This document shows, piece by piece, positions 1 to 30,035 of a stretch of 30,035 bases of DNA. The notes beneath the pieces were generated by a model. It saw nothing but the letters and a program-made list of their open reading frames with translations. It did not search any database and had not been told where the DNA came from. Numbering within the stretch: the stretch's first letter is position 1; each line of letters begins with the position of its first letter. A program made the translations under genes and the position numbers. This stretch comes from a virus, in the IMG/VR virus record IMGVR_UViG_3300031857_000967, positions 1-30,035 of that record, one strand, 5' to 3'.

Positions 1-529
1 TTGTGATAAAGAATTAGTACCTGATGCTCGTCTAGTTATACCTTTCTATGACCATTACAATGAATTAATCGCTGTAACTGGTCGATCATTGGAATCTGGA
101 AGTAAAGTGCTTCGTTATGTTACCGTGAGAACAAACGATTCAAAAGATAAGTTATTGTTTGGTATGGATACAGTTGATTTAAATCAACCAGTAAGAATTG
201 TAGAAGGCCAGTTAGATTCCTTGTTTCTAAATAACTGCATCGCTTCAGGTGATGGAAATCTTTCAATCGCAGCTAAGAATGTAGATTGCAAAGAAAAGAT
301 TCTCATCTATGATAATGAAAAAAGAAATAAAGAAATTCTAAAGATGATGCACAATTCGATAGAATTAGGTTATAAGGTAGTGATATGGCCAGATTATATT
401 GAAGCCAAAGATATAAATGAAATGGTAATGTCAGGCATTTCACCTGACGCAATTGAAGAAATTATAAGTAATAATACTTTTTCTGGTTTGGAAGCACAAA
501 CTAGATTTACATTTTGGAAAAGAGTTTAA
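1..529 (+). CDS. DNA primase, T4 gp61-like, C-terminal part (5' end outside window)
   Basis: The reading frame is open from base 2 and ends at TAA 527-529, so only the C-terminal part (about 175 residues) is present. A TTG at base 89 lies inside the frame and is not the true start. The visible part holds a Toprim fold: a VEGQLDSL segment carrying the Toprim Glu, an ILIYDNE segment supplying the acidic cluster, and an AKDINEM segment typical of phage primases. T4 gp61 makes the pentaribonucleotide primers for lagging-strand synthesis together with helicase gp41. thyX follows after 1 nt, so the gene sits at the head of a replication/nucleotide operon. The N-terminal zinc finger, if present, lies upstream of the window. 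Confidence 0.8.
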   Translation, partial: CDKELVPDARLVIPFYDHYNELIAVTGRSLESGSKVLRYVTVRTNDSKDKLLFGMDTVDLNQPVRIVEGQLDSLFLNNCIASGDGNLSIAAKNVDCKEKILIYDNEKRNKEILKMMHNSIELGYKVVIWPDYIEAKDINEMVMSGISPDAIEEIISNNTFSGLEAQTRFTFWKRV

Positions 530-530
530 C

Positions 531-1199
531 ATGAAAGTTAATTTGATTAGTTATTCACAAATAGCACGAACATCAGGTGGTGGCATTGAAAAAGATTTAC
601 AAGAGTTAGTCGCTTTCTGTGCAAGAGTATCAAATCCCAGTAACCAATCAAATAAAGAAACAAGTGAGAAGTTAATTCGTTATCTCATCAAAAACCAACA
701 CTGGTCACCTTTAGAGATGGTGAGTATGTGTTTAGAAATTGAAACCACAAGAGATATTGCTAGACAGATGCTTCGTCACCGTTCTTTTTCTTTTCAGGAA
801 TTTTCACAGCGTTATGCTAATCCTGTAGAAGATTTGGATTTTGTGTATCGTGAAGCTAGATTACAAGATACAAAGAATCGACAAAATTCTATTGAAACGA
901 ATGATGATTACTTGCAAGAAAGATGGGAATCAGAACAAGCATCAGTAATTCTAAGAGCAAAACAAGCGTATGAGTGGGCTATAGAAAATGGTCTTGCAAA
1001 AGAACAAGCCCGTGTAGTTTTGCCAGAAGGTCTAACAGTATCACGTTTGTATATGAATGGAACCTTGCGTAGTTGGATACACTACATACAGTTACGTTCA
1101 GCAAACGGCACACAAAAAGAGCACATGCTCATCGCACGTAAATGTGCAGAAGTAGTTGCCAAAGTATTTCCGATGGCAAAAGAATTCACAGAAAATTAA
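531..1199 (+). CDS. thyX: Flavin-dependent thymidylate synthase ThyX
   Basis: ThyX makes dTMP from dUMP using methylenetetrahydrofolate, FAD and NADPH. The signature RHRSFSFQEFSQRY lies at residues 82-95 and fits the ThyX motif RHR-x7-S, where the motif residues bind FAD and dUMP. The length of 222 aa is normal for the family. The ATG at 531 follows the primase stop by 1 nt, and the end lies just upstream of nrdA, which fits co-transcription with deoxynucleotide synthesis. ThyX is unrelated to the ThyA-type enzyme (gene td) that T4 uses. Identification is secure from the motif alone. Confidence 0.95.
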   Translation: MKVNLISYSQIARTSGGGIEKDLQELVAFCARVSNPSNQSNKETSEKLIRYLIKNQHWSPLEMVSMCLEIETTRDIARQMLRHRSFSFQEFSQRYANPVEDLDFVYREARLQDTKNRQNSIETNDDYLQERWESEQASVILRAKQAYEWAIENGLAKEQARVVLPEGLTVSRLYMNGTLRSWIHYIQLRSANGTQKEHMLIARKCAEVVAKVFPMAKEFTEN

Positions 1200-1222
1200 T
1201 AACAATAAAATTGGAGCAGCGA

Positions 1223-3019
1223 ATGGAAGATATCATCAATGGTATTAAGGTAGACTATTCTCAAGATAGTTTGTTTGATGAGTTGGGTGTAAAAAGATTA
1301 AAAGAATCTTACATGAAAGAGGAAGAAAACTCTCCACAAGAAAGGTTTGCATATGTTTCAAAAGCTTTTAGTTCAAATGAAGAACATGCACAAAGACTTT
1401 ATAATTATAGTAGCAAGCATTGGCTTAGTTATTCTACTCCCATTCTTAGCTTTGGCCGTAGTAAGCGTGGCCTTCCTATCTCTTGTTTCTTACCTTATTT
1501 GGATGATAGTGCTGAGGGCTTGGTCGATACGTTATCGGAAGTCAACTGGCTTTCAATGTTAGGAGGAGGAGTTGGAATTGGTCTTGGTATTCGTTCTGCT
1601 GATGATAAGTCTGTTGGCATTATGCCTCACTTGCGTACCTATGACGCTTCTTCTTTGGCGTATAGGCAAGGTAGGACCCGCCGCGGTTCTTACGCTGCTT
1701 ATCTTGATATTAGTCATCCAGATATTCTTATTTTCTTAGAGATGCGTAAACCAACGGGTGATCAAAACATGCGTTGTTTGAATTTACATCACGGAATTAA
1801 CATTACAGATGACTTCATGCATTTAATTGAAAAGTGTATGTTAGACCATGATGCAGATGATACATGGGAACTAAAAGATCCACATAGTGGTGAAGTACGT
1901 GACAAAGTTTCTGCGAGAGAATTGTGGCAACGTGTACTTGAAATGCGTATGATGACGGGTGAACCATATTTGCATTTTATTGATACAAGTAATCGTGCAA
2001 TGCCAGAATTTCAAAAGAAATTAGGTCTATCAATTAAACAAAGTAATCTATGCAGCGAAATTATTTTACCAACCGACAAAGAAAGAACTGCTGTTTGCTG
2101 TCTTTCGTCATTGAATTTGGAGTATTTTGATGAGTGGAAAAATGATAAACTTTTTTTACGGGACACGGCTGAAATGCTGGATAATGTACTTCAGTACTTT
2201 ATTAGCAATGCTCCTGATCACATTAGCCGAGCCAGGTACTCTGCTATCCAAGAGCGCAGCATTGGTGTGGGGGCTCTTGGTTTTCACGCTTATCTACAGA
2301 GAAATGGCATACCGTTTGAGTCGGCGCTGGCAACATCTTCAAACAATAAAATATTTAAACACATACGAGAAGGATTAAATGAAGCGAATCTTCAATTGGG
2401 TGCTGAACGAGGTGAAGCACCGGATGCTAGAGGCACCGGACTACGTTTCAGTCATCTTATGGCCATTGCTCCTAATGCTTCTAGCTCTATTATCATGGGC
2501 AATACTAGCCCTTCTGTTGAGCCTTATCGTGCCAATGCCTATAGACAAGATACTCTTTCTGGAGCCTACTTAAATAAAAATAAGTATTTGGATAAGTTAA
2601 TCAAGGAGAAATGTGATGCCGACAGCAAATTGGATTATCAAGAAATCTGGTCATCTATCATTGCAAACGATGGTTCCGTCCAACACTTGGATTTCTTGGA
2701 TGAATGGACCAAAGATGTCTACAAAACTAGTATGGAAATTGACCAAAGATGGATTGTGGACCACGCAGCTAACAGACAAAATTACATTGACCAGGCGCAA
2801 TCCATTAACCTCTTTTTTAGACCTGATGTAAATGTAAAGTATCTACATGCTGTACACTTTCAGGCTTGGAAACAAGGACTCAAAACACTTTATTACTGCC
2901 GTAGTGAGAAATTGGCTAAAGCAGATAAAGTGTCAAAGAGAATCGAAAGAAAAGTGATCGAAGAAATTGATTTGAAGGCTTTAGCAACAGAAGATGTTTG
3001 TTTAGCTTGCGAAGGATGA
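1223..3019 (+). CDS. nrdA: Ribonucleoside-diphosphate reductase, large subunit
   Basis: The product (598 aa) is the class I catalytic subunit that reduces NDPs to dNDPs. Visible catalytic residues are Cys88 (CFLPY), Asn275-Cys277-Glu279 (the NLCSE segment, matching E. coli N437/C439/E441), Cys292 as partner of Cys88, Tyr557-Tyr558 (LYYCR) for radical transfer, and the C-terminal pair Cys593/Cys596 (CLAC) that is re-reduced by thioredoxin. An in-frame upstream start at 1142 exists inside thyX, but ATG 1223 has a GGAG site at 1213-1216 and begins the recognisable protein. The N-terminus is short: only about 70 residues precede the SYSTPIL region, so the ATP-cone allosteric domain is absent. Partners encoded nearby are a thioredoxin and NrdB. 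Confidence 0.95.
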   Translation: MEDIINGIKVDYSQDSLFDELGVKRLKESYMKEEENSPQERFAYVSKAFSSNEEHAQRLYNYSSKHWLSYSTPILSFGRSKRGLPISCFLPYLDDSAEGLVDTLSEVNWLSMLGGGVGIGLGIRSADDKSVGIMPHLRTYDASSLAYRQGRTRRGSYAAYLDISHPDILIFLEMRKPTGDQNMRCLNLHHGINITDDFMHLIEKCMLDHDADDTWELKDPHSGEVRDKVSARELWQRVLEMRMMTGEPYLHFIDTSNRAMPEFQKKLGLSIKQSNLCSEIILPTDKERTAVCCLSSLNLEYFDEWKNDKLFLRDTAEMLDNVLQYFISNAPDHISRARYSAIQERSIGVGALGFHAYLQRNGIPFESALATSSNNKIFKHIREGLNEANLQLGAERGEAPDARGTGLRFSHLMAIAPNASSSIIMGNTSPSVEPYRANAYRQDTLSGAYLNKNKYLDKLIKEKCDADSKLDYQEIWSSIIANDGSVQHLDFLDEWTKDVYKTSMEIDQRWIVDHAANRQNYIDQAQSINLFFRPDVNVKYLHAVHFQAWKQGLKTLYYCRSEKLAKADKVSKRIERKVIEEIDLKALATEDVCLACEG

Positions 3020-3029
3020 TTGATATAAA

Positions 3030-3668
3030 GTGTCAACAATTGCATTATTTGTGCAACACCCGAAATGTTCGGTTCAATCGTGCAATGGTATAATCAAAGC
3101 ACTAGGACCGAACTATACATATAAATTATTTACTAAACATGAAATCGAAAACGACTTTTTTGATAATGTGGATCTCTTGTGTTTTCCTGGTGGTGTTGGC
3201 GACAGTGATGCTTTCGATACATATTTTAGGCATCACGGGAGTTTTATCCTTGACTACATCAAATCTGGTGGCAGATATCTTGGGATATGTATGGGTGCCT
3301 ATTGGGCTGATAAACATTATTTTAATATACTGTACGGAGTTGAATCAAAACAATATATTAAAAGACCAAACACCTGTACCAGACGATCATACAGTAAAGC
3401 AATTGAATGTAACTGGAACGGCACAGATGATAGATTCTTCTTTTACGATGCACCTACATTTATCGGAGAAGAATCGAATTATGAAGTTGTAGCGAGATAT
3501 AAAAATGGAGATCCAGCCGCAATTATACAAGGTCGTATAGGTTTGATTGGACCCCATCTCGAAGCAGAAGAATATTGGTATGATAAACCTTATTTGCATC
3601 GTCACTGGAATAATGGTAAACATCATACATTATTAAAACAATTTGTTGACAGATTGATGGAGAAGTAG
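3030..3668 (+). CDS. Class I glutamine amidotransferase-like protein (BPL_N type)
   Basis: This 212-aa protein resembles the amidotransferase-like domain found at the N-terminus of eukaryotic biotin-protein ligase (BPL_N). A CFPGGVGDSDAF segment is followed by GGRYLGICMGAYWA, which has the nucleophile elbow G-I-C87-M-G, and GLIGPHLEAEE supplies His176 and Glu178, so a Cys-His-Glu triad appears intact. No ammonia-accepting synthetase domain is fused. The start is GTG 3030, preceded by AAGGA at 3012-3016, a rather long spacing. It lies between nrdA and the thioredoxin-nrdB pair, which hints at a role in nucleotide or cofactor metabolism, but the substrate is unknown. Family assignment is fair; a specific reaction cannot be given. 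Confidence 0.7.
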   Translation: MSTIALFVQHPKCSVQSCNGIIKALGPNYTYKLFTKHEIENDFFDNVDLLCFPGGVGDSDAFDTYFRHHGSFILDYIKSGGRYLGICMGAYWADKHYFNILYGVESKQYIKRPNTCTRRSYSKAIECNWNGTDDRFFFYDAPTFIGEESNYEVVARYKNGDPAAIIQGRIGLIGPHLEAEEYWYDKPYLHRHWNNGKHHTLLKQFVDRLMEK

Positions 3669-3669
3669 T

Positions 3670-3801
3670 ATGATAGGTGAAATCATTATGTGGGGTTTCT
3701 TTTCAGCATGGGGTTGGTTTGGTGCTTCATACATTAAAGAAAAAATATGGCCAGAAAAACCAGCAATAGTACAAGAGGAAAAAAAGAATGAGCAAAAGTA
3801 A
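3670..3801 (+). CDS. Small membrane protein, 43 aa
   Basis: ATG 3670 begins 1 nt after the amidotransferase stop. Residues about 2-21 are hydrophobic and aromatic-rich (IIMWGFFSAWGWFGASYI), predicting one membrane segment. A short charged tail rich in Lys and Glu follows. The 3' end overlaps the next gene by 14 nt. Its tight packing between genes and its coherent composition support a real gene. The function is unknown. Confidence 0.6.
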   Translation: MIGEIIMWGFFSAWGWFGASYIKEKIWPEKPAIVQEEKKNEQK

Positions 3802-3952
3802 AGATTACAGCAATTTTGAAACACAAAAAGAAATATTATTGGATTATTTACAAGTAATGATTGCGATTGAAGATTGGCATGGCGTATCAGATGTGGCAAA
3901 CGATTTGCGTGAATTGGAAGCAAAACAAAATGTAAATTACAAAAGCAAATAA
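3788..3952 (+). CDS. Conserved-looking small protein, 54 aa
   Basis: ATG 3788 lies within the end of the preceding membrane-protein gene, a typical phage overlap. The product is a soluble, predicted helical protein with an acidic middle (IAIEDWHGVSDVANDLREL) and a basic, Asn/Lys-rich tail. No catalytic or metal-binding motif is visible. AGGAG immediately after its stop (3953-3957) serves the next gene. The function is unknown. Confidence 0.6.
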   Translation: MSKSKDYSNFETQKEILLDYLQVMIAIEDWHGVSDVANDLRELEAKQNVNYKSK

Positions 3953-3961
3953 GGAGATATT

Positions 3962-4096
3962 ATGGCTAAGCAAACCGGAACAAGTAAACACAAATCAGTA
4001 CACAAAAGAACTAAACAGGGTGGACAGAAAAAAACCTCCTCCATGAATAAAACAGAAAAAACATCAAATAAAAAATATAGAGGTCAAGGTCGATGA
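3962..4096 (+). CDS. Very basic small protein, 44 aa
   Basis: ATG 3962 is preceded by AGGAG at 3953-3957. The product is dominated by Lys, Arg, Thr, Ser and Gln, has almost no hydrophobic residues, and ends in KYRGQGR. It is probably unstructured and may bind nucleic acid, but that is only suggested by charge. Its stop overlaps the thioredoxin start (ATGA, 4093-4096), so translation of the two is likely coupled. Confidence 0.6.
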   Translation: MAKQTGTSKHKSVHKRTKQGGQKKTSSMNKTEKTSNKKYRGQGR

Positions 4097-4338
4097 AAAA
4101 AGTTTTAAGATTTACAGCATCATGGTGTGGACCATGTAAAATGCTAGCTAAAACATTAGAAGAAGTTGAAACTAATGTACCAATTGAAGTGATTGATATT
4201 GATGTCAATCCAGAAATTGCAACAGAATTTGGCATTCGTAGTGTACCAACATTGGTAATCGTTGAAGATAATATGGCATCAAAAAGACTCATAGGAAATA
4301 AAACAAAACAAGAACTAGAGGCATTCATCAATGATTAA
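4093..4338 (+). CDS. Thioredoxin
   Basis: The active site W11-C12-G13-P14-C15 is classic thioredoxin, and the cis-Pro motif (GIRSVPTLVIV) is present. At 81 aa it is shorter than cellular thioredoxins (about 105 aa), keeping essentially the core fold. It sits between nrdA and nrdB, with its start overlapping the upstream gene by 4 nt and its end overlapping nrdB by 8 nt, so it is almost certainly the dedicated electron donor that re-reduces the NrdA Cys pair. T4 uses a glutaredoxin-like NrdC for this role. Confidence 0.92.
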   Translation: MKKVLRFTASWCGPCKMLAKTLEEVETNVPIEVIDIDVNPEIATEFGIRSVPTLVIVEDNMASKRLIGNKTKQELEAFIND

Positions 4339-5323
4339 AAAGCACGACACAAAACTAACGGACGAAAGAACCGCATTTAAACCATTCGCATATCCTTGGG
4401 CATATAATGCATGGTTGCAACATGAACAAGCTCATTGGCTTCATTCAGAAGTTCCAATGATCGAAGATGTAAAAGATTGGAAAAACAAATTAACAACAGA
4501 ACAGAAACAATTTCTCACACACATTTTTAGATTCTTCACACAAGGCGACATTGATGTGGCAGGTGGTTATGTAAAGAATTATCTTCCTTATTTTCCTCAA
4601 CCGGAAGTAAGAATGATGTTACTTGGTTTTGCAGCTCGTGAAGCATTACACATTGCAGCATACTCACACTTGATTGAAACATTAGGATTGCCTGATACAA
4701 TGTACAATCAATTTTTAGAATATCAGGCAATGAGAGATAAACATGATTACGTACTTAATCTTAGCTCACAGAATGGCGATGCTGCTTCTACTGCTACTCA
4801 CATTGCAGTATTCTCTGCTTTCACCGAAGGGATGCAATTATTCAGTTCCTTTATCATGTTACTTAACTTCCCACGCAACGGTACGATGAAGGGTATGGGA
4901 CAAATCGTTACTTGGTCTATTGTTGATGAAACAATGCACGCCGAGAATATGATTAAATTGTTCCGTACATATGTGGAAGAAAACAAAGAAATTTGGAATG
5001 ATGATTTAAAATCGAGAATATATACTATTGCAGAAAAAATGGTGGAACTAGAAGATAAATTTATTGACCTAGCTTTCGAGATGGGTCCAATGGAGAACCT
5101 AGATGCAGAAGATGTTAAGCGCTATATTCGCTATATTGCTGACCGTAGGCTTATTTCTCTTGGTCTTAAAGGGATTTTCAAGGTAAAGAAAAATCCATTG
5201 CCATGGGTTGAAGAAATGATTAATGCTCCTATTCACGGAAACTTTTTCGAAAATCGTGTTACTGATTACGCAAAAGGTGCCTTGTCGGGACAATGGGAAG
5301 AAGTTTGGGGTAAAGCAGCTTAA
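4331..5323 (+). CDS. nrdB: Ribonucleoside-diphosphate reductase, small (radical) subunit
   Basis: This is the 330-aa class I radical-generating subunit. The di-iron ligands line up with E. coli NrdB by spacing: Asp73, Glu104, His107 (REALH), Glu166 (FTEGM), Glu200 and His203 (DETMH). The radical tyrosine is retained as Tyr111, four residues after His107, so it is a conventional tyrosyl-radical type. It overlaps the thioredoxin gene by 8 nt. Together with NrdA and thioredoxin it forms a complete NDP-reducing system from the phage. No intein or intron is seen, although these are common in phage nrd genes. Confidence 0.95.
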   Translation: MIKKHDTKLTDERTAFKPFAYPWAYNAWLQHEQAHWLHSEVPMIEDVKDWKNKLTTEQKQFLTHIFRFFTQGDIDVAGGYVKNYLPYFPQPEVRMMLLGFAAREALHIAAYSHLIETLGLPDTMYNQFLEYQAMRDKHDYVLNLSSQNGDAASTATHIAVFSAFTEGMQLFSSFIMLLNFPRNGTMKGMGQIVTWSIVDETMHAENMIKLFRTYVEENKEIWNDDLKSRIYTIAEKMVELEDKFIDLAFEMGPMENLDAEDVKRYIRYIADRRLISLGLKGIFKVKKNPLPWVEEMINAPIHGNFFENRVTDYAKGALSGQWEEVWGKAA

Positions 5324-5337
5324 AAGGAGAAAAAGTG

Positions 5338-6024
5338 ATGAAATGGAAAAATGATTTAATAAAAGATATTAGATATCTTACACCTTGGGATGATAGTGAT
5401 GGAGATCCAAGAATAGAATTTAGGGGTTGGGCTGAGGTAACTGAAGCGAATAGAATGGTCTTAAGAGATAGATTTTTGAGAGTTTCTGAAAATTGTTCCG
5501 CTATACTTGAAATCGGAGTCAATAGAAATGGAGAAAATTCATTTACACAAGTGTTGTTGAAAAATAAGAAAAAAGAAACTATCTATATTGGAATAGATAT
5601 AGATGATAGAGAATATCTAAACAATGAAGAAGAAAATATTCATGTTATAAGAGGTGATAGTTCCAACTATGAAGAAAATATGAAAATAATAAATCAAATT
5701 TTTGAAAAATGTGGAGCAACTAGAAAAGAATTTGACTTTATTTTCATCGACGGGTGGCACAGCGTTAATCAATGTTTAAAAGATTGGGAATACACAAACA
5801 TTTTAGGAAAAAATGGAATTGTTGGACTTCATGATACAGCATATCATCCTGGTCCAAAAGTATTCATGAGAAATTTAAATAAAGATGAATGGGCTGTTGA
5901 AGCAAACGTGATTGAAACTTCTAACGATTGGGGTATTGGTTTTGCATGGAAAAAAGATACCAATAATTGGAATCCAGTTCCCGAAGGATATGAATGGAAA
6001 GTAGATCCTCCAAATATGTATTAA
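5338..6024 (+). CDS. SAM-dependent methyltransferase-like protein (Methyltransf_24 type)
   Basis: A class I Rossmann methyltransferase is suggested by AILEIGVNRNGENSFT (residues 55-70, motif I with the Gly-containing SAM loop), IYIGIDIDD (acidic residue after strand 2), and DFIFIDGWHSVNQCLKDW followed by GIVGLHDTAYHPG near residue 160. The DGxH plus HDT pattern is usual for Methyltransf_24 and related sugar or small-molecule methyltransferases rather than DNA methylases. The ATG at 5338 is favoured over GTG 5335 because AAGGAG at 5324-5329 then has normal spacing. It follows nrdB closely and is the last gene before a promoter-containing gap. The substrate is unknown. Confidence 0.65.
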   Translation: MKWKNDLIKDIRYLTPWDDSDGDPRIEFRGWAEVTEANRMVLRDRFLRVSENCSAILEIGVNRNGENSFTQVLLKNKKKETIYIGIDIDDREYLNNEEENIHVIRGDSSNYEENMKIINQIFEKCGATRKEFDFIFIDGWHSVNQCLKDWEYTNILGKNGIVGLHDTAYHPGPKVFMRNLNKDEWAVEANVIETSNDWGIGFAWKKDTNNWNPVPEGYEWKVDPPNMY

Positions 6025-6031
6025 TTGATTT

Positions 6032-6060
6032 ATGACAATCCGATGACGGTTTTGTTACAA
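6032..6060 (-). promoter_or_regulatory. Pho-box-like direct repeats, inverted relative to pstS
   Basis: On the plus strand ATGACAA (6032-6038), ATGACGG (6043-6049) and a weaker GTTACAA (6054-6060) recur every 11 bp. Read on the minus strand the first two give CCGTCAT-CGGA-TTGTCAT, matching 12 of 14 defined bases of the PhoB box CTGTCAT-N4-CTGTCAT. The orientation is opposite to the classic E. coli arrangement, and one half-site coincides with the -35 hexamer, so part of the match may simply be the promoter. Position directly upstream of pstS makes PhoB control plausible but unproven. Confidence 0.45.
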
Positions 6061-6061
6061 T
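6032..6061 (+). promoter_or_regulatory. Sigma70-like promoter driving pstS-porin
   Basis: ATGACA (6032-6037) and TACAAT (6056-6061) are separated by 18 bp, each matching five of six consensus bases. Transcription would begin near 6068, leaving a leader of about 65 nt before the pstS ATG at 6133. The rest of the 108-bp gap (6025-6132) holds no gene and no riboswitch that I recognise. The element suggests transcription by host RNA polymerase independent of the upstream nrd operon. Confidence 0.6.
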
Positions 6062-6132
6062 CCCGTTTAAGGATCATGATTTCATAGATAAGTGTGATAT
6101 TGTGCAAAGGCACAATTCTTATAGGAGAAATC

Positions 6133-7155
6133 ATGAGAAAGTTACTTTTATCTTTATTGTTATTTACAGGAGTCGCATCCGCAGCAGAATTAACTGGCGC
6201 TGGTGCGACTTTTCCATTTCCAATCTATGCTAAGTGGGCAGAAGCATATAAAGCATCCACTGGCATTGGTCTGAATTATCAATCAATCGGTTCTGGTGGT
6301 GGTATCAAACAAATCAAAGCAAAAACAGTTGACTTTGGTGCAAGTGATATGCCATTGAAGCCTGAAGAATTAGACAAAGAAGGTCTAGTGCAATTTCCAG
6401 CAGTAATTGGCGGTGTAGTACCAGTATTCAATCTTGACGGTGTAGCAGCAGGTCAATTAAAATTAACACCAGAAGTTATTGCAAACATTCATCTTGGTAA
6501 AATCACAAAGTGGAACGATAAAGCAATTGTTGATTTGAATCCTGGCGTCAATCTACCAGCATTAGCAATCACAGTTGTTCATCGTGCAGATGGTTCAGGC
6601 ACTACATTTATTTGGACAAACTTTTTAGGTAAAGCAAACGCTGATTTTGCAAAAACTGTTGGCGAAGGCACAGCAGTAAAATGGCCAGTTGGTGTAGGTG
6701 GTAAAGGTAATGAAGGTGTTGCTGTTCAAGTACAAAGAATCAAAGGTGCATTTGGCTATGTAGAATATGCATATGCAAAAAGAAATAAAATTGCACACGC
6801 ACAATTAAAAAATCGTGATGGTGTTTTTGTACAACCAAGTGACGATTCATTCAAAGCCGCAGCAGCAAACGCAGATTGGGCTAATGCACCAGGAATGTAT
6901 TTGTTGCTCACATGGCAAACAGGTAAAGAAGCATGGCCAGCAACAGGCGCAAGTTTCATTCTCATGCACAAACAACAAGCAGATAGTTTGACAGGTCGTG
7001 CAGTTTTGAAATTCTTTGATTGGAGTTGGAAGAATGGTGCCAAGATGAGTGAAGAACTAGAATATGTTCATTTACCACAATCAGTTATTAAATTAAATCA
7101 GGACAATTGGAAAAAAGACTTAAAAGGTCCTGACAACAACCCAATTTGGAAATAA
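6133..7155 (+). CDS. pstS: Periplasmic phosphate-binding protein PstS
   Basis: This 340-aa PstS is very like the E. coli protein throughout. It starts with a Sec signal peptide (MRKLLLSLLLFTGVASAA, cleavage near ASA/AE). The phosphate-binding loops follow: LTGAGATFPFP, SIGSGGG, FGASD and HRADGSGTT. It binds inorganic phosphate in the periplasm and delivers it to PstCAB, none of which is encoded here, so the host transporter must be used. The ATG at 6133 is chosen over an in-frame GTG at 6094 because AGGAG (6123-6127) precedes it and it begins the signal peptide. The porin gene follows after 9 nt. All 13 Glu codons are GAA, unlike genes near 28 kb. Confidence 0.96.
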   Translation: MRKLLLSLLLFTGVASAAELTGAGATFPFPIYAKWAEAYKASTGIGLNYQSIGSGGGIKQIKAKTVDFGASDMPLKPEELDKEGLVQFPAVIGGVVPVFNLDGVAAGQLKLTPEVIANIHLGKITKWNDKAIVDLNPGVNLPALAITVVHRADGSGTTFIWTNFLGKANADFAKTVGEGTAVKWPVGVGGKGNEGVAVQVQRIKGAFGYVEYAYAKRNKIAHAQLKNRDGVFVQPSDDSFKAAAANADWANAPGMYLLLTWQTGKEAWPATGASFILMHKQQADSLTGRAVLKFFDWSWKNGAKMSEELEYVHLPQSVIKLNQDNWKKDLKGPDNNPIWK

Positions 7156-7164
7156 GGATAAATT

Positions 7165-8571
7165 ATGAAACTATTTAAAAAATTATCTATCGTAGTTGCA
7201 CTTGCAGCAGTAATTCCTGCATATGCTGATGAGTATAAAGATACATTGAATATTCTAAGAGAGAAGAATATAATCACTCAAAAAGAATATGAATCAAAAC
7301 TCAATGCATATGAAGAAAAAGAAGAAAACAAAAAGTTTGCAGAACAAAGAATCGACAAAGATGTTAGTGATTCGGTCAAATACAGACAAGCAAGAGCAAA
7401 CGATGGTTCAGTCACAGAAAATGGAATCGGACTCAAAAGCAAAGATGGAAACAATACGGCACAGTTTACAGGTCGAATTCATATGGACTATCGCCAATAC
7501 ACACCAGATTATGGTGTCGGCCAAACCACGGATTCGTATCAAAACTTAGCCGAAGTTCGCCGTGCAAGATTTGGTGTTCGTGGACAATTTGCAAAAGACT
7601 TCAAATATCAATTGTTAGCAAACTTTGGTGCAAGTGATGGCTTTAGTTCTACATCATCAACAGCAGATGAGATGTGGGTAAACTATGCAGCAAATCCAGA
7701 AATGCAATTTCAATTTGGCTTATTCAAGATGCCATTTAGTCTTGAACAAATGACAAGTTCAAACAATCTAGATTTTATGGAACGTAGTTTGATTGGTCAG
7801 AATGATACTGAATTTATTCCTGCAAAAGAAACTGGTTTCATGTTACATGGTGTGCCAAAACCTGGCCTTACATATGCTATAGCAGCAAGTAGAGGCAAAT
7901 CCAATAAGAGCGCAGAGTTCGATGGACTTGATTATATTGGTCGTGTAACAACTAATATTGCTGAACTAACAGGCAGCAAAGCATACACTGCACACTTGGG
8001 TGCAGCATACAGCACAGGTGAAATTAAAAGTGGCGTTGCACCAGCCAGTGGTAGAACAGAATCTCGTATGCAGTCTGGTTGGTTTACAGGTTCCGCATTG
8101 AGTGGTGCTACTACAAGAACACGCCAAGGATTAGAAGCAGCGTTTGCATATAACGGTTTCAAAGTTCAAGGCGAACAGTTCAATTTTAAATATGATGCTG
8201 CAACAGGTAGTGACCAAGAAATCAAAGGGTACTATGTACAAGCAGTTTATAATTTAACTGGCGAATCACATGCATACAAAGATGGTGCGTTTGGTTGGAT
8301 TAAACCAAATAATCCAATCGACAAAGGTGGTCGTGGTGCGTGGCAGGTTGGTGTACGTATGAGTGAGTTTGATGCAAGTGATGTATCCGTTGCAACAGGC
8401 AAGTCAAATCGTGCTACTGCTATGACATACGGTCTAACTTGGTTTTGCACTGACAATCTACGTTTCATGCTCAACTACGTAGATACAAAGTTTGATGCAT
8501 TAGTTGGTAGTTCTGGTAGTCGTGTAAATGGTGAAAAAGCAATTATGTTTAGAAGTCAATTAAGTTTCTAA
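7165..8571 (+). CDS. Phosphate-selective porin (OprP/OprO family), outer membrane
   Basis: A 468-aa outer-membrane beta-barrel precursor. It has a signal peptide (MKLFKKLSIVVALAAVIPAYA), a short charged helical stretch (about residues 24-65), then alternating aromatic/polar strands with family hallmarks: RRARFGVRG, the GLFKMPFSLEQMTSSN segment, and MERSLIG. The final residue is Phe (RSQLSF), the usual signal for BAM-mediated insertion. OprP-type porins are trimeric channels selective for phosphate or polyphosphate. AAGGA overlapping the pstS stop serves as ribosome site, and an intrinsic terminator lies 17 nt downstream, so pstS and the porin form a two-gene operon. Anion selectivity cannot be confirmed from sequence alone. 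An outer-membrane porin is unusual cargo for a phage. Confidence 0.9.
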   Translation: MKLFKKLSIVVALAAVIPAYADEYKDTLNILREKNIITQKEYESKLNAYEEKEENKKFAEQRIDKDVSDSVKYRQARANDGSVTENGIGLKSKDGNNTAQFTGRIHMDYRQYTPDYGVGQTTDSYQNLAEVRRARFGVRGQFAKDFKYQLLANFGASDGFSSTSSTADEMWVNYAANPEMQFQFGLFKMPFSLEQMTSSNNLDFMERSLIGQNDTEFIPAKETGFMLHGVPKPGLTYAIAASRGKSNKSAEFDGLDYIGRVTTNIAELTGSKAYTAHLGAAYSTGEIKSGVAPASGRTESRMQSGWFTGSALSGATTRTRQGLEAAFAYNGFKVQGEQFNFKYDAATGSDQEIKGYYVQAVYNLTGESHAYKDGAFGWIKPNNPIDKGGRGAWQVGVRMSEFDASDVSVATGKSNRATAMTYGLTWFCTDNLRFMLNYVDTKFDALVGSSGSRVNGEKAIMFRSQLSF

Positions 8572-8588
8572 AATTTTTTTGTTATATT

Positions 8589-8614
8589 AAAAGCCTCGTA
8601 AGAGGCTTTTTTTT
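8589..8614 (+). terminator. Rho-independent terminator after the porin
   Basis: A perfect 9-bp stem, AAAAGCCTC (8589-8597) with GAGGCTTTT (8602-8610), is closed by a GTAA tetraloop of the GNRA class and followed by further Ts to 8614. It is the clearest terminator in the window and closes the pstS-porin unit before the Fe-S carrier gene. Confidence 0.93.
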
Positions 8615-8643
8615 CGTCTAAATAAAGATCGAAGGAGAAATCT

Positions 8644-8964
8644 ATGATCACAATGACTGAACTCGCATCTCGCAAAACTTTAAACTCTTTAAACAAAAGA
8701 GGAAAAGGATTAGGTATTAAGGTTGGTGTTAGAACCACAGGTTGCAGTGGTTTGGCCTATACCTTAGAATATGTTGATAGTGTATCGGATACAGATACTA
8801 TATACGAATCTAACGGTGTTAAAATTTTTGTTGACCCAAAACATATTCCTTATCTGAACGGAATGGAAATAGATTGGAAAAGAAATGGACTCAATGAAGG
8901 TTTTGATTTTATAAATTCTTTAGAAAAGAATCGATGTGGTTGTGGTGAAAGTTTTAATATTTAA
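8644..8964 (+). CDS. A-type iron-sulfur cluster carrier (IscA/ErpA/HesB family)
   Basis: The 106-aa product has the three invariant cysteines of A-type carriers: Cys34 in TTGCSGLAY and Cys98/Cys100 in the C-terminal CGCGESF. Length and spacing are those of IscA/ErpA. Such proteins hand Fe-S clusters to apo-enzymes. No Fe-S target is encoded in this window, so it may serve a host or distant phage enzyme. AGGAG at 8633-8637 precedes ATG 8644; a second in-frame ATG at 8653 is less well placed. It follows the terminator, so it needs its own promoter; TCTAAATA at 8617-8624 resembles a T4 late element but lies very close to the ribosome site. Confidence 0.92.
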   Translation: MITMTELASRKTLNSLNKRGKGLGIKVGVRTTGCSGLAYTLEYVDSVSDTDTIYESNGVKIFVDPKHIPYLNGMEIDWKRNGLNEGFDFINSLEKNRCGCGESFNI

Positions 8965-8973
8965 GGAGAAAGA

Positions 8974-9423
8974 ATGAAATTAACAAAAATACTTTTAATT
9001 GGTCTATTATCTTTCGCTGGTATAGGAAATGTTTATGCTGACAAAACAGCAAAAGGTGTAACGTATGATGCACAAATTGTACGGGTAAATGATGGTGATA
9101 CTGTAGTGATTGCAGCACCCTTTTTACCTTTGCCATTAAAACCTGAATTAGCAGTTCGTATCTATGGTGTAGATACGCCAGAAAAAGGCCATAGAGCTCA
9201 ATGTCCAAGTGAAGATCAACGTGGTCAAGCAGCAACTGTGTTTACTAAAAATCTAGTTGCAAAGTCCATTAAACGACAAGTCACACTCTATGGTTGGGAT
9301 AAATTTGGTGGTCGTGTCTTGGGTGATATGATTCTAGATGGTCAAAGTCTCCGTAGTATGTTGATTCAAAACGGTTTCGCTCGGGAATATTTTGGTGAAG
9401 CCAAACAATCTTGGTGTCAATAA
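8974..9423 (+). CDS. Secreted staphylococcal-nuclease-like nuclease
   Basis: A 149-aa protein with a Sec signal peptide (residues 1-22, cleavage near VYA/DK) and an SNase (thermonuclease) domain. Residues equivalent to the catalytic set are present: Asp42 (NDGDT), Arg62 and Asp67 with Glu70 (VRIYGVDTPE), and Arg114 (FGGRVLG). The family cuts DNA and RNA in a Ca-dependent way. Export means it acts in the periplasm or outside the cell, not on the cytoplasmic chromosome. A good ribosome site (AAGGAG) follows the Fe-S carrier stop. Possible roles are nucleotide/phosphate scavenging or destruction of incoming DNA; neither is shown by the sequence. Confidence 0.9.
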   Translation: MKLTKILLIGLLSFAGIGNVYADKTAKGVTYDAQIVRVNDGDTVVIAAPFLPLPLKPELAVRIYGVDTPEKGHRAQCPSEDQRGQAATVFTKNLVAKSIKRQVTLYGWDKFGGRVLGDMILDGQSLRSMLIQNGFAREYFGEAKQSWCQ

Positions 9424-9572
9424 TGGCTTCGTTGAAACACACTTGTGGGGCATGTTCCTCAGAGTTTACAATTAAATATGATGAAAGTAAATGTGAAGAT
9501 GATCCACACTACTGTCCATTTTGCGGTGAATATTTAATTGAAACTGAGGATTTTGGTGATGATGACGAATGA
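9423..9572 (+). CDS. Zinc-ribbon small protein, 49 aa
   Basis: The start ATG shares its A with the preceding TAA stop (TAATG). Cys8/Cys11 (CGAC) and Cys31/Cys34 (CPFC) form two CxxC knuckles about 20 residues apart, so one zinc-ribbon is predicted, followed by an acidic tail. Small zinc ribbons like this are common in T4-like phages, where most have no assigned role. The stop overlaps the next start (ATGA). Confidence 0.75.
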   Translation: MASLKHTCGACSSEFTIKYDESKCEDDPHYCPFCGEYLIETEDFGDDDE

Positions 9573-9973
9573 CCTGGTATTTTCATAATACAGGTGAAGA
9601 ATTTACCGAAGAAAATATAGACGGCCATTTTGGGTTTGTATATCTAATCACACATACTCAAAGTGGTCGTAAATATATTGGTAAAAAATTCTTCACCAAA
9701 TCTAAGACTACACAAGTTAAAGGTAAGAAAAAGAAAACCCGAGTATCGTCTGATTGGATGACATACTGGGGTTCTAATTTATTACTACAAGAAGAAGTTA
9801 AAAAAAATGGTGAAGATCAATACGTAAGAGAGATACTTCACCTCTGTAAAACTAAATCAGAATTGTCTTATTACGAAACGTGGGAGATATTCTCTCGCCA
9901 CGCACTATTGAATGAATCTTACTACAATCAATGGGTTTCTTGTAAGATTACAAAAAAACATTTACTTAAGTAA
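9569..9973 (+). CDS. GIY-YIG endonuclease-like protein (SegE-like)
   Basis: The 134-aa product carries a degenerate GIY-YIG nuclease core: GFVYLITH (residues 22-29, Val-Tyr-Leu in place of Gly-Ile-Tyr), GRKYIGKK (Tyr36-Ile37-Gly38 with Arg34 nearby), a YWGSN segment, and Glu103 in YYETWEIF as the likely metal-binding Glu. No separate DNA-binding domain is seen. SegE-type proteins in T4-like phages are free-standing homing endonucleases. It is the last plus-strand gene before the inverted tail module and overlaps the convergent gene by 12 nt. Activity is uncertain because the first motif is weak. Confidence 0.7.
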   Translation: MTWYFHNTGEEFTEENIDGHFGFVYLITHTQSGRKYIGKKFFTKSKTTQVKGKKKKTRVSSDWMTYWGSNLLLQEEVKKNGEDQYVREILHLCKTKSELSYYETWEIFSRHALLNESYYNQWVSCKITKKHLLK

Positions 9974-10264
9974 TTTTGTATTGTTTTCAGGATTCATTGA
10001 CAACATATTGGAGAATATCTTCTGAGTTTCTTCATTAGATTTCACCATCTCATTCCTAAAACTTTCAACAGCTGCACCAGTTTGACGAGACATTCCTGAA
10101 TTTTCAATCAGTAACATAGGAATAAAAGTCATAGCACAATTCCATTCTTCAACTTGCTTACCTGTATTGATATCATAACCTTCAACTTTAGTAAACCATG
10201 CACATTTAAACTGTACACATTCTTCTTTCATTATAGGACAAAATGTTCCTGGTTTTAATTGCAT
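9962..10264 (-). CDS. Cysteine-containing phage protein, 100 aa
   Basis: The start is taken at 10264, where AGGAG sits 8-9 nt upstream; a longer in-frame start at 10285 would overlap the preceding gene. The N-terminal half contains CPIMKEECVQFKCAWF and a later NCAMTF, so four Cys could bind a metal. The second half is helical and polar, with an AAVESFRNEM stretch and an Asn/Lys-rich end. It is the last gene of the minus-strand cassette. The function is unknown. Confidence 0.7.
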   Translation of the reverse strand: MQLKPGTFCPIMKEECVQFKCAWFTKVEGYDINTGKQVEEWNCAMTFIPMLLIENSGMSRQTGAAVESFRNEMVKSNEETQKIFSNMLSMNPENNTKLLK

Positions 10265-10277
10265 AATATAATCTCCT

Positions 10278-11438
10278 TTAAACAAACCAAGTAATAATAG
10301 AATATCTAGTGCCTTTGATTACAGGCATGATTTCGTGTGGATACATAAAATTTGAAGGGAACATGATTACTGATCCTTTCTTTAAATTATAAATCAACTC
10401 TCTATCAAAGAAAGCAAATTCTCCACCTCCAAAATCATCATTTAGTGCGAAAGAACAAGACACTGCTCTAGGATGTTTTTTGTATGAATCTGTATGTTGC
10501 CGGTAAAATTGCCCTACCTCATACTTTAATAAATCATATCCAGAATCTTCTTCTATTTGACTTAGTGGGAAAATATCATTATATTTTCTAATGACCTCAT
10601 TTGCAACTTTATAAAGTCTATCATCTAAAAGTTTTCTTATTTCGGGATTTTTTAAAATTGTATTTTCGTGTGAAATAGGAATTGTATTTACATTTCTAGC
10701 ATTTAAATTCATTTCCTCGTATCCTACTCCAGCAAGACACCAATTATCATCATTCTTATACTCATTTATAATTTCATCACATAGTGAGTAGGGAATAATA
10801 TCTTCATAAATTTGAATGAAATCTGATATTTTATTTTTGGAGTTTATTTTAACTGGTGTTGTTTTTTCTTGTTTCACACTTTCTTCTTTTTTGATTGGAG
10901 AATCTTTTTTCTTATCAAAATAAGTATAAGCTTTATCACCTCTACTTCTTACATAATGTAAAAATACCTGAACATATTCTTTACCTAAAAATTGATTTCT
11001 CCAATGATCAGCAACACATCCCAAATAAAGCATTGCATCACCTGGTTTTAGAATCAATTCAACTTCATTACCATCAGGAGTTTCAATATAAATTGGCCAA
11101 TCTTCATCACCATCTAAATGTACAGTTAAACTTATTTCGCAAGCATCTCTATCCCTATGTCTTTCCAAAACACTACCATCTTTATACACTCTAGCATAAC
11201 TATATGTTGGTAAAACGGTTTCACCTATAATTGTGCTCACCGTTGGTACTTTATCACATAGCATTTCTAAAAAGTCTATGAAATTATATTCCGCTGAAGA
11301 ATTTGGAGCTTGATTGTCTCCTTGAACCTCATTTTGTTTACAGTGACTTTTGAAGTTGGAAGCCATGACTTTTGCAGCGGCTTCACTAATGAAGTTGGGA
11401 ATATAGATATAATTATTTTCAGTTAATGATTTATTCAT
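10278..11438 (-). CDS. Double-domain 2-oxoglutarate/Fe(II) oxygenase
   Basis: A 386-aa protein with two separate 2OG-Fe(II) oxygenase cores. Domain 1 (about residues 8-165) has H94-x-D96 (ERHRD) and a distal His145 (DHWRN). Domain 2 (about 205-386) is P4H-like with H315-T-D317, distal His368 (YPHEIMP) and Arg378 ten residues later (GTRYS), the canonical 2OG-binding spacing. A Lys/Glu-rich linker (about 170-200) joins them. Both iron triads look complete. ATG 11438 is chosen because the upstream extension would run back through the neighbouring gene; its ribosome site is poor. It is co-directional with the tail-fibre genes, so a hydroxylase of fibre residues is one possibility. DNA or small-molecule substrates are not excluded. 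Confidence 0.8.
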   Translation of the reverse strand: MNKSLTENNYIYIPNFISEAAAKVMASNFKSHCKQNEVQGDNQAPNSSAEYNFIDFLEMLCDKVPTVSTIIGETVLPTYSYARVYKDGSVLERHRDRDACEISLTVHLDGDEDWPIYIETPDGNEVELILKPGDAMLYLGCVADHWRNQFLGKEYVQVFLHYVRSRGDKAYTYFDKKKDSPIKKEESVKQEKTTPVKINSKNKISDFIQIYEDIIPYSLCDEIINEYKNDDNWCLAGVGYEEMNLNARNVNTIPISHENTILKNPEIRKLLDDRLYKVANEVIRKYNDIFPLSQIEEDSGYDLLKYEVGQFYRQHTDSYKKHPRAVSCSFALNDDFGGGEFAFFDRELIYNLKKGSVIMFPSNFMYPHEIMPVIKGTRYSIITWFV

Positions 11439-11457
11439 AATATAATCACTTTTTAAT

Positions 11458-11817
11458 TTAATTGTTTTCTGCTGCAGCTGCGGCTTCATCAGCAGCATCT
11501 GATGCCGCTAGTGCAGCTTGTTTTATATTATATGCTTGCAACCATACATCATAACAGTTGATAGCCCATTGTGGTAATTCAGTTATATTTTCATTAGGAT
11601 CGGTCGATCTAAATTCTAACCAACCAGATCCTTGGCCATATTGCAATCCATTTAGATGGGAATTTTGTTTATCTGGCCAAATGGGATTATTCCATTGTAA
11701 TGCATGTATATTATCTGGTATTCCACATTGAGATAAGTCTAACTCTGATAAACCTTCTTGGTCTGTAACGACAATACCATCAACAGGAATTACTACTAAT
11801 TTATGTGTTTGAATCAT
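11458..11817 (-). CDS. Small tail-associated protein, 119 aa
   Basis: The protein begins with a beta-rich stretch (HKLVVIPVDGIVV), contains CGIPDNIHALQW and GWLEFRS segments, and ends in an Ala-rich helix (ALAASDAADEAAAA). Proteins of this general shape accompany tail-fibre genes in T4-like marine phages and may be chaperones or small structural parts; that parallel is from memory. AAAGG lies upstream at usable spacing. The preceding 45 bp (11818-11862) is the largest gap between the genes of this cassette and contains TATAAT on the minus strand (11856-11851), a possible but weak promoter. Confidence 0.65.
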   Translation of the reverse strand: MIQTHKLVVIPVDGIVVTDQEGLSELDLSQCGIPDNIHALQWNNPIWPDKQNSHLNGLQYGQGSGWLEFRSTDPNENITELPQWAINCYDVWLQAYNIKQAALAASDAADEAAAAAENN

Positions 11818-11862
11818 AAAAATTGCCTTTCGGTTAAAAACGAATATACTATTATATATGAA

Positions 11863-12366
11863 TTAGTTTAAAGAAGCAATAATAACATCAATATAATTTA
11901 CACCTATTGTAGAATTTGGACCAAAAACATTACCACTAGCGGTAATTGTAATTGAGTGATTGTGCGCTCCTGAACTACCTACTGATGCGCCTATCGGCCC
12001 ACCGGCCGGTACGGCAGTAGTCATAACGGGTACAGCAGGAGTTATTGGAGATGTAGCATTTGTGGGTGTGGTAGCAGTTCCAATAGCAAATCTATTTGTT
12101 GATGGCGCAACAGCATGAAGGTGATATGGTAACTGAGCTCCAGTTAAGGTATGGTTACCTACTGTATAAGGAACAGCAACCGATGAAAAAATATATGATG
12201 TAGTATTAAAACCTGTTGTGAAATCGACAGTACCTCCAGAACTCAAAGACGATCCATTTACTACTCGAAGTGCGTGATTATTATAATTCACAGTTTCTTT
12301 CGTCCAACCAGTGGGTGCGGATGTTTGATGAAAAATTGTTGTTGTTCCAGAATCAAAAATAGCCAC
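11863..12366 (-). CDS. Tail-collar-domain fibre protein, paralogue 3
   Basis: This 167-aa protein starts at GTG 12366 with AGGAG 6 nt upstream. The N-terminal pattern SAPTGWTKET followed by NNHALRVVNGS is the phage tail-collar signature, as in T4 gp12-like proteins. Paired His residues (LPYHLHAV, GAHNHSI) resemble the metal-binding HxH sites of trimeric fibres. The end, NYIDVIIASLN, matches the ends of the two upstream neighbours, so the three genes are tandem paralogues. Its central segment is rich in Pro, Thr, Ala and Gly and differs from the others, as expected of a receptor-contacting region. Confidence 0.8.
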   Translation of the reverse strand: MAIFDSGTTTIFHQTSAPTGWTKETVNYNNHALRVVNGSSLSSGGTVDFTTGFNTTSYIFSSVAVPYTVGNHTLTGAQLPYHLHAVAPSTNRFAIGTATTPTNATSPITPAVPVMTTAVPAGGPIGASVGSSGAHNHSITITASGNVFGPNSTIGVNYIDVIIASLN

Positions 12367-12368
12367 GA

Positions 12369-12866
12369 TTAACTCCTAACCGCTATAATAGTGTCAACAT
12401 ATTTTATATTCAAATTTATTTCTGAATTAACTCCACTCTGATTAATTGAACCAGTAACGGCTACAGTTCCAATTGGATGAGTATGTGATCCTCCACCACC
12501 AGGGTTATTACTAAAAGTAACTGGTGCTCCCGCTGGGGTACGAGCTACGTTCGTATTACCTGCACCACCTCGTCTAGTTAACAATGCGGATGGGTGTGTT
12601 ATGGTAGTGTGATTATGCGTTGTCATTGCCGCATCGTCTATCACAGTGGCGTTTACAGCAGAATAAGAAAGTCCAGGTGCCGGTACACCAATGCTATTAT
12701 AATTTTTAAAAACTGTAGAAAAAGACTCTCCTGTAGTTCTATTAATAACAGAACCGGTAGTTACTCTTAGTGCATAATTATCATATGTAGTATCTTTTGT
12801 CCATCCCGTTGGTGGAGTGGTCATTTTCATTATTGTTCTTGATCCTGATTCTATAACTAATGCCAT
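12369..12866 (-). CDS. Tail-collar-domain fibre protein, paralogue 2
   Basis: A 165-aa tandem paralogue separated from its neighbours by 1-2 nt. TPPTGWTKDT and NYALRVTTGS form the collar signature, TTHNHTTIT and GSHTHPIGT the His pairs, and NIKYVDTIIAVRS the shared C-terminal block. The middle (about residues 85-125) is unlike the other two copies. It is probably a trimeric distal tail or fibre-tip component. Confidence 0.8.
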   Translation of the reverse strand: MALVIESGSRTIMKMTTPPTGWTKDTTYDNYALRVTTGSVINRTTGESFSTVFKNYNSIGVPAPGLSYSAVNATVIDDAAMTTHNHTTITHPSALLTRRGGAGNTNVARTPAGAPVTFSNNPGGGGSHTHPIGTVAVTGSINQSGVNSEINLNIKYVDTIIAVRS

Positions 12867-12867
12867 A

Positions 12868-13428
12868 TTAAGTCCTTGTTGCTAAAATTGAATCCACATA
12901 TTTAATAGCTAAATTTACTGTGGTGAAGGTTACAGGACTTGTTGCTGGATTTAACGGATGATCATGAGCAGTTGCTGTAACTCCAGGATTAACACCACCT
13001 GGATTTACCACACCAGGTGTAAAATTGTTAGATACTGTTCTGGCTATTGATGGTCCTGGTATTACAGGAGAAGTTGTGCTGGCAGCAACAGTTGCTGCAG
13101 CAGGATAAGGTCCGTGGTTGTGGGAGGGTATCATACTAGATGTAAGTGATGTTCCTCCTACAGTTCCAGTTACCGATAGACTACCTGTTAAAGATTTAGA
13201 TGACATAACGGAAGAAAATCCTGATGATCCTCCACTTGATACTGATCCTGTAACACATCGTAAAGTATAATCGGTATCTGAAGTGTCTTTAACCCATCCT
13301 GTTGGTGCGGATCCTTGTAAAACAAAGACCATAGTGGCACCTTGATAATTAGCTTGCTCTGGATCAGTTGCTACCGAACCAATTACAGAATTTAAAACGA
13401 ATGTGTTTATCGAAGATAATCTAGGCAT
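12868..13428 (-). CDS. Tail-collar-domain fibre protein, paralogue 1
   Basis: At 186 aa this is the longest of the three tandem copies, with about 25 extra N-terminal residues ahead of the collar block SAPTGWVKDT and YTLRCVTGS. His motifs are SHNHGPYP and AHDHPLNP. It ends with the shared IKYVDSILATRT block. The middle is Gly/Pro/Val-rich. It lies immediately downstream of the 1411-aa repeat fibre (2-nt gap), so the fibre and tip proteins are probably made from one transcript. Confidence 0.8.
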   Translation of the reverse strand: MPRLSSINTFVLNSVIGSVATDPEQANYQGATMVFVLQGSAPTGWVKDTSDTDYTLRCVTGSVSSGGSSGFSSVMSSKSLTGSLSVTGTVGGTSLTSSMIPSHNHGPYPAAATVAASTTSPVIPGPSIARTVSNNFTPGVVNPGGVNPGVTATAHDHPLNPATSPVTFTTVNLAIKYVDSILATRT

Positions 13429-13430
13429 AT

Positions 13431-16400
13431 TTAACCAAATGTAATCTCAGAACCAAATACAGACCATGCAGATCCTATTCTTAATAAATTAAATGAATAA
13501 AATTCAGTTTTGTTTGCTGTTGGTGTGGGTGCTGCACCGCCAGCCCAATTAATTGTTTGTGCTGCGCCATCTATTTGTACGGCATTTGGTATATATCCTG
13601 TTGCACCTTGTACTATAACAATCGTAACTGTAATAGATCGACTTGTTGTGGTTGGTACATTTGTAAAATTCGCAGTAAAGTTTGCTGCAGCACTTGTGTG
13701 ATAAAAAACAGAACCATCAGTTAAGTTATGAGTTACTGTTCCTGTAGCACCAGTTAATGTACTTAAAACTTCTGTTACTTCTTGTAAAGTGGTGAATCCT
13801 GTTACTGTTAAATCACCAGAAATTGTACCACCAGCTGTAGCTAGTCGAGTGTTTGCAGAAGCAAAAGCACCATTAGCATACAAACTCGCTGATGTTACAG
13901 TGTTAGCGGTAGTGAATGATGAATTAGCATATGATCCAGCTGTTACAGCTTTACTATCTGCGGTATTTGCTACACCAAATGCCGAATTAGCATATGATCC
14001 AGATGTTACTGCTTTACTGTCGGCAGTATTAGCTGAACCAAATGCCGAGTTAGCATAGTTACCAGCTGTTACAGCCTTACCATCAGCGGTAGATGCATTT
14101 GTTGTAGCAGTATTAGCTTGACCATAAGCTGAATTAGCATATGATCCAGCACTTGTGGCCTTTTGATCAGCAGTAGTAGCATTGGTAGTTGCTGTATTAG
14201 CTTGAGTATAAGCTGAATTAGCATAGTTACCAGCTGTTACTGCTTTACTGTCAGCAGTAGCAGCATCGGTAGTTGCTGTATTTGCTTGCGTGTAAGCTGA
14301 ATTAGCATATGATCCAGATGTTACTGCTTTACTGTCTGACGTATTAGCAACACTAAATGCAGAGTTAGCATAGTTACCAGCATCAACAGCTTTAGAATCA
14401 GCTGTAGATGCATTTGTTGTAGCAGTATTCGCAGCAGCAAAAGCACTATTAGCATAGTTACCAGCTGTTACTGCTTTACCATCAGCTGTAGCAGCATTAG
14501 TAGTTGCGGTATTAGCTTGAGTATAAGCTCCATTAGCATAAGATCCTGCTGTTACAGCTTTACCATCAGCAGTTGCAGCATTAGTCGTAGCAGTATTAGC
14601 TTGACCATAAGCACTATTAGCATAGTTACCAGCTGTTACAGCTTTACCATCAGCTGTAGATGCATTTGTTGTAGCAGTATTAGCTTGAGTATAGGATGAG
14701 TTAGCGTAATCACCTGCCGTTAAAGCTTTAGAGTCAGCAGTAGTAGCATTGGTAGTTGCTGTATTAGCTTGACCATAAGCTGAATTAGCATAGTTACCTG
14801 CTGTTACTGCTTTACTATCTGAGGTATTAGCTAAAGCAAAGGCAGCATTAGCATATGATCCAGCTGTTACAGCTTTACCATCAGCTGTAGCAGCATTAGT
14901 TGTGGCTGTGTTTGCTTGACTATAAGATGAATTGGCATAACTAGATGCAGCATTAGCAGTGTCTCTAGCATATTGGTCTGAACTACTGGCGCCTGTATTA
15001 GCGGCTGCAAATGCCGCATTGGCGTATGTTCCAGCCGTTACAGCTTTTTGGTCTGCTGTATTAGCTGCAGCAAAAGCGCCATTTGCATATGAACTAGAAC
15101 TTACAGCTGTTTGACTAGTAGTGTTAGCTGTATCATATAAAACTTTAATTACATTTGCGGAAGTTAAATTTGCAAATGTCAGATTACCTGAACCATCGGT
15201 TCTAATATAATCATCATTTGAACCACCTGTAATATGAAGGTTTGCAATTGGTCCCAATAAAACACTCTTTGCGATACTTGAATCTACATTAGAACGAATG
15301 TTAATCGTATTGCTTGAACCAATGATACGCATTTGTTCATTTTCTTCATTCATGCCACCAGCAGTAAATATGACATCATTTTCTAAAAGTGTACCAATTA
15401 CAAGGCCACCACCGCCCGTGACTGTATTGCCAGACACATACAAGTAACCATCATTTGGACCAACTAACGTAAATTCAGGATCGGCATGCAGACTACTAGC
15501 AATACCCATGTCAATATAAGTATCATTTTCAGTACCGTTATCGGCCGTAGCAACATAATCAGATGATGCGTTATTTCCAGGATTAATGTTTTGAATGTTT
15601 ATTTGAGAGTAATTATCCTCATTTGTTGATGCTTGAAATACTGTATGTGGCTGATAGTCATATCCAACAGGAATACCAGCATATAATGCGTTATGCCCGT
15701 TCGCTTCACCAAAAAATTGACCACTATTACCAGTGACAGTTACAGAAGTAACATTTCCTGTAAAACTAACATTTCCTAAGACACTAAGATCATAGAGGAT
15801 AGTAACGTTACCAGAGATTGTGCCGCCCGATGAACTAAATTTGGTGTTGGCATCAGCAAATGCAGCGTTTGCGTAAATTGCTGTTGTGTTTGCTGCACCA
15901 AAAGCTGAGTTAGCATAACTACCAGCACTCACTGCTTTACTGTCAGCAGTATTCGCTGTATTAAAAGAAGAATTGGCATAACTTGATGCCGCATTAGCAG
16001 TATCTCTAGCTAAAGTATCTGGCACTCCTGTATTTGCGGCCGCAAATGCTGCATTAGCATAAAGACCAGAACTATTAGCAGTATAAAATCCTGAATTGGC
16101 ATAACTAGATGCAGCGTTTGCAGTATCTCTAGCCCAAGAATCGGTAATACCACTATTGGCCACAGCAAAAGCAGCATTAGCATAGTTACCAGCAGAAATA
16201 GAATTGACATCTGCTGTGTTGGCAATACCAAACGCTGCATTAGCATAACTGCCAGCTGTTACTGCTTTACCATCAGCTGTAGCAGCATTTGTAGTTGCAG
16301 TGTTTGCTTGAGTATAAGCAGAGTTAGCATATTGTCCTGCATCAACAGCTTTACCATCAGCTGTAGCAGCATTTGTAGTTGCTGTATTAGCCACACTAAA

Positions 16401-17666
16401 GGACGAATTAGCATATGATCCTGCACTTACAGCTTTACTGTCGGCAGTTGCTGCATTTGTAGTTGCTGTATTTGCTTGTGTGTAAGCTGAGTTAGCATAA
16501 CTACCAGCACTTACCGCTTTACTGTCAGATGTATTTGCTTGAGTATATGCTGAGTTAGCATAGTTACCAGATGTTACTGCTTTACTATCTGCGGTATTTG
16601 CTTGAGTGTATGCTGAGTTAGCATAACCACCAACATCAATAATTTTAGAATCTACTGTGTTAGCAGCACCATAAGCACTGTTAGCATAAACTCCGGATGA
16701 TACTGCTTTGCTGTCGGCAGTCGCAGCATTTGTAGTTGCAGTGTTCGCAACACCAAATGCCGAGTTGGCATAGTTACCAGCTGTTACTGCTTTAGAATCA
16801 ACAGTGTTGGCCTCACTGAAGGCAGCGTTGGCATAAATGCCAGCTGTTACAGCCTTACCATCAGCGGTAGATGCATTAGTGATTGCGGTATTAGATTGAC
16901 CATAGGCTGAGTTAGCGTATTCTCCAGCACTTGTGGCCTTTTGATCAGCTGTAGTTGAATTTGTTGTTGCTGTATTAGCTTGAGTATATGCTGAATTGGC
17001 ATAAGATGAACCACTATTAGCGGCACCAAATGCTGAATTAGAATATGATGCAGTACTTACAGCTTTATCATCAGCTGTAGCAGCATTGGTTACGGCCGTA
17101 TTGGCTTGACCAAAGGCAGTATTAGCATATTCTCCAGCACTTACTGCTTTACTATCGGCTGTTGCAGCATTAATAGTTGCGGTGTTTGCTTGACTGTATG
17201 CTGTATTCGCATAGTTACCAGCTGTTACTGCTTTACCATCAGCTGTAGATGCATTTGTTGTGGCGGTATTAGCTTGACTATACGCAGAGTTAGCATATGA
17301 TCCCGCATTTACAGCTTTAGTGTCTGCCACTCCAGCATTTGTAGTTGCATTGTTGGCCTGACTGTATGCTGAGTTTGCATAACTACCTGCTATAACAGAA
17401 GTATTGGCTTTATTGAAGGCCGAATTCGCTTCGTTAAATGCACTATTAGCATAAAAAGCGGCACTATTCGCTGTATCTCTAGCGTAACTATCTATGCTAC
17501 CCGATGATGCTGTATTCGCCGCAGAAAATGCCTGATTGGCGTAAGATGCTGCGGAGTTAGCCGCAGCAAAAGCAGAAGATATGTTTGCTGCTACTTCTGT
17601 ACTTAAATCGGACTGTTGAATTGATCCTGGTTCAATTAATCCGCCTGTTAGTTGTGTTAATGGCAT
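13431..17666 (-). CDS. Giant heptad-repeat tail fibre, 1411 aa
   Basis: The largest gene in the window. After about 30 N-terminal residues it consists of two long arrays of Ala/Asn/Thr-rich heptads (such as YANSAYT, QANTATT, KAVTAGS). Most units are 28 residues (four heptads), and a shorter 21-residue form lacks the TATTNAA-like heptad. Array 1 lies near 17590-15845 and array 2 near 15130-13850. Between them is a non-repetitive beta-rich domain beginning GGTISGNVTI, with a second GGTISGDLTVTG opening the C-terminal domain (13840-13431), which ends SVFGSEITFG. The 7-residue period with Ala at fixed positions suggests a long trimeric coiled-coil shaft with a mid-shaft knob and a C-terminal head. 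Plus-strand open frames here are by-products of the repeats. Confidence 0.88.
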   Translation of the reverse strand: MPLTQLTGGLIEPGSIQQSDLSTEVAANISSAFAAANSAASYANQAFSAANTASSGSIDSYARDTANSAAFYANSAFNEANSAFNKANTSVIAGSYANSAYSQANNATTNAGVADTKAVNAGSYANSAYSQANTATTNASTADGKAVTAGNYANTAYSQANTATINAATADSKAVSAGEYANTAFGQANTAVTNAATADDKAVSTASYSNSAFGAANSGSSYANSAYTQANTATTNSTTADQKATSAGEYANSAYGQSNTAITNASTADGKAVTAGIYANAAFSEANTVDSKAVTAGNYANSAFGVANTATTNAATADSKAVSSGVYANSAYGAANTVDSKIIDVGGYANSAYTQANTADSKAVTSGNYANSAYTQANTSDSKAVSAGSYANSAYTQANTATTNAATADSKAVSAGSYANSSFSVANTATTNAATADGKAVDAGQYANSAYTQANTATTNAATADGKAVTAGSYANAAFGIANTADVNSISAGNYANAAFAVANSGITDSWARDTANAASSYANSGFYTANSSGLYANAAFAAANTGVPDTLARDTANAASSYANSSFNTANTADSKAVSAGSYANSAFGAANTTAIYANAAFADANTKFSSSGGTISGNVTILYDLSVLGNVSFTGNVTSVTVTGNSGQFFGEANGHNALYAGIPVGYDYQPHTVFQASTNEDNYSQINIQNINPGNNASSDYVATADNGTENDTYIDMGIASSLHADPEFTLVGPNDGYLYVSGNTVTGGGGLVIGTLLENDVIFTAGGMNEENEQMRIIGSSNTINIRSNVDSSIAKSVLLGPIANLHITGGSNDDYIRTDGSGNLTFANLTSANVIKVLYDTANTTSQTAVSSSSYANGAFAAANTADQKAVTAGTYANAAFAAANTGASSSDQYARDTANAASSYANSSYSQANTATTNAATADGKAVTAGSYANAAFALANTSDSKAVTAGNYANSAYGQANTATTNATTADSKALTAGDYANSSYTQANTATTNASTADGKAVTAGNYANSAYGQANTATTNAATADGKAVTAGSYANGAYTQANTATTNAATADGKAVTAGNYANSAFAAANTATTNASTADSKAVDAGNYANSAFSVANTSDSKAVTSGSYANSAYTQANTATTDAATADSKAVTAGNYANSAYTQANTATTNATTADQKATSAGSYANSAYGQANTATTNASTADGKAVTAGNYANSAFGSANTADSKAVTSGSYANSAFGVANTADSKAVTAGSYANSSFTTANTVTSASLYANGAFASANTRLATAGGTISGDLTVTGFTTLQEVTEVLSTLTGATGTVTHNLTDGSVFYHTSAAANFTANFTNVPTTTSRSITVTIVIVQGATGYIPNAVQIDGAAQTINWAGGAAPTPTANKTEFYSFNLLRIGSAWSVFGSEITFG
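13850..15130 (-). repeat. Coding repeat array 2 (63/84-bp units)
   Basis: Degenerate tandem units of 84 bp (sometimes 63 bp) encode the heptads of the distal shaft. The DNA copies share long near-identical blocks, such as the recurrent plus-strand string TTAGCATAGTTACCAGCTGT, but differ at many synonymous sites. Boundaries are approximate. The units run head to tail within one reading frame and have no spacers. Confidence 0.85.
15845..17590 (-). repeat. Coding repeat array 1 (63/84-bp units)
   Basis: The proximal shaft array, the same unit family as the distal array and more interrupted. Several units carry a variant DxxARDTANAASSYANS block that recurs near 17470, 16120, 16000 and, in the distal array, 14950. 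Boundaries are approximate. The homology between arrays offers substrate for slippage or recombination that would change shaft length in multiples of seven residues. Confidence 0.82.
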
Positions 17667-17691
17667 ATCTTTTTCTTTTTATTTTTCGTGA

Positions 17692-18627
17692 TTAGAAAGT
17701 AATTGAACCTGAACCTGTGAAAGTATAAATTTTAAATCCACCAGAAATTGTTAGTGTTGGAGATCCTGTGGTCGAAGCAGCATCCAGAAAATTTGAAGTA
17801 TATCTTATAATTACAATTCCGGAACCTCCTGCGCCTCCATTTCCAGTGCCTCCAGGACTATAAGAACCGCTGGCGCCGCCACCGCCGGTGTTTGTAGATC
17901 CACTTTGCCCTGCGCTTCCATTAGTACCTCCATCACCCGCTCCTCCTTTTTGAGAAGTTGTAGTAGTTCCTCCTCCGTATCCAGCCCTAGTCAGAGCTGT
18001 TGCTCGAGTGTCTTGTCCTGAGCCACCGCCGCCGGCATAATATGTTAAAGTTCCAGATATTGATGATTGAAGTGCTAATCCTCCATCAGAGGCGACAGTT
18101 ACACCTGTTGTCCATGTTTGTCCGTTACCTCCTGCTCCTCCACCTCCACCGGATGAAAATCTAGTAGAACCATCACCAGTTGCTGCACCGCCGGCATTTC
18201 CTTGGCCGGAACTTTGCACGGTGCCACCTGCGCCTCCGCCAGTAAACGTACTCAATCCACCGCCGCCGCCTGATCCACCGGTACCACCACTAGCACCATT
18301 ATAAGATCCAAAACCTCCTCCTATAGCAGTGACGCTACTAAAAACTGAGTTAGAACCTTTAGATCCACTGGCCGTGGTGCCTCCATTACCACCCGCGCCA
18401 ACAGTAACAGTTAAAGAAGAACCTTTGGTTATAGAAAAATTAGTTGCTGTTAAAAGTCCTCCAGCTCCACCACCTCCAGAGGATGATCCGTATCCACCAC
18501 CACCGCCACCCGCAACTACCAAATACTCGACCGTGGGAGTAGTTACGTTGCGCGAAGGATTCGAGGTGTCTCTTCTATTAAATCTTTGTGATCTAATATT
18601 TTGTTCTACAAATGACTTGATCGCCAT
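17692..18627 (-). CDS. Glycine-rich tail fibre / adhesin, 311 aa
   Basis: From about residue 38 the protein is dominated by Gly runs (VVAGGGGGGYG, SSGGGGAGG, GGTGGSGGGGG and others) and closes with GSGIVIIRY and FKIYTFTGSGSITF. This layout is that of phage glycine-rich domain proteins and recalls the Gly-motif sandwich of T-even gp38-type adhesins, where loops between polyGly II helices contact the receptor. It sits upstream of the giant fibre with a 25-nt gap. Receptor binding is inferred from family and position. The Pro-rich frame on the opposite strand is an artefact of the Gly codons. Confidence 0.78.
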   Translation of the reverse strand: MAIKSFVEQNIRSQRFNRRDTSNPSRNVTTPTVEYLVVAGGGGGGYGSSSGGGGAGGLLTATNFSITKGSSLTVTVGAGGNGGTTASGSKGSNSVFSSVTAIGGGFGSYNGASGGTGGSGGGGGLSTFTGGGAGGTVQSSGQGNAGGAATGDGSTRFSSGGGGGAGGNGQTWTTGVTVASDGGLALQSSISGTLTYYAGGGGSGQDTRATALTRAGYGGGTTTTSQKGGAGDGGTNGSAGQSGSTNTGGGGASGSYSPGGTGNGGAGGSGIVIIRYTSNFLDAASTTGSPTLTISGGFKIYTFTGSGSITF

Positions 18628-18628
18628 A

Positions 18629-18961
18629 TTACGTTATCTCTGATCCAAAAATACCAAATGAAACATTAGATGATGAAGTATAAACAGTAACCACATCAGT
18701 ATTTCCCAAAGTCAATCCCAAAGTCAATGCGATACTATCCACCGATTGAACCACATTGTTGTTTGTAATATAGTGTTTTGCAGCAATAGCTTCTCCGGCT
18801 GGGCGTACCGCAATACTATAATTTGCATTTGCGGAAGTATTGGCATTTGCAATTGTAATTGTTGATATAACCGCTTGAGTCGCTGCTGGTACAGTATACA
18901 AAGTTGTATTTGTAAATGCTGTTGGATTTGATTGTCCTAGTACTTTGAAGGTTTGTGGCAT
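18629..18961 (-). CDS. Small beta-rich tail protein, 110 aa
   Basis: The sequence alternates Thr/Ser/Val strands (TTLYTVPAATQAVISTITIAN, in two parts) and ends NVSFGIFGSEIT, closely resembling the last residues of the giant fibre (SVFGSEITFG). This shared ending suggests a common C-terminal beta-sandwich. Gaps of 1 nt on both sides show it belongs to the fibre operon. It is probably a virion structural protein; the exact role is unknown. Confidence 0.65.
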   Translation of the reverse strand: MPQTFKVLGQSNPTAFTNTTLYTVPAATQAVISTITIANANTSANANYSIAVRPAGEAIAAKHYITNNNVVQSVDSIALTLGLTLGNTDVVTVYTSSSNVSFGIFGSEIT

Positions 18962-18962
18962 T

Positions 18963-19160
18963 TTACATTCCCGATAACATTAACATTGTTGGTATTGAAG
19001 ATTCTGCACTACCGCCGCCACTTACCGCAACATTTGATGCTGCTGTGATTCGACCTTGTGCATCGACAGTAATAGCCGCTGCATTTCCATCCCCGCCATA
19101 AGAACCTGCTGTGACTGCGGTGTTTGCAAGATTATGCGATTTTACTTTTGTGTTTGGCAT
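18963..19160 (-). CDS. Small tail-fibre-like protein, 65 aa
   Basis: This is the first gene of the minus-strand cassette. It contains the fibre-type peptide ITVDAQGRITAASN, which occurs in many phage fibre proteins, and an ANTAVTAGSYG stretch like the heptads of the giant fibre. It may be an N-terminal fragment of a once-longer fibre or an adaptor. AGAGG lies 5 nt upstream of ATG 19160. It is short for a fibre, so truncation is possible. Confidence 0.6.
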   Translation of the reverse strand: MPNTKVKSHNLANTAVTAGSYGGDGNAAAITVDAQGRITAASNVAVSGGGSAESSIPTMLMLSGM

Positions 19161-19172
19161 GGGTACCTCTTG

Positions 19173-19190
19173 AATTTATACACTATTTAG
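19173..19190 (-). promoter_or_regulatory. Possible T4-type late promoter for the tail-fibre cassette
   Basis: On the minus strand CTAAATAG (19190-19183) and TATAAATT (19180-19173) both resemble the T4 late element TATAAATA. The first leaves room for a start site upstream of the AGAGG ribosome site; the second does not. Such A/T strings are expected by chance in DNA this A+T-rich, so the position between divergent genes is the main argument. Confidence 0.3.
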
Positions 19191-19260
19191 TCAAACTAAT
19201 TACCGTAAAAAATGTGCTCTTGCAACATAGGATTGGATATATACTTGTACAGGAGTTTTT

Positions 19261-19404
19261 ATGAGTTGCTTACAAAAATTAATCGATTTTCTAACACCGG
19301 ATCATAAATCGGAGATAGAAGTATTTATTGAGTCTAAAAATCCAAAATCTACGGCTGACGTAGAACATTGGATCCAATATTATTCAAATTACAGGAGAAA
19401 CTAA
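19261..19404 (+). CDS. Small unknown protein, 47 aa
   Basis: ATG 19261 has AGGAG at 19251-19255. The product is a soluble protein with a hydrophobic N-terminal helix (CLQKLIDFL) and an acidic/basic remainder ending YYSNYRRN. It is the first plus-strand gene after the inverted cassette and ends 1 nt before the next start. TATATA at 19238-19243 could be a -10 box, but I see no matching -35 at good spacing. The function is unknown. Confidence 0.6.
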   Translation: MSCLQKLIDFLTPDHKSEIEVFIESKNPKSTADVEHWIQYYSNYRRN

Positions 19405-19405
19405 A

Positions 19406-19654
19406 ATGTTTTATACATTCCCACCAGTACCGACTTTCAATGAAGTTGCAGAGCGTCAAAAAGATTTTATGAAGGCCTTCATTGACCTTAAAGTTGAAGG
19501 TTTCAAGTCATACAATAAAGCTTTTGACCATGCTACATATTCCTTTTTTACTACATATACCAAAGAGTCTGAAAAATTTGTAGTAGGATTAGGAAACTAT
19601 GCAAAAGAAGCCATTGACTTTGAACCAGGTAAAGTTCAATCAAGTAAAAAGTGA
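19406..19654 (+). CDS. Helical small protein, possibly phasin-like, 82 aa
   Basis: After a short FPPVPTF lead the protein is one long predicted amphipathic helix with regularly spaced Phe, Tyr and Ala (EVAERQKDFMKAF, YNKAFDHATYSFFTTY). The look is reminiscent of phasins, which coat polyhydroxyalkanoate granules, but no diagnostic motif is present and other helical proteins fit equally well. AGGAG at 19393-19397 gives a good ribosome site. The function is unproven. Confidence 0.55.
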   Translation: MFYTFPPVPTFNEVAERQKDFMKAFIDLKVEGFKSYNKAFDHATYSFFTTYTKESEKFVVGLGNYAKEAIDFEPGKVQSSKK

Positions 19655-19868
19655 TTTAAAATTTTGGTCACCAGTAGAACGAAATGGGTGGTACATTAAA
19701 TTCTCCATCTCTAAAGATGAAAGTGTACTACTCATTTTTATTTCTGCTTACACTTGTCAAACCATCATTCGGTACTTTGAAAACGAAAATGATGCCGTCA
19801 AGTATATAAACTTCCTTTGTGAAAAAGATCCTAGTATATTATTACAAGGTAACGAAAACCCAGCTTAG
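19599..19868 (+). CDS. Unknown protein, 89 aa, overlapping start
   Basis: The ATG at 19599 lies 56 nt inside the previous gene and has AGGA about 5 nt upstream; no ATG or GTG start is found nearer the junction (only TTG at 19614 or 19620). The product has a YIKFSISKDESVLLIFISAY beta-like centre and a FENENDAVKYINFLCEK helix. The start is uncertain, the frame is convincing. The stop lies within a terminator-like hairpin. Confidence 0.55.
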   Translation: MQKKPLTLNQVKFNQVKSDLKFWSPVERNGWYIKFSISKDESVLLIFISAYTCQTIIRYFENENDAVKYINFLCEKDPSILLQGNENPA

Positions 19869-19880
19869 TCTGGGTATTTT
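19858..19880 (+). terminator. Weak terminator-like hairpin
   Basis: ACCCAG (19858-19863) pairs with CTGGGT (19870-19875) around a 6-nt loop and is followed by ATTTT(T). The stem is short, and the T run leads directly into the ATG at 19882, so it could be a weak terminator, an attenuator, or a structure hiding the next gene's ribosome site. Confidence 0.4.
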
Positions 19881-19881
19881 T

Positions 19882-20196
19882 ATGGCAAAAGAAAAAGATT
19901 GTCCTCGCTGCGGCACTACTCATACGAAACGTGGTCCCTTTTGCTCAAGGTCTTGCGGCAATGTTCGTGAGCATACTGAAGAAGATAAAAAAGTTCGCCG
20001 CAAAAAACTCATCGAATATCACCAAACACCAGAAGGTATTGCTACCCAAGAAAAATCTCGCCGCATGGTTACGGCAATGAATAAAGGTGAAGATTGGAGA
20101 GAAATTTCGGTAGATGATTTTGCTGTTGACATTCCTGATGTAACCGATTATAATCTAGATTATGATTCATCGTGGTCTCGGGCAGAAAAGTGGTGA
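19882..20196 (+). CDS. Zinc-finger protein, 104 aa
   Basis: ATG 19882 begins the recognisable protein; an in-frame start at 19819 would overlap the previous gene. Cys knuckles CPRC (residues 7-10) and CSRSC (residues 21-25) predict one zinc finger, followed by a very basic helix (DKKVRRKKLIEYHQT) and an acidic C-terminus (DVTDYNLDYDSSW). The finger-plus-basic-helix arrangement suggests nucleic-acid binding. No Shine-Dalgarno sequence is seen, apart from GGGT in the hairpin. The function is unknown. Confidence 0.65.
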   Translation: MAKEKDCPRCGTTHTKRGPFCSRSCGNVREHTEEDKKVRRKKLIEYHQTPEGIATQEKSRRMVTAMNKGEDWREISVDDFAVDIPDVTDYNLDYDSSWSRAEKW

Positions 20197-20198
20197 GC

Positions 20199-20227
20199 TT
20201 GACAAACACATTTTTCCGTGTTACAAT
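20199..20227 (+). promoter_or_regulatory. Strong sigma70 promoter, start site at the ATG of the next gene
   Basis: A consensus TTGACA (20199-20204), a 17-bp spacer and TACAAT (20222-20227) form a near-ideal sigma70 promoter. The expected start is about 20233-20235, which is the start codon itself. AACAC (20205-20209) and GTGTT (20218-20222) make an inverted repeat between the hexamers, which could be an operator. Confidence 0.78.
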
Positions 20228-20232
20228 GACGT

Positions 20233-20640
20233 ATGATTATCAATGGAAAAGTACCGAAAAAACACCTCTTGGCAATTGATCATTTTGCCGAGTTGCTGTT
20301 TACGCCTGCGAGAATCGCTCAATTAGAACTTACAATTCGGTACAAAAATCTAGATGTTTTTGGTCTAGTCTATATAGATAATTATAACCTTAAAGGTAAA
20401 CCAGATTCTTTTATCATTGAAGTAAACCGTTGTTTGAGTATAGATGATAAACTAAAAACCTTGGCGCATGAAATGGTTCACGTAAAACAATATTCGTTGG
20501 GATATTTAAATGAACCGATGACAAGATGGCGAGGCAAAAAAGTTTCTAAAAATATTGTATACGAAAACAAACCTTGGGAAATCGAGGCAGAGCTCTACGG
20601 TTTAAACCTTTATGAATCTTTTGTAGCAAACTACCAATGA
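20233..20640 (+). CDS. SprT-like zinc metalloprotease, 135 aa
   Basis: LAHEMVHVKQY carries the zincin motif H79-E80-x-x-H83, and PWEIEAELYG (Glu118/Glu120) supplies the likely third zinc ligand. Size and layout resemble small SprT-like/WLM-type proteins found in many T4-like phages, where the substrate is unknown; SprT-family proteins in cells cut DNA-protein crosslinks. The ATG sits about 6 nt after the -10 box of a strong promoter and has no Shine-Dalgarno sequence, implying a leaderless message. The stop overlaps the next start (ATGA). Confidence 0.78.
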   Translation: MIINGKVPKKHLLAIDHFAELLFTPARIAQLELTIRYKNLDVFGLVYIDNYNLKGKPDSFIIEVNRCLSIDDKLKTLAHEMVHVKQYSLGYLNEPMTRWRGKKVSKNIVYENKPWEIEAELYGLNLYESFVANYQ

Positions 20641-20897
20641 AAGATTTACTTAAATTTCTACCACAAATACTCTCGGCTTTGCCAGAGTTATCAAAATATA
20701 TCAAAATAATTCCTATACTGCTTGTACTAGCAGGCATTGGTTACGGTGCATACTATTATTTTATGAATTACAAAGACCCCTATAAATGTGTAAACAATCA
20801 AGTATTTGAACAAATACGAGTTGATTCAAATGTTTATGTTTTTAAAGGTGAAATTTGCATTGACGGCGAAAGGGTAAATAGTGAGTATAAAGAATGA
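20637..20897 (+). CDS. Single-pass membrane protein, 86 aa
   Basis: The ATG overlaps the metalloprotease stop. A short helical N-terminus is followed by one clear membrane segment (about residues 23-43, IIPILLVLAGIGYGAYYYF) and a C-terminal domain of about 40 residues with two Cys (YKCVNN, EICIDG) that could form a disulfide if periplasmic. Function unknown. Confidence 0.68.
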   Translation: MKDLLKFLPQILSALPELSKYIKIIPILLVLAGIGYGAYYYFMNYKDPYKCVNNQVFEQIRVDSNVYVFKGEICIDGERVNSEYKE

Positions 20898-21621
20898 ATC
20901 GTCATGTAATATTTGTGGTGAGAAAAAATTTCAACAAAAAATGTGTGAAAATTGTGGAAGTGAGTCTAGGCATAGATTGCTTTATTCCACATTAGAAAAG
21001 TATGGATATTTAAACAAAAAAACCACATTCGAAAATATAAGAGTTTTACATATTTCTCCTGATCCAGGAATAGTAAATAATTTATTTTCAATAATTGGAT
21101 CAGGATATTACTTATCTGACTATAAATCAAAATACTACGAAAACTATAGTGAAAACTTACCCATACCTTTCCTTAGGTTAAAACTACCGGACGATATTAG
21201 AATATTTTCCGACAATTACTTCGACCTTATCATACATTCTAGTGTTTTAGAACATATTCCGGGAAAATATGTCGATCATTTAACTGAACTTGTTAGAATC
21301 CTTAAACCTAAGGGACGTATGATATTTCATGTTCCTCTTGCAAAAGATTTTTTATCAACAAAAACAATAGAAGGAGGCGAGTTTTTAACTAGTGATGAAG
21401 AAAGAATTCTTATACATGGAGAAAACGACCATTACAAAACTTTTGGGTATGATTTCTTCGTAGAAATTAAAAAACTAAATGGAAATTTTTGCGTCGAAAC
21501 ATTCACAGAAGAATTTAAAAAGAGCATCGAGGCTTTTCATGTTAAAATCACACATTTAAATCAATTAACTACTATTTTTACTTTTACAAAAAATGAAAAT
21601 ACACAAGAAAGCAGCAATTAA
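20881..21621 (+). CDS. SAM-dependent methyltransferase with N-terminal zinc knuckles
   Basis: A 246-aa protein. CNICGEKK (Cys9, Cys12) and CENCGSESRHR form a zinc-binding lead often seen in front of Methyltransf_11-type domains. The core has VLHISPDPG in the motif I position, FDLIIHSSVLEHIPG as the conserved post-motif segment, and LKPKGRMIFHVPL as the late strand. The start is GTG 20881 with AAGGG upstream, overlapping the membrane-protein gene by 17 nt. This family often acts on glycans or small molecules; the target here is unknown. It is distinct from the methyltransferase at 5338. Confidence 0.72.
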   Translation: MSIKNESSCNICGEKKFQQKMCENCGSESRHRLLYSTLEKYGYLNKKTTFENIRVLHISPDPGIVNNLFSIIGSGYYLSDYKSKYYENYSENLPIPFLRLKLPDDIRIFSDNYFDLIIHSSVLEHIPGKYVDHLTELVRILKPKGRMIFHVPLAKDFLSTKTIEGGEFLTSDEERILIHGENDHYKTFGYDFFVEIKKLNGNFCVETFTEEFKKSIEAFHVKITHLNQLTTIFTFTKNENTQESSN

Positions 21622-21871
21622 GACAGCTCTTATCATACTGTCTTTCTTTATGCTAACAACATTTTTAGCATTTGTTATGATAAACATTCCAACAAATTGG
21701 ATTCTACCCATCTTTGGTATCGTTTTACTTGGCATTGTTATACAAGCCATTTATAAAGTAGTTTTAAGTCAAATGAAATGGGACGAAGAAATCTTGGAAA
21801 GAGAACAGGAATGGAAAAGAATTGATTCTGAACGTTATGAAAGAAAGATGAATCATCATGATACTAAATGA
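21593..21871 (+). CDS. Two-helix membrane protein with charged tail, 92 aa
   Basis: Two membrane segments are visible (about residues 9-32 and 35-58), followed by a charged helix rich in Glu, Arg and Lys (DEEILEREQEWKRID) that may form a coiled coil. The start overlaps the methyltransferase end by 29 nt and lacks a clear ribosome site. The function is unknown; a holin or inner-membrane anchor role is possible but unsupported. Confidence 0.6.
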   Translation: MKIHKKAAIKTALIILSFFMLTTFLAFVMINIPTNWILPIFGIVLLGIVIQAIYKVVLSQMKWDEEILEREQEWKRIDSERYERKMNHHDTK

Positions 21872-22142
21872 TGAATTGTTGAATTCTCTATCGACCATTT
21901 CGGTTCAATTAAATGTCAATCATATCGAATCTCTTTCATACAGAGGATTAGATGGAGATGAATATGAGAAATTACTCAAAGAAAAATTAGTTCGAAAATT
22001 GATAGACGGATTAATGAATTCGAATCATATCGAATTTACTGCACAAGAAGATACGAATCAAATGAGTCGAATTTATCGTGCCAGAGTTGTCACAGCTAAT
22101 GCAAGTGTAATTGGTAAACTAAGAAAAGAATCAATAATATAA
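21858..22142 (+). CDS. Unknown soluble protein, 94 aa
   Basis: It overlaps the upstream gene by 14 nt and precedes the PhoH gene by 15 nt. The composition is balanced, with a helical middle (DEYEKLLKEKLVRKLIDGLM) and a beta-like end (RIYRARVVTANASVIG). It resembles small proteins found next to structural or replication genes of T4-like phages but has no motif. Function unknown. Confidence 0.62.
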   Translation: MILNDELLNSLSTISVQLNVNHIESLSYRGLDGDEYEKLLKEKLVRKLIDGLMNSNHIEFTAQEDTNQMSRIYRARVVTANASVIGKLRKESII

Positions 22143-22157
22143 CAAAAGGGAGAATTA

Positions 22158-22925
22158 ATGGCAAGAAAATCTTCTGTAGACCTGCAAATTGTTGAAAGTG
22201 AACATTCAACAAAAAACTCAAAAATAAAAACAGGAACACATAATTTGAGAATTAAAATAGATGATTTAAAAACATTTGACCCATTGACAGAAAATCAAAA
22301 AATATTTTTTGATGCATATAAAAGGCAAGATTATTTTATAGCACTGCATGGTGTAGCAGGAACAGGAAAAACATTTTGTGCATTATATAAAGCCTTAGAA
22401 GAAGTTTTAGATAGAAATAATCCTTTTCAGAAAATCATTGTTGTTCGTTCGGCTGTACAGTCTAGAGAAATTGGCCATTTACCGGGTGATGTACATGAGA
22501 AGATGGAAATCTATCAGCAACCATATAGACAAATTTGTGAAACATTATTCGGACGCAGAGATGCATGGGATAGATTAGAAGAACAGGGGCATATTGAATT
22601 TATTTCCACCTCATTTATCCGGGGAATGTCCTTCGATGACGCAATCATTATCGTTGATGAATGTCAGAATTTATCATTCGAGGAAATTGATACCGTTATG
22701 ACCCGAGTTGGATATCGTTCAAAAATTATTTGGTGTGGTGATTATCGTCAAACTGATTTGAACAAAAAGAAAAATGATGTTTCTGGTATTTTGAAATTCT
22801 TTGACATTGCATACCATATGGCAGCATTTACAAGAGTTGAATTTACAGTTGAAGATATTGTGAGAAGTAGTTTAGTAAAAGATTACATTATCGCAAAGTT
22901 GAAAGTAGAAGATTTGAATAACTAA
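22158..22925 (+). CDS. phoH: PhoH-like P-loop ATPase
   Basis: A 255-aa ATPase with Walker A GVAGTGKT (residues 65-72), Walker B IIIVDECQN (Asp167-Glu168), and the family segments VVRSAVQSREIGHLPGD and WCGDYRQTDL. PhoH-like genes are very common in marine and T4-like phages. The name comes from the phosphate-starvation-inducible E. coli gene, but the phage function is not settled; helicase or RNA-related roles have been proposed. GGGAG precedes the ATG. It is not adjacent to the phosphate unit at 6.1-8.6 kb. Confidence 0.93.
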   Translation: MARKSSVDLQIVESEHSTKNSKIKTGTHNLRIKIDDLKTFDPLTENQKIFFDAYKRQDYFIALHGVAGTGKTFCALYKALEEVLDRNNPFQKIIVVRSAVQSREIGHLPGDVHEKMEIYQQPYRQICETLFGRRDAWDRLEEQGHIEFISTSFIRGMSFDDAIIIVDECQNLSFEEIDTVMTRVGYRSKIIWCGDYRQTDLNKKKNDVSGILKFFDIAYHMAAFTRVEFTVEDIVRSSLVKDYIIAKLKVEDLNN

Positions 22926-22939
22926 CACAGGAGTATATT

Positions 22940-23371
22940 ATGATTTATTTTGATGATGAAAGAGATTATAGTAAAATCGTTGAAGAATGGATTCGTGATT
23001 TCATTGCAACAATGGACGAGGGTGTGCTTACAGCAGGCAATGATTCGGGTGAGGCACCTTTTGGTGTAAAAATCATTTTCGATGGCTATGGGTATGATGA
23101 AGAAAATGATTTGGAAAATAATGATACAAACACATTGTCGTTTGCTGTATTCATTCACAAAAATTCATTGAATGAGGAATTTCCACCACATGAACAAACG
23201 CCTTGGGCTTTGATTCATCGACCAAAAGAAGAAGTTTGCATTTGGGCTTGGTATGATGTCAATGCTGATTTAGTTGATATCATACCATTTGAAGATAATA
23301 ATTCTACAGAGTTGGATCCAAAATTTGTCAGCAATTTAATTCATGAAATTTATATGAGGGAGTTACAATGA
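22940..23371 (+). CDS. Acidic protein of unknown function, 143 aa
   Basis: AGGAG precedes ATG 22940. The protein is strongly acidic and aromatic (YGYDEENDLENND, CIWAWYDVNADLVDIIPF). No motif is recognised. Its stop overlaps the next start (ATGA), starting a run of coupled genes to 24820. Strong acidity could indicate a DNA mimic or a protein-binding role, but that is speculation. Confidence 0.65.
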   Translation: MIYFDDERDYSKIVEEWIRDFIATMDEGVLTAGNDSGEAPFGVKIIFDGYGYDEENDLENNDTNTLSFAVFIHKNSLNEEFPPHEQTPWALIHRPKEEVCIWAWYDVNADLVDIIPFEDNNSTELDPKFVSNLIHEIYMRELQ

Positions 23372-23871
23372 GTTTAGTACAATATGCAGAAAGTGAATTA
23401 GACCGTATTGGTATGACCGATGATGATGACATGAATGGAGCAATGCGTAGACATTTGCTACACATGATACATGAATTTTCAGAAGAAGGACATTCTGGAT
23501 TCTCTGCGAGTTATGCATTACAGTGTTTAGAAAAATTACTTCGTTTTAAACCACTATCACCATTAACAGGTGAAGATGATGAATGGACTGATGTTGCTGA
23601 AATCAGTGGAAAACCACACTATCAAAACAAAAGATGTGGTTCTGTATTCAAAGATGGTAAAGACGGTGAAGCATATGATATCGATGGTAAAGTATTTTGG
23701 GAATGGTATAAAGATGATGATGGAAATGTATATAAATCACATTACACCGCTTTCGAAAGTCGTGTACCAGTAAAATTTCCTTATATTGTGCCTGATGAGC
23801 CAATCTATGAGTGGCGTGTTTCATCGCATGATCCACAACAAGCCGAACAAAATGAAGAAGGTTTTGTGTAA
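23368..23871 (+). CDS. Conserved phage hypothetical protein, 167 aa
   Basis: The layout is one I associate with a widespread phage family of unknown function: an N-terminal helical part with DDDDMNGAMRRHLLHMI and EEGHSGFSASYALQCLEKLL, then PLSPLTGEDDEW, and a QNKRCGSVFK segment before a Trp-rich domain (FWEWYKDDDGNVYKSHYT). No catalytic site is evident. It is translationally coupled to its neighbours on both sides. Confidence 0.72.
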   Translation: MSLVQYAESELDRIGMTDDDDMNGAMRRHLLHMIHEFSEEGHSGFSASYALQCLEKLLRFKPLSPLTGEDDEWTDVAEISGKPHYQNKRCGSVFKDGKDGEAYDIDGKVFWEWYKDDDGNVYKSHYTAFESRVPVKFPYIVPDEPIYEWRVSSHDPQQAEQNEEGFV

Positions 23872-24110
23872 TGAAATTTTGGACTATCGTTTATCCCGAT
23901 GAGACAGAATCAGGTCAAGAATACACACATTGGGAAACATTATCTGATCAAGATATTTTAGAGCAATACTGGTCTTACTGGTATGTTCGTATGATTGAAA
24001 ATAATCAACCTATTGAGAAACTAACATCCGAACAATGTATTGAAGATTGGTGTGTCATACATTGGGCAGAGCGAAACTATTGGCGTGAGATGAAGGATTG
24101 CATAACATGA
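23871..24110 (+). CDS. Trp-rich small protein, 79 aa
   Basis: The start shares a base with the preceding stop (TAATG). It has eight or so Trp residues (QYWSYWYVRM, DWCVIHWAERNYW), which is unusually dense for 79 aa. No known motif. The end overlaps the next gene (ATGA). The aromatic richness matches that of the next protein, so the two may interact. Confidence 0.62.
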   Translation: MKFWTIVYPDETESGQEYTHWETLSDQDILEQYWSYWYVRMIENNQPIEKLTSEQCIEDWCVIHWAERNYWREMKDCIT

Positions 24111-24820
24111 GAAACAATTTTTTTGAAATTACTTGGTCAGACTATAAATTTTGGCACATGTATTTGATATGGCCAACAGAGGGTGATGAAAACAAATATT
24201 TAAAAATTTCATTTGGTTTCTGGAAATTCTTTGCAAGTATAGGATTGTGGCCAACAAAAGGTGTTGGAGATTTTACTTCAATTATGGGACCAAAATATGG
24301 TTTCTCATATAGTGAAGGTGTATTTTTTATCTACAAAGGATTGGACAAATACACTGCAATTGATATGCCATGGCGTTGGCAAATTGTTCGCCATGACCTT
24401 TTATTGCCTGATGGTAGTGTATATCAAACCAATTTGTGGGATTATTCTGGCGAAAAAATTGGTGAACATTACCATTGGCATGAAATGTTAAATGGTTGGA
24501 AGGATGAAAATCTAAAAAGAGGCCTTTTAGAAAAATGTGCTAGAACGGTAGAATTGGATCACTATACAAAAGATGGTCGCCGTCAACAGGCAATAATCAC
24601 ATTAACGGGTGAAGAAAGAGAATGGCGTTGGTTGTGGTTTACATGGTTGCCATTATTCAATAAAGTTGAACGAGTTGTTTCTTGTGAATCAAATGTCGAA
24701 TTGGGCAAGAAAGCAGGAACATGGAAAGGCGGCATGATGGGTTGGAGTTGCGATTGGGCAATAAATGAAAGTATGGAAATGGCATTTAGAAGATGGTATG
24801 ATAAGTGGGACGGCAATTAA
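24107..24820 (+). CDS. Trp-rich protein of unknown function, 237 aa
   Basis: ATG 24107 overlaps the previous stop; a TTG at 24098 is a less likely start. Trp and Tyr recur throughout (FWHMYLIWP, MPWRWQIVRHD, WRWLWFTWLP). It looks soluble and beta-rich, with no signal peptide or membrane helix and no catalytic motif I recognise. It ends the coupled run that begins at 22940. Confidence 0.66.
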   Translation: MRNNFFEITWSDYKFWHMYLIWPTEGDENKYLKISFGFWKFFASIGLWPTKGVGDFTSIMGPKYGFSYSEGVFFIYKGLDKYTAIDMPWRWQIVRHDLLLPDGSVYQTNLWDYSGEKIGEHYHWHEMLNGWKDENLKRGLLEKCARTVELDHYTKDGRRQQAIITLTGEEREWRWLWFTWLPLFNKVERVVSCESNVELGKKAGTWKGGMMGWSCDWAINESMEMAFRRWYDKWDGN

Positions 24821-24912
24821 TCATGAAACTGTGTTACCTATACAACAAACCACTTGATAAAAAAATTTAGATGAAGTATAATACTTTAAACACATTCATA
24901 GAAGGAGATGTT

Positions 24913-25107
24913 TTGGACAACGGCAATAAAGAAATTCTAATCGATAAGGAAGATTTAGAATCTATTCTACAAAAGGTGAAAGAGATTGGTTGTGATACAC
25001 CATTCTATATTCGCCAACAAAAAGATCAAGAGAGTGATGCCTCTTTTGAAGTTGAAGTGCCTTTTAAATTAAAAGGAATTTTCGGTTTTTTTACGTTTAG
25101 GGTCTAA
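24913..25107 (+). CDS. Small unknown protein, about 64 aa (TTG start favoured)
   Basis: Two starts are possible. TTG 24913 has an ideal AAGGAG (24902-24907) 5 nt upstream. ATG 24871 would add 14 residues but has no ribosome site and directly abuts a 15-codon open frame (24823-24870). The protein has an EDLESILQKVKEIG helix and a hydrophobic end (LKGIFGFFTFRV). Function unknown. Confidence 0.55.
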   Translation: MDNGNKEILIDKEDLESILQKVKEIGCDTPFYIRQQKDQESDASFEVEVPFKLKGIFGFFTFRV

Positions 25108-25111
25108 CATA

Positions 25112-25336
25112 ATGGAAGATACAATTTTCGATGACGAGATCATTGAAGCTGCAGTAAAATTAGATGACTTTTTGCTTGAATTAGTCGAACAAGGTTTTGG
25201 TCCAAATGCAATTAATGGTATTGTGTTAGCCCGTCTAATGATACTAAACAGAGAAACCGATAACGAATCCGATTTTTATTCGTTTTTAACTACAGTGCAA
25301 AACGATAGAAACTTAACACCTAAAACATTGCAATGA
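25112..25336 (+). CDS. Acidic helical small protein, 74 aa
   Basis: A helical, acidic protein (AAVKLDDFLLELVEQGFG, NAINGIVLARLMIL) starting at ATG 25112 four nucleotides after the previous stop. The stop overlaps the following ATG (ATGA). No function is recognised. Confidence 0.62.
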   Translation: MEDTIFDDEIIEAAVKLDDFLLELVEQGFGPNAINGIVLARLMILNRETDNESDFYSFLTTVQNDRNLTPKTLQ

Positions 25337-25485
25337 ACGCAAATAATATCGTTTACTTGAAAACTCAGGAAAAACCAGAACCTTTAATTGATTCTGATTA
25401 TTTTGGCTCTGAGAAAATTCCAGTAAACGATTTATTATCTTTAATTGATTTGATAAAGAAAGCAAAAGAAAATGGGAATACTTAG
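25333..25485 (+). CDS. Small unknown protein, 50 aa
   Basis: Translationally coupled to the upstream gene by an ATGA overlap. The C-terminal half is a helix (NDLLSLIDLIKKAKENG). The end overlaps the next gene by 14 nt. There is no motif; real-gene status rests on tight packing and coherent composition. Confidence 0.5.
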   Translation: MNANNIVYLKTQEKPEPLIDSDYFGSEKIPVNDLLSLIDLIKKAKENGNT

Positions 25486-25630
25486 TCTTTTCGTTGATAC
25501 TTTTTTTGCTTGGTTATTTTGGCAATGGTCGAGTGAGAATTATAATGAAGGCAAAAAAATCTCTGCCTATTTTTATTTGTTTCTGAGTGCCTTGTTCGGT
25601 GCATTTGTTTTTAACACATTATTTAAATAA
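25472..25630 (+). CDS. Small membrane protein, 52 aa
   Basis: Two hydrophobic segments (GILSLFVDTFFAWLFWQW and AYFYLFLSALFGAFVF) are separated by a polar turn (SSENYNEGKK), predicting a two-helix hairpin in the inner membrane. It overlaps the upstream gene by 14 nt. Such small hairpins can be holins or antiholins, but no lysis enzyme is adjacent. Confidence 0.52.
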   Translation: MGILSLFVDTFFAWLFWQWSSENYNEGKKISAYFYLFLSALFGAFVFNTLFK

Positions 25631-25649
25631 AAGAATTGAGGAAAATATT

Positions 25650-25829
25650 ATGAAAGTTTTAACCACTACCACAATCGGTCGTTCGGTATCAATTGTGTCT
25701 AATCAAATTGTTAGAGTTGAAGAACATGGTGATTCGCATCGATCATGGATTTTTACAACAGATGGACAATCAGTTGTTGTTGATATGCCTTATCTTGAAG
25801 TTGTGGGATTTTTAAAAAGTATTGATTGA
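25650..25829 (+). CDS. Small beta-rich protein, 59 aa
   Basis: ATG 25650 has GAGGA at 25638-25642, which decides it over an in-frame upstream start at 25587. The protein alternates Val/Ile/Thr strands (SVSIVSNQIVRVEEHG, SWIFTTDGQSVVVDM), suggesting a small beta-barrel. Function unknown. Confidence 0.6.
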   Translation: MKVLTTTTIGRSVSIVSNQIVRVEEHGDSHRSWIFTTDGQSVVVDMPYLEVVGFLKSID

Positions 25830-25838
25830 GAGTAAATA

Positions 25839-26021
25839 ATGTGGACTTTAGTTATCATGTTACACGCCATTTCACCGAATGTGCCGCCATCAAAAGGATC
25901 AATAACTTTACCTACTCAAAATATTGAAGAATGTCAGCAAGTACGAGATTATGTAAAAAAGGCCTGGGAATCCGACAAGTATAGAGTAACAGCAAATTGT
26001 GTACCTAATGGTAGGAGATAA
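25839..26021 (+). CDS. Small exported or membrane-anchored Cys protein, 60 aa
   Basis: A short hydrophobic start (MWTLVIMLHAIS) leads to PPSKGSITL, IEECQQVRDYV and TANCVP. The two Cys are about 25 residues apart. It is paralogous to the minus-strand gene at 27656-27853, which shares MWxL, KGSI, EC and the final Cys. The hydrophobic start could be a weak signal sequence. Function unknown. Confidence 0.58.
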   Translation: MWTLVIMLHAISPNVPPSKGSITLPTQNIEECQQVRDYVKKAWESDKYRVTANCVPNGRR

Positions 26022-26022
26022 T

Positions 26023-26292
26023 ATGCAGCAATTAGAAATAAAATTTTTCTGGCCATTAACGGAACAAATTCCTCTTGACCTTGATTATGCAGATTGCGAG
26101 GCGCCAAAACTTTCCGCAGTAAAATTATATTCGAATTATGCGATACGAAATATAAATGATATTACCACTACCTTTGTTGCTAGCAATTTGTCGATTGATG
26201 TAGATACTACTGTAATCAAAACAAAAGATGAACCACCATTCTATCGTAAAATGCTTTATAAAATGATGGGTATAAAATGGGAGAAAAAATGA
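26023..26292 (+). CDS. Unknown protein, 89 aa
   Basis: ATG 26023 has TAGGAGA at 26012-26018. The protein starts MQQLEIKFFWPLTEQ and ends with a basic helix (YRKMLYKMMGIKWEKK). No motif. The stop overlaps the following start (ATGA). Confidence 0.6.
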   Translation: MQQLEIKFFWPLTEQIPLDLDYADCEAPKLSAVKLYSNYAIRNINDITTTFVASNLSIDVDTTVIKTKDEPPFYRKMLYKMMGIKWEKK

Positions 26293-26438
26293 GTGATACA
26301 AAATTCATGGAAGAATACACTGAGATGATAATTGAAGAATGTCGTAAGGCTTTGCATCCTGAGCTTCGTGATATGATATCTCGCGGTCAAGCATTTGATT
26401 TAATCAAAAAACATTTTGGTATAAAAGAAGATGAATGA
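26289..26438 (+). CDS. Small protein of the LIIxEC family, 49 aa
   Basis: A compact helical protein with EMIIEECRKAL and IKKHFGIKEDE. It shares the (E/D)xIIxEC block and the terminal FG motif with the genes at 26431, 26953 and 29530, of which it is the shortest. The stop overlaps the next gene by 8 nt. Function unknown. Confidence 0.58.
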   Translation: MSDTKFMEEYTEMIIEECRKALHPELRDMISRGQAFDLIKKHFGIKEDE

Positions 26439-26685
26439 GCAAATAAAAGACTTGATGCAAAAGCATGGCATACACAAATATATTGATGCTGATTGCCAGT
26501 CGAGGATTGAAATGATATCTGACTTGATTATAAAAGAATGTATTGCTTGCTGCGGTAGTCAGGCCGATAAGAAAAATATTCTTAAACGATTTGGTTATGA
26601 AATACCTAGCGATATAAAGTATAAGGGACCAGATGCTCATTGGTCGATTACAAGTCAATACAATAGAGATTATAATATACCATGA
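26431..26685 (+). CDS. Small protein of the LIIxEC family, 84 aa
   Basis: MNEQIKDLMQKHGI, SDLIIKECIACCG and ILKRFGYEIP follow the same order of blocks as the other family members. It has an extra Cys pair (ACCG) and a longer polar tail. It begins inside the end of the preceding family member and overlaps the MazG-like gene (ATGA). Function unknown. Confidence 0.6.
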   Translation: MNEQIKDLMQKHGIHKYIDADCQSRIEMISDLIIKECIACCGSQADKKNILKRFGYEIPSDIKYKGPDAHWSITSQYNRDYNIP

Positions 26686-26960
26686 GTCGATTAAATTGTG
26701 ATGAACTGTTAGTGATATTGCAGGAAGAATGTGGTGAAGTAGTGCAGATTATTTCAAAGATTCACCGATTTGGATTATATAATTTTAATCCAATTACCGA
26801 GGAACATAATGATACTCTACTACACAAAGAAGTGGGAGATTTATTGTGTATGATTGAGTTGTGTGTAGAGAAAAAAATTTTGGATGAAAAAGAATTAACC
26901 CATTACATAGCAGAGAAACGCAAGAAGTTGAAAAAGTGGAGTAATTTGGATCATGAATGA
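26682..26960 (+). CDS. MazG-like nucleotide pyrophosphohydrolase
   Basis: The 92-aa helical product has the all-alpha NTP-PPase metal site: E15-E16-x-x-E19 (QEECGEV) and E50-x-x-D53 (KEVGDLLCMIEL). MazG-type enzymes hydrolyse NTPs, dNTPs or (p)ppGpp-related nucleotides to monophosphates, and are frequent in T4-like phages. It is short, a single-domain form. It overlaps neighbours on both sides. The substrate cannot be predicted from sequence. Confidence 0.8.
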   Translation: MSRLNCDELLVILQEECGEVVQIISKIHRFGLYNFNPITEEHNDTLLHKEVGDLLCMIELCVEKKILDEKELTHYIAEKRKKLKKWSNLDHE

Positions 26961-27186
26961 AAAGATTAAAGAATTGGCCGAAAAGGCCGGTTTCCTACTA
27001 TGGGAAGATGAGCCATGGAAACCTGAAGGTGCTATCGTTGATTGGGGATCACAATATGATGGTGAGTTGGAAAGATTCGCTGAGTTGATTATCAATGAAT
27101 GTTTAGGTATATGTGAAGAACTAGGCGATAAAGGAATGGATGGTCATTATTGTGCTGATAAAATCAGTAAAACATTTAGGAGTTAA
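26953..27186 (+). CDS. Small protein of the LIIxEC family, 77 aa
   Basis: MNEKIKELAEKAGF and FAELIINECLGICEEL are the clearest version of the family pattern, ending in a DKISKTFRS helix. A Trp/Glu/Pro-rich insert (WEDEPWKPEG) lies between the two blocks. It overlaps the MazG-like gene by 8 nt. Function unknown. Confidence 0.6.
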   Translation: MNEKIKELAEKAGFLLWEDEPWKPEGAIVDWGSQYDGELERFAELIINECLGICEELGDKGMDGHYCADKISKTFRS

Positions 27187-27189
27187 AGA

Positions 27190-27390
27190 ATGATATTAAA
27201 CTATTTTAGAGAACAGATTGAGGGCGGTGCCACAGACAACTGGTTCTATGGCACTGAAATGAACGGCGAAGTTCGTGTTGAGCGTCATCGTGGCAGTCTT
27301 GACGTATTTCCCACCAATCTAAAATTTGTTCGAATGGCAGGAAGTGTTCCATTCTTTACACTGGACACATACGATGAACGAGGCAATTGA
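27190..27390 (+). CDS. Unknown small protein, 66 aa
   Basis: AGGAG (27178-27182) precedes ATG 27190. The protein looks beta-rich (NWFYGTEMNGEVRVERH, KFVRMAGSVPFFTLDTY). No motif. Its end overlaps the next gene by 17 nt. Confidence 0.58.
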   Translation: MILNYFREQIEGGATDNWFYGTEMNGEVRVERHRGSLDVFPTNLKFVRMAGSVPFFTLDTYDERGN

Positions 27391-27496
27391 GTTCGTTATG
27401 CAATTCTATAATATCTCCAGAGATGATGTTATCAGCCTTTATTGGGATGAGGTTGAAGCCTACATGCAATTACTTAATCATGGAGTTGAAAAATGA
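27374..27496 (+). CDS. Very small helical protein, 40 aa
   Basis: An acidic helix (NEAIEFVMQFYNISRDDVI) followed by an aromatic/acidic end. It overlaps both neighbours (ATGA at the 3' end). Evidence is packing and the lack of any other gene in this stretch. Confidence 0.48.
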   Translation: MNEAIEFVMQFYNISRDDVISLYWDEVEAYMQLLNHGVEK

Positions 27497-27666
27497 AAAT
27501 ATTTGTAATCGCTGTGACTACGGTCGGTTTCATTCTACTGCTTAGTTGGATTGTAATGTTGCCACTCAATTTTAAAGATGATGAGTGTACCGCTAAGAAC
27601 GGTATATTGGTGAAAACGGTCAATGGTTATTATTGCTTTGACCAAAAAGTTTTAATTAAAATGTAG
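27493..27666 (+). CDS. Small membrane protein with two periplasmic Cys, 57 aa
   Basis: One N-terminal membrane segment (FVIAVTTVGFILLLSWIVML) acts as signal anchor, followed by a short domain with DECTAKNG and YYCFDQ, a Cys pair about 17 residues apart. The likely topology is N-in with the domain in the periplasm. The 3' end overlaps the convergent gene by 11 nt. Function unknown. Confidence 0.55.
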   Translation: MKIFVIAVTTVGFILLLSWIVMLPLNFKDDECTAKNGILVKTVNGYYCFDQKVLIKM

Positions 27667-27853
27667 AGTTAGGTGTTAGATAATCTTTGAATGTACATGA
27701 TGCATTGATTTTCGTACCTTTGAGTGAGAGTGCTTGGATTGCCTTTTGCATGTCGGCGGTACATTCTGCCTCTGTTTTATAGAGGTTGAATATTGAACCT
27801 TTATGCTTATGCGGTGGTTCGGATGAGAGTACGATTAAGAGTAGGATCCACAT
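27656..27853 (-). CDS. Minus-strand paralogue of the small Cys protein, 65 aa
   Basis: It aligns with the protein at 25839 through MWxL, KGSI, the EC pair and a final Cys (NASC), which argues that this lone minus-strand frame is real. A hydrophobic start (MWILLLIVLSS) suggests export. Its ATG directly abuts the ATG of the plus-strand gene (CATATG), so there is no intergenic promoter. TATAAATA on the minus strand at 27866-27859, inside the neighbouring gene, matches the T4 late element exactly, though chance is a fair explanation. Confidence 0.5.
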   Translation of the reverse strand: MWILLLIVLSSEPPHKHKGSIFNLYKTEAECTADMQKAIQALSLKGTKINASCTFKDYLTPNSTF

Positions 27854-28018
27854 ATGATTATTTATAGAGAATTGCCCTTGGAGGAGAAAGATCGTTTAGC
27901 TCAGGAGTTTATAGAGACAACGGTTGATTTGCCGAGTCCCGATAATTATCCGAAGGTAGTACAGACTATGTTTCGATTTTTCCTTTATAGTAAAGGTGTA
28001 ATGGTGCAGAATGACTAA
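27854..28018 (+). CDS. Unknown small protein, 54 aa
   Basis: An acidic helical first half (LPLEEKDRLAQEFIETTV) and a hydrophobic/basic second half (VVQTMFRFFLYSKG). The start codon is back-to-back with the minus-strand gene. Glu codons here are mostly GAG, as in the following genes. Function unknown. Confidence 0.55.
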   Translation: MIIYRELPLEEKDRLAQEFIETTVDLPSPDNYPKVVQTMFRFFLYSKGVMVQND

Positions 28019-28151
28019 TTATATAATATTAGTGTTATTACTTTCAGGTTGTGCCTCGCCGTATCAATTGAGAGTGATATCTGTATCTGATAAACCGACC
28101 CATCATTGTATAGAGAAAAACCGTATAATTTGCGAGTATAGAACAAAATGA
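28011..28151 (+). CDS. Small outer-membrane lipoprotein, 46 aa
   Basis: A hydrophobic signal (NYIILVLLL) ends in the lipobox L11-S12-G13-C14, with Ala at +2, which predicts outer-membrane sorting. The mature peptide is only about 33 residues and has two more Cys (HHCIEK, IICEY). Size and lipid anchor would fit an outer-membrane spanin subunit of the Rz1 type, but it is not Pro-rich and no inner-membrane spanin is obvious. It overlaps the Pal gene start (ATGA). Confidence 0.62.
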   Translation: MTNYIILVLLLSGCASPYQLRVISVSDKPTHHCIEKNRIICEYRTK

Positions 28152-28702
28152 AAATTCAAATAATTCCCTTAGTGTTATGTTTAACGGCCTGTTCAACGGT
28201 GTCATTGAAGGATGTATCTAAAGGTAGTAATGAGAATAATGATGCCCCTCCCATAGTGGAGAATCGAACGAAAAAGAATAATTCGGGTGTGACGGTGGAG
28301 GTAGACACTGATGCTCGAATAGAGGTGAGAAAAATTGATATACCGAAACGGAATGACCCTAATGGTATTTTTCGTGATTATTTAATTTATTTTGATTTGG
28401 ATGAGTATACGGTACAGGACAAATTTTTACCTTTACTGAAGCAGCATGCCGAGTTTTTGGTGAAGAATCCGGATGAGTTTGTTTTTATAGAGGGGCATAC
28501 TGATGAACGGGGTGGTGCAGAGTACAATTTAGCATTAGGTCAGAGAAGGGCTAATGCTGTGAAGGTTGTATTGATGAATTATGGAGTTTCTGAGAAACAA
28601 GCTGAGGCATTTTCTTATGGGTCGGAAAAACCCCGTATTATAGGTTCGAATGAGGAAGCTTGGAGTGAGAATCGCCGAGTGGAATTATACTATAGGAATT
28701 GA
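28148..28702 (+). CDS. pal: Pal-like peptidoglycan-associated lipoprotein (OmpA-like domain)
   Basis: A 184-aa protein. The signal ends in lipobox L12-T13-A14-C15 with Ser at +2, predicting an outer-membrane lipoprotein. After a polar linker (about 16-75) comes an OmpA-like domain very close to E. coli Pal: IYFDLDEYTV, EGHTDERGGAEYN, LGQRRANAVKV, SYGSEKP and ENRRVEL. The Asp and Arg that hold diaminopimelate in OmpA-like domains are visible in HTDERG and GQRRAN. Cellular Pal ties the outer membrane to peptidoglycan and binds TolB. Glu codons are 13 GAG to 4 GAA, unlike PstS (0 to 13), hinting at separate origin. Confidence 0.9.
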   Translation: MKIQIIPLVLCLTACSTVSLKDVSKGSNENNDAPPIVENRTKKNNSGVTVEVDTDARIEVRKIDIPKRNDPNGIFRDYLIYFDLDEYTVQDKFLPLLKQHAEFLVKNPDEFVFIEGHTDERGGAEYNLALGQRRANAVKVVLMNYGVSEKQAEAFSYGSEKPRIIGSNEEAWSENRRVELYYRN

Positions 28703-28703
28703 G

Positions 28704-28874
28704 ATGAAAAATCCTGTTACTGAGAGAATCAAGGAATATTTGTTGTCTGGTGGTTTATTCAACCCTGAACTTATGGAGCATCAAAAAGTCCGTGATTTAC
28801 TGGTCGAGGCAGCCGCAGAGATAAAGAGGCTGGAAGAATATGAGTGGATGTATAAGGAGTTAAATGATGAGTGA
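28704..28874 (+). CDS. Small helical protein, 56 aa
   Basis: ATG 28704 with TAGGA upstream is chosen over an in-frame start inside pal (28650). NPVTERIKEYLLSGGLFNP followed by a charged helix (EAAAEIKRLEEYEWMYKEL) suggests a short coiled coil. No motif. It overlaps the next gene slightly. Confidence 0.6.
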   Translation: MKNPVTERIKEYLLSGGLFNPELMEHQKVRDLLVEAAAEIKRLEEYEWMYKELNDE

Positions 28875-29058
28875 ACCGAAAAGTTGGGTAGTAAATGAAC
28901 TGCCGAATGGTGATTTAGTATATCAAGATACTATTTGGTGGAGTTTCGATGATTGGAAGAAAGGTAAAAATCCTATACGCACGAATTGGGATGATCCACC
29001 GAATGTGCGATTTACCTTTGATATTAACGGCAACCTAAAGAATGTGGAAAAGTTATGA
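28867..29058 (+). CDS. Unknown small protein, 63 aa
   Basis: Tandem ATGs at 28864 and 28867 follow AAGGAG; the second gives better spacing. A beta-rich, Trp-containing protein (YQDTIWWSFDDWKKG). The end overlaps the next start (ATGA). Function unknown. Confidence 0.58.
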   Translation: MSEPKSWVVNELPNGDLVYQDTIWWSFDDWKKGKNPIRTNWDDPPNVRFTFDINGNLKNVEKL

Positions 29059-29300
29059 AAGCATTATATAAGAGTACCAGGGTTGTGTATGATGCTCATT
29101 TGAAGGAGTATCAGGTGTACTATAAGAACTGGTTTATCTGGAGGTATGATTCTTGTTATAAATTTGATGATCAAACAACGAAATATCCTGTGCATTATAG
29201 CTCTGAAGAATCCGCCAAAGAGCGTGCAATTTATCGTGCTAAGAGTATGTTGAATAGTGTAGAGGTTTGGAAGGGTACACAATATTGGGGAACTGAATGA
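29055..29300 (+). CDS. Unknown aromatic-rich protein, 81 aa
   Basis: Tyr- and Trp-rich N-terminal half (YQVYYKNWFIWRYD) and a basic helix (SAKERAIYRAKSML). Coupled by ATGA overlaps to both neighbours. No motif. Confidence 0.58.
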   Translation: MKALYKSTRVVYDAHLKEYQVYYKNWFIWRYDSCYKFDDQTTKYPVHYSSEESAKERAIYRAKSMLNSVEVWKGTQYWGTE

Positions 29301-29533
29301 GTTTACTGCCTTGTCCGCAATGTGAAAGTGAAGCGGAGATTTTTGCTACGGGTACTTCCGAATGCTATGGCTGGGCATGGCAAACCTATGGAGTAAGATG
29401 CACTGACACCAAAGGTAAGCACTGCGGCATGGAACTGAGTATGGTTGCAGATTATTCATATGTCGATATCCACGATGATTACTGGGAAGAACTCTGGAAC
29501 AATTTACCCGTGAGAGCAAAAGAGAGAAAATGA
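29297..29533 (+). CDS. Lar-like zinc-ribbon protein, 78 aa
   Basis: LPCPQCESEAEIF opens the protein, with further Cys at VRCTD and HCGMEL and the family-like ending ELWNNLP. This is the pattern of the Lar / restriction-alleviation-like zinc ribbons common in phages (CPxCG...C...C...A...WN). Rac-prophage Lar relieves type I restriction, but most family members are untested, so the function here is open. Confidence 0.7.
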   Translation: MSLLPCPQCESEAEIFATGTSECYGWAWQTYGVRCTDTKGKHCGMELSMVADYSYVDIHDDYWEELWNNLPVRAKERK

Positions 29534-29727
29534 ACGACCGAATAAAAGAACTATTATCACAGGCTGGTGTACACTATGAGGTGATGCCCAAGGACACGGT
29601 ACATGAAAAATTTGCTGAGTTAATCATAAAGGAATGTGCTGACCTGTTCAAACTGACCTTCACCGATGAGCAGTACCAGAGGCGTATAGATAAGACCATC
29701 TATAAGCACTTTGGACTAGACCAATGA
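29530..29727 (+). CDS. Small protein of the LIIxEC family, 65 aa
   Basis: MNDRIKELLSQAGV, FAELIIKECADLF and YKHFGLDQ repeat the block order of the members at 26289, 26431 and 26953, here about 2.3 kb away. Coupled by ATGA overlaps on both sides. Function unknown. Confidence 0.6.
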   Translation: MNDRIKELLSQAGVHYEVMPKDTVHEKFAELIIKECADLFKLTFTDEQYQRRIDKTIYKHFGLDQ

Positions 29728-29906
29728 AAATAATCAAAGTATCTCATAATGCTACACAAATAGCGATTACCGTACAGACTGATACCGAATACCAGATCCA
29801 CCTGTATAATGAGAATGGGTACGTAGAACTCCATAGTAGAGCCGATACCCTTGAAACCGCATTAGAATATCACCAACACCTTTGCGAGAAATGTAGTATC
29901 AAATAG
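29724..29906 (+). CDS. Unknown small protein, 60 aa
   Basis: A beta-rich start (QIAITVQTDTEYQIHLY) and a helical end with two Cys (HLCEKCSIK). It is the last gene of the long coupled series; an operator/promoter region follows directly. Function unknown. Confidence 0.56.
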   Translation: MKIIKVSHNATQIAITVQTDTEYQIHLYNENGYVELHSRADTLETALEYHQHLCEKCSIK

Positions 29907-29940
29907 ACAATTGTTGTCAAAAAGACAATGGTTGCCAAAT
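29905..29940 (+). promoter_or_regulatory. Tandem 18-bp repeat with dyads, operator-like
   Basis: AGACAATTGTTGTCAAAA (29905-29922) and AGACAATGGTTGCCAAAT (29923-29940) are identical at 15 of 18 positions. Arms alternate GACAA / TTGTC / GACAA / TTGCC, so each unit is a near-dyad and the centre (TTGTC-AAAAA-GACAA) is another. The second copy overlaps the -35 box of the following promoter, which suits a repressor or activator site. Confidence 0.6.
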
Positions 29941-29960
29941 CCACCGTTTTATGAGATAAT
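29932..29960 (+). promoter_or_regulatory. Sigma70 promoter with extended -10
   Basis: TTGCCA (29932-29937), a 17-bp spacer and GATAAT (29955-29960) match five of six bases each, and TGA before the -10 supplies an extended TG motif. Transcription should start near 29967, ahead of GAGAGG (29972-29977) and ATG 29988. Confidence 0.78.
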
Positions 29961-29987
29961 TACTCCATACTGAGAGAGGTTATCAAA

Positions 29988-30035
29988 ATGACTACACCAA
30001 TTTGTCCTTGTTGTTCTACCGCACTTGTTCCGCGA
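29988..30035 (+). CDS. Start of a Cys-rich (zinc-ribbon-like) protein, truncated by window end
   Basis: Sixteen codons are visible, beginning MTTPICPCCSTALVPR. The CPCC pair near the N-terminus suggests a zinc ribbon. It has a proper ribosome site and its own strong, apparently regulated promoter. The remainder lies outside the window, so no function can be proposed. Confidence 0.6.
   Translation, partial: MTTPICPCCSTALVPR

Follow-up and report, generated by a model that had tools for sequence, protein, structure and literature searches.

Introduction

Phage assistance with the acquisition of phosphate is known mainly in the form of pstS genes carried by marine cyanophages. T4-like cyanophages such as P-SSM2 and S-SM1 possess host-derived pstS genes, which are sometimes accompanied by phoA, and the pstS gene of P-SSM2 is controlled by the host PhoBR system, as cited in the available part of PMC10976474. 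A survey of phage phosphorus genes lists many kinds of them, and its main text contains neither 'porin' nor 'plcP' (PMC10987575). In their available portions, PMC9958192 lists a viral phoE gene whose role is described there as unknown, and PMC3686209 discusses other porins.

The window analyzed here is the whole 30,035-nt IMG/VR virus record IMGVR_UViG_3300031857_000967. In its region 6025-8614, it carries a pstS gene followed, after 9 nt, by a gene for a Porin_O_P (OprP/OprO family) porin. With a probability of roughly 0.75, we regard this region as a phage-borne, host-derived phosphate-uptake cassette whose porin and PstS protein would feed the PstCAB transporter of a phosphate-starved, probably Burkholderiales, host. 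Judged from the encoded proteins, it would be a variation on the cyanophage pstS theme, the new element being the outer-membrane porin added beside pstS. Cyanophage PstS proteins are only 33-45% identical to that of the window among the matches listed, the neighbors of cyanophage pstS genes differ (DUF680, phoA), and, unlike cyanophage pstS, the porin gene found no match in 50,697 deposited phage records searched by tblastn. In the literature on phage pstS, phosphate porins and plcP that we covered, which excludes most subscription papers and bioRxiv, the pstS-porin pair is undescribed. This agrees with the original prediction, made from the DNA of the window, that no described phage system is known to serve both the outer-membrane and the periplasmic step of phosphate capture.

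Structure of the Cassette and Its Surroundings

The original prediction described the locus as a moron-like cassette consisting of a sigma70-like promoter, two genes 9 nt apart and a perfect hairpin terminator. The gene pair and the terminator are present as described (Table 1), whereas the promoter did not stand up to analysis (see below), so that the description was confirmed only in part. An in-frame GTG codon at position 6094 offers an alternative start for pstS; we prefer the ATG at 6133 because it is preceded by a Shine-Dalgarno-like sequence and yields a protein with a signal peptide. The terminator comprises a perfect 9-bp stem, a 4-nt loop and a T tail, with a folding energy of -12.7 kcal/mol (z -3.8) that none of 200 shuffled sequences matched. 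A pattern scan by itself found three terminator-like sites, compared with 2.0 +/- 1.6 in shuffled sequences; our assignment consequently relies on the fold and not on the number of sites.

Table 1. Positions of the features of the pstS-porin cassette within the window
Feature	Position	Strand	Details and basis
PHO-box-like array	6030..6069	.	Four 7-nt half-sites with 11-bp period (6030-6036, 6041-6047, 6052-6058, 6063-6069); best canonical match on minus strand
Possible 5'-leader hairpin, ATTGTGC-AAAG-GCACAAT	6099..6116	+	By eye from the sequence, without folding
Shine-Dalgarno-like AGGAGA before pstS	6124..6129	+	Sequence
pstS, periplasmic phosphate-binding protein, 340 aa, signal peptide	6133..7155	+	Profile matches, alignment
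Porin_O_P (OprP/OprO family) porin, 468 aa, signal peptide, C-terminal Phe	7165..8571	+	Pfam, PDB profile search, fold search
Intrinsic terminator, 9-bp hairpin (8589-8610) plus T tail	8589..8614	+	Pattern scan, folding

The cassette is preceded in the window by thyX, nrdA, a thioredoxin gene, nrdB and a methyltransferase-like gene, and it is followed by genes for an Fe-S-biosynthesis protein and an exported nuclease, by segE, tail-fiber-like genes and phoH. An OmpA-family gene is also encoded by this phage. With its relationship to bacterial genes, a terminator of its own and phage genes on both sides, the cassette has the properties of a phage auxiliary gene unit or moron, as had been proposed.

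Occurrence of the Gene Pair in Phages

We scanned IMG/VR with short exact peptide patterns, in scans whose results overlap and are biased toward close relatives, and retained the best 80 of 109, the best 80 of 423 and the best 80 of 81 relatives. Among the best 80 of 109 relatives from the porin scan, pstS is located directly upstream of the porin gene in all 80 loci, although a contig end truncates pstS in seven of them. Conversely, the scan with the PstS alignment (best 80 of 423 relatives, one of which was dropped) placed the porin gene downstream of pstS in 77 of the 79 loci with sufficient room. One of the two exceptions, L211, possesses nrdB before and the nuclease gene and segE after pstS, as in the window, with a 151-amino acid protein with a signal-like start in the slot of the porin; the other, L247, is devoid of the porin gene. 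The reading frames are intact across relatives that are 73-100% identical.

The picture differs for deposited phages. The porin had no PHROG counterpart at E 0.001, and PstS matched 90 deposited phage records, 79 of which are named Synechococcus, Prochlorococcus or cyanophages. Matches to PstS proteins of a Campylobacter phage (an unverified record) and of Salmonella (bacterial) were rejected as phage relatives, and one of them (L166) serves only as a distant row in the tree. Searches of both proteins against phages and bacteria find the two genes adjacent in many uncultured phages and their nearest bacterial relatives in the Burkholderiales. The concern that the pair might be both common and already described is therefore borne out only in its first half, for uncultured phages, but not among the deposited records or in the literature covered.

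Relationship to the Burkholderiales Pho Island

A scan of a genome collection with the porin alignment yielded 50 loci. The closest relatives of the porin (47-54% identity) come from MAGs of Burkholderiaceae, Oxalobacteraceae, Burkholderiales and Polynucleobacter, followed by those of Methylophilaceae (32-40%), and the nearest relatives of PstS (72-77%) belong to the same Burkholderiales group. A PstS match is present in six of the seven genomes behind the porin loci L082-L087 and L121, five of them near full length (74-76%) and one a fragment at a contig end. In the family of genome G006, comprising 392 genomes, PstS was matched in 381 but the porin in only 21 (E 0.001).

In these bacteria, the nearest relatives of both genes are part of a Pho island (ppk/pstS, ppx/porin, phoX, a PlcP-like gene and a MGDG_synth-type glycosyltransferase gene). 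The host porin gene is oriented divergently from ppx and lies near phoX (L083-L085, L087), and host pstS and ppk point away from each other (L132-L134, L157-L159, L161); in L161, pstS and the genes pstA, pstB, phoU and phoB occupy opposite strands. On the three contigs G002:C40, G114:C26 and G194:C140, 10.8, 11.7 and 12.0 kb separate the porin gene from pstS, in contrast to the 9 nt that are the rule in phages. Apart from pstS, the porin gene and the phosphoesterase gene discussed below, none of the island genes searched for turned up in the phage loci: ppk, the sixA-like and GNAT genes, phoX, ppx, phoR, phoB, phoU, pstB, pstA and three more were found in 0 of 81, as was the glycosyltransferase gene.

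In phylogenetic trees with host homologs, the phage PstS proteins form a single clade (96/100; 98% of the bootstrap trees), in a tree in which the hosts are not one clade and the outgroup branches are long. The phage porins likewise form one clade (100/100), next to the porins of the Burkholderiales-group loci L082-L087 (97/84), in a tree where long branches meet. The bias of our scans toward close relatives may partly account for these single phage clades. Within the phages, the two trees disagree, and L033 shares 97% identity with the window in PstS but only 87% in the porin; hence the two halves of the cassette recombine. With a G+C content of 0.39, compared with 0.47-0.62 in the host loci, the cassette was either not transferred recently or its exact donor is unsampled. 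Based on these sequence relationships, the cassette is best read as a phage-borne, host-derived unit from a Burkholderiales-like donor, and the phage host itself would probably be found among the Burkholderiales as well, an assignment taken from the donor group only.

A PlcP-Like Third Gene

The pair and its terminator form a unit as originally proposed, but the cassette is often larger: of 81 phage loci, 18 have a gene for a calcineurin-like, PlcP-like phosphoesterase in the vicinity of the pair. In 17 of these it comes immediately after the porin gene, and in one (L060) it lies upstream of pstS. Seven of 20 large phage contigs contain one copy each, and there is no match within the window. 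The phage phosphoesterase is 48-53% identical to its counterpart in the host Pho island, whose gene lies close to phoX and adjoins the MGDG_synth-type glycosyltransferase gene, the gene neighborhood that marks PlcP. LpxH was rejected as its identity (35.7 bits, cut-off 190). We therefore refer to the third gene as PlcP-like, with a putative phospholipase C activity. The neighborhood of phosphoesterase and glycosyltransferase recalls the PlcP-Agt system of lipid renovation, in which PlcP takes phosphate head groups off phospholipids at low phosphate, according to the available part of PMC9804370.

Among deposited phages, five records match the phosphoesterase, including the Pelagibacter phage Mosig EXVC030M, in which a PstS-like gene is located beside a 47% relative of the third gene. 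The arrangement differs from that described here, as the two Mosig genes are divergently oriented, the PstS-like protein is distant (26% in the best segment), no porin is annotated in the 8.7 kb covered, and the intergenic region contains no PHO box (best score 10/14). The Mosig gene pair looks like a case of convergence.

PHO-Box-Like Repeats Upstream of pstS

The sigma70-like promoter of the original prediction (ATGACA at 6032 and TACAAT at 6056; 6032-6061) was rejected. Sites of this kind are not above chance in the region 5300-9000 (14 versus 12.5 +/- 3.3 in shuffled sequences), and both hexamers are located inside the array of 11-bp period. A triple RTNAC motif with this period occurs only once in the 30-kb window on either strand, starting at 6032, and none of 5000 shuffled versions of the 150-nt region preceding pstS contains it. 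PHO boxes are 11-nt direct repeats, and the PhoB consensus reads CTGTCAT-A(AT)A(TA)-CTGT(CA)A(CT), as given in the available parts of PMC4415409 and PMC3465305, respectively. The sequence of the promoter region is more readily interpreted as a PHO-box-like array than as an ordinary sigma70 promoter.

We scored both half-sites against YTGTMAY (maximum 14). The pstS start lies within 73 of the 80 loci, which provided 38 distinct 150-nt upstream regions, 36 after another filter. A score of at least 13/14 is reached in 25 of these 36 regions, compared with six of 487 regions upstream of other phage genes, and in none of 36 porin upstream regions. Three of the six high-scoring controls, the sole ones at 14/14, precede the PlcP-like gene. 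In a shuffling test of 14 promoter groups, which are rough and partly dependent and from each of which up to three members were tested, 11 groups attained p <= 0.02 and L021 p 0.03, with no PHO-like box in the groups of L028 and L079. In the Burkholderiales Pho island, PHO boxes precede most pstS genes (12 of 13 upstream regions with p <= 0.02; none in L136).

In 13 phage upstream regions from eight of the 14 groups, a sense-strand box is followed, after exactly 10 nt, by [TC]TAAATA, the only other sense-strand row being a second, overlapping match in L064; the sense boxes of the hosts are likewise followed after 10 nt by TATAGT, TACAGT, TAAAGT or TAAATT. Two groups, that of the window and the large one of L033, have their best PHO-like match on the opposite strand, and no matching -10 element was found for this reversed array. 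An activating geometry is consequently not seen in these two groups.

Could the repeats be something other than PhoB sites, with the cassette being transcribed independently of phosphate from a phage late promoter ([TC]TAAATA) or from further upstream? The [TC]TAAATA motif is most frequent 25-39 nt ahead of other phage genes, the array of the window is reversed, three of the 14 groups possess no convincing box, and predicted Pho boxes in phage genomes have been called unreliable (PMC10976474, available part). Set against these points are the enrichment in front of pstS (25/36 versus 6/487), the host-like 10-nt spacing in eight groups and the position of the three perfect control sites before the PlcP-like gene, so that we view phosphate-independent transcription as unlikely, albeit a serious competitor. 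Control of the cassette by the host PhoB protein is probable on these grounds.

Properties of PstS and the Porin

The PstS protein surpasses the cut-offs of the curated equivalog NF008171 (418.2 bits, cut-off 339) and of TIGR00975 (373.3 bits, cut-off 205), and it matches structures of E. coli-type PstS (1ixh, E 1.3e-109). The available part of PMC10987575 describes the phosphate-ligand pattern of PstS as T, gSgxg, S/D and RxxxSGT; GSGGG, ASDM, R151, S155, G156 and T157 are invariant across 25 aligned phage PstS proteins. The phage PstS is hence predicted to bind phosphate and to dock on the host PstCA proteins. The expected reliance on the host for PstCAB fits our searches of 20 large phage contigs, in none of which PstA was found, whereas all four host genomes used as a positive control gave a match (one of them being the query's own genome). 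PhoB was likewise not found in the 20 contigs in a search performed without a positive control.

Pfam, a PDB profile search and a fold search all place the porin in the OprP/OprO (Porin_O_P) family rather than in an unrelated, non-anion-selective group. It scores 171.8 bits against Pfam Porin_O_P (cut-off 20.9), and the only PDB entries matched at E 0.01 by a profile of 28 phage porins are those of OprP, OprO and a mutant of OprO (E 4.5e-24 to 6.8e-24). An AlphaFold2 model of mediocre confidence (mean pLDDT 63; below 50 in the loop 193-218) predicts a 16-strand barrel by our own count of strands of more than three residues, and a fold search with it returned OprP first (2o4v, E 8.5e-22), then OprO and, from 2e-12, other porins.

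We take R34, R59, R60, D94, S124, S125, K121 and R220/R226 to be among the residues of the arginine ladder and the binding site of Pseudomonas aeruginosa OprP, numbered here according to the profile-versus-PDB alignment. The first six are preserved in all 81 phage porins. Differences from OprP/OprO, beyond the location on a phage genome next to pstS, comprise the replacement of Y62, Y114 and K121 by R, K and Q, which is shared by the six closest host porins, and the R220/R226 stretch, which falls outside the alignment. Positions 62 and 114 are those that separate OprP (Y62/Y114) from OprO (F62/D114), and with R/K all 81 phage porins correspond to neither. The predicted OprP/OprO-type porin is thus confirmed as to family, but differs at two selectivity positions.

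These differences would suit a porin that is no dedicated phosphate channel but admits anions more widely (pyrophosphate, polyphosphate, nucleotides or organic acids), with PstS profiting from part of the influx, and the same R/K pair is present in all 12 host porins compared. The constant partnership with pstS, the host neighbors ppx and phoX and the six preserved OprP residues speak for phosphate instead, and we rate the wider pore as rather improbable. A basic constriction, as deduced from the aligned residues, fits an anion pore, and anion selectivity of the phage porin is accordingly a prediction.

Discussion

The data lend themselves to the following model. Upon infection of a phosphate-starved bacterium, probably a member of the Burkholderiales, the phage would express the porin and PstS. 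The OprP-like porin would allow phosphate, or small phosphate-bearing anions, to pass the outer membrane, and the phage PstS would capture phosphate in the periplasm and hand it over to the PstCAB system of the host. Control by the host PhoB protein would render the cassette most active in starved cells, and phosphate uptake would probably be raised during infection. The original interpretation as a phosphate-uptake cassette is supported overall, since we found neither an unrelated porin nor, in the deposited records and literature covered, an already described gene pair.

One might instead envisage a role in the envelope or in signaling, with the porin altering the cell surface, for instance by masking receptors, or PstS altering signaling through PstSCAB-PhoU-PhoR. 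Extra outer-membrane proteins of phages can alter adsorption, the Pst complex participates in Pho signaling, and the OmpA-family gene of the phage would match such a role. Nevertheless, a periplasmic binding protein with preserved ligand motifs, the PlcP-like third gene of relatives and the PHO-like promoters point to the supply of phosphorus, and we consider this role quite improbable. Bacterial contamination, or a pair carried along unused, is rejected as very improbable: although the window and the loci are metagenome contigs and a terminase profile, to which 11 of 14 genomes of cellular controls responded as well, matched only seven of the 20 large contigs, phage genes flank the pair, pstS and the porin gene are apart in hosts, both phage proteins form separate clades, and the reading frames are kept over 73-100% identity.

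Beyond the phosphate-uptake cassette itself, we tentatively propose, at somewhat less than even odds, a small PhoB-wired phage phosphate regulon, in which pore and binding protein are joined, in some phages together with a PlcP-like enzyme stripping phosphate from host phospholipids, under PHO-type promoters. If this holds, the whole phosphate route through the envelope would be tied to the starvation sensor of the host, using genes that are scattered over the host Pho island. The PlcP-like gene in some members, together with the PstS-like/PlcP-like gene pair of the SAR11 phage, suggests that phages may mine host membranes for phosphate.

Provided that our reading is right, the linked pstS-porin pair would clearly mark such phages in metagenomic data. 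Phages other than cyanophages, probably those of Burkholderiales when judged by the donor, would carry both envelope steps of phosphate capture and may be wired to the starvation switch of their host. Outer-membrane permeability would then be a step worth carrying for phages that propagate under phosphorus limitation.

Phosphoesterase genes and promoter-like elements

A PlcP-like (calcineurin-like) phosphoesterase gene adjoins the pstS-porin pair in the IMG/VR phage loci L045, L060 and L063 and in 15 more loci, and in these three it is preceded by a PHO-like box that scores 14/14 (both half-sites against YTGTMAY). The PlcP-like gene of Pelagibacter phage Mosig is annotated in its record as a UDP-2,3-diacylglucosamine hydrolase, perhaps a misnomer. 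Ahead of other genes in phage loci L002-L081 and the window, [TC]TAAATA is most frequent at an upstream distance of 25-39 nt; it is also present behind sense PHO-like boxes and is perhaps a late promoter.

Features beside and beyond the cassette
Feature	Location	Strand	Remark
PlcP-like gene	L045:7854-8663
PlcP-like gene	L060:5173-5970
PlcP-like gene	L063:6685-7494
PstS-like and PlcP-like genes	L174:2900-4735		Mosig, MT647606.1; back to back
pstS, 151-aa protein	L211:3825-5763
Fe-S-biosynthesis-family, then exported staphylococcal-nuclease-like protein	window 8644-9423
1411-aa tail-fibre-like protein	window 13431-17666	-	Ala/Asn/Ser-rich repeats
OmpA-family protein	window 28148-28702		lipoprotein-like start
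Terminase-profile match	G394:C1:54634-56679		L028 contig; 2 in-frame TAG codons

Surroundings and variation of the cassette

The Fe-S-biosynthesis-family and nuclease-like genes lie directly 3' of the cassette, and the OmpA-family protein is another envelope protein carried by this phage. Recoding, an intron or a split gene are possible explanations for the TAG codons in the terminase match. In L211, an IMG/VR locus, pstS stands in window-like surroundings and the porin's place is taken by a protein of 151 aa whose start is signal-like. Between L033 and the window, PstS is 97% and the porin 87% identical, showing that the cassette halves recombine.
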